This document shows, in pieces, positions 1 through 64,000 of a stretch of 64,000 bases of DNA. How positions within the stretch are numbered: the first letter of the stretch is position 1; every line of letters begins with the position of its first letter. The notes below the pieces were generated by a model that worked only from the letters and a program-made list of their open reading frames with translations, did not search any database and was not told where the DNA came from. The position numbers were made by a program, and so were the translations under genes. Where the stretch lies: positions 248,001-312,000 of the forward strand of contig JAQSCO010000060.1 of assembly GCA_029945445.1 (NCBI GenBank). Direction: 5' to 3'. This stretch comes from Lacunisphaera sp. (GTDB lineage: Bacteria; Verrucomicrobiota; Verrucomicrobiia; Opitutales; Opitutaceae).

Positions 1-1
1 C

Positions 2-367
2 CTCAACGTCGAGGCCTCGCATTGCTATCCGGACTTCCCGCGCTTCCTCGCCGAGGTCGCGCGCGTGCTCCGGCCCGGCGGGCATTTCCTCTACGCGGAC
101 TTCCGTTTCCGCGAGGGCCTCGCGGAATGGGAGCAAGCGCTGGCGTCGGCGCCGCTCAAGCTCGTGCAGACGCGCGTGATCAACGCCGAGGTGCTGCGCG
201 GCATGGACGCCAACTCCGCGCGCTCGCTGGCGCTGATTGTCCGCCATCTGCCGAAATTCCTGCACCCCCTCGGCCGCGACTTTGCCGGCGTCGAGGGCTC
301 GCGCATCTACGCCGCCCTGCAGCGCGGCGAGGTGTCGTATCGGTCGTATTGCTTCGTGAAAGTTTGA
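2..367 (+). CDS. SAM-dependent methyltransferase, C-terminal part (5' end outside window)
   Basis: The reading frame is open from the left edge and ends with TGA at 365-367, giving about 121 residues of the C-terminal part. The visible start carries an N-V-E-A-S-H-C-Y-P stretch followed by L-R-P-G-G-H-F-L-Y-A-D-F, the usual post-motif of class I Rossmann methyltransferases, where a polar loop precedes the LxPGG turn and a strand. The NVEASHCYP form is known from small-molecule and lipid methyltransferases, so a natural-product or fatty-acid O-methyltransferase is plausible, but the SAM-binding motif I lies off the window. The stop codon is directly followed by a palindromic repeat at 369-405. 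Confidence 0.75.
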   Translation, partial: LNVEASHCYPDFPRFLAEVARVLRPGGHFLYADFRFREGLAEWEQALASAPLKLVQTRVINAEVLRGMDANSARSLALIVRHLPKFLHPLGRDFAGVEGSRIYAALQRGEVSYRSYCFVKV

Positions 368-368
368 G

Positions 369-405
369 TGGAGGGCTCGCGTCCCTGCGAGCCGCGGTCC
401 CTCCA
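369..405. repeat. Palindromic intergenic repeat, short form of family A
   Basis: The outer arms TGGAGGG (369-375) and CCCTCCA (399-405) enclose an inner stem GGCTCGC/GCGAGCC around GTCCCT. It begins two bases after the stop of the methyltransferase gene and lies before the stop of the convergent symporter gene. The same arm sequence recurs at 5296-5429 and 11794-11928, so this is a dispersed repeat and may also act as a bidirectional transcription stop. Confidence 0.75.
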
Positions 406-417
406 GAAGAAATCCTC

Positions 418-2442
418 CTACGGCGCGGCCCACTTCAGCACGCCGATGAACAGCAGGACAATCGCGCCGGAGAGCGCGCTGCACACGAGGAAGCCGACGG
501 TGTCCACCTTCGTCCAGCGGCAGAACTCCCAGTTGGACCACGGGAACAGCTTGGTGTCGTCGAAGCGCGTGGGATTGCGGCGGGTCTCCGCCATCGCGGC
601 GGCCTCGAGCTCGGGCGTCTCGCCGACCGGGGTCTTCATCTTGCCGTAGAACTGCGCGACGCGCGCGGGGTCCGTGGGCTTCGTGAGGAGGCCGGCGATG
701 AGCAGCACGGCGAAGGGGAAGAGGCCGTCGAAGAAGAACTGCGCGGTCAGGCGCTCGTTGGGCGACATGCTCCCGGGATGCAGGCCGACCTTGCTCAGGA
801 CGAGGCACTCGAGGTTGAAGCGGCCACTGCCCACGAGCGGGCTCGCGAGGTCCGCGGGATTCGCGTGCACCACGGTGGCGAAGAACACCCCCGCCGGCTT
901 GCCGCTCGGCGTCAGGCTGGTTTGCGCGAGCACCTGGTTGGTGCTGAGCGCGGAAACCTTCGCCGCGGTCCATGGGACGACAATGATGAGCAACGTCGAG
1001 AGCACCACGCACCACCACACGGCGGGCGCGGTGAGCCGGCGCCAGAAGTAACTGAGCAGCACGCAGGCGCCGAAGGGAATGTTCACCGTGAGCACGATGT
1101 TCACGATCGAGAGGAAATCGCCCATCAGCCATGCCGACACAGCCCCGAGCGCGAGCACGACGATGATGGTGCAGCGGGCGTAGAAGACGCCTTCCTGCTG
1201 CGTGATGTCCGGCCAGAACTGGCGGTAGACGTTGCGGACGAAGAGCGAGGAGATCGCGAGCGCCTTGGCGGCCAGCGTGGACATCGTGCCGGCGAGCACG
1301 CCCGCGAGCATCAGGCCGATGAGGCCGGTGCCGAGCAGCCTGTTGGACAGTGCGCCCCAGGTGGCGTCGGGATCCGAGATGCCGCCGACGCCGAAGAGCG
1401 CGACGGCGATCAGGCCGGCGAAGGCCCAGAGGATGATCATGAGGCGCTTCAGGTAGTTGCCGGAGACGCCGCTGCGGGCGGCGAATTCCGTCTTGGCCGA
1501 GCCGGCGATGCCCATGTTGTGGCTGAGGCCGCCGTTCTGCACGATGCTCACCAGCAGGATGGCGCCGAGGCCGTAGACGGAGAACTGCTCCGAGCCGCCC
1601 GAGCCGAAGAGGTCGAACATCTTCGCCGGCACCTTCTCCCCCAGCGCGTGCCAGCCGCCGATGGCGTGCAGGCCCGTCGGGATGAGCAGGAGCGAGAACA
1701 CGATGATGAGGATGCTCTGCAACCCCTCGTTGACGGCCGCCGCGCCCATGCCGCCCATGACGATGTAGGTGCCGACCACGATCGCGAAGATCACGTAGAA
1801 GCCCACGTCGTTGAGGATCGTGATGTAGCTGTGCAGCTCGTGACGGGTGTTGCGCTCGCGCAGCGTGTCGAGCCGGACTTTCTCCCCGGCGGGCAGCGCG
1901 CCGGCGGCGAACTGCTGCTCAAGTTTCTTCAGGTCATTGTAGCCCTCGACCGCGGCGCGTTCGGTCGCGGTCCACTGGGCCTCCTGCTTTACGACGAGCG
2001 ATGACGCGATCTTGTAGGCCGTGACATTGGCGAAACCGAGGAACACGCACGCGACCAGGATCTGGAACATCGCGTAGAAGAGGCTCAGCTTGCGGCTCGC
2101 ATAGCGGTCCTCGAACAGGTCGGACACGGTCGTCAGGCGCACGCGACGGAACCAGACGTTCATGAACCAGAAATACGGGTTCATGAACACGGTCTGGAAC
2201 GAGAGCCAGGAGCCCGGTGCGCCCTGCTGGTAGACGAAACTTGCGGTGCTGACGGCGCCGGACGGTTCGGTGGCGTTGCCGAAGTTGAGGAAGAACTGGT
2301 AGAGCTTGCCGAGTCCGCGGCCTGCGAGGAAGAAGCCGTCCTCGCTGCCCGTACCCTTCGACGCCCGCTTGCCGATGTAGATGACGGCGAGCAGATACGC
2401 GGCAATGATGGCGATATCGAGGGGATGGAGACTGCCAAGCAT
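418..2442 (-). CDS. Sodium:solute symporter (SSS) family transporter
   Basis: A 674-residue integral membrane protein with about 13 hydrophobic segments, starting with a first helix L-D-I-A-I-I-A-A-Y-L-L-A-V-I-Y-I-G and the F-F-L-A-G-R-G-L segment typical of SSS transporters, followed by F-G-N-A-T-E-P-S-G-A-V-S. SSS proteins couple Na+ influx to uptake of sugars, organic acids or amino acids; the substrate cannot be read from sequence. The ATG at 2442 is preferred because the longer frame (to 2493) would need a TTG start. Residues between the mid-protein helices form a long charged insert (about 175-215). It is divergent from the helicase gene and has no transporter or enzyme partner nearby that would suggest a substrate. 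Confidence 0.85.
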   Translation of the reverse strand: MLGSLHPLDIAIIAAYLLAVIYIGKRASKGTGSEDGFFLAGRGLGKLYQFFLNFGNATEPSGAVSTASFVYQQGAPGSWLSFQTVFMNPYFWFMNVWFRRVRLTTVSDLFEDRYASRKLSLFYAMFQILVACVFLGFANVTAYKIASSLVVKQEAQWTATERAAVEGYNDLKKLEQQFAAGALPAGEKVRLDTLRERNTRHELHSYITILNDVGFYVIFAIVVGTYIVMGGMGAAAVNEGLQSILIIVFSLLLIPTGLHAIGGWHALGEKVPAKMFDLFGSGGSEQFSVYGLGAILLVSIVQNGGLSHNMGIAGSAKTEFAARSGVSGNYLKRLMIILWAFAGLIAVALFGVGGISDPDATWGALSNRLLGTGLIGLMLAGVLAGTMSTLAAKALAISSLFVRNVYRQFWPDITQQEGVFYARCTIIVVLALGAVSAWLMGDFLSIVNIVLTVNIPFGACVLLSYFWRRLTAPAVWWCVVLSTLLIIVVPWTAAKVSALSTNQVLAQTSLTPSGKPAGVFFATVVHANPADLASPLVGSGRFNLECLVLSKVGLHPGSMSPNERLTAQFFFDGLFPFAVLLIAGLLTKPTDPARVAQFYGKMKTPVGETPELEAAAMAETRRNPTRFDDTKLFPWSNWEFCRWTKVDTVGFLVCSALSGAIVLLFIGVLKWAAP

Positions 2443-2689
2443 GAGGACGAAAGGAGCTGAGAGGGTAACGGGGTGAGGCGCCGACCAATCCAACGGGCTG
2501 GCGGGCCACTAGCAGCGTATTCGGGCGCTGACAGTAAGACTGCTGACGCCAGCCCGGGTTCTCCGCGAGGGAAAACTGGCATGGGGGACCCGCGTCTCTG
2601 CGCGTCGCGGAGATTTTGTGGGCACCCCACCTCCAGCCAACCTCGCGTCCTGCCTTGTCACCCGCTCCGCGAGCCGTCGTTGTGGGCGC

Positions 2690-5293
2690 GTGTCCGCACT
2701 TCCGCCCGCCCCCCTCGCCCCGCTGACCGGTTCACCCGGTCCGGACGCCGTGCTGGACCGGTTCCTCGCGGCGATGGCGGCCAAGGGTCTGACGCTTTAC
2801 GCCGAGCAGGAGGAGGCGATCCTCGAACTTTTCGCCGGCAAGAACGTCATCCTCAACACGCCGACAGGGTCCGGCAAATCCCTCGTCGCGGCCGCCCTGC
2901 ATTTCAAGGCCCTCTGCGCCGGCCAGCGCTCCGTCTACACCTGCCCGATCAAGGCGCTGGTGAACGAAAAATTCCTCAGCCTCTGCCGCGACTTCGGTCC
3001 CGAGCACGTCGGCATGATGACCGGTGACGCCTCCGTCAATCCCCAGGCCCTCGTCCTCTGCTGCACCGCGGAAATTCTCGCCAACATTGCCCTCACCCGC
3101 GGCGACCGCGCCAAGGTCGCGGCGGTCATCATGGACGAGTTCCATTATTACTCCGACGCCGAGCGCGGCTACGCCTGGCAGGTGCCGCTGCTCACGCTGC
3201 CGCAGGCGCGCTTCCTGCTGATGTCGGCGACGCTGGGCTCGACCGACTTCTTCGAACGCGACCTGACACGCCTCACGGGCTCGCCGACCCTCACCGTCCG
3301 CAGCGACCGCCGGCCCGTGCCGCTGGCCTTCGAGTATTCCGAGACGCCCCTCGCCGAGCGCGTGGCCGACCTGCTCGCGACCAACCGCGCGCCGGTCTAC
3401 CTCGTGCATTTCACCCAGCGCGCGGCCGCCGAGGCGGCCCAGTCGCTGATGAGCCTCGCGCTCTGTTCCAAGGAGGAGAAGGCCGTCCTTACCACCGAGT
3501 TGGAGCGCGTGAAATTCAACAGTCCCTACGGCAAGGACATGAAGCGCTGGCTGCGCCACGGCATCGGTGTCCACCACGCTGGCCTCCTTCCGAAATATCG
3601 CATCCTCGTCGAGTCGCTCGCGCAGAAGGGACTCCTCAAGCTCATCTGCGGCACCGACACGCTCGGCGTCGGCATCAACGTCCCGATCCGCACCGTGCTC
3701 TTCACGCAACTCTGGAAATACGACGGCACCAAGGCCGCCATCCTCAGCGTGCGCGATTTCCGGCAGGTCGCCGGCCGCGCGGGCCGCGCCGGCTTCGACG
3801 ACCAGGGCTATGTCATCGCGCAGGCGCCCGAGCATTTCATTGAGAACAAGCGCGCCGAGGCCAAGGCCGCCGCCAACCCGGCGAAAAAGAAGCCGGCCAA
3901 GCAGTCCGCCCCCGAGGGCTCGGTCGTCTGGGATGCAAAGACCTACGAGCGACTCAAGACCGCCGCGCCCGAGGAACTCGTGTCCCGCTTCGACGTCTCG
4001 CACGGCATGCTGCTGCTCGTGCTCAGCCGCGACGCCGACGGCTGCCGCGCCATGCGGAACCTCATCCGCGACTGCCATGAGCGCCCGGCCCGGAAGGCCG
4101 CGTTGCGCAAGCGCGCCTGGCAGCTCTTCCGCGCGCTCGTTGATCGAAAGATCGTGGAATTCCTCCCCTCCGAACCTGTAGGGGCGTCGCTTGACGACGT
4201 CCGCGGGCGTTCACAAGGGGCGCCCCTACAAAGAAAGTTGCGTGTGAATGTCGAGTTGCAGGACGACTTCTCCCTCCATCAGGCGCTCTCCCTCTACCTT
4301 ATCGACACACTGCCGAAGCTGGACAAGGAGAGTCCGGACTACCCGTTCGACGTGCTCACGCTCTGCGAGGCCATCGTCGAGGACCCCGACCAGATCCTCC
4401 GCCGGCAGGTCGACAAGGAGAAGACGATCAAGATCAACGAATGGAAGGCCGCCGGCATTCCCTACGACGAGCGCATGGCGAAACTCGAGGAGGTCGAGCA
4501 CCCGAAGCCGCTGCGCGAGTTCCTCTACGAGACCTTCAACGCCTTCGCCGCCGCGCACCCGTGGATCGAGCAGGAGAACGTCCGGCCCAAGTCCATCGCG
4601 CGCGAAATGTTTGAACGCTACCTGTCCTTTGCCGACTACGTGCGCGACTACGGCCTCGAGCGCAGTGAGGGCCTGCTGTTGCGCCATCTCATGCAGACGT
4701 GGAAGGTTCTGTCCCAGACCGTGCCGGACAGCGCGAAGACGGAGGCCGTGACCGAGATGGAGGATTATTTCCGCGAACTCATCCGCGGCATCGACTCCAG
4801 CCTGCTCGACGAGTGGGAACGGCTGCGGAACCCCGGGTTCATCGCCGCCGAGGTCAGCGACAAGCCCGCGCGTCCCGCCAGCTACGACATCACCCGCGAC
4901 GGCGCCGCCTTCAAGCGCCTCGTGCGCACCGCCGTCCTCGGCTTCCTGCAGGACGCCAACGCCCGCGACTGGGAGGCGGCGGTGGCGCGTTTAGCGACTG
5001 TAGCCGGGGTCGCCGACCCCGGTCTCGCGGCCGTCGCAGAGTCGCGCCGGGTTGAAAAGGAATTCGCCGCCTACTTCGACGCCCGCGGCCGATTCCGCCT
5101 CGATCCCGCGGGCCGCTCGGCGCTCAACACCCACATCGCCGAGGACGGCCCGAACTGGCAGATCGGGCAAATGCTCATCGATCCCGAGGGCCTCAACGAC
5201 TGGGAGGCACGCTTCACGGTCTCGTTGGCAGAGTCCCGTGCGGCCAATGCGGTGGTGTTGCGTTTTGAGGGCGTGGGCCCGGTCGGAAGTTAG
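2690..5293 (+). CDS. DEAD/DEAH-box helicase with DUF3516-like C-terminal region
   Basis: An 867-residue superfamily 2 helicase of the Ski2/Mtr4-like bacterial type. Visible motifs are Walker [10 protein letters not shown], Walker B D-E-F-H, S-A-T-L-G-S-T (motif III), H-H-A-G-L-L-P, and motif [11 protein letters not shown]. The C-terminal half, with [11 protein letters not shown] and E-N-V-R-P-K-S-I-A, fits the DUF3516 region of these helicases. It should unwind RNA or DNA in the cytoplasm. The GTG at 2690 is preferred over the ATG at 2618, because the latter sits in a small palindrome (GTGGG-CAC-CCCAC) and adds a non-conserved tail; another GTG is at 2750. Two palindromic repeats are embedded in frame (4177-4230 and around 5004-5022). 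Confidence 0.85.
4177..4230. repeat. In-frame palindromic repeat inside the helicase gene (family B)
   Basis: Perfect 10-bp end arms TGTAGGGGCG (4177-4186) and CGCCCCTACA (4221-4230) enclose a smaller GTCG-CTTGA-CGAC stem. The length is 54 nt, exactly 18 codons, with no stop in the helicase frame; it encodes about residues 496-514 ([13 protein letters not shown]...). The same GTAGGGGC end sequence is found in intergenic copies at 5331-5393 and inside 30334-30473, so this is a mobile-type repeat captured by a gene. Confidence 0.8.
4997..5041. repeat. Second in-frame palindromic repeat inside the helicase gene (family C)
   Basis: The core at 5004-5022 is a perfect 19-nt palindrome, CCGGGGTCG-C-CGACCCCGG, preceded by TGTAG and followed by a GC-rich tail to about 5041. 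It is read in the helicase frame as [17 protein letters not shown] and falls in a variable segment between two conserved parts of the DUF3516-like region. The boundaries of the full element are uncertain; only the 19-nt core is certain. Confidence 0.6.
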
Positions 5294-5295
5294 GT

Positions 5296-5429
5296 GGAGG
5301 GCCCGCGTCTCTGCGGGCCGCTCGAAGAGGTAGGGGCGGTTGCCCTCAACCGCCCTTGCCTGCTGAAGGGCCGTTGAGGGCAACGGCCCCTACCTAGATT
5401 ACCCGGGATCGCAGGGACGCGAGCCCTCC
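5296..5429. repeat. 134-bp nested composite palindrome (families A and B)
   Basis: The outer arms are GGAGGGCCCGCGTCTCTGCG at the left and, reversed, GGAGGGCTCGCGTCCCTGCG at the right. Inside lies a second inverted pair built on GTAGGGGCGGTTGCCCTCAA (left, from 5331) and GTAGGGGCCGTTGCCCTCAA (right, reversed, to about 5393), with a short loop TGCCTGCTG-like. The whole fills the gap between the stop of the helicase (5293) and the stop of the convergent spermidine-synthase-like gene (5433). It can fold as a long two-tier hairpin on either strand and probably stops transcription both ways. Confidence 0.85.
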
Positions 5430-5432
5430 GGC

Positions 5433-6140
5433 TTACCGCTTCTTGCTTCCCGCTGGCTCCTCCGCCGCCTTGTCCCCGACATAAATCATATATGCCGCGC
5501 GCTTGGCGGTGGCGTAGAGCTTCGCGGGCACTGCGGTCACGGCGAGCCCGGTGCGCTTCAGGCGCTTCTCGAGCACCGCGTCCGGACACGCGGACCAGAT
5601 CGCGGCGCGGCCGCCGGGCTTGAGCGCCAGCGCGATCTGCTGCATGCCCCATTCGCTATAAAGCTGGTTGTTCTCGTCCTTCACCATCGCCGTCGTGCCG
5701 TTGTCGATGTCGAGGATGATGGCGTCGTAAGGCGCCTTGGCCCCGCGGCGGATGAGCGCGCGGACATCCTCCGCCAGCACGGTCACGCGGCGGTCCTCGA
5801 GCAGTTTCCCGTTGAGCCCGGCCAGGTGCGTGCGGTTCCAGGCGACGATCTCGGGAAACAGCTCGGACACCTGCACCACGGCGTTACCCCCGACCGTGGC
5901 GAGCACGCTCTTCAAGGTGAAGCCCAGGCCGAGTCCGCCGATCAGGACGCGGGTGCCGTTGTTCTTCTTCGCGTGTTTCTCGCAGCCCAGCGTGCCGAGC
6001 AGGATCTCGGAGGCCGAGACCGAGGAGTGCATGAGCTGCTGGCCGTTCACGCGGATGCAATAAGCGCCGTCGTGCTCGACCAGGGTCAGCCGCGCGCCAT
6101 TGGGCGTCTTGGTCTCGGCGAGCAGGATGTTGGGCTTCAT
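5433..6140 (-). CDS. Spermidine synthase-like methyltransferase-fold protein
   Basis: A 235-residue Rossmann-fold protein of the polyamine aminopropyltransferase/SpeE-like group. The nucleotide-binding motif is V-L-I-G-G-L-G-L-G-F-T-L-K, followed by acidic V-S-E-L-F-P-E-I-V-A-W-N-R and the D-A-I-I-L-D-I-D-N-G strand. The expected polyamine-synthase D-x-x-x-x-D region is only partly matched, and the protein is shorter than true SpeE (about 280), so a related but unassigned methyl- or aminopropyltransferase is possible. The start at 6140 (M-K-P-N-I-L-L) is chosen because the upstream 18 codons lie in the repeat-bearing spacer. It is monocistronic and convergent with the helicase. Confidence 0.75.
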   Translation of the reverse strand: MKPNILLAETKTPNGARLTLVEHDGAYCIRVNGQQLMHSSVSASEILLGTLGCEKHAKKNNGTRVLIGGLGLGFTLKSVLATVGGNAVVQVSELFPEIVAWNRTHLAGLNGKLLEDRRVTVLAEDVRALIRRGAKAPYDAIILDIDNGTTAMVKDENNQLYSEWGMQQIALALKPGGRAAIWSACPDAVLEKRLKRTGLAVTAVPAKLYATAKRAAYMIYVGDKAAEEPAGSKKR

Positions 6141-6168
6141 GGCAGAACCCCTAATGCCCGGAAGGATT

Positions 6169-6327
6169 GGCCACAAAAAGCACAAAAGACGCAAAAATCA
6201 CCCTGTCTGTCATTCTGAGCGAAGCGAAGAATCCAGTTTAGTACCCGCGAACTCCGGATCCTTCGCTCCGCTCAGGATGACAACCCAAGGGAGCTCAGTT
6301 TTTGCGCTTTTTGGGCTTTTTGTGGCC
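6169..6327. repeat. 159-bp nested inverted-repeat element
   Basis: The outer arms are GGCCACAAAAAGCACAAAAG (6169-6188, continuing ACGCAAAAA) and its near-perfect reverse complement ending at 6327. Inside is a second inverted pair: TGTCATTCTGAGCGAAGCGA (from about 6208, continuing AGAATCC) and, reversed, TGTCATCCTGAGCGGAGCGA (ending about 6283). The inner motif resembles short repeats I know from many bacterial genomes. No open frame is carried, so the element is non-autonomous. It separates the spermidine-synthase-like gene from the isocitrate dehydrogenase gene. Confidence 0.8.
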
Positions 6328-8845
<2,518 letters not shown>

Positions 8846-8852
8846 TTCTTTT

Positions 8853-8890
8853 ATAGGCCCTATAGGCCCCATAAGGCCTATAGGGCCTAT
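8853..8890. terminator. Perfect 16-bp hairpin between convergent genes
   Basis: ATAGGCCCTATAGGCC (8853-8868), loop CCATAA, and GGCCTATAGGGCCTAT (8875-8890) form a perfect stem. On the plus strand it lies eight bases after the isocitrate dehydrogenase stop, and on the minus strand it overlaps the TAG stop (8887-8889) of the four-helix-bundle gene. There is no T-run, so it is a likely bidirectional terminator or RNA 3'-end stabiliser rather than a classic intrinsic terminator. Confidence 0.65.
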
Positions 8891-9456
8891 CCTCTCTTCC
8901 GATACTCCAGTCGCGCTTTGGTCATCCGCTCGCGCAGACCGCCGCCCTTGAGGAAATCCTGCTCGAGCCGGGCAATCAGCCGGTCGAGCAGATAGTTGGC
9001 CTGGTGGATCAGGCAGATGGCCATGTTCGCCACTACCGGCCCCGGCCGCGTCTCCACCAGTTCGCGGATATCCTCGAACTTCAGTTCCGGGTTCGCTCCG
9101 AGGCGCCGCACATACCGCGCCTCACGTGAATCCTTGTCCCAGGCCAGCGCACGGTTTGTGCGCAGATAGTCCCCGTAGTCCACCAGCAGTTCCTCCAAGC
9201 TGGCCCGGGCCACGTTGGTGAGCTTCAGCTCCATCTCGGTTGAGGTCTTCGCGGCCTTGGCGCCTTCGACGATGTTTTGTTTTCCGGATCGCGCGGCCTG
9301 CACCATCTGGTCGATCGTGCGGTCGCCTCGTTTGAGAAAGCGCGCGCAGAATACCTGAGTCAGGTCGTAGACAATCTCCGCCTTCCGAAAGGAGCGAAGT
9401 TCCTGGTAATTTCCATGTCGCGGCAGAAAGCCGCCGGGAGCACTTGCCTGGGCCAT
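8887..9456 (-). CDS. Four-helix-bundle protein (S23/23S rRNA intervening-sequence type)
   Basis: A 189-residue, mostly helical protein. The core runs Y-Q-E-L-R-S-F-R-K-A-E-I-V-Y-D-L-T, then T-I-D-Q-M-V-Q-A-A-R-S-G-K-Q-N-I-V-E-G and S-L-E-E-L-L-V-D-Y-G-D-Y-L, the hallmarks of four-helix-bundle proteins first seen encoded in 23S rRNA intervening sequences. Their molecular role is not established; free-standing copies are common in Verrucomicrobia and other phyla. This one is longer than the usual 120 residues. The start M-A-Q-A-S-A-P-G-G-F at 9456 is preferred to an upstream ATG. It is not near any rRNA gene here. Confidence 0.8.
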   Translation of the reverse strand: MAQASAPGGFLPRHGNYQELRSFRKAEIVYDLTQVFCARFLKRGDRTIDQMVQAARSGKQNIVEGAKAAKTSTEMELKLTNVARASLEELLVDYGDYLRTNRALAWDKDSREARYVRRLGANPELKFEDIRELVETRPGPVVANMAICLIHQANYLLDRLIARLEQDFLKGGGLRERMTKARLEYRKRG

Positions 9457-9632
9457 GATGAAGTCCTCTTGGTTAGCGGCCCGCTGCCGCCACCACACGC
9501 CAGCCAGTCCGCCCCCTCAAGCCACAAATCGTGGCCCCTATTCATCTTATCCCTCCCATCAGCCCTATCCCCCCGATCCCAGCCCCCCCCAAGCTGGACA
9601 CCCCGCTACATTCCCGCGACAACCTATCCGCC

Positions 9633-10043
9633 ATGCCCTTCCTCATCGGAGTCCTCCTGGCCCTCGCCGTGGCAATCTTCGCCCGCCTTGTCGGATTTGA
9701 ACGCGACCGAGCGTTCTATCCCACGGTGCTGATCGTCATCGGATGCCTCTACGGCCTGTTCGCCGTGATGGGCGGCAGCATGTCCGCGCTCGCCGCCGAG
9801 TCGCCCGGGATGATCGTCTTCACGCTGCTGGCAGTTTTCGGCTTCAAGCGCAGCCCGTGGCTGCTGGTCGTCGGCCTGGCCGGGCATGGCGTCTTCGATT
9901 TCTTCCACGGCCATCTCATCACTAACCCCGGCGTGCCCACCTGGTGGCCAATGTTCTGCGGCGCCTACGACGTCACCGCCGCGATCTATCTCGCGTGGCT
10001 GCTGCTCCGGGCTTGGCATAGTCGAGGAGCGACGGAAGAGTGA
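9633..10043 (+). CDS. Small integral membrane protein of unknown function
   Basis: A 136-residue protein with four predicted membrane helices: L-I-G-V-L-L-A-L-A-V-A-I-F-A, A-F-Y-P-T-V-L-I-V-I-G-C-L-Y-G-L-F, G-M-I-V-F-T-L-L-A-V-F-G, and D-V-T-A-A-I-Y-L-A-W-L-L-L. A G-H-G-V-F-D-F-F-H-G-H segment between helices three and four holds three histidines that could bind metal or face the membrane surface. I do not recognise a named family. The ATG at 9633 gives a clean first helix, whereas a longer frame adds only a proline-rich tail from noncoding sequence. The next gene starts three bases after its stop, suggesting a two-gene operon. Confidence 0.65.
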   Translation: MPFLIGVLLALAVAIFARLVGFERDRAFYPTVLIVIGCLYGLFAVMGGSMSALAAESPGMIVFTLLAVFGFKRSPWLLVVGLAGHGVFDFFHGHLITNPGVPTWWPMFCGAYDVTAAIYLAWLLLRAWHSRGATEE

Positions 10044-10046
10044 GTC

Positions 10047-10295
10047 ATGAATTACCGGACCAAGGCGGAGTTTTTTATCCACGGCATCACGCAGGGCTTC
10101 GTCGAGGCCTCCGAGGTCATTGCCTGGTCCGACGAGGTCGTCACCGCGGCCGACAAGACCGAGGACTGGATGCTCGAGATCTCCAGCTGCGGCCCGGATG
10201 ACCGCATGGTCATCCTCAGCCACCTGAACACGGTGAAAGGCACGGCCGATCCCGTCGAACTCGCCGCCCTGCTGAAAGCCAGGGGCGTGGCCTGA
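10047..10295 (+). CDS. Small hypothetical protein, 82 residues
   Basis: It starts three bases after the stop of the membrane protein gene, in the same direction, so the two are probably cotranscribed and translationally coupled (the GTGAGTC stop region provides weak ribosome binding). The protein is acidic, has no membrane segment, and includes a central E-D-W-M-L-E-I-S-S-C-G-P-D-D-R strand-turn and a helical end D-P-V-E-L-A-A-L-L-K-A-R-G. No family is recognised. Confidence 0.6.
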   Translation: MNYRTKAEFFIHGITQGFVEASEVIAWSDEVVTAADKTEDWMLEISSCGPDDRMVILSHLNTVKGTADPVELAALLKARGVA

Positions 10296-10483
10296 GAAGC
10301 GAGACTCTCAAGCGGAGACTGGGAAGTTGAGAACTGAAACCTGCAGGGTTCAGAGAAAGGCTCGATTCTTACTTCAGGGTTCGACTGTTGGCATTGCCCG
10401 GCCTTGGGCGCAGTGCCTTCGCCAAATCTGCGGCCGCGCCTCGCCGGCAGTTGCTACTGCCGCCATTCTGGGTCTCTTGCCCC

Positions 10484-11014
10484 ATGTCGCTCTTTCTCCG
10501 CACGGCTATTCCCGTTTCTCTTCTCTTCCTCGCCGGCTGCGCCACCCAGGGCACGCCACCGGCCACGGTCGCGTCCGTGGATCTCGACCGCTACATGGGC
10601 CGCTGGTATGTGATCAGCCACGTCCCCTATTTCCTCGAGCGTGGCAAGGTGGCGAGCTACGACACCTATGCACGTCGGCCCGATGGACGCCTGACCAACA
10701 ATTTCACCTTCCGCGAGAAAACCCTGGAGTCCCCCGAGAAGACCTGGGCAGGCGTGGCCCGCGTCGTCGAGGGCACCGGCAACGCGACTTGGAAGGTCAG
10801 CTTCGTCTGGCCGGTTTCCGTCACCTACAAGATCTTCCTGCTTGATGCCGATTACCGCTGGGCGGTGGTCGGCACGGCTGACGCCGGGCTGCTGTGGGTC
10901 CTGGCCCGTGACCGGCAACTGCCGGCCTCCACCTATGCCGATATCCTGGCCCAACTGGAAAACCGCGGCCTCTCACCCAAGGGCCTCCAGCCGGTGCCGC
11001 AACCGGCATCCTAG
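10484..11014 (+). CDS. Lipocalin family lipoprotein (Blc-like)
   Basis: A 176-residue bacterial lipocalin. The N-terminus is a lipoprotein signal with lipobox L-A-G-C (Cys19). The first lipocalin signature Y-M-G-R-W-Y-V-I follows at about residue 34, then the strand pattern of the eight-stranded barrel, and F-L-L-D-A-D-Y-R-W-A-V-V-G near the end corresponds to the Y-x-V-A-V-V-G motif of Blc proteins. Such proteins sit in the outer membrane and bind fatty acids, lysophospholipids or related lipids during envelope stress. The ATG at 10484 is chosen because it starts the signal peptide; an upstream in-frame start would put a non-secretory tail in front. Confidence 0.88.
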   Translation: MSLFLRTAIPVSLLFLAGCATQGTPPATVASVDLDRYMGRWYVISHVPYFLERGKVASYDTYARRPDGRLTNNFTFREKTLESPEKTWAGVARVVEGTGNATWKVSFVWPVSVTYKIFLLDADYRWAVVGTADAGLLWVLARDRQLPASTYADILAQLENRGLSPKGLQPVPQPAS

Positions 11015-11068
11015 CTTGGCCGCGCCCAGTGCCGCGGCAGGACTTGCGGCTTGGAGATCGGTGTGTTC

Positions 11069-11740
11069 TCAGGCCCGCCCGGGCGCTTCAGGCTGTAACC
11101 GGCGGGCGTAACGGCTCTTCACCCCGCGGCGCTTGTTCTCCGCGATCCAGTGGAGCTGGTAGTCCTGCATGCGATGGAAAACGCTGAGCAGCTGTTCCGG
11201 CTGCGCGTAGTGGTCGAGGCCTGAGCGATCGAGCGCGACCAGCAGCTCGTGCGTGGCCTCGAGCGTCGAGAGGCAACCGGGCTTCGGCTGACGCTTGATG
11301 ACGTAGCGACTGGGCGTCGCGTTGGAGAACATGATCCGCGGCAAGCGTTGCAGGCTGAGGCTCGTGCGCAACATGGGCCGGACCAGCCGCCATGTCGCGT
11401 CCAACAAAAACACCACGAGCCGCCGACCCGCGAAGTCGTTCGCGTGAAGCTCGCCCCTCGACAAATCCCGTGCTTCACGCCCGGGATAAAGCAGCACGGG
11501 AAAATTCTTCGGGTCGTTGAGCAAGGCCTGCACGGCCTCGTGCTCGTCGAAACCGATGCCGAGGTGCAGCTCGCTGTCGGCCAGGCAGAGGTGCGTGAGC
11601 CGGCCGGTGTTGGCCTTAATCCGCTTGAACTCATACGGGTGCATGAGGATCACGAACTTCGTGCGCGTCCGTATGGGCGTGATCGAGCCGCACCAGCAAA
11701 GGCTGGTCGGCCAATAGCAGCGGTAGCACATTGTTCTCAT
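11069..11740 (-). CDS. DTW domain-containing protein (tRNA-uridine aminocarboxypropyltransferase family)
   Basis: A 223-residue protein with an N-terminal cysteine cluster (C-Y-R-C-Y-W-P-T-S-L-C-W-C, residues 5-17) and the family-naming D-x-T-W motif as L-L-D-A-T-W at about 112-117, followed by the L-S-L-Q-R-L-P-R-I segment. Characterised DTW enzymes (TapT/YfiP and TuaA type) transfer the 3-amino-3-carboxypropyl group of SAM to uridine in tRNA. The start M-R-T-M-C at 11740 places the cysteine cluster at the N-terminus as in relatives; sequence further upstream is repeat DNA. The gene is monocistronic and convergent with the lipocalin gene. Confidence 0.85.
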   Translation of the reverse strand: MRTMCYRCYWPTSLCWCGSITPIRTRTKFVILMHPYEFKRIKANTGRLTHLCLADSELHLGIGFDEHEAVQALLNDPKNFPVLLYPGREARDLSRGELHANDFAGRRLVVFLLDATWRLVRPMLRTSLSLQRLPRIMFSNATPSRYVIKRQPKPGCLSTLEATHELLVALDRSGLDHYAQPEQLLSVFHRMQDYQLHWIAENKRRGVKSRYARRLQPEAPGRA

Positions 11741-11793
11741 GCCGGCGGACGATTGCGCGGCGACCGGTGCATGACCAGAGGCAAATGCCGGCG

Positions 11794-11928
11794 TGGAGGG
11801 CCCGCATCCCTGCGGGCTGTATTCCGGAGGGCTGGCCTCTCCGCTCGATAGACGCAGGACCCCGAGCTCGCCGTAGGGCCGACCAACCTCCAGCAAAATC
11901 AGCGGCTCGCAGGGACGCGAGCCCTCCA
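11794..11928. repeat. 135-bp composite palindrome, family A
   Basis: The left arm TGGAGGGCCCGCATCCCTGC (from 11794) pairs with the right arm that ends GCAGGGACGCGAGCCCTCCA at 11928. The interior is different from the element at 5296-5429 and includes CCGGAGGGCTGGCCTCTCC and GTAGGGCCGACCAACCTCC, a second weaker inverted pair. The almost identical length (134 and 135) and identical ends mark a defined element type. It lies upstream of the DTW gene and downstream of the site-2 protease gene. Confidence 0.75.
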
Positions 11929-11975
11929 TCGGTGATAATCCGTGTGAGCCGTAGTTAGACCAGCCCCAGCCTCCG

Positions 11976-12887
11976 CTACGCGTCGCGGATCGAGGCATCC
12001 CAAGAGCGCTGGGTGCGGGCGTTGCCGCAGTCGGGACAGGGCGTGAGGTCGAGTGTGGCCTGACAGTGCGGGCATTGGGCCGCCGTGGCGAAGGGATCGA
12101 AGTTCTGCCCGCAGGCCGGACAGCGCCAGTAGCGGCCGACCGGCGGGGACGCGTGGCAGACGGGACACTTGAATTCAGGCCGGCGCGGAAGCTTTTCGAG
12201 CTGCCGCATGGCCTTGGCCTGCTGGAAACTCTGCCAGCAGTTCGCCAGCAGGTAGAACGCCATGATGCCGATCCAGACCGAGCGCCACCAGACGGCCAGG
12301 CCGACAATCGCCAGTCCGCCCACAAAGCCGATGCCGGTCGCCGCCAGCAGGCTCCGCGCGCGGCCGAGCGGATACCACAGCAGGGAGCGCAGGATCTGGC
12401 CGCCGTCGAGCGGATAGATCGGGAGGAGGTTGAAGACGAGCAGGCTGACATCCATGATGATGAGCGCCCGAAGAAAGCGGAACAGATCCGGGTTTTGCTC
12501 GAAGGCGCCCGCCGCCCCGGCGGCATAAAACAGTCCGTAGAAAACCGGCAGCAGCACCACGTTGACCAGCGGGCCCGCCGTAATGCTCCACAGGGTCGCG
12601 CCCGGCCGCGGCGGCGGCGCCACATAGGCCACGCCGCCGAGCGGCCAGAGGACGATCTGATCCGCGGCCCCGCCGACCTGCCGGCAGGCCAGCGCGTGGC
12701 CGAACTCGTGCAGGAGCACGACGAGGAAGAGCGCCAGGTATTCCGCGAGCGCCCACGCCGGCGACGCATAGTTGGGCACGCGGATCGACACCGAGTAGAT
12801 GGCCACGAAGAACCACGACCAGTGGACATGGACGGCGATGCCCTTGAACTTGAACAGGCGGAAGGAACCTTGCCGGGTAGGCGTCAT
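11976..12887 (-). CDS. Site-2 protease-like M50 membrane metallopeptidase with C-terminal zinc ribbons
   Basis: A 303-residue membrane protein. The zinc-binding motif H-E-F-G-H is in the helix L-V-V-L-L-H-E-F-G-H-A-L-A (about residues 57-69) and the third ligand is in N-L-L-P-I-Y-P-L-D-G-G-Q (about 155-166), the N-x-x-P-x-x-x-L-D-G motif of M50 proteases. After the last helix, the tail has four C-x-x-C pairs (C-P-V-C, C-P-A-C, C-P-H-C, C-P-D-C), i.e. two zinc-ribbon units, likely facing the cytoplasm. The family cleaves transmembrane segments of regulators or leftover signal peptides. The start at 12887 (M-T-P-T-R-Q-G-S-F) is chosen over an ATG 36 nt upstream because it begins the conserved S-F-R-L-F-K-F-K-G segment. 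Confidence 0.87.
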   Translation of the reverse strand: MTPTRQGSFRLFKFKGIAVHVHWSWFFVAIYSVSIRVPNYASPAWALAEYLALFLVVLLHEFGHALACRQVGGAADQIVLWPLGGVAYVAPPPRPGATLWSITAGPLVNVVLLPVFYGLFYAAGAAGAFEQNPDLFRFLRALIIMDVSLLVFNLLPIYPLDGGQILRSLLWYPLGRARSLLAATGIGFVGGLAIVGLAVWWRSVWIGIMAFYLLANCWQSFQQAKAMRQLEKLPRRPEFKCPVCHASPPVGRYWRCPACGQNFDPFATAAQCPHCQATLDLTPCPDCGNARTQRSWDASIRDA

Positions 12888-12971
12888 GGCCGAGAGGGCT
12901 ACAGCACCGGCGCCGGAGCGCAACCCGGCAATGCCCGGCCTGGCGAAAGGCCCGGGGCCGCCCGCGGTGCC

Positions 12972-13763
12972 TCAGCGCCGGGCGTGCGCTTGGAAGAACT
13001 TCACGATGAGCTCCGGGGCGGCGGCGGGATACTGGTGGCCGCCGTCGTGCAGGTAGACCGCGACCTCGTTGCCGTTGCTTGAGGGATAAACCGTGCAGCC
13101 CATCGCCGCCGGCTGGAGCGGGCCACAGCCGTCCAGCTTGAGCACGTAGTCGAGCATCCTTTTCTGCCAGGCGAACTTCACCAGCTGGTCCTGTGGACTG
13201 CCGACGTGCAGCACGGGCTTCGGCTTGAATTTCTGAAACCCCCGGGCCAGCAGCGCCGACGACGGCGCGAGGGCCGCGAACACGTCGCCGCGTTCCGCCC
13301 AGAGGAGATAGGTGAACCCGCCGCCGTTGGAGTGTCCGGTCGAGTAGATGCGGTGTTCGTCGACGCGATAATCCTTTCTGAGGCTCGCCAGCATGGCATC
13401 GAAGAACTTCAGGTCGCGATCGCCCTGGGCGCCGGCCAGGCCCTGCCAGCCATCCTGTGAACCCGAGGGATCGGTCAGTTGGCCGACCGTCGGCAGACCT
13501 TGCGGATAAACCACGATGGCGGCGGGCCAGAGTTGGTGGATCGGAAAACTGCGCGAAGCCTGCGCCATCGAGCCGCCATGACCATGGAAGGCGAAGACGA
13601 CCGGCAGCCTCTCCTTCGGTGGCTGGCCCGAAGGCATGCTGACCAGCGCCTCGCGCTTCACGCCGTCGACCGTCCAAGTGCGGGTCGCGAGACTCGCGAC
13701 CGCCGGCCCGGCGGCCAGCAGCGCCAGCAAAGTGAAAAGGCCAAGGCTTGGTGAACGTCTCAT
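12972..13763 (-). CDS. Secreted alpha/beta hydrolase, polyhydroxybutyrate depolymerase/feruloyl esterase-like (LpqC)
   Basis: A 263-residue hydrolase with an N-terminal signal peptide (G-L-F-T-L-L-A-L-L-A-A-G-P-A-V-A). The oxyanion loop F-H-G-H-G-G (59-64) and nucleophile elbow G-H-S-N-G-G with Ser145 are typical of LpqC-type esterases; the histidine is probably in D-G-G-H-Q-Y-P near the end and the acid in G-S-P-Q-D-Q. These enzymes cleave esters such as feruloylated sugars or short polyhydroxyalkanoates. It precedes the small secreted protein gene on the same strand only after a 50-nt gap, so cotranscription is possible but not certain. Confidence 0.8.
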   Translation of the reverse strand: MRRSPSLGLFTLLALLAAGPAVASLATRTWTVDGVKREALVSMPSGQPPKERLPVVFAFHGHGGSMAQASRSFPIHQLWPAAIVVYPQGLPTVGQLTDPSGSQDGWQGLAGAQGDRDLKFFDAMLASLRKDYRVDEHRIYSTGHSNGGGFTYLLWAERGDVFAALAPSSALLARGFQKFKPKPVLHVGSPQDQLVKFAWQKRMLDYVLKLDGCGPLQPAAMGCTVYPSSNGNEVAVYLHDGGHQYPAAAPELIVKFFQAHARR

Positions 13764-13816
13764 GTCTCAGAGACGTTCCAACCCGCGGTGAGTTTCCTCG
13801 CCTGCTTCCGAATGGC

Positions 13817-14278
13817 TCAGTCCTCGATGATGATCTCGGGGTCGTCGACCACCGGTGCGCCGCCGCCCGGAAGAATCACGGAAACCCCATAGGCGAACAC
13901 ATCGTCCTTCTTCACCTTCTTGGATACGTCAGCGCCGGCGGTGCCGCCACTGGCACCGTTGACCTGGGGCAGCGGGTTGCCGGCCCCGTCCACGAGTGGG
14001 GTCGCGCCCTTGAAGAACACCGTCCAGTTGCCATTGCTGCATATCCAGTGGATGACATCGCCCTTCTTCACGCGCGCCTTCTTGGCGTCATTCGCGGGGA
14101 CAATGGTGTAATCCCACTGGGGATTGGCGTGTACATCATAGGAGATCGTGATCGTGTGGGTGGTGGGGGCCTTGGCGTTGCTGTCCGGCTGGCTGGCCGC
14201 GACCGACGCGGGCAGAACCAGCAGAAGCAAAGTGGTGAGCAGCACGGAGACGCTGCGCGGCGGGAGGGACGTGATCAT
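13817..14278 (-). CDS. Small secreted protein of unknown function
   Basis: A 153-residue protein with a clear signal peptide (S-V-L-L-T-T-L-L-L-L-V-L-P-A-S-V-A-A-S). The mature part is beta-rich, with H-T-I-T-I-S-Y-D-V-H and V-K-K-G-D-V-I-H-W-I-C-S-N-G-N-W-T-V-F-F, which looks like the start of a cupredoxin-type sandwich; however, the usual copper ligands (one His, one Cys, one His, one Met at the C-terminus) are not all present, so copper binding is not claimed. It ends in an acidic D-D-P-E-I-I-I-E-D tail. It is followed on the same strand by the esterase gene. Confidence 0.65.
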   Translation of the reverse strand: MITSLPPRSVSVLLTTLLLLVLPASVAASQPDSNAKAPTTHTITISYDVHANPQWDYTIVPANDAKKARVKKGDVIHWICSNGNWTVFFKGATPLVDGAGNPLPQVNGASGGTAGADVSKKVKKDDVFAYGVSVILPGGGAPVVDDPEIIIED

Positions 14279-14511
14279 GGCGTGTGTTGAGGGACGGCAG
14301 ACAACCGGTCCAGCGATGGGGAAGTTCGCTCCGACCCACTGGAAGGATGCCTGATCACCCCGGGCGCCAACGAGTGCCGGGGGAAAACAGGAACCTTGTC
14401 AGTGGAGACCGAAACTGCCGCAGCTGGGAACTGGACCGTTGCTGGGAAACTAGCGGTCCGCCGAGGACAGTCAACGGTCATTGCCCTGACGTCACGGACG
14501 AGCAGGCCGCA

Positions 14512-16737
14512 TCACCGCTCACCCGTTTTCGCCGGCGCAGCCAGCAGCGGCGCGAGGCGCGGGTCGGCGCGCAGGGCCGCGAGGTCCGGGTTCTGGTTTA
14601 CATCGGCCAGCGGGTAACCGCCCTTGAGCGCGGCGGTGAGTGCCTCGACCGCGCGGTCGCGCTCACCGAGGCGCTCGAAGACCACCGCGGCGTTGAGCAG
14701 GATCGGGAGATTGGCCGGGGCCAGGGCGCTGGCCTGCGCGATCTCCTTGCGCGCGCGGTCAGCCGCGCCGCTGAAGGCGCAATAGCGCGCAATGCTCGCC
14801 CGGGCCGCCGCATCCTTCACATTGACGGCCAGTGCCTCGTCGGCGAGGCCGATGGCCCGCGCGTAAACCGGGGCCGCCTCGTTGGCCCGCGCCGGGAGGT
14901 AGCGCAGCGCGTCGGCCAGGTTTCCGAGCAGGAGATGATCGTGCGGGCTGAGCTGGCTGGCCTGCTCGAAGAGCGTGGCGGAGTCCGCATAGCGCTGTTG
15001 TTGGAAACGCAGCGTGCCCAGATTCGAGTAGGCGGCAGCCGTGGGCTTCAGGGCGATGGACTTCTCGAGCAACTCGGCGGCGCGCTCGGACCGGCCCATC
15101 ATGACATAGAGCCCGCCGAGGTTGCGGTAGGCGGCGTAATTGTCGGGCATCAGCTCGGTGACGCGGAGGAAATGACTCTCCGCCTCGGCGTTGCGCCCGG
15201 CGCGCCAGTAGAAGGTCGCGAGGGCCATGTGCGCCAGGCCGTTGGCCGGGTAGCGGTCGAGGATCCGCTGCAGGGCGGCCTCGGCCTCGGCGGGACGGTT
15301 GAGCCGCTCGAGGGCGCGGGCCAGCGCGCGCGTCGCATCGGTGCTCGCGGAATCCAGGCGCAGCGCCGTCTGTGCCTCGGCGGCCGCCGGCTCATACTGG
15401 CCGGTGCCGTTGAGGATCACGGCCAGGGTCACATGCGGGGCGGCGAGCGCGGCGCCGAACTCCAGGGCCGCATTGCAACTGCGCCGCGCCTCGTCGATCC
15501 AGAGCCGGGACTTGGTCTCGGTGTATTTCTGCCAGAAGGCCTCGCCCAGGGCCGCGTGCGCGAGGGCGTAGCGCGGGTCGCTGACGAGCGCCTGCTGGAG
15601 ATGGACGATGGCGGCGTCGGTATTGCCCGTGCGGACGAGTTCGCCCAAGCCCTGCAGATAGAGGGCGTAGGCCGGGGCGACCGTGGTCTGGCCCGTGGCG
15701 AGCACGCGCCGGGCTTCCGGCGAAAGCGCGAGCCCCAGCCACTCCGCAGTCTGCGCGGCCACCCGGTCCTGCAGCCGGTAGACCTCGTCCATCGGGTGGT
15801 CGAGCGTCGCACTGCGCAGGATGCGCAGCGAACGGGTGTCGACGAGGCTGACGGTCACGCGCACGATGCCGGCCTCGTGCTGCACGCTGCCGCTGAGGGC
15901 GAGCGTGGCGCCGAAGACGCTGCGCGCCTGGCTCGCCGTGCCGATGGATTCCTTCCGCACCTCCGACATCGGCACCACCAGCAGGGTGTGCTGGAACTGC
16001 TCGAGCTGCGTGAGCTGGGCGGTGATCGTTTCCGACAGCCCGTCGCTGAACGCCTCGTTGGCGGGCGACGCGCCGATGTTCTTGAACGGGAGAATCACGA
16101 GCTGCTTGGTCTCGGGAATGCGGTCGAGATGCAACCAGCCCTGGCTCAAGGCCAGCCAACCGGCGAGAACCCCACAGGTCAGCGCGGCCGCGAGCGGCCA
16201 GCCCCAGCGCCTGGTTGCAGCCGGCGCAGCCGGCAGTCCCGGCGCCGACGAGGAGCGGAGCGGAAACGGCGCCCGCGACGGCGCCGCGTGGGCGGCCAGC
16301 AACTGGAACACGCGCTCGACAAAGGCCGGCGTGGTCGCCCCGCCGGGCAGCCGCGACCATTGCACTCGCAAAAATTCCTCCGCAACGAAGGCCGCGCTCT
16401 CGGTGGTCTCGTCCAGCACGACGGGCAGCAGGAACGGCGTGCCCGGCGCCATGTCGAGGAGCCGGTGCGTGGCAAGGTTCCACTCTCGCCGGAAGTAGCC
16501 CTCCTTGCGCGACTGCGAATTCTCCGAAATCAGCGGGATGAACAGCGCGCAGTGGCGGATCTGCCGCTTGATCTTCGCATCCCAGGCGTCGCCGCCCTCG
16601 AGCTCGGTGCGGTCGAACCACACCTCGACGCCGCGCGCCCGCAGCGCGTCGCAAATGCGCTGCGCGGCGTCCGTGTCCTGCGACGCGTAGCTGAGGAATA
16701 CTGCTCCTGGAGCAGCGGAAGGCCCTGGTTCGTTCAT
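14512..16737 (-). CDS. TIR domain-transmembrane-TPR protein
   Basis: A 741-residue protein. Residues 11-130 form a TIR domain (G-A-V-F-L-S-Y-A-S-Q-D-T-D-A-A, then V-E-V-W-F-D-R-T-E-L-E-G-G-D-A-W, and F-R-R-E-W with Glu85 in the place of the catalytic glutamate of NADase TIRs). A single membrane helix lies at about 180-199. Residues 212-260 (L-V-I-L-P-F-K-N-I-G) match the periplasmic FlgO/adenylate-cyclase-associated pseudo-domain, and the rest (about 350-735) is a run of TPR repeats. The TIR is predicted to be cytoplasmic and the TPRs periplasmic. A role in signalling or NAD+ cleavage is an inference. The start at 16737 begins the TIR; the gene stands alone. Confidence 0.85.
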   Translation of the reverse strand: MNEPGPSAAPGAVFLSYASQDTDAAQRICDALRARGVEVWFDRTELEGGDAWDAKIKRQIRHCALFIPLISENSQSRKEGYFRREWNLATHRLLDMAPGTPFLLPVVLDETTESAAFVAEEFLRVQWSRLPGGATTPAFVERVFQLLAAHAAPSRAPFPLRSSSAPGLPAAPAATRRWGWPLAAALTCGVLAGWLALSQGWLHLDRIPETKQLVILPFKNIGASPANEAFSDGLSETITAQLTQLEQFQHTLLVVPMSEVRKESIGTASQARSVFGATLALSGSVQHEAGIVRVTVSLVDTRSLRILRSATLDHPMDEVYRLQDRVAAQTAEWLGLALSPEARRVLATGQTTVAPAYALYLQGLGELVRTGNTDAAIVHLQQALVSDPRYALAHAALGEAFWQKYTETKSRLWIDEARRSCNAALEFGAALAAPHVTLAVILNGTGQYEPAAAEAQTALRLDSASTDATRALARALERLNRPAEAEAALQRILDRYPANGLAHMALATFYWRAGRNAEAESHFLRVTELMPDNYAAYRNLGGLYVMMGRSERAAELLEKSIALKPTAAAYSNLGTLRFQQQRYADSATLFEQASQLSPHDHLLLGNLADALRYLPARANEAAPVYARAIGLADEALAVNVKDAAARASIARYCAFSGAADRARKEIAQASALAPANLPILLNAAVVFERLGERDRAVEALTAALKGGYPLADVNQNPDLAALRADPRLAPLLAAPAKTGER

Positions 16738-16855
16738 CCGTGAGGTGTGCCTCGGCAATCTCGCCGACGGGCGGCAGCACGGCAAGGCCGATATCCCCCG
16801 CCGCTTCCGCCGGTGGTTGTCTCCGATTCTTTCGCCGCGCGAAACCGCGGCAAAA

Positions 16856-17305
16856 TCACCGCAGCACGCCGCGCCGGCGCATGGCGCGGGCGTAGACGAA
16901 CAGCAGCGCGGCGATGAGGAAAATGACGGCGCTGAAGATGACCGCCCCGGCCCCGCCGTGCATGATTTTCAACGTGTCGGACAGGCCGTAGCTGAAGACA
17001 TTGAGCAGTACCACGCCGGCGAGCGAGACGGCGAACAGATTAACCGCGAAGCCCTGCCGGCACAAAACCAACAGCGAGCCCAGAAACCCGCCCCACGTGC
17101 CCATGCCCCAGGCGATCACCGACCAGAGCGGAAACCCGTAAACGAAAGCCAGCTGTTCCGGCGTGAGGGCCTTCAGGTAGGCCTCGTTGTGCGTCTGCGT
17201 CATGGTAAAGTCCAGCGCACCCATCGCATTCCACAGGAGTGAAATCACTCCGGCCACCCACAAGTGCCAAGGGGTCTTGGCCGATTGCGCTGTTTCAGCA
17301 GGCAT
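16856..17305 (-). CDS. Four-helix integral membrane protein of unknown function
   Basis: A 149-residue membrane protein with helices at W-V-A-G-V-I-S-L-L-W-N-A, L-W-S-V-I-A-W-G-M-G-T-W-G-G, L-F-A-V-S-L-A-G-V-V-L-L-N-V-F and V-I-F-S-A-V-I-F-L-I-A-A-L-L-F-V. The family is widespread and sometimes labelled sugar-transporter-like, with conserved W-N-x-x-G-x-x-D-F near the first helix, but its function is unknown. It is not coupled to a neighbour: the TIR-TPR gene lies downstream and the TPR gene upstream. Confidence 0.7.
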   Translation of the reverse strand: MPAETAQSAKTPWHLWVAGVISLLWNAMGALDFTMTQTHNEAYLKALTPEQLAFVYGFPLWSVIAWGMGTWGGFLGSLLVLCRQGFAVNLFAVSLAGVVLLNVFSYGLSDTLKIMHGGAGAVIFSAVIFLIAALLFVYARAMRRRGVLR

Positions 17306-17451
17306 GACCCGAGCAAGGATCAGCCTGCCAAGTTAGTCAACCCGCCGATCCCCGCGGGCGGCAGGAAATTTCCCCTCCATGAGCCACCCCACGATTGCAA
17401 AGATCCTCACCAGGCTGGCCGCGCGGCGAGCTCTTAGCCGAAGCGATCGGG

Positions 17452-19113
17452 CTAGGCGGAATGGCCGGCACCGGCCTGGGCGATGAAAGCACGGGCGTGC
17501 GCGACGCGCTCGAGGCCCGCGTCACTGTCTGCGGCCACGGTGACGAGTTGTTGGTAATATTGCGTCGCCTTGTCGGTGCGGCCCGCGCGTTCGGCGGCCA
17601 GCCCGGCACCATAGAGCGTGTTCAGCCGGTTCGGACTGGCCGCCAGCACGGCCTCATACGCCGCGAGCGCCTCGGCAGGCCGCCCCGCCTCGATGAGCAT
17701 GTCCCCCAGCAAGTCCCCCGCGGGGAGCACTTCACCGGGTGTGACCGCTTCCTTGTCGGTCGTGGCTTCAAGTTCCGCTGAGTGGCGCATCAAAGCGACC
17801 GCCTCGTCGGTTTTTTTCTCGGCAAACGCAATCCACGCCCTGACCGCCAGAAGTTGCGTCTCGGCCTGCGAAATCCAATAGGTCTCGCGCTTGGCGGCGG
17901 TCAGCTCGCGCAGGATGCGCTCCTGCTCCCCGATTTCCGCCCGGGCCGCCTCAAGTCTCCCGCTCCGCGCCGCACCGATCGCCCGCGCGAAGTGGACGAT
18001 CGAGTCGCAGTTGAGGTAGCGGGCGTTCCACGGGAAAGACTCCGGGTGATGGAGCGGCAGCACCGCGGCCTCGGCCCAGGCCTGTCGCTCCAGCGCGCAT
18101 CGCGCCGGAATGGCGGCGAAGGCGAAGGCCATGGCGGTGGGCTGCACCGGCGAATACGGCCCATTAATGCTCCCGATCTGCCGCCGAACCGTCTCCGCCT
18201 GGCGATACTGTCCGCGCTGCAGATAGGCGTAGGCGAGATAGTCGAGCGCGTGGGGATAATGGCCGTTCAGCATGCCGGCATCCTGCCAGAGCTTGCGCGC
18301 GGCGGCGGCCGAGCGCAGGTTGAACTCGATTGATTTGTCCCACAGCCCGCGGCGCGTGAAGATGTGCGTCGGCATATGGAGGGCGTGCGGCACGTCCGGC
18401 GCGATGCGGCTGTAGCTGTCGCAGACCTCCAGCGCCCGGCCGGCCAGCAGTGGGAAATCGTAGGCATGGATCTTGTAGTGTTGGGCGCCGGGGTGGTCGG
18501 GGATCCTGGCGGTGACCTTTTGCAGCTGCGAGGCGGCCTGCAGCTGGACCCGGAGTGACTTGTCCTTGGGCAGGAAGCGGACGGGGGCGAGATGGTAAAG
18601 CGCACTGAAGGCCACGGCATCGAGGTCTTCCGGGTATTGGTCCGCCAGCGTGGCCCACGTTCCATCGAGCGCCTTCAGGCCGGCGACGTGATCGCCCGGC
18701 GCGCCATCGCCAAAATAGGCGCCCAGTGTTTCGAGATACGCCCGCTCGCGCGCCGTGGCCGGCGGACAGGCCAGCCCCTGGCGGATCTGGTCCGCGCCGA
18801 GCTTGCGGTCCGCGTCCGTGGGTATATCCGGCCAGAGGGGATGAATGAGGGTCATCGCCCGACCCCAGTAGGCCAGTGCGCAGGTCGGGTCCGCCGCCGC
18901 GGCCCGGGCGAACTCGCGGTCCGCCTCGGGATACATCATGTGATGCAGGAGCTTCACGCCGCGGACCACGTGCTGCTGTGCGGCGGGGCTGCTACTGACC
19001 TCGAATTGGATGGTGCCGAGTTCATCGCCAAGGCGGTCGTCCGCGAAGCTGGCGGACGGAATAATCGCCGCGGCCCAGATGGTCGCGGTGCAGAGAACAA
19101 GCGTGGTTTTCAT
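17452..19113 (-). CDS. Secreted TPR-repeat protein
   Basis: A 553-residue protein with a signal peptide (M-K-T-T-L-V-L-C-T-A-T-I-W-A-A-A) and TPR-type helices throughout. Recognisable family segments are H-H-M-M-Y-P-E-A-D-R-E-F-A-R-A-A-A-A-D-P-T-C-A-L-A-Y-W-G-R-A-M, P-D-H-P-G-A-Q-H-Y-K-I-H-A-Y-D, and H-A-L-H-M-P-T-H-I-F-T-R-R-G-L-W. This is a conserved type of large TPR protein found in several phyla, with histidine-rich motifs (H-x-x-H, H-M-P-x-H) that could hold a metal, but no enzymatic role is known. The N-terminal half (about residues 40-320) is the family-specific region and the C-terminal half carries ordinary TPRs. Confidence 0.75.
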   Translation of the reverse strand: MKTTLVLCTATIWAAAIIPSASFADDRLGDELGTIQFEVSSSPAAQQHVVRGVKLLHHMMYPEADREFARAAAADPTCALAYWGRAMTLIHPLWPDIPTDADRKLGADQIRQGLACPPATARERAYLETLGAYFGDGAPGDHVAGLKALDGTWATLADQYPEDLDAVAFSALYHLAPVRFLPKDKSLRVQLQAASQLQKVTARIPDHPGAQHYKIHAYDFPLLAGRALEVCDSYSRIAPDVPHALHMPTHIFTRRGLWDKSIEFNLRSAAAARKLWQDAGMLNGHYPHALDYLAYAYLQRGQYRQAETVRRQIGSINGPYSPVQPTAMAFAFAAIPARCALERQAWAEAAVLPLHHPESFPWNARYLNCDSIVHFARAIGAARSGRLEAARAEIGEQERILRELTAAKRETYWISQAETQLLAVRAWIAFAEKKTDEAVALMRHSAELEATTDKEAVTPGEVLPAGDLLGDMLIEAGRPAEALAAYEAVLAASPNRLNTLYGAGLAAERAGRTDKATQYYQQLVTVAADSDAGLERVAHARAFIAQAGAGHSA

Positions 19114-19505
19114 GTGGGAAAGGAGACCAGTTCCAGTGTGACCGCAGGGCGACCCCTGGCAATCAATTCGGTTTCAACCCGAGCCGGTAGGTGTGAAAGT
19201 TCAGCGACAGTTAGTTGAAGGTTGGCGGCCCGCTGCGCACACCCTAGCAGCGGGCCCCGGCGCATAAAGTCCGAAAACGGGTCGGCGCGGCCCGCCGCCG
19301 TCTTGTAACCTTCCGGCCCCCAGCAGCAGCACCCCGAAGACGGCGGACGAACCCTGAACGGATTGGCCAGCGTCAGTCTGCAATCATCGCGTCCAGACCG
19401 CCGGTTGCGCCGGCAACCAGGTCGCAAGATCAAGGCCTAGTTGAGCAAGATGCGCGCAGTCGGATTGGACGCCGTGGGCTAAGCTCAGTGCAGCCCTTCC
19501 CACCT
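19114..19505. other. 392-nt intergenic region with one hairpin
   Basis: A region between the divergent TPR protein gene and the YecH-like gene. The only structure seen is the perfect 9-bp stem GGCCCGCTG (19227-19235) / CAGCGGGCC (19248-19256), with a 12-nt loop. No open frame with coding character, repeat of the families above, or clear promoter is visible. The two outward promoters must lie here. Confidence 0.4.
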
Positions 19506-19748
19506 ATGAATAACCAAATCCACGGCCACGACGTCCTCGACTTAATGACCGCCTCCGGCGAGTCCTTCACCCGCGCCAAGCTGGCCAGCGCCATGGACGC
19601 AAAGTTCGGCCCGGCCGCGCACTACAACACCTGCTCGGTCGCGAACCTGACCGCCAGCGAGTTGATCGACTTTTTCATCGCGCGCGGGAAATTTCAAGGC
19701 AACGAGTCCGGTTTTTCGATCAACCCCGAGCGCGTCTGCCAGCATTGA
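19506..19748 (+). CDS. YecH-like metal-binding protein
   Basis: An 80-residue protein that matches the short E. coli YecH family over its full length: I-H-G-H-D-V-L-D-L-M near the start, S-G-E-S-F-T-R-A-K-L, F-G-P-A-A-H-Y-N-T-C-S, and a C-terminal F-S-I-N-P-E-R-V-C-Q-H. The conserved histidine and two cysteines are the probable metal ligands (H6/H8, C39, C78, H80). Its cellular role is not known. The ATG at 19506 is preceded by a weak purine stretch. The next gene begins 121 nt downstream on the same strand. Confidence 0.82.
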   Translation: MNNQIHGHDVLDLMTASGESFTRAKLASAMDAKFGPAAHYNTCSVANLTASELIDFFIARGKFQGNESGFSINPERVCQH

Positions 19749-19868
19749 GCGGGGCCTGGTTCGGTCGGACTTGGACTTTATGACGGGGTTTGACGGGATC
19801 CGCGCAGCGTCGGGGCCTGATTGATGTCCAAGAGGGAGACGACCGGCTCATGGCCGGCCGGCCCACCC

Positions 19869-20585
19869 ATGAACACCAGCACGCTCGCGGCGAGAAACAG
19901 CGATTTCTACAACGCCTTCTGGGCAAAAACCTACCTGACGCAGCCGGAGCGCTTCAACACGTGGCCGCTGATTGCCTCGCTGCTGCCGGCGGCGCCGCAA
20001 CGCTTGGAAATCGGCCCGGGGCTGCGTCCGCGCCTGCCCATCGCCGGCACCCATTTTGTCGACATCAGCCCGCCCGTCATCGCGCGGCTGAACGCGCGGG
20101 GGGGCGCAGCCCGATCCGGCCAGATCACCGCCCTGCCCTTTGGCGACGCGAGTTTCGACCTCGTGGCGGCCTTTGACGTGATCGAGCATGTCGAGGACGA
20201 CGCGCTGACCTTTGCCGAGCTGGCCCGCGTCCTCAAGCCGGACGGGCGGCTCGTCTTCTCCGTGCCGCTGCATCCCGCCCGCTGGACGCGGTTCGATGAA
20301 TATGTCGGCCACGCCCGCCGCTACGAACCGGCGGCCTTGCAGGCCTTGCTCGCGCGCAACGGGATGGTCGTCGAGAAAAGTTGCGTCTTCGGGATGCAGT
20401 CGAACAGCCCGCGCCTCCTCGACTATGCGGTGCGCGGCCTGATCAAGCATCACTCCATCGCCTTGCGCTGCTACAACTGGCTGTTCTTGCCGCTCGGCCT
20501 GCTGTTGCAGAAACGGCTGAAATTTGCCGCCGGCCTGATGGACCTGACCGACGTCGACGAGGTTCTCCTGGTCTGCCAGCGGTGA
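19869..20585 (+). CDS. Class I SAM-dependent methyltransferase (Methyltransf_11 type)
   Basis: A 238-residue methyltransferase. Motif I is L-E-I-G-P-G-L-R-P-R (about 39-48), the acidic loop is H-F-V-D-I-S, and the conserved D-L-V-A-A-F-D-V-I-E-H-V and L-A-R-V-L-K-P-D-G-R-L-V-F-S-V-P-L follow as motifs II/III. The end (R-F-D-E-Y-V-G-H-A-R-R-Y) is shared with sugar or lipid methyltransferases encoded in surface polysaccharide clusters, but no such cluster is present, so the substrate is unknown. Several in-frame ATGs lie upstream; the one at 19869 gives a normal-length family member. Confidence 0.8.
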   Translation: MNTSTLAARNSDFYNAFWAKTYLTQPERFNTWPLIASLLPAAPQRLEIGPGLRPRLPIAGTHFVDISPPVIARLNARGGAARSGQITALPFGDASFDLVAAFDVIEHVEDDALTFAELARVLKPDGRLVFSVPLHPARWTRFDEYVGHARRYEPAALQALLARNGMVVEKSCVFGMQSNSPRLLDYAVRGLIKHHSIALRCYNWLFLPLGLLLQKRLKFAAGLMDLTDVDEVLLVCQR

Positions 20586-20601
20586 GCCGGGCCCGGTTCC
20601 C

Positions 20602-22092
20602 TCACCTCGCCAGCTCGTAGAGATATTCGGCGTAGGACAGCGCCGCGCCGTCGTAGCCCTGGACCTTCGGGCTGGCCGACTCGATGAGCAGGTATTCATC
20701 GGGCGCATGCTGGCCGCCGCCGTTACCGAGGCCAAAGTGGCCCGACGCGAGCGAGAGCGGCGGCTGGGTGAAAATGTAGCCGGGATACGAACCCGCGAGC
20801 CACGGCCAGATCACCGGGTCGAGACCGGCGCGCTTCAACACGGCCACCTGTGCCTGGATCAGGGGCGTATCGAGCCTGGTCCGCGTCGGATCGTAGCCGC
20901 CCGTCTTGTTCACCTCGATGTCGCCGTAGCCGCGCTTCGCGAGATGGGCCTTCAACTGGGCCAGCGCCAGTTCGGCCGACTGGCCGGGCACGAGCCGCAG
21001 GTCGAGCTTGGCCGACGCCTTGTGCGGCAGCACGGTCTTGCCGCCGGGCCCGGTGTAACCGCCGTAGATGCCCTCGATGTTCACCGTCGGCATGGCTTCA
21101 TACCGCTCCAGCGCCGGGAGGAACGGCAGGTCGTCGATCCACTTCGTCGCGCCGCTCATGACCTTGTATTGCTGCTCGGTCAGTTTCTTCGCGGCCGCGG
21201 CGATCATCGCCTTGTCCGCGGCGCCCAGCGGCGGCACGTTGGCCATGAAGCCGTCGATCGCGGGCGTGTTGCCGTCGGGCGTGACGAGCGTGCTGAGCGC
21301 CTGCACCAGCCGCCAGGCCGGGCTGTCGACCATCGACTTAAAGGACGAGTGCGTGTCCCGCATCGGCCCGCGGCCCCAGGTCAGCGAGTCGGCCGTCAGT
21401 TCGCATTCGATGACGCCCTTCGCCCCGAGGTTCACCGTGACGTTGCCGTCCAGGCCCTGGGTCAGGTGCGGCAGGAAAAGACCGACGCATTTCGCCAGGG
21501 CGGCCTGCACCTCGGGCTTCTGGACGATCTGCGCGATGTGGGGCGAGGCGATCTCCTCCTCGCCCTCGGCGACGAGCACGAGGTTGACCGGCAGCTTGCG
21601 GCCGGAGGTGCGGAAGGCGTCGAGCGCCGCGAGGAAGGCGGACTCGGGTCCCTTCTGGTTCATGACGCCACGGCCGATCATGACCTTGCCGACCCCGGGC
21701 CGGTCGATCAGCCGGGCCTCGAGCGGCGGCGACGACCATTCCTTCGGGTCGAACTGCTTCACATCGTACATGAAGTAGACCGCGACCGTCTTCGGCGCGC
21801 CCGCGTCGAGCGTGGCAAACACACCCGGCTGGCCGTCGGTGTCGATCCGCTCCGCGCGCTGAAAGCCGACCTCCTTGAGCAGGCCGATCAGGTAGTCGGC
21901 GCCCTCCGGGAAGCCAAGGTTCTCGGCGGCGATCGCCGGCCGGTGGACCCACTCCTGCAAGCGCAGGATGGCGCGGTCGTGATTCTTCGCGATCTCGGCC
22001 TTGAGCGCGGCGATGTCTGCGTCGGCCGCCAGCATTTGATTCGCGCAGCCCGCCAGAAGCATGGCGGCCAACCCGAGGAAACGTTTTGTCAT
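20602..22092 (-). CDS. M20-type metallopeptidase, lipoprotein, with altered metal-site residues
   Basis: A 496-residue lipoprotein (lipobox L-L-A-G-C, Cys16) with the M20 catalytic fold. The first metal-ligand segment, G-H-x-D-V in canonical enzymes, is F-M-Y-D-V (residues 107-111), so Met108 is in the histidine place; the canonical G-R-G-x-x-D-D-K-G is G-R-G-V-M-N-Q-K-G (140-148), so Asn145 replaces the bridging aspartate. The general base segment A-E-G-E-E-E (175-180) and D-S-P-A-W region are kept. The usual substrate class is dipeptides or N-acyl amino acids in the periplasm. The start at 22092 places the signal peptide at the N-terminus. It is convergent with the methyltransferase gene. 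Confidence 0.8.
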   Translation of the reverse strand: MTKRFLGLAAMLLAGCANQMLAADADIAALKAEIAKNHDRAILRLQEWVHRPAIAAENLGFPEGADYLIGLLKEVGFQRAERIDTDGQPGVFATLDAGAPKTVAVYFMYDVKQFDPKEWSSPPLEARLIDRPGVGKVMIGRGVMNQKGPESAFLAALDAFRTSGRKLPVNLVLVAEGEEEIASPHIAQIVQKPEVQAALAKCVGLFLPHLTQGLDGNVTVNLGAKGVIECELTADSLTWGRGPMRDTHSSFKSMVDSPAWRLVQALSTLVTPDGNTPAIDGFMANVPPLGAADKAMIAAAAKKLTEQQYKVMSGATKWIDDLPFLPALERYEAMPTVNIEGIYGGYTGPGGKTVLPHKASAKLDLRLVPGQSAELALAQLKAHLAKRGYGDIEVNKTGGYDPTRTRLDTPLIQAQVAVLKRAGLDPVIWPWLAGSYPGYIFTQPPLSLASGHFGLGNGGGQHAPDEYLLIESASPKVQGYDGAALSYAEYLYELAR

Positions 22093-22285
22093 GACGGGCA
22101 AAGATGCAATCGCGGGGCCGCTGCCGCAACGCCAAAGGCCGGCCAAGGCGCGGAGAACACAAAGGGGCAAATCCCGACTGGACTCCTCCGGCTCAACCTT
22201 TGCTCCTCTGCTCACTCGTATTCAGCCCCGCCCGGCGAAAAGACCGCCATCGACTCAGCGACGGACCTTCCCATAGTTGGACCGC

Positions 22286-23239
22286 ATGAAAGCAGTCATC
22301 TACGATCGTTACGGGGGGCCGGAGGTTTTGCAGATGGCGGAGGTGGCGGAGCCTGTCGCCGCGCGCGATGAGCTGGTCGTGCGGGTGCGCGCCGCGTCGA
22401 TCAACCCGCTTGATTGGAAGCTCCGCACCGGTCAGATGGGCCTTCTCGCCGGCCGGAAATTCCCCAAGCGCTCCGGTTTCGACGTCGCCGGCATCGTGGA
22501 GTCCTGCGGGCCGGACGTCACCGGGTTGAAGCCGGGCGACGAGGTGTTCGGGGGTACGCATCCCCTCGACGCCCATCGCGGCACCTTCGCGGAGAAATGC
22601 CTCACACGGGCCGGCCTGCTCGCGCTCAAGCCGGCGGGCTTGTCCTTCGTCGACGCGGCGGCGTCGCCCTGCGCGGGCTTGTCCGCCCTGCAATCGTTGC
22701 GCCACTGCAAGGTTGGCGCAGGCAAGCGGGTGCTGGTGATCGGGGCCACGGGGGGCCTGGGGATCTTTGCGGTCCCGCTCGCCAAGCGTCTCGGCGCCCA
22801 TGTGACGGCGGTCTGCAGCAGTCATGGCGTCGGGTTGGTGCAGCAACTCGGGGCCGATGTCGTGATTGATCGCGGGCAGGAAAATCCCTTGGCGCCGGGG
22901 CCGGCCTACGACGCCATTCTGGATCTGGCCGCGGTGCATTCCTTCGGTGCCTGCCGTCATCGACTGGGCCCCCGCGGCTATTACCTCAACACGATGCCCG
23001 GGCCCGGCACCATCTGGAGCCAGTGCTGGACCACCCTCTTCAGCGCCAAGAAAGCCCGCGCTTTCATGCTGAAGCCGTCCTCGGCCGGTTTCCGCGAGCT
23101 GGGCGAGCTGATGATTTCCGGCGGACTCCGGCCGAAGGTGGCCCGGGTTTTCCCGTTCACGGCCGAAGCCGTCCGCGAGATGCACCGGCTTTCCCAGGAC
23201 GGCCACGTCCTCGGCAAACTCGTGCTGGAACGCCAATAG
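22286..23239 (+). CDS. Zinc-independent MDR oxidoreductase, quinone oxidoreductase-like
   Basis: A 317-residue medium-chain dehydrogenase/reductase. The start is M-K-A-V-I-Y-D-R-Y-G-G-P-E-V-L, typical of quinone oxidoreductases; the substrate-domain segment G-F-D-V-A-G-I-V and the nucleotide-binding G-A-T-G-G-L-G-I-F-A (about 150-159) follow. The zinc-binding cysteines of alcohol dehydrogenases are absent, so the enzyme is of the zeta-crystallin/QOR type and probably reduces quinones or enones with NAD(P)H in the cytoplasm. The ATG at 22286 gives the family start; an ATG nine bases upstream adds only three residues. Confidence 0.85.
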   Translation: MKAVIYDRYGGPEVLQMAEVAEPVAARDELVVRVRAASINPLDWKLRTGQMGLLAGRKFPKRSGFDVAGIVESCGPDVTGLKPGDEVFGGTHPLDAHRGTFAEKCLTRAGLLALKPAGLSFVDAAASPCAGLSALQSLRHCKVGAGKRVLVIGATGGLGIFAVPLAKRLGAHVTAVCSSHGVGLVQQLGADVVIDRGQENPLAPGPAYDAILDLAAVHSFGACRHRLGPRGYYLNTMPGPGTIWSQCWTTLFSAKKARAFMLKPSSAGFRELGELMISGGLRPKVARVFPFTAEAVREMHRLSQDGHVLGKLVLERQ

Positions 23240-23546
23240 GAAACCGAGGGTGGTGACCTGGCGTTTGCAATGACCGGAGCCGAGGTCTTCCGGCCGCAGG
23301 TTTCCGCTTTCGTGCCCCAAGGGCCGCCTTCGTGGCGGCATCCTCGGCGAACACGGGCCCAGCCAGTCCGCAAGCGAGCAGGCGAATGATGGAGATTTTT
23401 CCCGGGGCGCCTCGTGGCTATTGGTCACACTGAATTCCTCCGACCAATATCCGGCGCGGACGGGGGCGGTCCTGCTGCAGCCGTGGTGGGTAGGACTACA
23501 CCCAATGGTAACCGAGCCCGGGGGCGGGTAAGGTTCGAAAACCTAT
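23240..23546. other. 307-nt spacer before the DUF748 gene
   Basis: The spacer holds the separated inverted pair ATTGGTC (about 23420) / GACCAAT (about 23443) and, directly before the ATG of the next gene, a small hairpin AGGTT-CGAA-AACCT (about 23529-23542). The latter could affect ribosome access but is short. No RNA gene and no open frame with coding character is recognised. The promoter for the downstream run of same-strand genes is expected here. Confidence 0.35.
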
Positions 23547-24719
23547 ATGCCGATCCCAATTCCGAATCTCTTCCGACGTGTCCGTTCCTGGCCGCGACGC
23601 CTGATCGTCACCGGCGTCGTACTGGTCGGGCTCCTGGTGGGGGCGCGCCTGGCGCTGCCCATGGTGGTCCGGCACCTGATAAACGACCGCCTGCAGCGGA
23701 TTCCCGACTACACCGGCTCGGTGGACAACATCGACATTCACCTCTGGCGCAGCGCCTACACCCTGCACGGGTTCAGCATCCTCAAGCGCAGCGGGCAGGT
23801 GACGGAACCGTTCTTCGCGGCGCAGCGCATCGACTTCTCGCTGGCCTGGCGCGAACTGTGGCACCGCAAGGTCGTCAGCGTGGTCCACATTGACCACGGC
23901 CAGCTCAATTTCGTGAAGGGGCTGAGCGAGGAGCAAAGCCAGACGGACCTCGACCACCGCTGGCAGGACGTGATCCAGGACATTTTCCCGATTGATATCA
24001 CGCACCTGGAGATCACCGACAGCCTCCTGCGCTACGTCGACACCACGCGGAAGCCGCAGGTGAATCTCTATGTCGCGCACCTGCGCGCCACCGCCACCGG
24101 CCTGCGGAACCGGCCGGGCGAGGCCGGGAGCGGGGAATTTCCGGCGGAGCTGACGATCGAGGGCGACAGCCTCGGCGCGGGAAAACTCAAACTCCTGCTC
24201 GAGGCGGAGCCGCTGGCGGGCGAGCCGCATTTCCACCTCAGCCTGGAGCTGGACAAGGTGAACCTGCCGGCGCTGAACGAGTCGCTCAAGGCCTACGCCC
24301 ACGTCGACGTGGGCCGGGGCACCTTCCGCCTCGTGGGCGAGATGGCGGGGCGCGACGGCGGGTTCCAGGGCTACGTGAAACCGTTCTTCGAGGACGTGGA
24401 TTTCCACAATGTCGAGGACGAGGACAAGGGGATCGGCCAGCAGATCTGGGAACATGTGGTCGCCGGCCTGGCGTGGCTGGTGAAGAACAAGGCGCGGGAC
24501 CAGGTGGCCACCCGCATTCCGTTCGAGGGCACCTTCGGCGACACCAAGGTCGGCCTGTTCGCCACCATCACCAATCTTTTCCGGCACGGCTTCATCCGGG
24601 CGTTCAATCCCACGGTCGAGGGCTCGGTGCGCGCCGACAACGTGCTGCCCAGCGGAAAAAGCGCGGATGGCAAGGACGTGGCCAGGAACAAACCGGACGA
24701 AGATCCGGCGAAGAAGTGA
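23547..24719 (+). CDS. DUF748 (AsmA-like) envelope protein
   Basis: A 390-residue protein with one N-terminal membrane helix (L-I-V-T-G-V-V-L-V-G-L-L-V-G-A-R-L-A-L) and a periplasmic body of the DUF748/AsmA type: R-I-P-D-Y-T-G-S-V-D-N-I-D-I-H-L-W-R-S-A, I-D-F-S-L-A-W-R-E-L-W-H, and the D-I-T-H-L-E-I-T-D-S-L-L-R-Y-V-D strand. Family members are inner-membrane anchored proteins of the TamB/AsmA supergroup, thought to take part in outer membrane lipid or protein homeostasis. It is followed 11 nt later by the YihY gene on the same strand, so the two probably form one transcript. Confidence 0.78.
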   Translation: MPIPIPNLFRRVRSWPRRLIVTGVVLVGLLVGARLALPMVVRHLINDRLQRIPDYTGSVDNIDIHLWRSAYTLHGFSILKRSGQVTEPFFAAQRIDFSLAWRELWHRKVVSVVHIDHGQLNFVKGLSEEQSQTDLDHRWQDVIQDIFPIDITHLEITDSLLRYVDTTRKPQVNLYVAHLRATATGLRNRPGEAGSGEFPAELTIEGDSLGAGKLKLLLEAEPLAGEPHFHLSLELDKVNLPALNESLKAYAHVDVGRGTFRLVGEMAGRDGGFQGYVKPFFEDVDFHNVEDEDKGIGQQIWEHVVAGLAWLVKNKARDQVATRIPFEGTFGDTKVGLFATITNLFRHGFIRAFNPTVEGSVRADNVLPSGKSADGKDVARNKPDEDPAKK

Positions 24720-24730
24720 CGCCCGCCAAC

Positions 24731-25690
24731 ATGCCCACCCACCACTCCAAGCATCATCTTCCGCCCGCGGCGGAGCACGTGCTGGCGGCGGCCGTCGAGC
24801 AGGTCAGCATCCTGCGGCGCTCCGGCCGGATCCTGGCGAAGACGGTGCACGCATTCTTCTCCGACAACATCGCCGGGCTCGGCGCGGCGCTGGCCTTCTA
24901 CACGACCGTGGCGGTCGCGCCCCTCCTCGTGCTGTCGATCGCGATGGCCGGAACCGTGTTCGGGGCCAGCGACGCGCGGCAGGAGGTCATCGGGCAGATC
25001 GAACGGCTGGCCGGCGCGCAGGCCAGCGCGGCGGTGGCGGCCGTGCAGAATCCCGCCGGCGCCGCCCAGGGGGTTTTCGCCACGCTGCTCGGCGTGGGGA
25101 CGCTCATCTTCGGCACGCTCGGGGTCTTCACCCATTTGCAGAATGCGCTCAACGCCATCTGGCGCGTGAGCCCGCGGCCGGCGGAAAGTTGGTGGCATTT
25201 CCTGCGCAGCCGCCTCTTCTCCCTGGCCACCGTCATCGCCACCGGCTTTCTGCTCCTCGTGTCGCTCGTCGCCAGCGCCATGCTCAGCTGGCTCGGGGCG
25301 CAGACGGCCGAACGGCTCAACCTGCCCGTCTTCGGGCTGGAAATGGTGAACAACGTCATCTCGTTCGGCGTGGTGACCTCGCTCTTCGCCCTGATTTTCC
25401 GGCTGCTCCCGGACACCACCGTGCGGATGCGGCACGTCTGGCTCGGCGCCGCCGTGACGGCCCTGCTCTTCACGGGCGGAAAATCCGTGATGGGTTTCTA
25501 CCTCGGCCGCGCGAGCCTGACCTCCGCCTACGGCGCGGCGGGCTCGCTGCTTGTGCTGCTGCTGTGGTGCTATTACGCGGCGCAGATCGTCTTCCTCGGC
25601 GCGGAGTTCACCCGCGTCACGGCGCTGAGCAACGGCGGCCGCGATTTCTCGCCGTTGAACCAGCCGGACGAGCGCAGCCGCCCGGTTTGA
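24731..25690 (+). CDS. YihY/BrkB family integral membrane protein
   Basis: A 319-residue inner membrane protein with six hydrophobic segments. It carries the family-typical first-helix region F-F-S-D-N-I-A-G-L-G-A-A-L-A-F-Y-T-T-V-A-V-A-P-L-L and the S-A-Y-G-A-A-G-S-L-L-V-L-L-L-W-C-Y-Y-A-A-Q-I-V-F-L-G-A-E-F-T segment near the C-terminus. Despite the old ribonuclease BN name, it is not a nuclease; the role is still unclear and may concern envelope lipid handling or export. The start at 24731 is 11 nt after the DUF748 stop. Confidence 0.88.
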   Translation: MPTHHSKHHLPPAAEHVLAAAVEQVSILRRSGRILAKTVHAFFSDNIAGLGAALAFYTTVAVAPLLVLSIAMAGTVFGASDARQEVIGQIERLAGAQASAAVAAVQNPAGAAQGVFATLLGVGTLIFGTLGVFTHLQNALNAIWRVSPRPAESWWHFLRSRLFSLATVIATGFLLLVSLVASAMLSWLGAQTAERLNLPVFGLEMVNNVISFGVVTSLFALIFRLLPDTTVRMRHVWLGAAVTALLFTGGKSVMGFYLGRASLTSAYGAAGSLLVLLLWCYYAAQIVFLGAEFTRVTALSNGGRDFSPLNQPDERSRPV

Positions 25691-25702
25691 GGACCATCAG
25701 CC

Positions 25703-26137
25703 ATGCCACCCCCAGCCCGCCTCTTCGCCTGCCTGGCCGGTCCGACCCTCCTCGTCGCGCTGGCCGGTTGCGCTGCGACCCCGCGCAGCGACTGGCATCT
25801 CGGGCCGGCGTATGGACAGGTCGTGGTGAGCTATCTGGACGACTACGACTATTTTCCCGCCTACGAAACCTATTACAGCCGCAACCGGCACGACTACGTG
25901 TTTCGCGACGGCAACGCCTGGGTGCGGCGGCCTGAGCCCCCGGGCGTCGCCCCGGGTGTGCTGCTGGCCACGCCGTCGGTGCGGATGGATTTCCACGATT
26001 CGCCCGAGCTGCATCATCGGGCCGTGGTTCAGGCCTACCCGGGAAACTGGAAACCGGCGGGGAAGGCGGCCGTCGCCGCCGACCGCCCGCCGGACGACCG
26101 GGAAACCAGCGAGCGCCACGAATCCATGCCACGCTGA
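25703..26137 (+). CDS. Small lipoprotein with one copy of a conserved DYDYFPAYE module
   Basis: A 144-residue lipoprotein (lipobox L-A-G-C, Cys23). The mature part carries one module of about 65 residues: Y-L-D-D-Y-D-Y-F-P-A-Y-E-T-Y-Y-S-R-N-R-H, then Y-V-F-R-D-G-N-A-W-V-R-R, and P-S-V-R-M-D-F-H-D-S-P-E-L-H-H. The same module is present twice in the lipoprotein at 28974-29924. The stop/start spacing to the YihY gene is 12 nt, so it belongs to the same run. No function is known; the aromatic-rich repeat suggests a carbohydrate- or envelope-surface role, but this is not shown. Confidence 0.78.
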   Translation: MPPPARLFACLAGPTLLVALAGCAATPRSDWHLGPAYGQVVVSYLDDYDYFPAYETYYSRNRHDYVFRDGNAWVRRPEPPGVAPGVLLATPSVRMDFHDSPELHHRAVVQAYPGNWKPAGKAAVAADRPPDDRETSERHESMPR

Positions 26138-26166
26138 GAGGGCTTGCAGGAATTTGGCGCGGCGTC

Positions 26167-28017
26167 ATGGTTCCGCGAATCCCCATGCCCGACCCTGTCG
26201 TTCGCCCGCCCCAGGCCAACCTCCCCGATACGGCACGCGAAATTGAATGGCTGGCCAAGACCTACCAGCCGGACGCCGTCAATCTCACCGTGCGCGCCGT
26301 CATCGTCGGCATGCTGATCGGCGCGGCGATGAGCCTCTCCAACCTCTACGTGTTCTTCAAGACCGGCTGGAGCATGGGCGTCACGCTCACCGCGTGCATC
26401 CTCGCGTTCAGCGCCTTCCGGTTTCTCCAGGCGGTGCGCATCGTGAAGACGCCGCTCGGCGTCCTCGAGAACAACGCCCTCACCACCGTCGCCTCCGGCG
26501 CCGGCTACATGACCGGCGGCGGCAACATGGCGGCCTTCGGTGCGCTGCTGATGGTCACGACCGTGCGGCCCGACGCGCTGCCGATGATCGCGTGGTTCGG
26601 CTTGATCGCGGCGCTGGGCGTCTTCGCCGCGATCCCGATCAAGCGCCAGCTCATCAACCAGGAGGGCCTCGCCTTCCCGACCGGCACCGCGACGGCCGAG
26701 ACGATCCGCTCCATCCATGATGCCGCGGCCGGCGGTGGTGCCAGCAAGGCCAGCTGGCTGGCCGGCTCCGCGGTGTTCGCCGCCCTCCTCACGTGGCTGC
26801 GCGACGCGTGGCACGTCGTCCCCGCGGTCATTCCGCTGCCGCTCACCCTCGCGGGCCACAAGCTCGCGGAATGGACCCTCTCGCTCAAGGCCGAGGTCGT
26901 GCTGATCGGCGGCGGCGCACTGATGAGCTTTCGCACCGGCTGGTCGCTGTTGCTCGGCGGCGTGCTGACCTACAGCGTGCTCGGGCCGGCCCTCGTGGCC
27001 AAGGGCATCGTCACGACCGTCAGCTACAAGGCGATCGTCGCGTGGGCGCTGTGGCCCGCCGCCGCCATCCTCGTTTCCTCCGGCCTCACGTCCTTCGCCC
27101 TTGATTACAAGAGCATCATCCGGTCCTTCTCGGGCATCACCGGCATTTTCAAGCCGGCGCAGACCTCCGCCCAGGGCATCGCCGCGGTGGAATGCCCCGG
27201 CTGGTGGTTCCCCGCGGGTTTCATGGTGCTGGCGCCGGCCGTCGTGTTCCTCATGGTCTGGCTGTTCCAGATTCCGCTCTGGGCCGGCGTCATCGCCGTG
27301 CCGCTCGCGGTCGTCATGGGTTTTGTGGCCGCCCGCGTGACCGGCGAGACGGACGTCACCCCCACCAAGGCCTTCGGCCCGGTCACGCAGATGATTTTCG
27401 GCATCCTCACGCCGGGCAATCTCTCGGGCAACATCATGTCGGCGAACGTCACGGGCGGCATCGGCCTGCACGCGGCGGACCTGCTGACGACGCTCAAGAC
27501 CGGCTGGCTGCTCGGCGCCAAGCCGCGCCACCAGCTCTACGCGCAGTTGTTCGGCGTCGTGGCGGGCGCGGCGATTGTCGTGCCCGCGTTCAACCTGATC
27601 ATCCCCGACCCGACCGTGCTCGGCAGCGAGGCGTGGCCCGCGCCGTCCTGCGTCGTGTGGGCCGGCGTGTCCAAGGCGTTTTCCGGCGGCATCGCCGCGC
27701 TGCACCCCACGTCCAAGAGCGCCATCCTGGTCGGTCTCGCGCTCGGCGTGGCGCTCGCCCTGCTGGAAAAATTCGCGCCGAAGCCCCTGCGGCCGTTCCT
27801 GCCTTCCCCCTCGGGGGTCGGCCTTGCCATGGTCGTGCCCGGCAGCAATTCCATCGCGATGTTCCTCGGCGCGGCCCTCGCCGAGGGCCTGCGCCGCTGG
27901 CAACCCGCGCTGGCGGAGAAGACCGTCGTGCCCGTGGCCTCGGGTCTCATTGCCGGCGAAAGCCTCATGGGCATCCTCATCGCGATCCTGATCGTGACCG
28001 GCGTTCTCGCACCGTGA
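26167..28017 (+). CDS. OPT family oligopeptide transporter
   Basis: A 616-residue transporter with about 14 hydrophobic segments. The first helix V-R-A-V-I-V-G-M-L-I-G-A-A-M-S-L-S-N-L-Y, the G-A-G-Y-M-T-G-G-G-N-M-A-A-F region, and the N-Q-E-G-L-A-F-P-T-G-T-A-T-A-E-T-I are hallmarks of bacterial OPT proteins. These take up peptides or metal-chelate peptides, probably driven by the proton gradient. The ATG at 26167 has AGGAATTT upstream, and a second ATG at 26185 could also serve. Its position 29 nt after the lipoprotein stop suggests cotranscription with the upstream genes, though its uptake role does not obviously fit theirs. Confidence 0.88.
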   Translation: MVPRIPMPDPVVRPPQANLPDTAREIEWLAKTYQPDAVNLTVRAVIVGMLIGAAMSLSNLYVFFKTGWSMGVTLTACILAFSAFRFLQAVRIVKTPLGVLENNALTTVASGAGYMTGGGNMAAFGALLMVTTVRPDALPMIAWFGLIAALGVFAAIPIKRQLINQEGLAFPTGTATAETIRSIHDAAAGGGASKASWLAGSAVFAALLTWLRDAWHVVPAVIPLPLTLAGHKLAEWTLSLKAEVVLIGGGALMSFRTGWSLLLGGVLTYSVLGPALVAKGIVTTVSYKAIVAWALWPAAAILVSSGLTSFALDYKSIIRSFSGITGIFKPAQTSAQGIAAVECPGWWFPAGFMVLAPAVVFLMVWLFQIPLWAGVIAVPLAVVMGFVAARVTGETDVTPTKAFGPVTQMIFGILTPGNLSGNIMSANVTGGIGLHAADLLTTLKTGWLLGAKPRHQLYAQLFGVVAGAAIVVPAFNLIIPDPTVLGSEAWPAPSCVVWAGVSKAFSGGIAALHPTSKSAILVGLALGVALALLEKFAPKPLRPFLPSPSGVGLAMVVPGSNSIAMFLGAALAEGLRRWQPALAEKTVVPVASGLIAGESLMGILIAILIVTGVLAP

Positions 28018-28025
28018 CCAACGAT

Positions 28026-28052
28026 AATTTGTAACGTATTACGTTACAAATT
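28026..28052. promoter_or_regulatory. 27-nt perfect palindrome between convergent genes
   Basis: AATTTGTAACGTA (28026-28038), a single central T, and TACGTTACAAATT (28040-28052) are perfect arms. It lies eight bases after the OPT transporter stop and about 63 bases before the stop of the convergent YkgJ-like gene. It is much richer in A and T than the surrounding DNA. It could be a bidirectional terminator (AT-rich stem with flanking T-runs) or an operator for a dimeric regulator. Confidence 0.5.
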
Positions 28053-28115
28053 TCCGGGACGAAAATCCGCTTAGCTGCTTGGCTGCTTTGTGTTTCCCGT
28101 CGGCGGGGCGCCTCG

Positions 28116-28865
28116 CTACTGGAAGAAACCCTCGGCGCGGATCACGCCGGCGTCCTCACCCTCGTCCGGCGCGCCCACTTCGTGACAGTCGTCCGGGAAA
28201 GCCGGCAGGCGCTGCGTCCAGCGCACGGCGCACAGGCTGTCGGTCAGCGCCTCGTGCAGCGCCGAGCCAAAGTCGTAAGCGCGGCCGTCGAAGCCGGCCT
28301 CCGCCACGGCCTGGTCGATGGACAGCATGACGGCAAACATCCGGCCGCGGATCTCCGGGATGAGCACGTCCGTGAAATCGATGCCGGAATCCAGATTGGA
28401 GCGGCAGCCGGCGAGATTATTGCTGTGATGCGAGCGACAGGCCTCGGGCCGCGCCTCGTAGATCGAGCAGCTCTCGTCCCGCAGCAGCACGCACGGCGTC
28501 TTCAGCGCGGCGCGCTCCCGCATGGTCCGCCCGGCAAATTCCGCGCGGTGCGCCGCCGCCCGGGCAATGACGCCGTCGAGATCCGCCGGGGAGAAACGGG
28601 CCTGGATGTATTCGGCGGCGAGGAGCACCTCGTGGGCCTGCACGCCGACCGGCACGTGGCAGCAGGTGCCGCAACCGGCCCGGCAGGCGACCGACGCCCG
28701 CGCCGCGGCCGGCGCGGCGGCGTAGGCGCGGTCGAATTCCTTGTGCGCCGAGCGCAGGACGGCCAGCAGGTCGGCCGGATTGCGGGTCTTCTGCAGCCGG
28801 CGCAGCACCGCGCCGCCCGTTTTTTCAAACAGGGCTTCCTCCTCGAGCGAAAAAGCGCGGCTCAT
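28116..28865 (-). CDS. YkgJ family cysteine cluster protein (zinc/iron-chelating domain)
   Basis: A 249-residue protein with the CxxxCxxC-type cluster R-A-G-C-G-T-C-C-H-V-P-V (Cys71, C74, C75 in this frame) and a second part P-C-V-L-L-R-D-E-S-C-S-I-Y-E-A-R-P-E-A-C-R, the pattern that defines the YkgJ/UPF0153 family. The cysteines are believed to bind zinc or an Fe-S centre; the family's biochemical role is not established. The start at 28865 is supported by the typical N-terminal F-S-L-E-E-E helix, while the longer frame upstream would add only unlikely sequence. Confidence 0.82.
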   Translation of the reverse strand: MSRAFSLEEEALFEKTGGAVLRRLQKTRNPADLLAVLRSAHKEFDRAYAAAPAAARASVACRAGCGTCCHVPVGVQAHEVLLAAEYIQARFSPADLDGVIARAAAHRAEFAGRTMRERAALKTPCVLLRDESCSIYEARPEACRSHHSNNLAGCRSNLDSGIDFTDVLIPEIRGRMFAVMLSIDQAVAEAGFDGRAYDFGSALHEALTDSLCAVRWTQRLPAFPDDCHEVGAPDEGEDAGVIRAEGFFQ

Positions 28866-28973
28866 TCCCCTCACTAGGACGGCGCGCGGGACCATTACAA
28901 GGCCCGTCAGCCGGAATCGCCGGGCAGGCCTACACCCCATGTCGCCGCGCCGGCCAAGGGAGTAGCGTCAGAC

Positions 28974-29924
28974 ATGGCAAACAAATCATCCCCTCTCGCC
29001 GGTGCGTCCGGCCTTTTTCCCGCCTTGGTCGTGCTCGTTGCCTTGACCGGTTGCGAGACCGATGACTCGCGCGGGCGCAGCGGTTATTACGACCGGCCGT
29101 CGAGCCGCGGGTCGGTGATGGTCGTCTACGAGGACGACTATGATTACTATCCGGCCTACGAGGTCTACTACAGCCGCAGCCGGCATGAATACGTTTACCG
29201 CGACGGCAATAGCTGGGTCCGGCGGTCTGAGCCATCAGGAATTTCTATCAGTGTGCTCCTGTCCACTCCGTCGGTGCGGATGGATTTCCGCGACTCGCCC
29301 GAACAGCATCACAGTGCCGTGATCCGGAGTTATCCCAGAAACTGGAGCCGCGGCGGTTCCGGAGTGCAGGTGCAGGCCGCGGTGGTGTTTGAGGACGACT
29401 ACATTTATTATCCGGGCTACGAGATTTACTACAGCAGCAACCGGCACGAATACGTCTATCGCGACGGCAGTTCCTGGGTCCGGCGGTCCGAGCCCCGGGG
29501 CGTCTCGCTGAATGTGCTGCTGGCGGCCCCGTCCGTGCGAATGGATTTCCGCGACTCACCGGAGCGGCACCACAGCACCGTGGTCCAAAGCTATCCGAGA
29601 AGCTGGCAGCGCGCGAACAGTGCCCCGGCCGCCCGGAACGACCGCCGGGAAGAGCAGAAGGCTCAGCCGGCCGACCGCGACAATCGCCGCAACGAGCCGG
29701 CCGTCAGGGGCGACCGCCGCGACGACCGGAATGATTCAAACAACAATGACAGGAACGTCCGCCCTTCCGACCAAAAGGAAGAAAAGAAAGTCGCCAAGCC
29801 GGACGCCAAGAATGGGCGCAAGGACGACAAGAAATCCGACGAGAAAAAGGACGAGAAAAAGAAGGACCGGAAGGACGGTGACAAAGACGACGACGAGAAG
29901 GACGAGAAAAGGAAGAACGAGTAG
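28974..29924 (+). CDS. Lipoprotein with two tandem DYDYYPAYE modules and a charged C-terminal tail
   Basis: A 316-residue lipoprotein (lipobox V-A-L-T-G-C, Cys27). It holds two copies of the roughly 65-residue module seen once at 25703: Y-E-D-D-Y-D-Y-Y-P-A-Y-E-V-Y-Y-S-R-S-R-H at about 52-70 and F-E-D-D-Y-I-Y-Y-P-G-Y-E-I-Y-Y-S-S-N-R-H at about 139-157, each followed by Y-R-D-G-x-S-W-V-R-R and P-S-V-R-M-D-F-R-D-S-P-E. The last ~100 residues are almost only R, N, D, K and E, giving a highly charged, probably disordered tail. The module looks like a paralogous duplication within the protein. Function unknown. Confidence 0.8.
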   Translation: MANKSSPLAGASGLFPALVVLVALTGCETDDSRGRSGYYDRPSSRGSVMVVYEDDYDYYPAYEVYYSRSRHEYVYRDGNSWVRRSEPSGISISVLLSTPSVRMDFRDSPEQHHSAVIRSYPRNWSRGGSGVQVQAAVVFEDDYIYYPGYEIYYSSNRHEYVYRDGSSWVRRSEPRGVSLNVLLAAPSVRMDFRDSPERHHSTVVQSYPRSWQRANSAPAARNDRREEQKAQPADRDNRRNEPAVRGDRRDDRNDSNNNDRNVRPSDQKEEKKVAKPDAKNGRKDDKKSDEKKDEKKKDRKDGDKDDDEKDEKRKNE

Positions 29925-30082
29925 GACGGCGGCCGGGTGACTGCTCACGTCGGTAGCTATATCGTGGGCAGATCGCCGCCTAAAGTTACGGAAAAATTTC
30001 GCAAGAAATGCGGCGCCAATTGGTCGCTTTTGGCGTAAAATCACGGGGTCCGGACAGTCAGGTCGGATTTATCCCTACCCCC

Positions 30083-30337
30083 ATGAAAGCAATAGTCACC
30101 GGCGAACCGGTCAGCCGTCGCGCCTTGCTGGAAAAGCAAGCGCTCGTGCTGGCGAAATATTGTCCCGTCGACAGCGGCAATCCCCTCATCTGCCCCCTTT
30201 GCGAGCTACGCAAGCTCGGTGCGCGAGCCCGGCGCGCCTGGGTGCGCCGGCTCACGCGGTCGGATTTGGAATTCCTGACGCTTTATCACGCGACCTGTTC
30301 CGCGGAGCGCCGGCGTGATGCGGCCGGCTCCTGCTAG
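30083..30337 (+). CDS. Small cysteine-containing conserved protein
   Basis: An 84-residue protein of a small family recognised by N-P-x-x-C-P-L-x-x-x-R ... W-x-x-x-L ... E-F-L-x-L-Y-H-x-x-C. Here the motif reads S-G-N-P-L-I-C-P-L-C-E-L-R-K-L and later F-L-T-L-Y-H-A-T-C, with four cysteines that may bind a metal. The function is not known; such proteins are typically 80-100 residues and single-copy. The ATG at 30083 gives a normal-length member. The TAG stop (30335-30337) lies within the end of the repeat element that follows. Confidence 0.68.
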   Translation: MKAIVTGEPVSRRALLEKQALVLAKYCPVDSGNPLICPLCELRKLGARARRAWVRRLTRSDLEFLTLYHATCSAERRRDAAGSC

Positions 30338-30473
30338 GGCGGTTTAAGAAATGTCGTAGCCGAATCGGGCGTGGACGAGCCACGCCCCTACATGCCTCAT
30401 CGTAGGGGCGCGCCTTGTGCGCGCCCGGTTTGGGGGCAATCCAACGGCTACACTTCTATTTGAACCGCTCTAG
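30334..30473. repeat. 140-bp MITE-like element with CTAG termini supplying both flanking stop codons
   Basis: The element starts CTAGGGCGGTTTAA (30334) and ends TTGAACCGCTCTAG (30473). The terminal inverted repeats match at about 21 of 29 positions. Inside are two perfect 8-bp hairpins, GGGCGTGG/CCACGCCC and GGGCGCGC/GCGCGCCC, with GTAGGGGC motifs shared with family B repeats. The left CTAG contributes the TAG stop of the small cysteine protein and the right CTAG the TAG stop of the peptide transporter on the other strand. Confidence 0.75.
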
Positions 30474-32023
30474 CTCTTCCGGTAGTGGTCGACGACGCGG
30501 TAGCTCCGGGCGCAGAGGCCGAACGCCAGCGCGGCGGCGAAGGCGAACGCCGCGAAGAAAAACATCTGGAAGGCCGTGAGGCCAAAGCCGGTCGACGCGA
30601 TGGCGCTGATGACCTTGGCGTTCCGGACGCCGGCGTTGACAACCAGCACCCACAGATTGCCGATCGTCACCGCGAGGAGCCAGAAACTCATCAGCGCGCC
30701 CTTCATGGACTGCGGTGCCTGGCTGTAGGCGAATTCCAGGCCGGTGGCCGACACCAGCACCTCGCCGAGCGTGAGGAAGGCATAGGGCAGGATCTGCCAC
30801 GTGATGGAGAACGCCGTGCCGCCGTCGAGCACCAGCTGCATCAGGCCGACGATCACCCACGCGACCCCGGAGAGGGCGATGCCCGCGGTCATGCGTCGCA
30901 GCGCGGTCACCGCGATGCCGGCCTTGGTCAGCGCGGGGAACAGGACGAGGTTGTTGAACGGAATGAGGAGCATCACCAGCAGCGGATTGAGTGCCTGCAT
31001 CTGCGAAGACTGGAACCAGTGGGGCTTGGTCATCGCGTCGGCCTGCAGGACCCAGGTTGAGGCCTTCTGGTCGAAGAGCGACCAGAACGGGGTCACGAGG
31101 GCGAACAGCACGAGCACGCGCAGCACGGACCGCACGCCCTCCACGGCCTCGGCGGGATGCTTCCCCCGTGCTCCCTCGAGCTGCAACCAAACGCCGAGGC
31201 CGCCGAAAGCGATGACCGCGACCAACGCCGAGCAGAACGCGATGACGAAACCGTAATTCGGCATGAGGAGGAACGACGCGAGCGCCACCACCCCGCCCGC
31301 GACGGCGAACACGAGGCCGGGCGTGCCCGAGGCGAGCGCCGTGCGCGAGACGTTGAGGAACGAATGCGGATCGGGCGGCGCCGGCGGAACCATGACGTAG
31401 CGCTTGCGGCCCAGCCACAGGACCACGGTCGAGATGAACATGAGCGCGCCCGGAATGCCGAACGCGATGGCCGGCCCGAGTTGCTTCAGGAAAATCGGCA
31501 TCAGCAGCGAAGCGAAGAACGAGCCGAAGTTGATGATCCAGTAGAAGGCGTCGAAGACGACCTTCGCCCGGTGCTTGTTGGTCTGGTCGAACTGGTCGCC
31601 GACGAACGAGGAGACGCAGGGCTTGATGCCGCCCGAGCCGATCGCGATCAGGCCGAGGCCGGCATAGAAACCCAGGCGGTTGTCCACGAAGAGCGCGAGG
31701 CACAGCTGGCCGACGCAATAGAGCAGGCTCAGCCAGAAGATGGTGTGGTATTTGCCCCAGAAGCGGTCGGCGATCCAGCCGCCGAGCAGCGGGAAGAAGT
31801 AGACGCCGATGACGAAAGTGTGGAAGACGTCCTTGGCCGCACCGGCCCGGTCGGCCTCCGGCAGGTAGGCCAGCAGCGACGTCACGAGGAACACCGTGAG
31901 GATGTTGCGCATGCCGTAGAAGCTGAAGCGCTCGCAACCCTCGTTGCCGATGATGTAGGGAATCTGGCGGGGAATGGGCACGGCGGCCGGCACGGCGGTC
32001 TGGTCCGGGATGTGGGCGCTCAT
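30470..32023 (-). CDS. Proton-dependent peptide transporter (POT/PTR2 family)
   Basis: A 517-residue MFS-fold transporter with about 14 hydrophobic segments. The POT signature E-x-x-E-R is seen in G-N-E-G-C-E-R-F-S-F-Y-G-M-R-N-I-L at the first helix, and the F-A-S-L-L-M-P-I-F and E-V-L-V-S-A-T-G-L-E-F-A-Y regions are conserved. It should import di- and tripeptides with protons. The ATG at 32023 (M-S-A-H-I-P-D-Q) is used; an ATG 18 nt upstream would also be possible. The stop codon lies inside the terminus of the 140-bp element. Confidence 0.9.
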   Translation of the reverse strand: MSAHIPDQTAVPAAVPIPRQIPYIIGNEGCERFSFYGMRNILTVFLVTSLLAYLPEADRAGAAKDVFHTFVIGVYFFPLLGGWIADRFWGKYHTIFWLSLLYCVGQLCLALFVDNRLGFYAGLGLIAIGSGGIKPCVSSFVGDQFDQTNKHRAKVVFDAFYWIINFGSFFASLLMPIFLKQLGPAIAFGIPGALMFISTVVLWLGRKRYVMVPPAPPDPHSFLNVSRTALASGTPGLVFAVAGGVVALASFLLMPNYGFVIAFCSALVAVIAFGGLGVWLQLEGARGKHPAEAVEGVRSVLRVLVLFALVTPFWSLFDQKASTWVLQADAMTKPHWFQSSQMQALNPLLVMLLIPFNNLVLFPALTKAGIAVTALRRMTAGIALSGVAWVIVGLMQLVLDGGTAFSITWQILPYAFLTLGEVLVSATGLEFAYSQAPQSMKGALMSFWLLAVTIGNLWVLVVNAGVRNAKVISAIASTGFGLTAFQMFFFAAFAFAAALAFGLCARSYRVVDHYRKS

Positions 32024-32203
32024 GGTGGTCTCGTTACGCACGCTGCCGTCGCCCGGAGAAAGTTCAAGCGGCGACTAGAACTGGATGAAGAATGGCAAGA
32101 GATGCGCAGACAAGTCCGGCGGAGTAGGCTATCTATAAACTTCGCCGGACCCTTCTGGCGACTGCCTTGGCAGCGAATATAACCCACAAACAGAGAAACA
32201 CCC

Positions 32204-32689
32204 ATGAAAACCCCCACCTTGGTAATCCTGTCCATGACCCTCGCCCTGCTTCCCCCCGTGTTTGCCCAAGCCGGCGCGGCTCCGGTAGAAATGACCGTTT
32301 CGCCTGCCACCGCGGCCATCGAGGCCAAGATCGCGGCGAATGAAAAAGATACCTGGGAAGCGCTAAAACGGCATGATGCTTCCGCCTACGCCAAACTTTC
32401 CCTTCCGGGCAGCTGGGGAATATTTGAGATCGGCTCGCTCCAGATCACGCAGAAAGTGACCGCGCAGGGCCCGGGCACGGAAATACTGGAATACAAGATG
32501 GATGACGTCCGCGTGTTGGTGCTTAACGAGCAGACGGCGATCATCCACTACAAGATTTCGACCCGGATCTCGTCCCACGGAAAGGAAAGTCCGGCCCAGT
32601 GGATGCTGGCCTCCGCCGTCTGGGTCAAAATGGGCAAGGTCTGGAAGGCGGCCATGTATCAGGAAACTCCCCTGCTCAAGCAGCCGTAG
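32204..32689 (+). CDS. Secreted NTF2-like (DUF4440-type) protein
   Basis: A 161-residue protein with a signal peptide (T-P-T-L-V-I-L-S-M-T-L-A-L-L-P-P-V-F-A) and a cone-like NTF2 fold: K-I-A-A-N-E-K-D-T-W-E-A-L-K-R-H-D-A-S-A at the helix, D-D-V-R-V-L-V-L-N-E-Q-T-A-I-I-H-Y strand, and V-W-V-K-M-G-K-V-W-K-A-A-M-Y-Q-E-T-P at the end. DUF4440 proteins are diverse; no enzyme activity can be assigned. The gene is divergent from the peptide transporter, with 180 nt between the two starts. Confidence 0.72.
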   Translation: MKTPTLVILSMTLALLPPVFAQAGAAPVEMTVSPATAAIEAKIAANEKDTWEALKRHDASAYAKLSLPGSWGIFEIGSLQITQKVTAQGPGTEILEYKMDDVRVLVLNEQTAIIHYKISTRISSHGKESPAQWMLASAVWVKMGKVWKAAMYQETPLLKQP

Positions 32690-32748
32690 GCCGGGCGGGC
32701 GCCGTCAACGGGCGTGACAGCCGCCGGCTTTGCGTTAGGTTTTCGGGC

Positions 32749-32937
32749 GTGACCAAGAAGCAGCAGGCGGGAAAGCCGCCGCGGAAACCCAGTAAGCCCG
32801 CGCCGAAGAAGGCCGCCATCCCGGCGGCTGCGCCAGCCACCGCGGTTGCGCCGCCCGATAAACTGACGCCTGAGGAGCAGATGGAGCGCTTCGCCAAGGA
32901 ACTGAAGAACGAGGACTGGGGCCACCAGCCGTGCTGA
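32749..32937 (+). CDS. Small lysine/proline-rich protein, GTG start
   Basis: A 62-residue protein beginning at GTG 32749. It has a lysine/proline/alanine-rich N-terminus (K-K-Q-Q-A-G-K-P-P-R-K-P) and an acidic, conserved-looking end L-T-P-E-E-Q-M-E-R-F-A-K-E-L-K-N-E-D-W-G-H-Q-P-C. The C-terminal part resembles small Verrucomicrobia proteins I have seen, but no function is known. It is not clear whether this short gene is expressed; coding character and the clean stop are the only support. Confidence 0.45.
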   Translation: MTKKQQAGKPPRKPSKPAPKKAAIPAAAPATAVAPPDKLTPEEQMERFAKELKNEDWGHQPC

Positions 32938-33007
32938 ACCGCTGGCCGGGCGCGGGCGTTTTTGCCGTGTCATCAAGCGGAATCCGTGGTTTCAACCTCC
33001 CTCCGCC

Positions 33008-33334
33008 ATGCCCACTCCCGCCTGCCCAGCCTGCACCCTCGAAGATGTCCTCGCCCATTCCGACCACTGGGAGTGCGCCACCTGCGGGCATGAATGGCCC
33101 AAGGCGGCCGCGCCCGAGGCGGCGCGCGTGGTCAAGGACGCCAATGGCAACGTCCTGGCCGACGGCGACACCGTCGCGCTGATCAAGGACCTGAAACTCG
33201 GCAGCGGCGCGCAGGTGCTGAAGGCCGGGACCAAGGCCAAGGGCATCCGCCTTGTCGACGGCGACCACGAGGTCAGCTGCAAGATCGAGGGCATGCCCGT
33301 CGGCCTCAAGGCCTGCTTTGTGAAGAAGGTCTGA
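33008..33334 (+). CDS. yjdM: Zinc-ribbon protein of the YjdM/PhnA family
   Basis: A 108-residue protein with an N-terminal zinc ribbon (C-P-A-C at 6-9 and C-A-T-C-G near 23-27) and the conserved body D-A-N-G-N-V-L-A-D-G-D-T-V-A-L-I-K-D-L-K-L and K-A-G-T-K-A-K-G-I-R-L-V, which defines the YjdM (formerly PhnA, alkylphosphonate utilisation operon protein) family. The E. coli protein is not required for phosphonate breakdown and its function is unknown. Full length. Confidence 0.9.
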   Translation: MPTPACPACTLEDVLAHSDHWECATCGHEWPKAAAPEAARVVKDANGNVLADGDTVALIKDLKLGSGAQVLKAGTKAKGIRLVDGDHEVSCKIEGMPVGLKACFVKKV

Positions 33335-33405
33335 GCCGCCCCGCGCGGCCGGGCCGGGTATGGTTCGTTGTCGCCACGCGCGGCCGTTCGGGCATTTTAC
33401 CGGGC

Positions 33406-34785
33406 ATGAGACTGCCCTCGCGAAAGTCCGCCCCCTGGCTGGCGCTGCTGTTCGCCATCGTGCTCGCCGCCAACCTCTGGGTCTGCTTCACGCGCGGTTG
33501 GGAGGATTCGTTCCGGCCGAAAAGCTACGCGACGCTCTATTACCCGCTCGATATGCCGAGCCTCCGGCGCTGGGAGGTCGAGTCACCCAAGGTCCTCCGC
33601 CTCGACCTCGTGTGGAATAAGAAGCCCGCCTCCTGGCAGCTCCTCGTCGACGGCAAGCCGTCCGCGGCCGTCATCGGCGCGGTGCCCAAGCTCCACCTCG
33701 TGGGCGAACTCTACGACGGCTCGTCGTCCGTCCCGCTCGATGACTTCAAGCACCGCTACACGCTCCGCCCGCAGCCGGCGGGCAGCGGTCCCGACCTCGA
33801 GTTCACCGTCAACGCGATCTCCGCCGAACTCTACCGGAAGAACGGCATGCAGTGGGCGAAGGACATCTACCTCGTCCAGACCGCGCTGCCCACGGGCGCG
33901 TTCGGGCGTGATCCGCTGAGCTACTGGACCGACGACTACCGTTACATGGGCGCGGAGGCGCTCGCCGCCGCCGACCGCGTCGTGCGCGAGGAGATGGGCG
34001 TGCGGGACGGCGACGACACCCTCACGCGCATGGACAAGGTCGTCCGCTACCTCCGCACCAAGCTCGCCGACTCCGGCGGCGTGCCGAAGGACGACTTCCG
34101 CTGGCTCAACCCGTGGGCGATGTGCCAGGAGATGATCGCCGGCACCGGCAAAGGCTGGTGCACGCAGAACGCGCAGATCTACGTTTTCTTCGCCAACCGC
34201 GCCGGCGTGCCCACGCGCTTCGTCTTCGGCGCCAACACGCAGGACGACGTCATCATCTATACCGGCCACTCGTGGGCCGAGTCGTGGGTCAAGGAGCAGG
34301 GCCGCTGGACCTACGTGGACGTCACGCAGTCGATTGTCGCCGTCCAGGACAAGCATGGCGCGCTGCTCAACTCCGCCGACATCCTGCACCTGGTCGAGCA
34401 CGACGCCTTCGACGGCACGACCGCCCGCATCTTCAAGGACTGGTCCTGGAAAACCCTGCCCGGCGAGGCGCCGCCGCTCACCACGGTCAACGTGCCTTTC
34501 GCGGCGGTCAACTGGCTCGCGCGCCAGGAATTCAACCGGCAGGCCATCATCAAGTATCGCCATCCGCCCAACGTGGAGGACATTCGCGACGTCTATTCGA
34601 TGCTCCTGCAGGACCGGACGTTCGCGTGGGTGAATTTCAAGCGCTACCTGTGGGATCCCCCCGCCGCCTACTCGCTGCTCCCGACCGAGGGCGCGCACAC
34701 GTATCGCGTGCGCCAGTGGCTCTTCGGTGCCCTGGTGCTGGCGGGCCTGCTGCTCGGCGTCGCGCTCATGCGCCGGCGCGATTGA
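33406..34785 (+). CDS. Transglutaminase-like (cysteine protease fold) membrane-anchored protein
   Basis: A 459-residue protein with an N-terminal helix (L-A-L-L-F-A-I-V-L-A-A-N-L-W-V-C) and a C-terminal helix (L-F-G-A-L-V-L-A-G-L-L-L-G-V-A-L), so probably anchored at both ends with a periplasmic domain. The triad of a transglutaminase-like fold is complete: Cys252 in G-K-G-W-C-T-Q-N, His288 in Y-T-G-H-S-W-A-E, and Asp305 in T-Y-V-D-V-T-Q. Such domains in bacteria act as peptidases, transglutaminases or peptide-amide exchangers. The 200-residue N-terminal part is not recognised. The start at 33406 gives the leading helix. Confidence 0.78.
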   Translation: MRLPSRKSAPWLALLFAIVLAANLWVCFTRGWEDSFRPKSYATLYYPLDMPSLRRWEVESPKVLRLDLVWNKKPASWQLLVDGKPSAAVIGAVPKLHLVGELYDGSSSVPLDDFKHRYTLRPQPAGSGPDLEFTVNAISAELYRKNGMQWAKDIYLVQTALPTGAFGRDPLSYWTDDYRYMGAEALAAADRVVREEMGVRDGDDTLTRMDKVVRYLRTKLADSGGVPKDDFRWLNPWAMCQEMIAGTGKGWCTQNAQIYVFFANRAGVPTRFVFGANTQDDVIIYTGHSWAESWVKEQGRWTYVDVTQSIVAVQDKHGALLNSADILHLVEHDAFDGTTARIFKDWSWKTLPGEAPPLTTVNVPFAAVNWLARQEFNRQAIIKYRHPPNVEDIRDVYSMLLQDRTFAWVNFKRYLWDPPAAYSLLPTEGAHTYRVRQWLFGALVLAGLLLGVALMRRRD

Positions 34786-34851
34786 GCCGCGGGCCGGCTA
34801 CGGCTTACACCCCATAGTGGCCGAAGCGGGCGCGGTGTAGTCTGGTGCATC

Positions 34852-35568
34852 ATGCCTGATGTTCCCACGCCTGTCCCCTCTCCGTTGAAGCCTGCCACCA
34901 CGGGCACCACACCCGTCACTCCCGCTCTCGCGGCGAAGCGCCAGAGCAACGTCAAGCCGCCGGACGACGATGATGCTGGCACGGCCACGAGCACCCCCGA
35001 GACCAATCCGTCCAAGCGGCCGGTGCTGCTCCTCTCCCTCGCGACTATTTCGGCCATTCTGCTCATCGTCGTGATCGTCTCGCGCTCCCAACTGGGCGCC
35101 CGGGACACGACGATCGACCAGGCCAAGAACCGGTCGGAACAGCAGGAAACGCATACGACCGGCCTGCAGACGCAATTGACCGACGCGGCGACCGCCACCG
35201 CCCTGCTGCAGAAGAAGCTGGACGAAACCAAGGCCGCCTCGACCGCGGACAAAGCCGAACTCGACAAGACCAAGACCGCCATGGCCGACCTGCAAATCCT
35301 GCTGGACAAGAGCCGCGGGGCGGCGACCGATTTCCAGACGCAAATGGCGGAGGCCAAGGTTGCCACCCTGAAGCACCAGGGCGAAGTGGAGGTTGCGCTC
35401 GCCGATGCCGCCGGTTTGCAGACGCAACTGGTGAAGGCCAAGGCGGACGCGGCCCGTCTGGAGGCACAATTGACCGAGTCCCGCGCGCGGGCCGCCGACC
35501 TGCAGACCCGGCTGGCGCTCGCGGAAACCGAAGTTTCCGCCCTGAAGAAACTCACCGTTAAGAAATAA
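34852..35568 (+). CDS. Membrane-anchored coiled-coil protein
   Basis: A 238-residue protein. Residues 1-55 are proline/threonine/aspartate rich and probably cytoplasmic and disordered; one membrane helix is at about 57-77 (P-V-L-L-L-S-L-A-T-I-S-A-I-L-L-I-V-V-I-V); the remainder is a long heptad-repeat coiled coil with L-Q-T-Q-L, L-L-Q-K-K-L-D-E-T-K and A-R-L-E-A-Q-L-T-E-S-R. This architecture is common to bacterial envelope scaffolding proteins but no family is assigned. The dodecin gene follows 17 nt downstream on the same strand. Confidence 0.65.
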   Translation: MPDVPTPVPSPLKPATTGTTPVTPALAAKRQSNVKPPDDDDAGTATSTPETNPSKRPVLLLSLATISAILLIVVIVSRSQLGARDTTIDQAKNRSEQQETHTTGLQTQLTDAATATALLQKKLDETKAASTADKAELDKTKTAMADLQILLDKSRGAATDFQTQMAEAKVATLKHQGEVEVALADAAGLQTQLVKAKADAARLEAQLTESRARAADLQTRLALAETEVSALKKLTVKK

Positions 35569-35585
35569 TCCACGCCCCCCGCATC

Positions 35586-35795
35586 ATGAAAGACCCCGTC
35601 TACAAGCTCATCGAACTCACCGGCACCTCGGGCCTCAGCATCGAGGATGCGGTCGGCAAGGCCGTCAAGCGCGCCGCCAAGACCATCAAGAAGCTCAGCT
35701 GGTTTCAGGTCAGCGAGACTCGCGGCAACATTGAAAAGGGCCGCGTGCGGCACTGGCAGGTGACGATCAAGGTCGGTTTCGTCGTCGAAGGCTGA
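35586..35795 (+). CDS. Dodecin (flavin storage protein)
   Basis: A 69-residue protein that fits the dodecin family: V-Y-K-L-I-E-L-T-G-T-S at the start, S-I-E-D-A-V-G-K-A-V-K-R-A-A-K-T-I helix, the L-S-W-F-Q-V-S-E-T-R-G strand with the conserved Trp-Phe-x-Val that contacts flavin, and V-R-H-W-Q-V-T-I-K-V-G-F. Dodecins form 12-mers that bind and protect riboflavin-type flavins. Full length. It may share a transcript with the coiled-coil gene upstream. Confidence 0.92.
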   Translation: MKDPVYKLIELTGTSGLSIEDAVGKAVKRAAKTIKKLSWFQVSETRGNIEKGRVRHWQVTIKVGFVVEG

Positions 35796-35816
35796 AGCGG
35801 GATAATGCAGTTCGGA

Positions 35817-35888
35817 TGTAGGGCCGCCGCTTGTCGGCGTGCCGGCTCGCGAACATCCCACGGCACGGCGACAAGCGCCGGCCCTGCA
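35817..35888. repeat. Palindromic repeat between convergent genes
   Basis: The left arm TGTAGGGCCGCCGCTTGTCG (35817-35836, continuing GCGTGCCG) and the right arm ending CGACAAGCGCCGGCCCTGCA (35888) match over about 28 bp with few mismatches; the loop is GCTCGCGAACATCCCA-like. The TGTAGGG ends put it in the same group as family B. It lies between the stops of the dodecin and RhlE-like helicase genes. Confidence 0.75.
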
Positions 35889-35911
35889 CACCATTCAGTT
35901 TAGTCGATCCT

Positions 35912-37153
35912 TCATTGGCCCGCCCGCCGGGCGGCCGCCTCGCGCAGCTTGTCCTTCTTGCTTTTGCGGCGGCCCTTGATGCCGCCCGGGGAAGGCGGCA
36001 CATCAACCATGGTCTCGACCGGCGCGAAGCCCTCGATCTGCTCGCGCGGCAGGTTCAGCCGGTGGCGCTTCTCGATCAGGGCGAAATGCGCGTGCGTGGC
36101 CGCGCTGATGAAATTGACCGCCGTGCCGCTCTCGCCCGCCCGGCCGGTGCGGCCGATGCGGTGCGTGTAATCCACCGCGGAGCGCGGCAGGTCGAAATTC
36201 ACGACGACCGGCAGCTGCACGATGTCGAGCCCGCGGGCCGCGACATCCGTGGCGAGGAGCACCCGCACCCTGCCCGCCTTGAAATCCGCCAGCGCCTGCG
36301 TGCGGGCGCCCTGGCTGAGCTCGCCGTGGAGCGCGGTCGCGTCGATCCCGGCCTTGCGCAGTTTCTCCGCGACATGCTCGGTGGCGTATTTGGTGGCGAC
36401 GAAGACGAGCACGCGCGTCCACTGGTGGGTCTCGATCAGGTGCCGCAGGAGCTGCGTGCGGCGCGGCGGATCGACCTCGATCGCCCGCTGCACGATGTCC
36501 GGCTGGGTCGCGGGCGCGGCGGGCACGTCGAGGCGGACCGGATCGCGCAGGAGGCTGTCGGCGAGCGCCTGCACGGCCGAAGGAAACGTCGCCGAGAAAA
36601 GCAGATTCTGCCGGCGCCTGGGCAACAGCGCGAGCAGGCGGTTCAGCTCGTCGGTGAAACCGAGGGAGAACATCCGGTCGGCCTCGTCCAGCACCAGCAG
36701 CGACACGGCGGCAAGCGACACGGCGTTGTGGTCGATCAGGTCCAGCAACCGGCCGGGCGTGGCCACGATGACATCGGCCCCGCCGCCGAGCGCCATCATT
36801 TGCGGGTTGATGGAGACGCCGCCGTAGACGGTCAGGGTCTTGACGGGGGTCGGAAGAAACCGGGCGTAAAGACGGATCGATTCGCCGATCTGCGCCGCCA
36901 ACTCGCGGGTCGGGACGAGGATCAGGGCCCGGACCAGGCGCCCGCGTTCGCGCGGGGCCGCGGCCAGCAGCTGCAACATGGGCAGCGCAAACGCCGCGGT
37001 CTTGCCCGATCCGGTCTGCGCCGAGGCCTGGACGTCCTGGCCGCGCAACACGGCGGGAATGGCCAGGGTCTGGATCGGCGTCGGCGCGGGATAGTTTCGG
37101 GCCGCGATCGCGCGCAACAGGGGCTCGGACAGGCCCAGGGCGGAGAAGGACAT
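35912..37153 (-). CDS. rhlE: DEAD-box RNA helicase, RhlE-like
   Basis: A 413-residue helicase with all motifs: Q motif P-T-P-I-Q-T-L-A-I-P, Walker A A-Q-T-G-S-G-K-T, D-E-A-D, S-A-T-F, and motif VI H-R-I-G-R-T-G-R-A-G. The basic C-terminal tail (G-R-R-K-S-K-K-D-K-L-R-E-A-A) and the length fit RhlE, which acts in ribosome assembly or RNA turnover in the cytoplasm. The ROK kinase gene lies upstream in the same direction, separated by 19 nt. Confidence 0.92.
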   Translation of the reverse strand: MSFSALGLSEPLLRAIAARNYPAPTPIQTLAIPAVLRGQDVQASAQTGSGKTAAFALPMLQLLAAAPRERGRLVRALILVPTRELAAQIGESIRLYARFLPTPVKTLTVYGGVSINPQMMALGGGADVIVATPGRLLDLIDHNAVSLAAVSLLVLDEADRMFSLGFTDELNRLLALLPRRRQNLLFSATFPSAVQALADSLLRDPVRLDVPAAPATQPDIVQRAIEVDPPRRTQLLRHLIETHQWTRVLVFVATKYATEHVAEKLRKAGIDATALHGELSQGARTQALADFKAGRVRVLLATDVAARGLDIVQLPVVVNFDLPRSAVDYTHRIGRTGRAGESGTAVNFISAATHAHFALIEKRHRLNLPREQIEGFAPVETMVDVPPSPGGIKGRRKSKKDKLREAAARRAGQ

Positions 37154-37172
37154 TGGGGCAGGCGCTGCGGGC

Positions 37173-38219
37173 TCAACCCGGCTTGGGTCCGAACGTATAC
37201 AGCGCGACCAGCGCGGCGCCGATGGCCTGCGAAAGCTCGCCGAGCGTGGCGGGCACGATCTTGATCTTCTCCCGCTGCGCGGGAAACAGGTAGGGCTCGG
37301 CCGCCGCCCGGATCAGCCGCAGGTAGCGCGCCCGGAACTCGGGCGTGGTCGCCTCCGGGTCAATGAGCCCGCCGCCGATCACGACGAACTCCGGGTCGAG
37401 CGCCATGGCGCAGCTGGCGAGGTGCAGGCCGAGGGCCCGGGCCTGAAAATCAAAGATGTCGTTGGCCAGCGCGTCACCCTTTTGCGCCAGGCCGCGCAGG
37501 GAAAGCGCCTTCTCCTTGTCCGACTTCGTCGAGGTGGCGAGCGGGTGCGTCGGGTATTTTTTCAGGAACTCGGCGAGCAGTTGCGGCAAGCCCGAGATGG
37601 TGGTGTAGGCCTCGACACAGCCCCAGTCGCGGCCGCAGCCGCACGTGAGGGCCCGGATGTGGCCGAGCAGGTGCAGGGGCGCGGGCATGTGCGCGGCCTC
37701 CATGCCGGCCAGCGTGTCGCCGTCGAGCGGCAGGCCGTGCGGGTCGACGTAGGCGCAGCCCAGGCCCGAGCCGGGCGCGAACATGAGCACCCCGGCCTTT
37801 TTGCCCGCGCGGACGCGGTGGGCCTCGGCCACGCCGCCGTAATTGCCGTCGTTGCCGACGACCAGCGGGATCTCGCGGCCGGCGGCCGCCGCGAGCGCGC
37901 GGGCGTAGTCGGCGTGGAAATTCCAGCCGGCGAAATCCGCCGGCAGATTGGCGGAGCGGCCCATCACGCCGTAGCCGGCGTAGGGTCCGGGGATCGCGAG
38001 GCCGACGCCGCGCACCTGTGGCCACGCGAGCTTGTTCTCGGCGAGGAAGCCGTTCACGCCCTCGATCCAGCCGCGGACCACGGCGGCGGTGCCGGCCGCG
38101 GAATTGGTGGCGCTCTGCCGCAGCTGGTGGGAAATAATGGAGCCGTCGGCCCGGATGCCGCCGGTCTTGGAGGTGGTGGCGCCACTGTCGGTGCCGAGAT
38201 AGATGCCGGATTCGGTCAT
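37173..38219 (-). CDS. ROK family sugar kinase
   Basis: A 348-residue kinase of the ROK/hexokinase-like ASKHA superfamily. The N-terminal phosphate loop is L-G-T-D-S-G-A-T-T-S-K-T-G-G, the catalytic region V-V-G-N-D-G-N-Y-G-G-V-A-E-A contains the Asp-base segment, and the ROK zinc/cysteine motif G-H-I-R-A-L-T-C-G-C-G-R-D-W-G-C-V-E-A-Y is complete. A glucokinase or N-acetylglucosamine-type kinase is likely; the sugar cannot be chosen from sequence. It sits between aspartate-type aminotransferase (upstream) and RhlE (downstream), all on the minus strand with short gaps of 19-30 nt, suggesting one transcript. Confidence 0.85.
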   Translation of the reverse strand: MTESGIYLGTDSGATTSKTGGIRADGSIISHQLRQSATNSAAGTAAVVRGWIEGVNGFLAENKLAWPQVRGVGLAIPGPYAGYGVMGRSANLPADFAGWNFHADYARALAAAAGREIPLVVGNDGNYGGVAEAHRVRAGKKAGVLMFAPGSGLGCAYVDPHGLPLDGDTLAGMEAAHMPAPLHLLGHIRALTCGCGRDWGCVEAYTTISGLPQLLAEFLKKYPTHPLATSTKSDKEKALSLRGLAQKGDALANDIFDFQARALGLHLASCAMALDPEFVVIGGGLIDPEATTPEFRARYLRLIRAAAEPYLFPAQREKIKIVPATLGELSQAIGAALVALYTFGPKPG

Positions 38220-38249
38220 GGGAAGTGGGCGTTGGGTCGGGTGCGGAAG

Positions 38250-39440
38250 TTATTTTTTCAGGCCCGCGCAGAAACGGGTAAGGCGCTCGACGCCCTTGCG
38301 GAGGATCTCGTCGGACGTCGCATAACTGAGCCGCAGGTAACCCTCGGCGCCGAACGCCGAGCCGGGCACGGCCGCGACCTTTTCCTGCTCGAGCAGCCGG
38401 GCGCAGAACTCCACGTCCTTGAGGCCGAAGCTGGAGATGTTCGGGAAAAGGTAGAACGCGCCGCCTGCGAGCAGGCAGGTAATGCCGGGGATCCGGTTCA
38501 GCTCGGCGTGCAGGTATTTGCGGCGGCGGTCGAAGGCGGTCTTCATCTGCGCGAGCGCGGCGACGGCCTTGTCCTTTTCCTTGAGCGCGGCCAACGCGCC
38601 GTATTGGGCGAAGGTCGTGGCGTTGGACGACATCTGGCTCTGCAGCTCGGCGCAGGCCTTGGCGATCGGCGCGGGCGCGACGAGCGTGCCGAGCCGCCAG
38701 CCGGTCATCGAGTAGGTCTTGGAAAAGCCGGCGACCGTGATGGTGCGCTTCTCGACCTCGGCGCCAAGCATGGCGAAATTCACCGGGGCGTTGCCGTCAT
38801 AGATCAGGTGCTCATACATCTCGTCGGCGAGCACGTAGAGGTTGTGCTGCACGCAGACCTCCGCGAGGGCGGCGAGCTCGGCCCGGGTGTAGATCGCGCC
38901 GGTCGGGTTCGAGGGCGAGTTGAGGACGAGCAGCTTCGTCTTCGGGGTGATCGCGGCCGCGAGCAGCGCGGGCGTAAGCTTGAAGCCGGCCCGGTCGTCG
39001 CACAGCACGAACTTCGGCGTGGCGCCGGCGAGCTTCACCATCTCGGGGTAACTGACCCAATACGGGGCGGGCACGATGACCTCGTCGCCGGGATTGCAGG
39101 TGGCGAGGATGGCGAGGTAGCAGGAATATTTACCGCCGGGCGAGACCACCACCTGCGACGGGGCGACCTTGTAGCCGTATTCGAGGGCATAGCGGTCGGC
39201 GATGGCCTGGCGCAGTGGCTCGATGCCGGGGGTCGGCGCATACTTGGTCTTGCCCGCCTTGAGCGCGGCGATGGCGGCGTCCTTGATGAAATCCGGCGTG
39301 TCGAAGTCCGGCTCGCCCGCGGCGAAGCTGCAGACGTCCTCGCCCGCGGCCAGCATGGCCTTGGCCTTCGCGTCAATGGCGAGGGTCGGCGAGGGCGAGA
39401 CGTTGCGGGCCCAGACGGACAGCGGATGCGGTGTGCTCAT
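38250..39440 (-). CDS. aspC: PLP-dependent class I/II aminotransferase (aspartate type)
   Basis: A 396-residue aminotransferase. The visible hallmarks are [11 protein letters not shown] near the N-terminus, the substrate-loop [10 protein letters not shown], and the PLP lysine in [13 protein letters not shown] (about residue 230). It catalyses transamination between aspartate (or aromatic amino acids) and 2-oxoglutarate in the cytoplasm. The same-strand genes for ROK kinase and RhlE follow. The symbol is used for the family; substrate specificity is not proven. Confidence 0.88.
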
Positions 39441-39522
39441 TCGGGTTCTGGACTAAAGGAGCGGGTCGGGCGAAGGCAAGTCTGCGGCACGGCCCGTCGT
39501 GTCCTAACCGGCACAGTTCCTT

Positions 39523-39888
39523 TCACCGTTTCTTTTTTGCCCGGCGCTTCCGTCGCGACGGTCGCTTCGCCGGCGCCGCGGGCAGCGGGAGGGCTTCGAG
39601 CTCGGGCAGATAGGCCTCGACCGCCGCGCGCACGAGGTGGCCGACACTGGTGTGCTTGGTGCGGGCGGTCTTCTTCAGCAACCGCCGCAGTTCCAGCGGC
39701 AGCCGCACGGAGATCTGCAGCTGCGCCGGATGCATCACGAGCACGTCGGAAAAATCATACTGCTCGAGCGCCAGGCGGATGATGTCGCTGACCGACTTCG
39801 CCTTGCCGTCGCGCACGGGCTCGCTGAGCCGGTCGAGGAACTCGACCTCCATCTGGAGGGGAAACGGCTGGGGTGTTTTCGCCGGCAC
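39523..39888 (-). CDS. Ribbon-helix-helix-like DNA-binding protein
   Basis: A 121-residue basic protein. Two segments look like ribbon-helix-helix units: Q-M-E-V-E-F-L-D-R-L...S-V-S-D-I-I-R-L-A-L-E-Q-Y (N-terminal) and Q-I-S-V-R-L-P-L-E-L-R-R-L-L-K-K-T-A-R-T-K...S-V-G-H-L-V-R-A-A-V-E-A-Y (C-terminal), so it may bind DNA as a pseudo-dimer. A lysine/arginine-rich tail follows. The start is GTG at 39888, four bases after the stop of the LolA-like gene, so the two are probably cotranscribed; an ATG at 39852 is an alternative. Confidence 0.65.
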   Translation of the reverse strand: MPAKTPQPFPLQMEVEFLDRLSEPVRDGKAKSVSDIIRLALEQYDFSDVLVMHPAQLQISVRLPLELRRLLKKTARTKHTSVGHLVRAAVEAYLPELEALPLPAAPAKRPSRRKRRAKKKR

Positions 39889-39892
39889 GGGA

Positions 39893-40735
39893 TCAGAAGC
39901 GCTCGATCTGCGCCGGCGGGACCACCGGCGATTCCTGGGCGAGCGCCGCGGGCGAAAAGGCGCCGGCCGGCAACGCCAGGTTCAGCGCGGCGGCCGTGAC
40001 GCTGAAGCGGGTCTTGTCCCGCGTGACGCTGTTGCGGAGGTCGATGGATTTGACCATCCACTGCGTCCCCACCTTCTTCAGGTCGAGGACACTGATGGTT
40101 TTCTCCACCGTACCCTTCGCCCCGAGGAACTCCGCCTGCACGAGTGCCTGAAACTGCGTGTCGAGCAGCACACGCACGCCGGTCAGGCCCGGCCGCACCA
40201 CGGCGATATCGGCGGGCGGATAAAGCACAAAGCTGTGCGCCGGGCGGCCGCGCACCCGCGCCAGGCCTTCGTAGACGAAATCCGTCCAGTAGAGAAAGGG
40301 CATCTGCAGGTCGAAGAGCGTGAGGTCGGTCCCGCCGAGCGGCTCGAACAGCCCGGCCGCGGGCAGCGCACTCGTCTGCCCGTCCGCGCCGTTCCACAGC
40401 CACGTGGCGGATTGCGGGCCGCCCTGGATGAGCCAGCGGCGCTCCGTGGCCAGGCCGCCGGAGCCCGGCAGCGTCAACCGCGTGATCGGGCCGGACTCGT
40501 TGCGCGAACCGAGCAGCTGGCCGGCGACGCTGCGCGCGGCGCCCGCGCGCGGCATGACCTGCAGCTCAAACTCGAGCCAGTAGTCGCCGACGATGCCCAT
40601 GGTCCGGAACTCGCCGAGGACGCGGGCGCCCTCGGCCCGGTCGGGCTTGTCCGTCGTGACATAATTGGGCGGCGGGCGAAAGCCCTTGGGCTGGGCCGGC
40701 AGGACCGGCAGCGCAGCGGCGACCAGCACAAACAA
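39893..40735 (-). CDS. LolA-like outer membrane lipoprotein-sorting protein (start uncertain)
   Basis: The frame from about 40735 to 39893 encodes about 280 residues. After a hydrophobic N-terminus (F-V-L-V-A-A-A-L-P-V-L-P-A) the body fits the LolA/LppX-like lipoprotein-carrier fold: W-L-E-F-E-L-Q-V-M-P-R, W-L-I-Q-G-G-P-Q-S-A-T-W-L-W, and V-G-T-Q-W-M-V-K-S-I-D-L-R-N. No ATG follows the SecG terminator; TTG at 40735 or GTG at 40729 are the candidates, and an ATG at 40861 would run through SecG. The transcript must read through the terminator at 40729-40759 or start just after it. The ribbon-helix-helix gene follows. Confidence 0.65.
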   Translation of the reverse strand: MFVLVAAALPVLPAQPKGFRPPPNYVTTDKPDRAEGARVLGEFRTMGIVGDYWLEFELQVMPRAGAARSVAGQLLGSRNESGPITRLTLPGSGGLATERRWLIQGGPQSATWLWNGADGQTSALPAAGLFEPLGGTDLTLFDLQMPFLYWTDFVYEGLARVRGRPAHSFVLYPPADIAVVRPGLTGVRVLLDTQFQALVQAEFLGAKGTVEKTISVLDLKKVGTQWMVKSIDLRNSVTRDKTRFSVTAAALNLALPAGAFSPAALAQESPVVPPAQIERF

Positions 40736-40759
40736 GAAAGCCCGGCGGAGGGCCGGGCT
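40729..40759 (-). terminator. Intrinsic terminator downstream of secG
   Basis: On the minus strand AGCCCGGC, loop CCTCC and GCCGGGCT form a perfect 8-bp stem (40739-40759), followed by TTTCTTGTTT (40738-40729). It starts eight bases after the secG stop. The T-run overlaps the possible TTG and GTG starts of the LolA-like gene, so transcription of that gene needs read-through or a separate start. Confidence 0.75.
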
Positions 40760-40766
40760 CGGGAAC

Positions 40767-41117
40767 TCAGGGCTTCTTGGGTCCAACCGGCGCGGGGGTT
40801 GCGGGTTGCGGGGCCGGGAGTGTGGCGGGGGCGGCGATCGTCGGCAGCTTGTTGTCGGCATCGACGTGGTGCTTGGTCTGGTAAATGTGGGCCAGATAAA
40901 GGACGAAGCTCAGCACGAAGAAGAGGATGGCGCCGTTGATGGTCGCCTTGCTCAGCACGTTGCTGGTTTCGGCGCCGAAGGTGGACTCGGTGATGCCACC
41001 GCCCATGGCCGCGCCCATGCCGCCGTCGGTCTTGGCGCGCTGCATGAGGACCACCAGCACCAGGAACAGCGAGGTGAGGATCAGGATGAAGGTTAAAATG
41101 CCGATGACTAAGCTCAT
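40767..41117 (-). CDS. secG: Preprotein translocase subunit SecG
   Basis: A 116-residue protein with two membrane helices (V-I-G-I-L-T-F-I-L-I-L-T-S-L-F-L-V-L-V-V-L-M-Q and I-L-F-F-V-L-S-F-V-L-Y-L-A) and the SecG core between them, L-M-Q-R-A-K-T-D-G-G-M-G-A-A-M-G-G-G and F-G-A-E-T-S-N-V-L. SecG is the auxiliary subunit of the SecYEG channel in the inner membrane. The proline/alanine-rich C-terminal tail (A-P-A-T-L-P-A-P-Q-P-A-T-P) is longer than in E. coli. The start at 41117 matches the family; the gene is followed by a strong terminator. Confidence 0.92.
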   Translation of the reverse strand: MSLVIGILTFILILTSLFLVLVVLMQRAKTDGGMGAAMGGGITESTFGAETSNVLSKATINGAILFFVLSFVLYLAHIYQTKHHVDADNKLPTIAAPATLPAPQPATPAPVGPKKP

Positions 41118-41269
41118 AAAGGGGCAGAAGAACGCAGTCCGACCGGCTTTGTCAACCAAAGTTCTGGCGTTTTACCACGGGGCGGAACGCGGGCCATATT
41201 CCCGTGGCACCGGGCCGGAACCGCGCGGTCCAACCAGCCAATCTCAGTCTCAACCCAGGAGTCCTTGCC

Positions 41270-41815
41270 ATGATACCCAGAACCCGAAACCTTCTCGCCG
41301 CGGGCCTCGCCGCCTCGCTGGCTGTCAGCCTTCCCGAAGCCCGCGCCACGGAGCAGGATCCCGCGGCCAAGCCGGCCCAGGCCGACCTCCCGCAGCTGCA
41401 GCTGACGGTCGACGTGCCGCCCAACTGGCGGCCCTTCCTGGCCGATGACCTGGCCGACGCCTTCGCGAGCCGGGTCATGGATGTGTTCCGCCGCCACGGT
41501 TACACCGGCGAGGTGAAGTTCATCCCGATCGGCGACCCGGCCAAGGATCGGCTCCTGCTCGCCATCCGGCTCATCAACTGGCGCATCGGCCGCACCGACA
41601 GCGCCGAGTGTGTGTTCACCGCCGTGCTGATTGCCGGCGGCAAGGAGGAATCGCTGGGAATATTCGATCACACGAACCTGGCCTTCAACCGCGGGATGGG
41701 CCGCTGGGGTCTGGCCGATGCGCTGGGCGACGTGGCCGACGACGCGTTGCGCGGACTGGCCAAGAAACTGGCCAACGATCCGAACGTCCCGGGATTCCCG
41801 CCGCCGAAGCAATAG
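41270..41815 (+). CDS. Secreted protein of unknown function
   Basis: A 181-residue protein with a signal peptide (N-L-L-A-A-G-L-A-A-S-L-A-V-S-L-P-E-A-R-A). AGGAG at 41257-41261 is a good ribosome binding site for the ATG at 41270. The mature part is mixed alpha/beta with P-Q-L-Q-L-T-V-D-V-P-P-N-W-R-P-F and a strand D-R-L-L-L-A-I-R-L-I-N-W-R-I-G; no family is recognised. Confidence 0.62.
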   Translation: MIPRTRNLLAAGLAASLAVSLPEARATEQDPAAKPAQADLPQLQLTVDVPPNWRPFLADDLADAFASRVMDVFRRHGYTGEVKFIPIGDPAKDRLLLAIRLINWRIGRTDSAECVFTAVLIAGGKEESLGIFDHTNLAFNRGMGRWGLADALGDVADDALRGLAKKLANDPNVPGFPPPKQ

Positions 41816-41828
41816 GGGTCTTTTGTGG

Positions 41829-41868
41829 GCGGGGTGCCCTCACCCCGCGGCGCGGAACGGATTCCGCG
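41829..41868. repeat. Tandem hairpins between convergent genes
   Basis: Two perfect stem-loops lie side by side: GCGGGGTG-CCCT-CACCCCGC (41829-41848) and CGCGGAA-CGGA-TTCCGCG (41851-41868). They lie between the stop of the secreted protein gene (41815) and the stop of parB (41881). They are likely a repeat of the REP type and may end both transcripts. Confidence 0.7.
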
Positions 41869-41880
41869 TCCTACCCTACT

Positions 41881-42798
41881 TCACAGCTTCACGCCCATCT
41901 TCTCGAGCACGCGGGCGAGGTCATCATTGCCCTCATATTCGACGATGATGCGGCCGCGCTTGGCGGAGTGCCGCAGCGTGCTGCGCGCGCCGAGGTGCGA
42001 CGTCAGCTTCTTCTCGATGTCGGTCAAGGTCGCCGCGGTGGCGCCCGGCATCTTGCGGCGCTTGCCGGTGCCGCCGGACTTGTGCCGGGTCAGCTCCTCC
42101 AGCGCGCGGACGCTCAGGCCCTGCTCCAAGGCGCGCCGCGCGAGCAGCAGCCGTTCGGCGGAATTTTCGACGCCGAGCAAAACCTTCGCGTGGCCCACGC
42201 TGAGCAGGCCCTTGCCGACGTAGCCCTGCAGCTCCGCCTCGAGCCCGAGCAGGCGGAGGGAATTGGCCACGGTGGCGCGGCCCTTGCCCACGCGCTGGGC
42301 CGCCGCGTCCTGCGTAAGGTCGAAGTCGCGGATGAGGCTGGCGTAGCCGTGCGCCTCTTCCAACGGGTTCAGGTCGGCGCGCTGCAGATTCTCGATCAGG
42401 GCCAGCGACGCCGACGAGGCGTCGCTCGACGTCATGATGCGCGCGGGAATGGACTTGATCTTGAGCTGCTGGAACGCGCGCCAGCGGCGTTCGCCGGCGA
42501 TGAGCTGGAATTTGTCGCCGACGGCGCGGACAACTATCGGCTGCAGCAGGCCCTCGGCCCGGATGCTCTCGACCAGCTCGGTCAGCGCCTCGGCAGCGAA
42601 CTCCTTGCGCGGTTGGTAGGGGTTGGGCTCGACGAGGTGGACCGCCACCTCGCGATAACCCGCGAGGCCGTCGGGCGCGGCAACCGCCGGTGAGGCGGCG
42701 GAAGATTGCGGCGCCGCCGCCGCGGGCTTCGGCGTCGCGGCGCCGCTGCTGATAAGTGCGCCGAGTCCGCGGCCAAGTCGTGATTTCGGGGTAGCCAT
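41881..42798 (-). CDS. parB: ParB/Spo0J family chromosome-partitioning protein
   Basis: A 305-residue protein. The N-terminal R-L-G-R-G-L-G-A-L-I segment is the ParA-stimulating motif of ParB; the CTPase/nuclease-like domain has P-N-P-Y-Q-P-R-K and A-G-E-R-R-W-R-A (typical G-E-R-R); the DNA-binding helix-turn-helix Q-D-A-A-A-Q-R-V-G-K-G-R-A-T-V-A-N-S-L-R-L-L follows. It binds parS sites and organises the origin for segregation. parA is not adjacent here and no perfect parS (TGTTTCACGTGAAACA) is seen in the window. Confidence 0.93.
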   Translation of the reverse strand: MATPKSRLGRGLGALISSGAATPKPAAAAPQSSAASPAVAAPDGLAGYREVAVHLVEPNPYQPRKEFAAEALTELVESIRAEGLLQPIVVRAVGDKFQLIAGERRWRAFQQLKIKSIPARIMTSSDASSASLALIENLQRADLNPLEEAHGYASLIRDFDLTQDAAAQRVGKGRATVANSLRLLGLEAELQGYVGKGLLSVGHAKVLLGVENSAERLLLARRALEQGLSVRALEELTRHKSGGTGKRRKMPGATAATLTDIEKKLTSHLGARSTLRHSAKRGRIIVEYEGNDDLARVLEKMGVKL

Positions 42799-42800
42799 GA

Positions 42801-43373
42801 TTATTTGCCCTGGGGAATGAAAAGCGTCTGGCCGACGCGGATCCTCGTGTCGTCGGCGATCTTGTTGGCGTTGCGGATGTCCGCGAGCTTCCCGCCGGTT
42901 TTCTTCGCGATGCCGGACAGCGTGTCGCCATTCACCACGGTGTAGTTGACGCCTTCCTTGGGGAAATCCTCGCTGAAGGTGGTCTGCACCGCGGGACGCG
43001 TGGCCTGGTTCCTCGCCAGCGCGTCGAGCGCGGCGTTGGTCTGCTTGCCGAGCCGCTCGATCTGGCCGGCGACCTGATTGAGCACCTCGCGTTTCTGCTC
43101 GGCCAGCGCGCCCTGCATGGTCCGGTTCAGGTCGGCCACGGCGCGGTTGAGCTGCTCCACCGTCACATAGCTCTGGCTCGCCTTGGCCTGCAGCGCGCCG
43201 TTCTCGCGGTTGAGCTGCTCGACGGTCATCGTCAGTTCGCCGACGCGTTGCGACAGCAGCATCACATCCTGGCGGAGGTTGGCCAGTTCCACGCGGGTGT
43301 TGTCCACCTGGCCGTGGGCCAGGACGCCGAGGAGGCTCAATAGGGCGCCGGATCGCAGGAGATGGCTAGGCAT
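42801..43373 (-). CDS. Secreted coiled-coil protein with C-terminal LysM domain
   Basis: A 190-residue protein with a signal peptide (L-L-R-S-G-A-L-L-S-L-L-G-V-L-A-H-G), a coiled coil over about residues 20-120 with T-V-E-Q-L-N-R-E-N, and a C-terminal LysM domain (Y-T-V-V-N-G-D-T-L-S-G-I-A-K-K-T-G-G ... V-G-Q-T-L-F-I-P). LysM binds peptidoglycan or chitin, so the protein is probably attached to the cell wall. parB starts two bases after its stop on the same strand, so the genes overlap in regulation. The start at 43373 places the signal peptide at the N-terminus. Confidence 0.8.
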   Translation of the reverse strand: MPSHLLRSGALLSLLGVLAHGQVDNTRVELANLRQDVMLLSQRVGELTMTVEQLNRENGALQAKASQSYVTVEQLNRAVADLNRTMQGALAEQKREVLNQVAGQIERLGKQTNAALDALARNQATRPAVQTTFSEDFPKEGVNYTVVNGDTLSGIAKKTGGKLADIRNANKIADDTRIRVGQTLFIPQGK

Positions 43374-43412
43374 GGGCGGGAGCGTGGGAAATTCGCCGGA
43401 CAAAAACAAGCC

Positions 43413-44393
43413 TTAGCCCCTCGGCCGCGGAAACGGGACGGGGCCCACCAGCGGCGGCATCGGTGCCGACGGCAGCACGGTGCCCGGCGCCACCGGAAAT
43501 CCGCGCAGAAACTCGCCCGCGGACAGCATGCGGCCACCCGGCCGCTGGAGCTTGCGCAGGCGCAGGGTCCCCTGCCCCGTGCCGACCAGCAGGCCGCCGG
43601 CGTCAGTTCCGGCAACAACGCCCGGTGTCGCGCTGGCGGGCAGCGCATCCGCGAGGCCGAGCTTGACCGTCTGCCCGTTGATCGCGAACGCGCACCCGGG
43701 CCAGGGGTTGAGGCCGTTGATGCGGGCGGCGAGCACCTCGGCCGGTTCGGCAAAATCAAGCACGCCATCGGTCTTCTCCAGTCGCCGGCAAAACGTGGCC
43801 TGCGCGGCTTCCTGCTCGATGAAAGCATGCGCGCCCACGGCAATTGCCGGCAGGCAGCGCGCGAGCAGCGGCACGCACGCGTCGGCCAGCTTGGCTTCCA
43901 CTTCGGCCGCGGTGTCGAGGGCCTCGATTCTAACGCGCTCCACTTCCGCCACGGGACCGGCGTCGAGGGCCAGCACCATCCGCATCAGCGTGACCCCGGT
44001 TTCGGAATCGCCGCAGGCGATCGCGCTTTGGATGGGCGAGGCGCCGCGGTATTGCGGGAGAACCGACGTGTGCAGGTTCAGGGTGCCGAGGCGCGGCGTG
44101 CTGATGAAATCCTGCTTGAGGATGTGACCATAAGCCATGACCAGCGTGAGGTCGGGTTTGAGGTCCGCGAGCTGCTGGCGCTCCCCGGCGCCGACCTTCT
44201 CCGGCTGCAACACGGGCAGGTGGCGTTCGCGCGCCCAGAGCTTGATGGCATTGGCCTGGACCTTCTGGCCGCGCCCCGCGGCGCGATCCGGCTGCGTGAA
44301 CACCGCCACCACTTGCGCGACTCCGCTCCCGGCCAGCCAGTTCAGCGCCGGCAGGGCGATGGCATCGGAGCCCATGAAGACGAGTCGCAACAT
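43413..44393 (-). CDS. fmt: Methionyl-tRNA formyltransferase
   Basis: A 326-residue enzyme. The formyl-binding N-terminal domain starts L-R-L-V-F-M-G-S-D-A-I-A-L-P, the catalytic loop is seen in L-N-L-H-T-S-V-L-P-Q-Y-R-G-A-S-P-I, and D-S-E-T-G-V-T-L-M-R-M ends with L-D-A-G-P-V. The C-terminal tRNA-binding domain covers about residues 205-315. Fmt formylates initiator Met-tRNA with 10-formyl-tetrahydrofolate. The Der gene is seven bases upstream on the same strand; the def gene that often accompanies fmt is not present here. Confidence 0.95.
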   Translation of the reverse strand: MLRLVFMGSDAIALPALNWLAGSGVAQVVAVFTQPDRAAGRGQKVQANAIKLWARERHLPVLQPEKVGAGERQQLADLKPDLTLVMAYGHILKQDFISTPRLGTLNLHTSVLPQYRGASPIQSAIACGDSETGVTLMRMVLALDAGPVAEVERVRIEALDTAAEVEAKLADACVPLLARCLPAIAVGAHAFIEQEAAQATFCRRLEKTDGVLDFAEPAEVLAARINGLNPWPGCAFAINGQTVKLGLADALPASATPGVVAGTDAGGLLVGTGQGTLRLRKLQRPGGRMLSAGEFLRGFPVAPGTVLPSAPMPPLVGPVPFPRPRG

Positions 44394-44399
44394 GCGGGC

Positions 44400-45878
44400 T
44401 CAATCGTCCAGCAGGGCCGGGTTGATCACTTCCTCGCCCTCCCCGACCCGGCGTTGGTTCTTGCGCGTGCCGCGCGCGGCGATGCGGTCCGCGGCCGAGC
44501 GATTCTGCTTGCCGATGAGATCGAAATGGATCGGGCAGCCGTCGAGGCCAAACTCCTTGACGAGGCCGGCCTCGAGGTAGCGGCGGTAGGACTCGGTCAG
44601 GCTGCGCTCCTGGTTGCAAAAAAGCTTCATGCGGAACGGCCGCGTGCCGGTCTGCGTGGCGTAGTAGACGCGGAAACGCGTGCCGTAGGTCGAGGGCGGC
44701 GGGGTGCGGTCGGCCAGCTTGACGATGGCCGCGTTGAGCTTGGCCGTGGGGATCTTCGTATCGAGGCGCTTGTCGAGCGCGCGGGCGGCGCGGAGCATGC
44801 GCTCGATCTCGTGGCCGGTCAGGGCCGAGACGAACATCACCGGTGCGCCGGGCGTGAAGAACAACTGGTCGAACATCGCCTTCTCGAACTTGTCGCGAAA
44901 ATCGCGCGCGTTCTGGTATTTTTCCATGCCCGGCTTCTTGCTGCGGAAGGCCTCGTGCACGAGGTCCCACTTGTTGACGACGATGACGATCGGCTTGGCC
45001 GCCTTGATGATCTCGCCGGCGATGGCCTTGTCCTGCCCCGTCACACCATCCATCGCGTCGAGCACCATGAAGGCGACGTCGGACTGGTGGATGGCCTCGA
45101 GCGAGCGCAGGCGGGAGAAATACTCGACCGACGACGACAGTTTCGTCGACGCGCGGATGCCGGCGGTGTCGATCAGCTTGAACGGCCACAGCTTCCCCTC
45201 GCGCGTGCGGAACACGAAGCTCAGTTCCACGGCGTCGCGCGTCGTGCCGGGGACGTCGCTGACAATCAGCCGGTCGCTCTTGAGGACGCGGTTGCTCAGG
45301 GAGGACTTGCCGACGTTCGGCCGGCCGACGAAGCAGATGTCAAGGCGCTCTTTGTCCCGCTCGTTCTCCTCCGGCACCGGGCCGAGCTTGGCCAGCACGG
45401 CGATGCGGATCTCGGCCTCGCCGTTGCCGTGCTCGGCGGAAAGATAGAACGGCTCGCCAAAACCGAGGCGGTAGAACTGGTCGATCTCGGCGATCTTCTC
45501 CTTGCCGCTGTCGGCCTTGTTGGCGACGAGCAGCACGTCCTTCTTGCTGCGCCGGAGCAGCTGCGCGATGCGCTCGTCGAGCGCGGTGACGCCCTCGCGG
45601 GCGTCGACGACAAACAGGATGACGTTGGCCGTGGTGATGGCGAAATGCACCTGCTCCTCGGAGGCCTTTGTGATGCGGGCCGGCGTGTCGCTGCCGGTCA
45701 GGCCCAGGCCGCCGGTGTCGAGCAGCGTGTAGGCGCCGTCCTTGACCTCGGCGGTGACGACGTCACGCGTGACACCCGGCATGTCATGGACGATGGAGAT
45801 GCGCTTCTGCGCCAGCCGGTTGAAGAAACGGCTTTTGCCCACATTGGGGCGACCGACGATGGCGACGATGCGTGACAT
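44400..45878 (-). CDS. der: Ribosome biogenesis GTPase Der (EngA)
   Basis: A 492-residue protein with two GTPase domains in tandem. Domain 1 has G-R-P-N-V-G-K-S-R-F-F-N-R-L (G1), D-T-G-G-L (G3) and N-K-A-D (G4); domain 2 has G-R-P-N-V-G-K-S-S-L-S-N-R, D-T-A-G-I-R and N-K-W-D. A KH-like C-terminal domain with P-R-P-F-R-M-K-L-F ends the protein. Der is essential for 50S ribosome assembly. The start M-S-R-I-V-A-I-V at 45878 is chosen over a longer frame. It is divergent from ffh. Confidence 0.95.
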   Translation of the reverse strand: MSRIVAIVGRPNVGKSRFFNRLAQKRISIVHDMPGVTRDVVTAEVKDGAYTLLDTGGLGLTGSDTPARITKASEEQVHFAITTANVILFVVDAREGVTALDERIAQLLRRSKKDVLLVANKADSGKEKIAEIDQFYRLGFGEPFYLSAEHGNGEAEIRIAVLAKLGPVPEENERDKERLDICFVGRPNVGKSSLSNRVLKSDRLIVSDVPGTTRDAVELSFVFRTREGKLWPFKLIDTAGIRASTKLSSSVEYFSRLRSLEAIHQSDVAFMVLDAMDGVTGQDKAIAGEIIKAAKPIVIVVNKWDLVHEAFRSKKPGMEKYQNARDFRDKFEKAMFDQLFFTPGAPVMFVSALTGHEIERMLRAARALDKRLDTKIPTAKLNAAIVKLADRTPPPSTYGTRFRVYYATQTGTRPFRMKLFCNQERSLTESYRRYLEAGLVKEFGLDGCPIHFDLIGKQNRSAADRIAARGTRKNQRRVGEGEEVINPALLDD

Positions 45879-46066
45879 AGCGTTAAGGTCTAAGCGACAA
45901 GCCCGGATAGTCAGCAAGAAGTTTCGGGGGGCAATTTACCGGGGTGGAACCCGGCCGCCGGGCGGGCTTGCCGCGCAGGCCATAGAAACGCGTCCGGGGG
46001 TCACGTCCCCTCTTTCCGCAGTTTAGTGTTTATTAGTGCCCAGTAGTGGTTTCAGTTCCGGGTTCC

Positions 46067-47410
46067 ATGTTCGAAAGCCTGACCGATAAACTGACCGGCG
46101 CCCTGCGCAACCTGCGCGGCGTCGGCTCCCTGACCGAGGTCAACATGGCGGATGCCCTCAAGGAAGTGCGCGCCGCCCTGCTGGCCGCCGACGTGCATTT
46201 CAAGGTCGCCCGCGAGTTCATCGACCGCGTGCAGGCCGAGTGCGCCGGCCAGAAGGTGCTTCAGTCGGTCACGCCCGGCCAGCAGGTCGTCAAGATCATC
46301 CACGACGAGCTCGTGAAGCTGCTTGGCGAGGGCACGACCGAGCTCGGCCAGAAGCGGCCGCTCAAGGTCCTCCTGGTCGGCCTCCACGGCTCCGGCAAAA
46401 CCACCTCGACCGCGAAGCTGGGCAAGCTGCTCAAGAAGAAAGGCAGCCGGCCGTTCCTCGTCGCCTGCGACGTCTACCGTCCCGCCGCCATTGACCAGCT
46501 CGAGATCCTCGCGAAGCAGGAGGAACTCGGCTTCTACGCCGACCGCGAGTCCAAGGACGTCCCCGCGATCGGCGCGCAGGGCCTCGACCTCGCGCTGCAG
46601 CAGAGCGCCGACGTGATCCTCTTCGACACCGCCGGCCGCCTGCAGATCGACACGGAGCTGATCGAGGAAGTCAAAAAGCTCCACGCCAGGATCCAGCCCG
46701 ACGAGGTGCTGCTCGTCGCCGACGGCGCGCTCGGCCAGGAGGCGGTGAATGTCGCCAAGGCCTTCCACGACGCGCTCAGCCTCACCGGCCTCGTGCTGAC
46801 GAAAATGGACGGTGACGCCCGCGGCGGTGCGGCGCTGTCCATCAAGTCGGTCACCGGCGTGCCCATCAAGTTCATCGGCACCGGTGAGAAGACGGCGGAC
46901 TTCGAGATCTTTTATCCCGACCGGCTTGCCTCGCGCATCCTTGGCATGGGCGACGTCGTGTCGCTCGTGGAGAAGGCGCAGGAGCACATCGACCAGAAGG
47001 ACGCCGAGCGCATGGCGGAGAAGATGCGCAAGGCGGACTTCAACCTGGAGGACTTTCTCGCGCAGATGCAGCAGGTGAAGAAGATGGGCTCGATGCAGTC
47101 CATCATGGGCATGATGCCCGGCATGAGCGGCCTGCAGGTGCCCGACGACGCCGAGCACCAGTTGAAGCGCACCGAGGCGATCATCCAGTCGATGACGATC
47201 CAGGAGCGCCGCAAGCCCGGCATTTTGAACGGCAACCGCCGCCTGCGCATCGCCAAGGGCGCAGGCGTGAAGGTCCTCGAGGTCAACCAGCTCATCAAGC
47301 AGTTCGAGCAGATGCAGAAACTCATGAAGATGATGAAGGGCGGCAACCAGAAGAAGCTGATGCGCCAGATGGAGCAGATGAAGGGCAGAGGGGGAATGCC
47401 CGGAATGTAG
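46067..47410 (+). CDS. ffh: Signal recognition particle protein Ffh
   Basis: A 447-residue protein of the SRP54 type: N-domain ([18 protein letters not shown]), G-domain with [13 protein letters not shown] (P-loop), D-T-A-G-R-L and [10 protein letters not shown], and the methionine-rich M-domain from about residue 330, with [13 protein letters not shown]. It binds signal peptides and 4.5S RNA for cotranslational targeting. The final [10 protein letters not shown] tail and the following noncoding bases are repeated 1.3 kb downstream (48696-48741). Confidence 0.95.
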
Positions 47411-47418
47411 CAAATTTT

Positions 47419-47436
47419 CCGCCAATTCGTTGGCGG
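47419..47436 (+). terminator. Hairpin with TTCG tetraloop downstream of ffh
   Basis: CCGCCAA (47419-47425), loop TTCG and TTGGCGG (47430-47436) form a perfect 7-bp stem capped by a very stable TTCG tetraloop. It begins nine bases after the ffh stop. There is no T-run, so it is a probable 3' end or processing signal rather than a classic terminator. Confidence 0.55.
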
Positions 47437-47514
47437 CGGCAAAAGCGAATATACGCGCCTTTTGTACTCACCCCCGCAACCGCAGGGCCGGCGGCGGCGT
47501 CTCCACAGCACGAC

Positions 47515-48303
47515 ATGAAAAAGATGCGGTGGGTTGGTTGGAGCAAGGGAGAACGAGCAGCGTTATTGTTGCTGCTGGTGGTGCTCGCCGGTTGCGGCAC
47601 GCCGCTGCCGCCGCAGGTGATCGTCGTGGGGGATGTGCCGGCCACGGGCCAGGAGGCCCGCCAGCCGGACGCTGAGCATCCGGTCTATTATTTCCCCTTG
47701 GCCGTCGGCTTCAAAGAGGTGGGGGCCATCGTCGCCGGGGAAAAACCGCCGCAGAAAAACGACGTGTCCCATGCGCTCGCTGTCGCGCTGGCCAAGCGGC
47801 ACTATCTCGTGATGAACGCCGTGCATGCGCCCGAGCAGCTGCTGGTTTTCTGGTGGGGCAGCATGAATCCGCAGATCGAGAATTTTGGTTCCAATGATCC
47901 GGCTGATCAGGTGTTTTTCAACGAACGCGAGATGCTGGCCCTAGTCGGCGCCTACAAAGCCGGCGGCATGGGCTGGAAGTCCGGCGACTTGCGGACCGCC
48001 GCGCGGGATGACCGGTATTTCGTGATCGTGATGGCCTTCGACTTCGCGGAGGCTCGCCAGCACAGGAAAAAGCTCCTTTGGATGACCAAGATGAGCACGG
48101 AGTCCGTGGGCACCGACCTGTCGAGCGTCATCCCGGCCTTGATCACGAGCGGCGGTCCGGCCTTTGGCCGGGATACGACCCCCGACTGGATTGACAGCGG
48201 GAAGCCACAAAAAGAGGAGCGGGTGATCCTTGGCCCCACCGAGATCAAGGAATACCTGCCGGCCGACAAAAAAGCGGCGGATCCTAAGCGGCCACCGCCG
48301 TGA
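47515..48303 (+). CDS. Lipoprotein of unknown function
   Basis: A 262-residue lipoprotein (lipobox V-L-A-G-C, Cys27). The mature protein is mostly alpha/beta, with a recognisable P-V-Y-Y-F-P-L-A-V-G-F-K-E-V-G, H-A-L-A-V-A-L-A-K-R-H-Y-L and V-I-V-M-A-F-D-F-A-E-A-R-Q, and ends in a lysine/proline-rich tail. I do not recognise a named family. The gene is in the same direction as ffh but separated by 104 nt with a hairpin, so it is probably a separate unit. The stop lies inside the hairpin at 48292-48312. Confidence 0.68.
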   Translation: MKKMRWVGWSKGERAALLLLLVVLAGCGTPLPPQVIVVGDVPATGQEARQPDAEHPVYYFPLAVGFKEVGAIVAGEKPPQKNDVSHALAVALAKRHYLVMNAVHAPEQLLVFWWGSMNPQIENFGSNDPADQVFFNEREMLALVGAYKAGGMGWKSGDLRTAARDDRYFVIVMAFDFAEARQHRKKLLWMTKMSTESVGTDLSSVIPALITSGGPAFGRDTTPDWIDSGKPQKEERVILGPTEIKEYLPADKKAADPKRPPP

Positions 48304-48312
48304 GGGCGGTGG
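48292..48312 (+). terminator. Hairpin overlapping the stop of the lipoprotein gene
   Basis: CCACCGCC (48292-48299), loop GTGAG, and GGCGGTGG (48305-48312) form a perfect 8-bp stem in which the TGA stop lies in the loop. No T-run follows, so this is a weak terminator candidate. Confidence 0.4.
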
Positions 48313-48907
48313 GACACCGAGGATACTTGCGGCTTTTGGACGATGGCCCGTGGGGTGCAAGGGGGACGACACATTCCATTTCGACCACGTCTTGCAAGGA
48401 TACCTCCATGGCGAGCCCACTGAAACATTTTACCACAGCTAGTTGAGGTCAGTTCCGAAGTAAGCGTTGTCCCTATTCGGCCCGCTTCGCCGGGGCGACG
48501 ACGAGAGCTCGGTCCAAGTTGAGCGGCGTCCAACTACCGCAAAGTTCGGGAATGAACTTTCCAAGCCTTACCCTAAAAGCGGCGGTGAAAATATACTCAC
48601 CTTTCTATACTCACCCTGCCCATTTCCCAGCGTCACAAGCGCACATCGACAAACAACGCTATCCCGATTTAGCCCTGAAAACACATCCACACACAATGGA
48701 GCAGATGCGCGGCAGAGGGGGAATGCCGGGAATGTAAGCAAGGCCACAGGGTCGAAACCCGGCGGATTGAGTGTGCCCGTATACTCGCCTTCTCGACTCA
48801 GGCGTGCCGGCATAACCATGGGCGGAGCCAGCACGCCGTAATTTTCCGCCCGCATATTTCTCCGCGTTAGTTCACCGGGCGCCGTCACAATGCCCGGAGG
48901 CGTCGAT
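48304..48907. other. 604-nt intergenic region with relic of the ffh 3' end
   Basis: The region holds a degenerate copy of the ffh tail at 48696-48741 and three copies (one of them after ffh itself) of a motif AATATACNCNCCTTT-like/TACTCACC: 47449-47475, about 48592-48618 and about 48780-48803. No intact gene was found; short frames that end in the relic are not credible genes. Both flanking genes point into the region. Confidence 0.6.
48696..48741 (+). pseudogene. Relic duplicate of the ffh C-terminal tail
   Basis: ATGGAGCAGATG followed by GGCAGAGGGGGAATGCC and GGAATGTA is shared with ffh at 47369-47413 (only a few changes, chiefly AAGG to CGCGG-type and one added base before the stop-distal GCAA). 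It encodes the peptide [13 protein letters not shown]. No other part of ffh is present, so this is a fragment, not a gene. Confidence 0.7.
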
Positions 48908-51142
48908 TCATGGCCGGGAAATCAGATCACGGGCGGCGGCATGCTCCGGGTTGAGGGCGAGCGCCCGGCGGGCCGCCGCTCGGGCGGCTTCGCGTTCACC
49001 GGTCTGCCAAAGGATGGTGGCCGCGGCGTAGGGATAGTCCGCGACCGCCGGGGCGATCTCCTCGGCCTGCTGGAGGGCGGCCAGCCCTTCCTTTGGGCGG
49101 CCAGTTTGCACCAACACGAGGGCCAGGTTATACCAAGCCCGGTCCAGGCCCGGCTCCCGGCGGACGGCCTCGCGCAAGGCCGCTTCCGCCTCGGCCATCT
49201 TGCGGATTCCGGCAAAGGCGAGTCCCGCCTCAAGGGCGAGCGGACCGTTGCGCGGATCCAGCTGGGCGGCCCGCCAAAGACTGGCGGCCGCTTCCGTGGA
49301 TCGGCCCAAGCCGTCCAACACGAAGCCCAAGGCCTCGTGCGCACCGGCGAAGTTCGGATCCCACGCGATGGCCTGGCGCATCGGGGCCTCCGCCTCGGCC
49401 GCCCGGCCGCGGTTGAAAAGATCCTGCCCCAGGCGGAGCTGGCCCGCGGGCTGGTCCGCGCTGAGTGTCAGATAGGCCGTAAGCTCGCGCCGTTCAACCG
49501 TATCGTCGCTCAATTCCGGTGAAAGCGCCCACGCGGCATCCAAGCGCACCAGCCGGGCAGGATCCTTGAGCAACGGCCGCAGCAGTTCGCGCGTCGCCGG
49601 CTGGGTTCCGAGCAGCTGCACCGCCGCCGAGCGCACCAGGGGACTCGGATCACCGACAGCTTTCTCTGCGGCCGCGCGAAGGCCGGCCTCCGCCGCCCAC
49701 GGGCGGGCGAGCAGCAGGATACTGGCTTTCCACGCTGGAACCTCCTCCCCCGCGAGCAGGGCCAGCAATGCGGCCGGCGCGCCGGGCGCGCCCTTCTGGG
49801 CCGCGTCCACCGCGCGGGCCCGGGCACGCTGGCGTGAATCCATGGCGGCGCCATACCAGCGGTCGCTCCACTCGATCTGCCAGTCCACGCCCTGGTCGGC
49901 GTGACAACGGGCGCAGGCGTTGGGAATGCCCAGTTCCTTGGTGAGGAGCGGATCCGGCCGGAGAAAACCATGATCGTGCCGCGCATCGCGCTGCATGTAG
50001 GTCGTCGTGGGCATGTGGCAGCTCACGCACTGATTGCCGGTGCTGTCCGCGCCATGATGGGAATGCGCCCCGGGATCGATGACCGGTGCGCTGCGCGTGT
50101 TGCCGAGCGTGTGGCATTGCAGGCAGAGCGCGTTGTTCGCGACCGGTGCGATGGTCTTGCCCGAATGGGGATCATGACAGTCGAGGCAGGTGACGCCCGC
50201 CTTGCCGCCCATCCGGCTGGTCAGCAGCGAAGTCCAGTTGAAGTCCTCGTCGCGCATCTGGCCGTCGGGATAGAACACGCCGGCGTCGATCGGAAGCGTG
50301 ACACGGAAGTGGTCGTCGTAGACCAGGCCCGGCCGCGGCTCGCCCGTGAGCAATTCGTTGCGGGCATGGCAGGGTGCGCAGGTCTGCTGGCTGCGGGTCC
50401 GGTCGGTCACGAGTTTCCGCAGGGCGGCGGAACTCTTGTAGCCCGGCGCGGCGTGGCCGGGCGTCAGGTCGCCGTGGCATTGCACGCAGCCGACGCCGTG
50501 TTCCAGCCAGGTCGAGGCGTAGGTGTCGGTCCCGGCCTGGTAGTTCTTCGCGTAATCGGTCAGATGACACAGGGCGCACATGGAATTCCAGTTCATGCCC
50601 CTGCCCTGCCAGTGGCCCCACTCGCCCGGCTGGCGCTGCTCCGCGCCGAACACGTCGAACCATTCCTGCTTCGCTGGATCGAAGGCGAGTTCGGCCGCCT
50701 GATACCGGCCGCCGCCGGCGGGCACGATGTATTGGCGCAGCGGCCGGCGGCCGAGGACGAATTCCGCCGTGTAGGAGAACGGCGCCCGGTCGGTGCGCTC
50801 CTCGGTAAAGGCCGGTTGCCCCGCGACCCAGGCCAGCCGATAGCGGATGCCATTCTGTTCGACCACACGCGGAGCACCAAACGCCGCCGCGTCGAGCGCC
50901 GCAGCAACCGGCCGGTGCGCCTGGGCGTGATCCGATTCGGCCCAGACCCGGTAAATGTCCTGGTGGCAGGCGCGGCAGTCCGCGGAATTGCGGCCCGCCA
51001 GAACCGGCGGGCGCGAGCTGGTCGACGACTGGCCGGTCACCGCCAGCTGGCGCCAAGCCAGCAAACCGGCACCCGCCAGCACAGCCGCACACCCGAGTCC
51101 GAGGGCGAGGCGTTGGCGGGGCGCGTTAGCGGAGATGATCAT
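48908..51142 (-). CDS. Octaheme c-type cytochrome with HEAT and TPR repeats
   Basis: A 744-residue protein with an N-terminal signal anchor (L-A-L-G-L-G-C-A-A-V-L-A-G-A-G-L-L-A-W). Eight C-x-x-C-H haem-binding motifs occur at about residues 56, 189, 219, 255, 319, 340, 372 and 410. A HEAT-like region (A-L-L-A-L-L-A-G-E-E, V-G-D-P-S-P-L-V-R-S-A-A-V-Q-L-L) follows at about 450-545 and TPR helices at about 575-735. It should be an exported multihaem electron carrier or enzyme; haem iron spacing does not identify the reaction. The start at 51142 gives the signal anchor; the GH2 gene is 89 nt upstream on the same strand. Confidence 0.85.
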   Translation of the reverse strand: MIISANAPRQRLALGLGCAAVLAGAGLLAWRQLAVTGQSSTSSRPPVLAGRNSADCRACHQDIYRVWAESDHAQAHRPVAAALDAAAFGAPRVVEQNGIRYRLAWVAGQPAFTEERTDRAPFSYTAEFVLGRRPLRQYIVPAGGGRYQAAELAFDPAKQEWFDVFGAEQRQPGEWGHWQGRGMNWNSMCALCHLTDYAKNYQAGTDTYASTWLEHGVGCVQCHGDLTPGHAAPGYKSSAALRKLVTDRTRSQQTCAPCHARNELLTGEPRPGLVYDDHFRVTLPIDAGVFYPDGQMRDEDFNWTSLLTSRMGGKAGVTCLDCHDPHSGKTIAPVANNALCLQCHTLGNTRSAPVIDPGAHSHHGADSTGNQCVSCHMPTTTYMQRDARHDHGFLRPDPLLTKELGIPNACARCHADQGVDWQIEWSDRWYGAAMDSRQRARARAVDAAQKGAPGAPAALLALLAGEEVPAWKASILLLARPWAAEAGLRAAAEKAVGDPSPLVRSAAVQLLGTQPATRELLRPLLKDPARLVRLDAAWALSPELSDDTVERRELTAYLTLSADQPAGQLRLGQDLFNRGRAAEAEAPMRQAIAWDPNFAGAHEALGFVLDGLGRSTEAAASLWRAAQLDPRNGPLALEAGLAFAGIRKMAEAEAALREAVRREPGLDRAWYNLALVLVQTGRPKEGLAALQQAEEIAPAVADYPYAAATILWQTGEREAARAAARRALALNPEHAAARDLISRP

Positions 51143-51231
51143 GGCAAGAGTAACCGGAGCATGAACCGTCAACCTTGGTCATGACGAGCGGGAACAGAAA
51201 TCCCGGTCAACCCGGCGGCACGCCGACGGGT

Positions 51232-54200
51232 TTACGGCGAGGGCTGGGCGGCGTTCACGAACACGATATACATGTTGGCCTGGGTGATCGTGGTGTCCTC
51301 GGTGTTGGCCCCGAGGGTCAGGCTCTCCGCGGTTTTCACGCGGCGCGAGAAGAGATCCATTTTCTTCCCGGCCACCGTCAGCGCCGTCCCGGCCGGCTGA
51401 AACTGCTTGGTCAGCCAGGACGGACGAGGCAGGCGGTTGTCATGGGCGATCCAGACGACCGTGTTGCTCGTGACCGCCAGCTCCATTAGGTCCACGGCGC
51501 TGTAGAGGGCGTCGCGGTAGTCAGCCTGCACCCAGTCGGCGCCCACGAGCGCGCCGGGCAAGGCCACGAAGGGAATGTCGCTGTTCACATACGCGTTCCG
51601 ATTGTCGGCAGCGTTGATCTCGACATGGACGGTGCCGGCATAGGGCGCCGTGTAGTTCAGGGTCTGGATAAACCGGCCCAGCATCGCCGGGCCCACGACC
51701 GGACGCGCGGCCTCCGCGAGGACGATGGTGCGCGCCGGGGCTTGCGGCGCGAGAACCGGCCGCGGCATTTCCGGCAGCGCGCCGGTGAACGCGCGGGAAT
51801 CCACCGAGGCGGCGGCGGGCTTCAGGCCTTCGCTGCGCGCGGTGACGGACAATTTGCCCGCCGTGCGTCCGGCCCGCACGGCGACCCGGTTGATGCCGGC
51901 CTCGAGATCAAGGAAGGGGTTGTTGATGGAATTGATCTTGCCGCTGTTGTAGCCGCCGCGCCAGGTGCCGGGGCCGGTGAACTCAAAGTCCACGCGCTGC
52001 TGGAAGGTCGGGCAGCGGTCGCCCTTGGCGTCAACCGCCTCGACATCGAACAGGGCGACATCGGCGCCGTCGGCCAGCAGGCCGCCCTGACCGGTGACGG
52101 GGGTGATCCGCAGCGCGACCGGGGCGCCGACGGTGTGCCGGGAGTCGGTGGCGACGACCTGGCCAGCACGGGAAGCGACGGCCTTGAGCTCACCCGGCGC
52201 GAAGGCGATGTCAGGAAAGGTGAACAGGTAGCGGTCCGAGACCTGGCCGTGGCCGAGCGACTTGCCGTTAAGGAAGAGTTCGACATCGGCGCCGTTGGAA
52301 GCGACGAAGACAGTCTTCTTGGTGCCCGCGGGGTAGTTCCAGTGTCCGATGAGATGCACCTGCGGGTCATCACGGAACATCGCGGCGGTGACGTAATAGG
52401 CCTCCTTCGGCAGGCGGACACCGTCCACCTCGCCGCTGGTGCGGGCGACTTCGACGGCCACCCGGCCGCCGCTGGTGCTGTCGCTGAACAGCCAGTTCGC
52501 ACCGCCGGCGTGTTCGGGCCGGCCAAGTTTCTTCACGTATTGGCCGACCTGGTTGACGGCGAACTGCTCGGAGGTGAGCTGGTAGGTCTGGCCCTTGGCC
52601 TCGGGGTAGCCGAAGTTCGGCGGGGAGAAGTTGTCCCAGACGCGGCGCGGAGATTCCTCGCGGTCGTATTCGCCTTCGACGACGGGCAGGCGGGCGATCT
52701 CGCGGCCGCCCTCGGTGCCGACGCCGACGTCCATGAACTCGGCAGTGATGGCGTCCGCGCGGCGGTGGGCGTAGGCGCGGCCCCCGTGCGGATCATATTT
52801 GTCCATCAGGTCGCGCAATTCCTTCGCGTGCTCGCGGGTGACTTTTTGGTTGCCGCCTTCCCAGATGAAGATCGACGGGTTGTTGCGGTAGTAGATCAGG
52901 ACGTCGCGAAAATCCGCCACCCGCAGGGCCCAGGCGCCGCCGACGGTGTCGTGCTCACCATCGCCGCCGGGCTGCAGGGTGATGATGCCGAGCCGGTCGT
53001 TCGCCGTGATCTCCGCCGGGCCGGCGGGCACGTGACCCCAGCGGATGAAATTCCCGCCCGCTTCGCGCATGAGCCGCGCGGTGTAGAAGTGCATCCAATC
53101 CGGCTGGGCGGCGCCCAGGCCCGGCCATTCGTTGGTGGCCTTCTGGCCCCAGCCATGGAGCTTCAGGTGGGCGCCGTTGACAAAGAGGCCGGCGTCAGCG
53201 GTCCACCGGATGGCACGGATGCCGAGGGGGATTTCCGTGGTGTCGACGACCTGCCCGCCGGTGCGGAGCGTGATGGCGACGCGGTAAAGGTGCGGATAGG
53301 CGGGCTCCCAGAGACGCGGACCAGGAATGACGGCCGCGAGGCTGAGCTGCTTCGTCTCGCCGGCGGCGAGTTGCTCCGTGAACCGGAGCGCGCAGACGGA
53401 TTTGCCGTCGGCGTCGAACATCTCGGCGACGGCTTCAAGCTTGGCGGGCGCGGCGCGGTCGTTCCGGACGGGAATATTCACGCCGACCTTGGCCGATTTC
53501 TCGGTGATGTCGGTCGCGTAGGCGTAGGGTCCCTCGGTCTGGAGAAAACTGTAGAGCGGCAGCTCGACGTGCAGCGGATCGGTCACGATCAGACGGACAT
53601 TGCGATAGATGCCGCCGTGCGCGGGATGCCAGTGCGGGTTGTTCCAAGGGATCTGGTCGGCCTGCAGTTCATCCAGCGTGGCGGGAATGGACTCCTCCAT
53701 CTGCCTGGAGATCACCGCGAGGTTGGGGTGGGTCTTCTCGTTGGTCGCCGCCTGCGGATCGATCGCCGGATCCATCGGATCCTTCATGAACCGGTTGTCG
53801 GCCATCACCGCCAGGACGTTGGGTGCGCCGATGTTCAGGTGCGGCGTCAGGTCGAAGCCGAAGGGCGTGAAGCCTCCCTTGGCGGTGCCGAGCTTGACGC
53901 CGTTGAGGTAAACCTCGGCGACCTGGCGCACGGCCTCGAACTCGATGAACACTTTCTTGCCCGCCCACGCGGCCGGCGCGTCGAAGGTCTTCCGATACCA
54001 GGTGCGGCCGCTCCACTGGATCTGCTCCCCGCGATGGCCGGGCGTGGACCAGTTGTCGAAGGTGTCGGTGTCGTTGAAGGTGTGCGGGGCGGACACGCCA
54101 GCCCAGGCCGCGTCGTTGAACGCCGGCGCCTCCGCCCCGGCCGGGTCGGCCTTGAGGAACTTCCAGTCGGGATTGAAATTCAGCGTGCTGCGCTGGGCGA

Positions 54201-54255
54201 AGCCGGCAACGGCACCGAGGCCAAGGAAGAACAGGGCGGATACGGGTAGTTTCAT
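51232..54255 (-). CDS. Glycoside hydrolase family 2-like protein (beta-galactosidase/glucuronidase fold) with changed acid/base residue
   Basis: A 1007-residue secreted enzyme (signal peptide L-F-F-L-G-L-G-A-V-A-G-F-A). Domains in order: jelly-roll sugar-binding (about 25-225, with W-Y-R-K-T-F and V-Y-L-N-G-V-K-L-G), immunoglobulin-like (about 225-345), TIM barrel (about 345-620), then DUF4982-type and further beta domains. The segment at the usual GH2 acid/base reads N-P-S-I-F-I-W-E-G-G-N-Q, so Gln470 takes the place of the catalytic glutamate; a candidate nucleophile is in V-V-E-G-E-Y (about 525-530). It probably acts on oligosaccharides made by the lyases, and is the last gene of the polysaccharide locus. 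Confidence 0.82.
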   Translation of the reverse strand: MKLPVSALFFLGLGAVAGFAQRSTLNFNPDWKFLKADPAGAEAPAFNDAAWAGVSAPHTFNDTDTFDNWSTPGHRGEQIQWSGRTWYRKTFDAPAAWAGKKVFIEFEAVRQVAEVYLNGVKLGTAKGGFTPFGFDLTPHLNIGAPNVLAVMADNRFMKDPMDPAIDPQAATNEKTHPNLAVISRQMEESIPATLDELQADQIPWNNPHWHPAHGGIYRNVRLIVTDPLHVELPLYSFLQTEGPYAYATDITEKSAKVGVNIPVRNDRAAPAKLEAVAEMFDADGKSVCALRFTEQLAAGETKQLSLAAVIPGPRLWEPAYPHLYRVAITLRTGGQVVDTTEIPLGIRAIRWTADAGLFVNGAHLKLHGWGQKATNEWPGLGAAQPDWMHFYTARLMREAGGNFIRWGHVPAGPAEITANDRLGIITLQPGGDGEHDTVGGAWALRVADFRDVLIYYRNNPSIFIWEGGNQKVTREHAKELRDLMDKYDPHGGRAYAHRRADAITAEFMDVGVGTEGGREIARLPVVEGEYDREESPRRVWDNFSPPNFGYPEAKGQTYQLTSEQFAVNQVGQYVKKLGRPEHAGGANWLFSDSTSGGRVAVEVARTSGEVDGVRLPKEAYYVTAAMFRDDPQVHLIGHWNYPAGTKKTVFVASNGADVELFLNGKSLGHGQVSDRYLFTFPDIAFAPGELKAVASRAGQVVATDSRHTVGAPVALRITPVTGQGGLLADGADVALFDVEAVDAKGDRCPTFQQRVDFEFTGPGTWRGGYNSGKINSINNPFLDLEAGINRVAVRAGRTAGKLSVTARSEGLKPAAASVDSRAFTGALPEMPRPVLAPQAPARTIVLAEAARPVVGPAMLGRFIQTLNYTAPYAGTVHVEINAADNRNAYVNSDIPFVALPGALVGADWVQADYRDALYSAVDLMELAVTSNTVVWIAHDNRLPRPSWLTKQFQPAGTALTVAGKKMDLFSRRVKTAESLTLGANTEDTTITQANMYIVFVNAAQPSP

Positions 54256-54267
54256 AAGCAGGAGGAT

Positions 54268-55533
54268 TCAGGAAACGTCGAGGGCCCGCACGCGGCCGGC
54301 GAGCAGAAACAGCGCGGTCGTCGCCAGCGGCGCAAGCACCGCCGCGGTGAGCAGGATCGGGGTGTAGGAGAAATGATCCACCACCCAGCCGGTCGAGAAC
54401 GTGAAGATCACCGCGCCGAGTCCCGCGGCCGTCCCCGCGAACCCAGCGATGGAGCCCACCGCGCCGATCGGGAAGTAGTCGCTCGCGAGCGTCTGCACGT
54501 TGCCGACCCAGAATTGGAAGCCGAACAGCGTGACACTCAGACACGCGATCGCCAGGGGGGCCGAGCCGGCAAAGGCGGTCGCAAACCCGGCGAGCATCGC
54601 GACCGTGCCGAGGGTGATGGCCAGCTTGCGCGACCGGTTCACGTCGCCGGTGCGCCGCAGCAGCCAGCCCGAGAACCAGCCACCGGCCAGCGCACCGAGG
54701 GCGGCCGCGACGTAGGGCACCCAGCCCGTGGCCTTGAGCTGCTTCAGGTCGAAGCCGCGCACGTCGGCGAGGTAGAGCGGCATCCAGTTCACGTAGAGCC
54801 ACCAGATGGGGTCGCCGAAAAAGCGCGCGAGGATGATGCCCCAGGCCTCGCGCCGGCGCAGGAGCACGCCCCAGGGCACGGGCGTGGCGGTGACCGGGCC
54901 GGTTCCCGCCGTGGCGGGCTGCCCCGCGTCGTTCTTTGGGTAGAGCAGGAGCCAGAGCGCGAGCCAGACGAGACCCATCACCCCGGTGATCACGAAAACC
55001 GCACGCCAGCCGAAGCCGTCGCGCAGCATGACGATCAGCGGAATCGCCAACGCCGGCCCGAGCGAGGCGCCGGTGTTGGCGATGCCCATGGCGAGCGCGC
55101 GCTGCCGGACCGGAAACCACGCCGCGATCGTGCGTGTCGCCCCCGGCCAGTTCCCCGCCTCCCCCAGCCCGAGCAGCGCGCGCAGGCCGCACAGGCTCGC
55201 CACGCCCCGCGCCGCCGCGGTGCCGACCTGGGCGGCGGACCAGAGGACCACGGCAATGGCGAACCCGCGCCGGTTGCCAACGCGGTCGAAGACGGCGCCC
55301 CACAGGAACATCGAGAGCGCGTAGACCAGCAGGAACGAGTTTGCGATCCAGGCATAGTCCACGTTGGTCAGGTGGAATTCCGCGCGCAGCACGGGCGCGA
55401 GCGTGGGCAGGGCCAGCCGGTCAAAATAGTTGATGACCGTGCCAAGGAAAATGAGGGCGATGATGACCCAGCGCCAGGGGAGTTCCCTGGGCGTGACCGC
55501 CGCGCGGGTGGCCGCGGTTTCACTCATTTGCAT
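54268..55533 (-). CDS. MFS transporter, anion:cation symporter (hexuronate) type
   Basis: A 421-residue transporter with 12 hydrophobic segments. The first helix ends N-Y-F-D-R-L-A-L-P-T-L-A-P-V-L, and W-I-A-N-S-F-L-L-V-Y-A-L and R-A-L-L-G-L-G-E-A-G-N-W-P-G-A-T-R-T-I-A-A-W-F-P are typical of the ACS group (ExuT, GudP). Members import hexuronates and other sugar acids. The context with uronate lyases makes unsaturated or saturated uronates the likely cargo. The ATG at 55533 is used; an ATG at 55527 is an alternative. The GH2 gene follows 12 nt downstream. Confidence 0.85.
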   Translation of the reverse strand: MQMSETAATRAAVTPRELPWRWVIIALIFLGTVINYFDRLALPTLAPVLRAEFHLTNVDYAWIANSFLLVYALSMFLWGAVFDRVGNRRGFAIAVVLWSAAQVGTAAARGVASLCGLRALLGLGEAGNWPGATRTIAAWFPVRQRALAMGIANTGASLGPALAIPLIVMLRDGFGWRAVFVITGVMGLVWLALWLLLYPKNDAGQPATAGTGPVTATPVPWGVLLRRREAWGIILARFFGDPIWWLYVNWMPLYLADVRGFDLKQLKATGWVPYVAAALGALAGGWFSGWLLRRTGDVNRSRKLAITLGTVAMLAGFATAFAGSAPLAIACLSVTLFGFQFWVGNVQTLASDYFPIGAVGSIAGFAGTAAGLGAVIFTFSTGWVVDHFSYTPILLTAAVLAPLATTALFLLAGRVRALDVS

Positions 55534-55638
55534 ATGGCGCGTAGGAGATGATCAGTCATGACGTTCGGGTGGGCGGTTTACTGCGCCTGGGCCGACGCGG
55601 AGAGGGCCGTGCGGCGCCGCCGCGGGCATTTTCCGGGT

Positions 55639-56754
55639 TCAGGGGTGCCAAAGAGTCGGGAAACGGATGGGAAAATTCCGGCGGACCTCCTCGACCGCCG
55701 GGTCCGCGGGCAAGCTTTGCCAGAGTTTCAGCCAGTCCTCACGCCCGCCCGCGACCGCCCCGAAGAGCAAGGCCGGCTGGCGCACGGGCCACTCGTTCCA
55801 ATACAGGACATCCGGCGCACGCTTCCAGAGCGACTTGTCGGCGAGGAAGGGGGCGAGGAATTCCACACCCCGGATCATGCCGCGGCCGTCGGCCAGCTGG
55901 AATTTCATCAGGTCCTCCTGCGGCGTGGAGAGCACCACGGCCACGCCGCACATCACGTCGAGGTTGAAGATGGAGTAGCCGTAGGGCTTAGTGCGGCCGA
56001 GTTCGCGGGGGAACCCGCCGTCGGGCGCCATTTGCGGCAGGAGATTCTCCCGGAAACGCCGCCGGCAGTCGGCGAGGGTCGCGTCGTCGTCCAGCAGAAG
56101 GGCAAACGCCGCGGCCTGCAGCACCCAGCACGTGCCGTGGTTGTTGTCGGCCTTGCTTTCCTCGAGGCCATAGGGATGGGTCTGCAGCCAGTGCAGGTAA
56201 TCGCGGAACCAATCCTTCACTGCGGCTTCGGTCACGGCGTCGAGCGCCTTGGCGCCGCGCAGGGCGCGAATGCCCAGGGCGACCTCGGCGAGATGCACCG
56301 TGTCGATCAGTCCCGTGGCGCGGCCGGTGCACACGCCCTTGATCGCCTGGGCATATTGCAGGTTCGGGTTCATCCGGGTGGCGGGATCGACCAGCCAGAC
56401 GCGCAGCTGGGCGACCGCCGCATCCGCGAAGCGCTCGTCGTGGGTCAGATCATACGCGGCCATCAGGGCGCCGGCATCGCGTGCGAAGGAAAAAAGCAGC
56501 CGGCGGTGCGCCACAAAGTTGGCCGGGTTCGTTTCGCCGTCGCGCCGGAGGTAAGGCCCGGCGGGATTCTTGGGATCAGGCCACCAATAGTCGCCTTCCG
56601 AGGAGAAGTCGTGCGGGCCGCCGGGACTGCGCGGATTGGCGACGGCGACGAGGGAGACCGGCTGCGTGCCAAGGGCCGCTTCGGCCAGAGGGACCACGCG
56701 AGGCAGCTCGTGACTGGGGAGATTAAAGGCCAGCAAGGCAGCGAAGAGGTTCAC
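55639..56754 (-). CDS. PF05426-type (alginate lyase-like) polysaccharide lyase, second paralog
   Basis: A 371-residue protein of the (alpha/alpha) toroid lyase group (PF05426, found in PL5- and PL38-type enzymes). The conserved W-W-P-D-P-K-N-P-A-G-P-Y-L-R-R-D-G-E-T-N-P and N-N-H-G-T-C-W-V-L-Q segments carry the catalytic Asn-His region. It is about 40% shorter in the N-terminus than its neighbour (56767-58041), with a short signal (M-N-L-F-A-A-L-L-A-F). The start is GTG at 56754, 12 bases after the neighbour's stop. Members cleave uronic-acid polymers such as alginate or glucuronan by beta-elimination. Confidence 0.8.
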   Translation of the reverse strand: MNLFAALLAFNLPSHELPRVVPLAEAALGTQPVSLVAVANPRSPGGPHDFSSEGDYWWPDPKNPAGPYLRRDGETNPANFVAHRRLLFSFARDAGALMAAYDLTHDERFADAAVAQLRVWLVDPATRMNPNLQYAQAIKGVCTGRATGLIDTVHLAEVALGIRALRGAKALDAVTEAAVKDWFRDYLHWLQTHPYGLEESKADNNHGTCWVLQAAAFALLLDDDATLADCRRRFRENLLPQMAPDGGFPRELGRTKPYGYSIFNLDVMCGVAVVLSTPQEDLMKFQLADGRGMIRGVEFLAPFLADKSLWKRAPDVLYWNEWPVRQPALLFGAVAGGREDWLKLWQSLPADPAVEEVRRNFPIRFPTLWHP

Positions 56755-56766
56755 GGCAGAAGAGGA

Positions 56767-58041
56767 TCAGGGCGTCGGGTTGAGCGGGCGGTTGGTGACC
56801 AAGCGCCAGCGGGCGTCAGCCCCGGCGGTGGCGGCAAAGCGTGCGGCCAGGGCCTGGAAGCCGGCATCGGCCTGCTGGGCCAGGTATTGGTCCAGCAGCG
56901 GAATCAGCCGGCTCCGGTCTCCCGCGTGCAGATCGTGCTTCGGCCAGGGCCTGGCGGGATCGACGTAAGGCGCGAGGTAGGCAAGCGCGGCCTGCAGGCT
57001 GCGGCCGTCGGGCGTGGCGAATGACCACCAGTCGACTCCGACCTGGCTCCCGAGCCGGGCACAGGTGAACAGGGCCTCGAGGTTCATCAGCGAATAATCG
57101 AGCGACTTCGTGCGCGCGAGCTCGAGGGGTTGCGCGCCGTCGGGTTCGACCTGGAGGGCCACCCGGCGGGTCAGGCCTTCGGACAGGATCGTCCGGGCGT
57201 CGTCCGGGTGTCCGAGCACGAGCGCCAGATGGGCTGCCTGGACATCATGCCACGAACCATGGTTGTTTTTTTCCGCGTGCTCGTCGCGGCCGTTGGCGCT
57301 GGTGGTCAACCACTGGTAGAATGCGACCAGCCAGGCGTGATACTCCGCCTGGTCACGGGCGCTCCAGGCCGGCGAGCCGGCGAGCAAGGCCAGCCCCTCG
57401 TTCAGCCCGACGAGGCCGCGCGACTCAATGATACCGATGCCGCGCCCATCCGTGATGCCGGGAATGGCCTGGGCATGCTGGAGATTTGGATTCATCCGCG
57501 TGGCGGGATCGAGGAACCAGGTGCGGACGAACCGGGCGGCCTGGCGGGCGAAGCGCTCGTCCCCCGTGAACCAGTAGGCCAGACCGAGCGTCTGGACAGA
57601 ACCCAGCACGCTGCCGAACGCGCCATCATCGGTGTTCTTCTTGCTGTCAGGATTCACTTCGCCGTCGCGGCGGATGTAAGGGAGCCCGTCCGGCTTGGCG
57701 GGATCCGGCCACCAATAGGGCCCGTAGCTGAAGTAGTCATGTTTATCGCCGCTGGCCGCGGGGCGCGGCTTGTCCATCACCGAGGGTGGACTCAGCAGCA
57801 ATGCCTCCTCGGCCTCCTGCCGGAGCCGGGCCAGTGCCGATTGCAGCTGGGGTTCGCCTCGGGCCAGGCTCGCCCGCGCCGCAACCAGCCGGGCCGGATC
57901 CAACTGGAATACGCTCGGCGCCGGCCCGCTGATCGTGGCGGAGTCCGGCCTTGGGCCAAGGCCGGCCGGCGCACCGGCCAGGCTGACGCCAAGAAGGAAA
58001 ACGCCGCCCGCGAAAGAACCAAGGCTGCGAATGTGACTCAT
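56767..58041 (-). CDS. PF05426-type (alginate lyase-like) polysaccharide lyase, first paralog
   Basis: A 424-residue secreted lyase (signal peptide G-S-F-A-G-G-V-F-L-L-G-V-S-L-A-G-A-P-A-G). An N-terminal helical part with P-A-R-L-V-A-A-R-A-S-L leads into the toroid: Y-F-S-Y-G-P-Y-W-W-P-D-P-A-K-P-D-G, R-D-G-E-V-N-P-D, M-N-P-N-L-Q-H-A-Q-A, and the active-site K-N-N-H-G-S-W-H-D-V-Q. Family members depolymerise alginate or related uronans. The ATG at 58041 overlaps the stop of the upstream sulfatase by four bases (ATGA), which indicates translational coupling. Confidence 0.83.
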   Translation of the reverse strand: MSHIRSLGSFAGGVFLLGVSLAGAPAGLGPRPDSATISGPAPSVFQLDPARLVAARASLARGEPQLQSALARLRQEAEEALLLSPPSVMDKPRPAASGDKHDYFSYGPYWWPDPAKPDGLPYIRRDGEVNPDSKKNTDDGAFGSVLGSVQTLGLAYWFTGDERFARQAARFVRTWFLDPATRMNPNLQHAQAIPGITDGRGIGIIESRGLVGLNEGLALLAGSPAWSARDQAEYHAWLVAFYQWLTTSANGRDEHAEKNNHGSWHDVQAAHLALVLGHPDDARTILSEGLTRRVALQVEPDGAQPLELARTKSLDYSLMNLEALFTCARLGSQVGVDWWSFATPDGRSLQAALAYLAPYVDPARPWPKHDLHAGDRSRLIPLLDQYLAQQADAGFQALAARFAATAGADARWRLVTNRPLNPTP

Positions 58042-59612
58042 GGTTTTTGCAAACCGACCGGTTGCGCCTCCTGCCAGCCGCCGCGCCACTGCTTCATCAG
58101 TTGTTCGACGAGTGCCGCGTGGGCGGGCTGCTTGGCGATATTGTAATTTTCCTGGGGATCGGTCGCGTGATCGTAGAGTTCGATGGCGTCGATCTTGGCG
58201 TGGTCCTTCTCGGCGACCCAGACAGTGAAGCGGTAACGATCCGTGCGCATCGAGTAGCCCATCAGGTCGCCGCTGGCGGTCTTGGGGCGGGGATACTGGC
58301 TGAAGGCGGCGGTTTTCCAGGGGCGGTCCGGGGTGTCGAGCAGGGGCTTGAAGCTCAGACCTTCGAGGTGCGCGGGCAGCGGGAGACCGGCGAGTTCGGA
58401 GAGCGTGGGATAGACGTCGACAAACTCCACGAGCGCATCGGTGTGCGCCCCCGCGTTTTTCATGCCCGGGACGGAGAGGATCAACGGGGCGTTGGTGTCG
58501 TTCTCGCAGTTGCTGTGCTTGGCCCACGCGTCGTGCTCGCCGAGTTTCCAGCCGTGATCGCCCCAGAGAATGACGATCGTGTTCTTTGTCAGGCCGAGCC
58601 GGTCGAGTTCGTCGAGCAGCTTGCCCACCTGGGCATCGGTGTAGCTGACGCCGGCGAAGTAACCGTGCCGCAGCTTGCGGGCGAGATCGTCGGCGAACGA
58701 GCCGGTTGCGGGGATGTCCTTGTAGTTCCTCACCTCGTTGCCCCATTTGCGAATCGCATAGTCCGGCGCGTCGACCGGATAGAATTTGTTGGGGGCGAGC
58801 TCAAGCTTGGACTCGTCGTAGAGGTCCCAGTATTTTTTGGGCGAAACGAAAGGCAGGTGCGGCTTGATGAAACCGACCGCGAGGAAGAACGGTTCCTTTT
58901 TCTTGCTGATTTCCTGCAGCGTGGAAATGGCGAGCTCCGCCACGCTGCCGTCCTGAAAGGTGTTGTCCGGCACATCGGCCCCCTCGTAGGCGGGCCCGCG
59001 CGAACCGGGCGGGGTCGGCTTCTTGATGCGTTTTTCGCCATCGGGCGTCGCGGCTTTCCGGCCGAAGCCCTTGGGCTTGACCGCCTTCACCTCGTCGTCG
59101 GGATCAACGCCGGACTGGCCTTTGTTGTATTGGAGGTTTTCCGGCAGCGCGTAGGTGTCCTTCGTGCCCATGACCCATGGCACGGACCACGTGGGCGCAT
59201 CGGGCAGGCTGCCGTGGTAGATCTTGCCCATGCCCTGAACGAAGTAGCCGTTGTGCTGAAAATGCTGCCCAAGGGTCACGACATCGGGCAGCGCGGCGCG
59301 AAAGTGGGTGACAAGATCCCAGACTTTCGTCGTGTCGGGCCGGGTCCCGGTCATCAGGCTGGCCCGAGTCGGAGCGCAGACGGCCTGCTGGCAATAGGCG
59401 CGGTTGAACACGAGGCCGGCCTTGGCCAGGCGGTCGATGTTCGGGCTCTTGATGTAATCCTTGCCGTAACAGCCGAGTTCAGGGCGCAGGTCGTCGACGG
59501 CGATGAAGAGGATGTTGGGCCGTGGCGGAGTTGAAGCGGCTGGTTGGTCGGCAGCCCGGGCCAGCGCCAGCGAGCCGGCGATGAGGAAAAGGAAGCGGAG
59601 GTGGTATTTCAT
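58038..59612 (-). CDS. S1 family sulfatase (iduronate-2-sulfatase-like)
   Basis: A 524-residue secreted sulfatase (signal peptide L-R-F-L-F-L-I-A-G-S-L-A-L-A-R-A). The formylglycine motif is C-A-P-T-R (Cys79-Arg83) in Q-A-V-C-A-P-T-R-A-S-L-M-T-G, the metal ligands begin with A-V-D-D (Asp40/41), and I-L-W-G-D-H-G-W-K-L-G-E-H carries the rest. The sequence F-I-K-P-H-L-P-F and C-G..D-H region resemble iduronate-2-sulfatase-type enzymes. It removes a sulfate ester after FGE maturation. It ends with an ATGA overlap into the first lyase gene. Confidence 0.9.
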   Translation of the reverse strand: MKYHLRFLFLIAGSLALARAADQPAASTPPRPNILFIAVDDLRPELGCYGKDYIKSPNIDRLAKAGLVFNRAYCQQAVCAPTRASLMTGTRPDTTKVWDLVTHFRAALPDVVTLGQHFQHNGYFVQGMGKIYHGSLPDAPTWSVPWVMGTKDTYALPENLQYNKGQSGVDPDDEVKAVKPKGFGRKAATPDGEKRIKKPTPPGSRGPAYEGADVPDNTFQDGSVAELAISTLQEISKKKEPFFLAVGFIKPHLPFVSPKKYWDLYDESKLELAPNKFYPVDAPDYAIRKWGNEVRNYKDIPATGSFADDLARKLRHGYFAGVSYTDAQVGKLLDELDRLGLTKNTIVILWGDHGWKLGEHDAWAKHSNCENDTNAPLILSVPGMKNAGAHTDALVEFVDVYPTLSELAGLPLPAHLEGLSFKPLLDTPDRPWKTAAFSQYPRPKTASGDLMGYSMRTDRYRFTVWVAEKDHAKIDAIELYDHATDPQENYNIAKQPAHAALVEQLMKQWRGGWQEAQPVGLQKP

Positions 59613-59624
59613 GGGCGGAAGGAA

Positions 59625-61055
59625 TCATTCACCGCGCGGATCGGGTGGCGCGAGGGCGCGGGGCCGGTTGGCGGGGCCGGCCTTCGGCGTGGGAATGGCC
59701 TTCACGGCGGCCTGGCCGTCGCGCGCGATGCCCGCCAGCGTGGGGTCGGCGGCGCGATTGTGGTATTCCGTCCGGTCGTCGACGCGCCAGTAGAGCTCGC
59801 GGCCGGCCGCCCCACCCGCCCATTCGGTGTAACGCCACTCCGGCGCGATCACCGTGCGGCTGAGCACGTCGCCTTTGGCGGCCACATCATAGTGGAACAC
59901 CATGCTGTGCGCCACCCCGGGGACGGATTCCTGCTCGCCGCGCAGCAAAGGGACGAGCGAGCGTCCTTCCAGGCTTGGGACGGCTGGAAATCCGGTGAGG
60001 TCCAGCAGCGTCGGGTAAAGGTCGAGCAGCTCGACGGGCGAGCCCACCACCCTGCCCGCGGTCACGCCGGCGCCCGCGATGATCAGCGGCACATGCGTGG
60101 AGGCGTCGAAGGCGCTGAGCTTCGCCCACAAACCGCCATGGTCGCCGAGGTGAAAGCCGTTGTCGCCGAGCAGCACCACGACGGTGCTCTTCCAGAGGTC
60201 CAGCCGGTCGAGCTGGTCGAGGAGCTGGCCGACGCGAAAATCGGTCGAGGAAACGCACGCATAGTAGGCCCGCATGGCCGCCGTGCGCGAGTCGGGTTGC
60301 GGGAAACCCGAAAGCTCCGTCTGCAGGGCGATGGCCGGGATGTCGCGCATCGGCGGCTCTCCCGGCGGAACAATGGCGCCGTCGGGATACAGGTCAAAGA
60401 AGCGCTTTGGGGCGGTCCAGGGCAGATGCGGCTTGTGGAAGCCCGCGGCGAGGAAGAACGGCTTGGCCGCCGCGGTTTGCTCCGCGATGAGGCGGCTGAT
60501 GGTCTGGGCGTTGAGTCCGTCGCGGGTCTGGCTGCCGTCGCTGTCGAGCACGGTCCAGGCCGGCCGGCCGTCACCGCCGCCATAGCGGGCCTTCAGGGCG
60601 GCCTGCTCCTGCGGATCATTGCCGGCGCCATCCTCGTAGAAATCCCACGACTTCGCGTCGTTCATCTTCAGGTTGTGAAAGACCTTGCCGGCACCGCCGC
60701 TGAAGTAGCCGTGCTCGCGGAAAAATTGCGGCAACAGCACGGCATCCGGCAGGGCCGTCCGCGCGGGGGTGGTGAGGATATACACGCCGGTCGTCTCCGG
60801 CCGGCGGCCGCTGAGGAAGGAGACCCGGCTCGGATTGCACAGGGGATACTGGCAGTAAGCCCGGTCGAAGCGCACGCCGCGAGCGGCGAGGCGGTCGATG
60901 TTGGGCGACTTGACCGTGGGATCACCGTAGCATCCGAGCGTGGTGTTGAGATCGTCCACCACGATGAACAGGACGTTGGTCCCGCCGGCGGCCGAGGCGC
61001 CAAGCGTTGCGACCATTGCCAACAACCCAACGAGCAGTGCACGGCCGGTCCTCAT
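59625..61055 (-). CDS. S1 family sulfatase with CNPSR motif
   Basis: A 476-residue secreted sulfatase (signal peptide L-L-V-G-L-L-A-M-V-A-T-L-G-A-S-A). The formylglycine motif is C-N-P-S-R (Cys73-Arg77) in Y-P-L-C-N-P-S-R-V-S-F-L-S-G, with metal ligands at V-V-D-D (Asp34/35) and L-G-D-N-G-F-H-L-G-D-H. The F-H-K-P-H-L-P-W segment supports the same general subgroup as its neighbour. The ATG at 61055 overlaps the stop of the upstream sulfatase by four bases; an upstream in-frame start would add 31 residues that do not look like a signal peptide. Confidence 0.9.
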   Translation of the reverse strand: MRTGRALLVGLLAMVATLGASAAGGTNVLFIVVDDLNTTLGCYGDPTVKSPNIDRLAARGVRFDRAYCQYPLCNPSRVSFLSGRRPETTGVYILTTPARTALPDAVLLPQFFREHGYFSGGAGKVFHNLKMNDAKSWDFYEDGAGNDPQEQAALKARYGGGDGRPAWTVLDSDGSQTRDGLNAQTISRLIAEQTAAAKPFFLAAGFHKPHLPWTAPKRFFDLYPDGAIVPPGEPPMRDIPAIALQTELSGFPQPDSRTAAMRAYYACVSSTDFRVGQLLDQLDRLDLWKSTVVVLLGDNGFHLGDHGGLWAKLSAFDASTHVPLIIAGAGVTAGRVVGSPVELLDLYPTLLDLTGFPAVPSLEGRSLVPLLRGEQESVPGVAHSMVFHYDVAAKGDVLSRTVIAPEWRYTEWAGGAAGRELYWRVDDRTEYHNRAADPTLAGIARDGQAAVKAIPTPKAGPANRPRALAPPDPRGE

Positions 61056-62782
61056 GGGCTGGTGGCGGGGACGAGGGATTTCACGTTCTCGGCGCGCTGG
61101 ACTTCGGGCCACGGCCGCACGCCGACGCGGGCGGCCCACGCGGCCCACTGCGCGCTCATGGCCTTCACCCGGTCAGGCGACTGGGCGGCCAGATCATGCT
61201 GTTCCGTGCGGTCCACCGCCATGTCGAAGAGTTCCCAGCCGTCGGGATACTTGGAGACCAGTTTCCACTGGCCGTCGCGAATGGCGCGGCTGCCTTCGTG
61301 CTCCCAGAAAATGGGGGCGGTGCGCCGCAGCGGCTCGCCCGCGAACGCCGGCCGGAGGCTGACGCCTTCCATCGGGGGAATGTTTTCGCCGTGGGCCTGC
61401 GTCGGATATTTTGCACCGGCAAGATCGACGCACGTGGCCATAAGGTCGATCAGGTGGCCCGGCTGATTTTCAAGCCGCCCATTGAGCCTGGCCGCGATGC
61501 CCGCCGGCCAGTGCGCGATCAGCGGGGTCGCGATGCCGCCCTCGTGCACCCAATGCTTGTATTCCCGGAACGGGGTGTCGCTGACGTTGGCCCAGTCCCG
61601 GCCGTAGGCGATGAACGTGTCCTCGGGGCCCGGCATGACGCCGTAACCCTGGCGCACGGGCCAGCCGTCGCGCGTCTGCGGGGCGGGGCCGCTGCCATAG
61701 TTCATGGCGTCCTTGGCCTTGGGCGGATGCGCCGGCGCGGCGGCGCGCGGCACGAAGGGACCAGTGCGGCCGACCGGTTCGGCGCAGCCGCCGTTGTCCT
61801 GCAAGAAAAGAATCAAGGTGTTCTCGAACTGCCCGTTCGCTTTCAGTTCGGCGACGATCCGGCCAATGCCCTGATCCATGCGGTCGAGCTGCGCGGCATA
61901 GACTTCCATGCAGCGCGCCTCAAAGGCGCGGTCCGGCACCTTGGCCCAGTCGCCGGCGGTCGCAGCCATTTCCCAGCGCGGGTCGACGAGGCCGAGTTTT
62001 TTCAACCGGGCCAGGCGCTCGTCGCGGATCGCCTGGTAGCCGGCATCATAGCGGCCCTTGTATTTGGCGATGTCGGCTTCGCGCGCATGGAGCGGCCAGT
62101 GGGCCGCCGTATAGGCGACATACATGAAGAACGGTTCCAGCGCGTGATCGCGAGCGTGGTCGCTCAGATAACGCATCGCATTGTCGGTGATCGCGTCGGT
62201 GTAATAATACTCGGCCGGCTGATACTCGGGATCGTTGGCCGCGGTGATGAGTTGGTTGTCGCGCTCGAGGGCGACGGGATCAAAGAAACTGCCGGAGCCG
62301 GCCAGCGTGCCGTAGTGGCGGTCAAAGCCGCGCTGCCGTGGCCAGTTGCTCTGATTTTTGAGCAACTCGGCCGTCTTGAACGGGGTCACGTGCCACTTGC
62401 CCACGCCGTAGGTGCGGTAGCCGGACGCCTTGAGCGCCTCGGCGATGGTCACGGTGCGCGGACTGAGCTCGCCGCGATACGCGTCGCTGCCGGCGCTGTC
62501 CACCATGTGGCCGACCCCGGCCTGATGGGGATAGAGGCCGGTCAGCAGGGAGGCCCGCGTGGGGCAGCAGCGCGAGGCGTTGTAGAACTGCGTGAGCCGC
62601 ACGCCGCCCGCCGCGAGGGCGTCGAGATGGGGGGTCGCGATTTCACTGCCGAAACACCCGATGTCCGAAAACCCGACGTCATCGGCGAGAATGATGATGA
62701 TGTTCGGACGCGGCGGCGCGTCGGCGGCGAACGCGGCAGTCACCAAGGTCAGTGCGAGTAGGATCAGGCGGAGGCGGATCAT
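61052..62782 (-). CDS. S1 family arylsulfatase
   Basis: A 576-residue secreted sulfatase (signal peptide L-I-L-L-A-L-T-L-V-T-A-A-F-A). The formylglycine motif is C-C-P-T-R (Cys72-Arg76) in S-R-C-C-P-T-R-A-S-L-L-T-G, with L-A-D-D-V-G-F-S-D-I-G-C and G-V-G-K-W-H as further conserved parts. The extended middle with D-R-H-Y-G-T-L and Q-D-N-G-G-C-A-E, and the end W-E-L-F-D-M-A-V-D-R-T-E fit the arylsulfatase A/S1_4 type. It overlaps the next sulfatase start by four bases, and the PL6 lyase precedes it. Confidence 0.9.
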   Translation of the reverse strand: MIRLRLILLALTLVTAAFAADAPPRPNIIIILADDVGFSDIGCFGSEIATPHLDALAAGGVRLTQFYNASRCCPTRASLLTGLYPHQAGVGHMVDSAGSDAYRGELSPRTVTIAEALKASGYRTYGVGKWHVTPFKTAELLKNQSNWPRQRGFDRHYGTLAGSGSFFDPVALERDNQLITAANDPEYQPAEYYYTDAITDNAMRYLSDHARDHALEPFFMYVAYTAAHWPLHAREADIAKYKGRYDAGYQAIRDERLARLKKLGLVDPRWEMAATAGDWAKVPDRAFEARCMEVYAAQLDRMDQGIGRIVAELKANGQFENTLILFLQDNGGCAEPVGRTGPFVPRAAAPAHPPKAKDAMNYGSGPAPQTRDGWPVRQGYGVMPGPEDTFIAYGRDWANVSDTPFREYKHWVHEGGIATPLIAHWPAGIAARLNGRLENQPGHLIDLMATCVDLAGAKYPTQAHGENIPPMEGVSLRPAFAGEPLRRTAPIFWEHEGSRAIRDGQWKLVSKYPDGWELFDMAVDRTEQHDLAAQSPDRVKAMSAQWAAWAARVGVRPWPEVQRAENVKSLVPATSP

Positions 62783-62805
62783 GGCAATGAGGTCAGCCGG
62801 GCAGT

Positions 62806-64000
62806 TCAGTTGGCGCGGGCGTGTTTCTTGGGGTTTTCCTTATTGCCGGCCAGCTCCTTCGTGCCGCCGGAAAGGGATGCCGTCCGGTAGCAGGACCTGT
62901 CATCCTCCATGGCGAACTTGCCGGCCGTGCGGAAAACCAGCACCCAGGCAGGACCGACATCGGTCGCGGTCAGGGGCTTGAATCCGGCCTGCTCCCCCGC
63001 CTCCGTCCAACCCGCAGGCAGAGCCTCGCTCACGCAGCCCGCGGCGGCCGGCGCAAAAGAATTTTTGCCACCCACCAGCCGATTGCCCTCGTAGCGGTTG
63101 GGCGCGAAATGGAACTGGTCGAACGGGGGCGTGGCCGGCGGAATCGTGCCGATCACCGAGTCGCCACCGTGCGGTCGCACGAAGCGGTTGTTCCGGATGA
63201 GACAGTTTTCCGGCAGCAAAACCATCTGCTCACTGGGCCAGTGCCGCTGGTATTCGAAGCCCACTTCGAGATCGGCGTCCTTGATTCCGACCACCACATT
63301 GTCGCTCAGGGTGAGATCCTTCACCTGGGCGTAGGTGGCCATGGCTCCCGTGGAGACCGTCTGGCCGTTGACGGTCTTATGCTTGGGTTCGTAGTTCGGC
63401 GTGAGGGCGCCGGCGATATACTCGCCGGTGGAGACCCGGATGCCATAATCGCAACCGGAAACGTAGTTGCCCTGAACGGTGTTGTGCAGGCCGGACATGC
63501 GCAGTCCCTGGGTGCCGGGCCGGCCCTGTCCCAAGACGATGTTCCCCTTGATCAGGTTGGAGGAACCCTGGCGGATGTTGATGCAACCGCGCGTCGCGAT
63601 CACGGTGTTGTTGAGCACCTGATTATGGTTGGACTTGAGGGAAATGATCTCGGTGCCTTCGCCGTCGGCGTGCTCGAAGAGATTGCCCTCGATCGTGAAG
63701 AAGGCCCCGCCCTCGGCGCCAGCGTCGAACTTTCCCGCACCCCACACACGGATGTCCTCCCGGCCGTTGGCGTCCGCGTAGGGAATGTTTTTGAAATAGG
63801 AGTGCAGCACACCGTTGTGGCGCGCGGCCTCGATGGCGTTCCCGATGAGCGGCTCCAGGTGGTTCTTGCCCTTGAGATAGCAGCGGTCGACGAGGTTGTT
63901 ATCTCCGCTGAAAAACACCCAGTAATATTTGGTTTCGAAATCGGGGGGATTGTAATCGACCACGGCCGTGTTCCGGACGATCCCGTGATGCGAGTTGAAC
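62806..64000 (-). CDS. Polysaccharide lyase family 6-like (alginate lyase/chondroitinase B fold), 5' end outside window
   Basis: The last roughly 398 residues of a right-handed beta-helix lyase. The frame is open to the right edge; the GTG at 63963 is inside the gene, not a start. The PL6 catalytic Lys/Arg pair is present as I-S-L-K and N-I-R-Q-G, with the Arg 21 residues after the Lys, the same spacing as in chondroitinase B (Lys250/Arg271). A Glu five residues before the Lys fits a calcium ligand; the second Glu is eight, not seven, before. Beta-helix repeats such as G-N-x-V-x-x follow. Substrate may be alginate, dermatan sulfate or a similar uronan. Confidence 0.85.
   Translation of the reverse strand, partial: FNSHHGIVRNTAVVDYNPPDFETKYYWVFFSGDNNLVDRCYLKGKNHLEPLIGNAIEAARHNGVLHSYFKNIPYADANGREDIRVWGAGKFDAGAEGGAFFTIEGNLFEHADGEGTEIISLKSNHNQVLNNTVIATRGCINIRQGSSNLIKGNIVLGQGRPGTQGLRMSGLHNTVQGNYVSGCDYGIRVSTGEYIAGALTPNYEPKHKTVNGQTVSTGAMATYAQVKDLTLSDNVVVGIKDADLEVGFEYQRHWPSEQMVLLPENCLIRNNRFVRPHGGDSVIGTIPPATPPFDQFHFAPNRYEGNRLVGGKNSFAPAAAGCVSEALPAGWTEAGEQAGFKPLTATDVGPAWVLVFRTAGKFAMEDDRSCYRTASLSGGTKELAGNKENPKKHARAN

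Follow-up and report, generated by a model that had tools for sequence, protein, structure and literature searches.

The DNA analysed here, called the window, is a stretch of 64,000 nucleotides from Lacunisphaera sp. (Opitutaceae, Verrucomicrobiota). Close to its beginning lies a gene for a Ski2/Mtr4-like helicase that is read in frame through a GTAG-type REPIN at positions 4177-4230, and a further REP and REPIN lie within and directly behind the same gene. The features of the locus are as follows.

2618-5293, + strand: host gene for a Ski2/Mtr4-like helicase (DEAD, DUF3516), 891 aa when read from the GTG start at 2618
4154-4246, + strand: insertion hotspot, comprising the strands at residues 513-515 and 541-543 plus the intervening loop (structure model, orthologue alignment)
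4177-4230, no strand assigned: REPIN (inverted pair of GTAG REPs), in frame, GTAG...CTAC core at 4178-4229, residues 521-538
4178-4202, + strand: left REP, a GTAG-tagged hairpin (comparison with other copies)
4205-4229, - strand: right REP, inverted (comparison with other copies)
5000-5022, + strand: further in-frame REP of the helicase gene, GTAGCCGGGGTCGCCGACCCCGG, at another region of variable length
5330-5393, no strand assigned: intergenic REPIN of a different subfamily, directly downstream of the helicase stop codon

The open reading frame 2618-5293 runs across the element without a stop. A gene finder places its start at 2750, and homology begins at about residue 30 in the numbering from 2618. 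The protein contains DEAD, helicase C and DUF3516 domains, the last (PF12029) scoring 498.2 bits against a cut-off of 25. Sequence profiles cover the two RecA domains only (four alignments shown), and the best solved structural relatives are Mtr4, Ski2 and Hel308. Residues 41-733 of an AlphaFold2 model align with human Mtr4 (7s7b_A) over 581 residues in VIA-align (Z 33.5, rmsd 3.2), a structural match that takes in the helicase core and the C-terminal domains of a Ski2-like fold. The host protein thus has the same fold as Mtr4, Ski2 and Hel308, but is bacterial and carries the DUF3516 region (PF12029). In Mtr4 and Ski2, the arch is borne by the winged-helix domain; in the model, helix 490-509 together with a two-stranded hairpin may correspond to the winged-helix wing of the superfamily. 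Mean pLDDT of the model, built from 49 alignment rows, is 81.5, and the insert is placed between the short strands 513-515 and 541-543, with values below 50 at residues 522-535 that may reflect either disorder or a thin alignment there. The loop is accordingly modelled as the tip of a beta-hairpin, as if disordered.

The sequence of 4177-4230 is TGTAGGGGCGTCGCTTGACGACGTCCGCGGGCGTTCACAAGGGGCGCCCCTACA, two inverted hairpins in the layout of a REPIN, with the conserved GTAG at the hairpin feet (4178-4181, its inverse at 4226-4229) and one stem mismatch in each half. The folding energy of a 69-nt segment is -39.4 kcal/mol (z = -5.1), none of 200 shuffles being equally stable, and the longest inverted-repeat arm of the loop measures 10, where shuffles reach 9 at most (p = 0.01). 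A 54-bp element with perfect 10-bp ends, as reported in the preliminary description, is thus present. Its count of exactly 18 codons without a stop holds for what the element supplies and for the open frame, whereas the net gain over the short loop of relatives is 16; the residue numbers it gave, 496-514, depend on the start codon, the insert being 521-538 when counted from 2618. Of the repeat ends it placed elsewhere in the window, those at 5330-5393 form the REPIN of a different subfamily, and those at 30367-30426 are part of a six-copy MITE. One-mismatch matches at 35817 and 37672 received no call in a strict single-hairpin scan, which likewise makes none on the two halves of the element itself because each stem has a mismatch. 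Counted within the window only and allowing at most one mismatch, the 10-mer has 7 matches against a shuffle mean of 4.18, and 12 of 100 shuffles reach 7; this is not above chance, so the whole genome is needed to show the repeat.

Across the genome, the pattern GTAGGGNCGNNGCTYGNCGNCG has 46 matches and its reversed control none, the dispersal in many copies expected of a REPIN; it is also found in 100 of 252 genomes of the family. The exact 10-mer occurs 53 times, all placed against genes and 3 at contig ends, several of those within genes being lone matches with no surrounding REP. The strict GTAG-hairpin scan of 0.83 Mb yielded 90 GTAG sites and misses the 4177-4230 element. Among eleven other four-letter orders, five gave 47-79 sites (one, TAGG, overlaps the tag) and six gave 24-41; because these controls score high, the strict scan carries little weight by itself, and longer patterns and complete dimers were relied on. 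Twenty complete dimers were located in the 0.83 Mb, nine intergenic, two at gene edges and nine in open frames of genes, counts that reflect a sample chosen mainly around repeat copies and gene assignments made with a home-made codon-usage gene finder. Several intergenic dimers have an identical layout and the same 52-nt core length as the element in the helicase gene. The proposal that a normally intergenic repeat became coding sequence is supported: the repeat is dispersed and often lies between genes, and the sister copy has a short loop (see below). With the strict scan, 4 of 15 pairs lie in genes, including a pair from a different subfamily in the gene of an HrpA-like helicase, compared with 9 of 20 for the looser dimer pattern.

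A RAYT gene on contig C45 (NF047646, 94.8 bits, cut-off 80) is flanked at both ends by REPs of the 4177-4230 type, as expected of a cognate transposase. Its HVH and YLLLNP we take to be the HUH and tyrosine motifs, respectively. At L022:1069-1782, the C-terminal frame of the RAYT continues through two flanking REPs, so that REP-coded peptide decorates the transposase too.

Reading phase is strongly skewed among the nine in-gene dimers. Eight are in phase 0 (GTA-GGG-GCG) and none in phase 2, which holds TAG. Outside genes, phase 0 is open in 20 of 22 readings and phase 1 in 17 of 22, so stops explain the phase-0 bias only partly, in a small sample. By gene names assigned here from Pfam matches, the hosts include homologues of purL (FGAR-AT), UxaE, an FGGY kinase, hsdM, the DNA polymerase III alpha subunit (dnaE), a pyridine nucleotide-disulphide oxidoreductase (lpd-like), a TPR protein and uvrA; an HrpA-like DUF3418 helicase carries a REPIN of another subfamily. 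In-frame capture by unrelated genes, as described for Rickettsia palindromic elements, is common in the genome of the window. In the lpd-like oxidoreductase (L154), the REPIN sits in a loop (C55:104980-105033). Aligned with 19 relatives, 4 of the 20 copies bear a REP-derived insert in this one loop, seemingly a single element, apparently the same in G208, G136 and G167, while several others have different extras or none. Judged from these alignments, the lpd-like loop may be a second hotspot.

The preliminary description had treated the 18 residues as an addition to the helicase, and the orthologues bear this out. The first 30 read, counting the copy in the window, include 17 that lack an insert and keep the basic 54-nt loop segment of the type I-P-R-Q-P-S-G-R-K-L-R-V; the loop is short also in G213, the sister copy on the helicase tree (SH-aLRT 99). 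Matches at E<=1e-60 are found in 180 of 252 family genomes. The 149 full-span matches listed omit some 30 weaker genomes, including insert-bearing G010, G067, G091, G126 and G129, as well as G028, a partial match; 72 of these 149 have the basic length of 702 nt, and 30 have at least 24 extra nt anywhere in the 250-residue query. The window copy measures 750 nt, and the difference from 702 nt gives the net gain of 16 codons, the 18 of the element less roughly two from the earlier loop. In an alignment of 88 orthologues, a set chosen to include long matches and hence enriched for long loops, 35 are longer by 8 or more residues at reference positions 505-511. The next length-variable sites (541-543, 714-719, 767-774 and 815-817) are each affected in a handful of genomes, far fewer. 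G097 (L047), with a short loop, is missing from this alignment. In G016 (L224), the helicase matches split into two frames near the loop, which could represent a frameshift, a degraded gene or an assembly error. Stops flagged in some orthologue matches were considered as signs of lethal REPs; long open frames suggest instead that these stops lie near match ends.

The REP at 5000-5022 is unrelated to the 4177-4230 element. Similar sequence occurs in L026 and L029, and L032 and L033 have a different REP-like palindrome at this site.

The long loops were compared with 52 of the 53 insert-free loops, using segments of about 30 residues for the latter and inserted segments of 51 to 297 nt. An inverted repeat at p<=0.02 is found in 12 of 35 long loops and in none of the 52 controls, and a GTAG tag in 15 of 35 compared with 2 of 52. 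One or the other marks 21 of the 35; the dispersed families represented number at least four, and nested or tandem arrangements occur among them. The remaining 14 have neither, and part of the length variation therefore has another origin or reflects decay. Classification by hand gave 23 palindromic loops, compared with 21 in this objective test; G113 passes the test but is unclassed, whereas G130, G133 and G169 are hand-classed yet fail it.

The inserts fall into several types. GTAGGG(N)CG-type inserts occur in G000 (the genome of the window), G003, G130, G167, G207 and G208, and GTAGCSGCGAG-type inserts in G043, G067, G091, G170, G171 and G186, with a decayed one in G133. G054 carries a GTAGGGGCGCAGTCTTG-type insert, GTGGGGCC dimers fill the loop in G025, G031 and G126, and GGGAGCGCGG dimers in G129, G169 and G185; inserts in G010, G192 and G195 stand alone. 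Copies were counted in the genomes on both strands, including the loop copy where the pattern fits. The first type has 46 matches in G000, 61 in G003, 17 in G130, 203 in G167, 32 in G207 and 82 in G208 (controls 0). The second has 140 in G043, 164 in G067, 155 in G091 (control 1), 8 in G170, 34 in G171, 221 in G186, 45 in G185, 6 in G133 and 0 in G000, with controls of 0 except in G091. The G054 type is matched 12 times in G054 (control 0), 5 times in G000, 14 in G171, 7 in G003 and 0 in G170. GTGGGGCC has 7 matches in G025, 21 in G031, 12 in G126 (control 0) and 56 in G054, and 0 in five other genomes searched. GGGAGCGCGG has 443 in G169 (control 25) and 108 in G003 (13), though the loop of G003 holds another type; it is not above control in G185 (36 against 27) or G129 (14 against 14). 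The pattern of the G010 insert finds only its own copy in that genome (control 1). Collectively, the counts cover the 23 hand-classed inserts except those of G192 and G195; 18 recur above control in their own genome, and three (G010, G129, G185) are unsupported as dispersed by the pattern tried.

Insertion history was read on a quick LG+G4 tree, built without bootstrap and with the loop columns removed. Parsimony requires 18 changes of insert class without unclassified rows and 28 with them, and 19 changes when palindrome is scored against none. Parsimony is blind to gain versus loss, which makes "about a dozen or more" captures a reading rather than a count. Neighbours with like elements (G130, G207 and G208; G025, G031 and G126) may share one old insertion each. 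In G171, a REPIN precedes CAGCGAGACTGCGCCCCTACG in the loop; the latter is the 3' terminus of another element, the one present in its close relative G054, and in G208 a REPIN is nested in another REPIN. Tandem GTAG units number 7 in G067 (L226) and 2 in its sister G091 (L223). Across related genera, different REP families have landed in the loop time and again.

In the protein, the tandem GTAG REPs of G067 and G091 appear as a RSGERQQADPSGLP repeat segment.

In-frame capture of REPs is already known from single genomes, and the 4177-4230 element belongs to a published kind. In their main text, Di Nocera et al. 2013 (PMC3733652) describe intragenic GTAG REPs in frame, most numerous in the verrucomicrobium Opitutus terrae, with hosts including uvrA, DnaE2, ligase and RNA helicase genes, and suggest that they are tolerated in flexible linkers or loops. 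Most GTAG-20 elements of O. terrae have GTGG according to that text, which fits the GTGGGGCC dimers found here. The O. terrae elements are likewise GTAG hairpins or dimers within genes, but the main text names no cross-genus hotspot and gives a roughly shared site for recB alone, in two Xanthomonas, other genes being hit at different sites (PMC3733652). In the open-access literature, mainly the openings of abstracts, together with the text of PMC3733652 covered here, we found no publication describing a single protein loop as a hotspot for REPs. The cross-genus loop hotspot is thus the part not found in print, although the O. terrae orthologue may be contained in Additional file 3 of PMC3733652. 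As far as the portions available go, Bertels and Rainey 2011 (PMC3116915) and a 2021 paper on TnpA-REP recognition (PMC8266576) share with the window element the inverted REP pair, the GTAG foot and the linked tyrosine transposase gene; REPINs are described there as mostly extragenic or intergenic, whereas 9 of 20 sampled dimers lie inside genes here. Rickettsia palindromic elements, in the parts of PMC3733652 and PMC10969869 at hand, similarly add peptides to unrelated genes as in-frame palindromes. Intragenic Rickettsia repeats are described as CGTC-tagged (RPE-4, RPE-6) or as the longer RPE-1, whereas the tag of the window element is GTAG and not the CGTC that marks the short ones.

We consider it very probable that a GTAG REPIN inserted into a length-tolerant loop of the helicase and kept the frame, giving a probably disordered extension of 18 residues, and that such insertions recur because they are tolerated. 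A REPIN is a non-autonomous mobile palindrome, thought to be mobilised by a RAYT (TnpA-REP) transposase; by analogy with the published TnpA-REP work, as far as described in the portions available (PMC8266576), the RAYT presumably mobilises the present element as well. Such an element would have entered the length-tolerant loop of the Ski2/Mtr4-like helicase (DEAD and DUF3516), and its junctions and codon phase would have kept the frame open, GTA GGG GCG being read as V-G-A and the TAG of one other phase avoided. With the frame open, the helicase gene survived and now codes for the extension, which would form a hairpin tip, probably disordered. To survive within a gene, such an element would have to be read in a stop-free phase, change the length by a multiple of three and hit a site that the protein tolerates; the helicase loop offers such a site. 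Different REP families would have entered the same loop independently in related genera, the recurrence following from tolerance there. The element is most likely a selfish passenger and the loop a tolerated landing pad, the captured peptide probably a flexible tip without function. The extended helicase is presumably expressed and the insertion presumably near-neutral.

A palindrome arisen by chance in a loop that is rich in GC and evolves fast, with no mobile element involved, would fit the window-only count of the 10-mer, which is not above chance at one mismatch. We give it a vanishingly small probability in view of the folding z of -5.1, the 46 genomic matches to the REP pattern, with none for the control, the intergenic dimers built alike, several of them with the 52-nt core, and the short loop of the sister; the genome-wide copies rule it out. 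Beyond mere tolerance, the loop could be a preferred DNA target whose sequence or single-strand structure attracts the transposase. That many lineages were hit by different families, with nesting in G208 and a G054-type remnant in G171, speaks for such targeting, but insert boundaries vary (after P in G167, EP in G000 and RDPAT in G054), short loops have no evident shared DNA motif by eye, and other sites of the gene (reference 541-543, 714-719, 767-774, 815-817) are length-variable too, which together make it unlikely.

Still less likely, in our estimate, is that the peptide or the mRNA hairpin is retained for a use, such as altering the RNA path at the hairpin tip or slowing translation. The hairpin of -39 kcal/mol within the open reading frame, the long loop in many lineages and the tandem expansion in G067 (7) relative to G091 (2) could be cited in its favour; against it, 72 of the 149 orthologues listed have the basic 702-nt length, inserts vary in sequence and length, and model confidence is very low there. 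Tolerated insertion remains the reading we prefer. We advance more tentatively, at somewhat less than even confidence, that the hairpin tip is a long-lived landing pad, with about a dozen or more REPIN captures, replacement, nesting and tandem growth, possibly including preferred targeting. If so, loop length would evolve largely by mobile palindromes across one bacterial family. A single loop filled again and again by different REP families across genera offers natural replicates of how palindromes insert, decay, nest and grow in tandem within a conserved protein. Such a series could separate site targeting by REPINs from mere survival, and bears on mobile palindromes as a regular source of new loop sequence.

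Elsewhere in the window, a MITE of about 140 bp occupies 30334-30473, with CTAG-flanked, TIR-like ends (GGCGGTTTAAGAAATG...), and encloses a pair of GTAGGGGCG-type REPs. Six alike copies are present in the stretches sampled, others being located on C48, C51, C57 and C60 (two, one more diverged).
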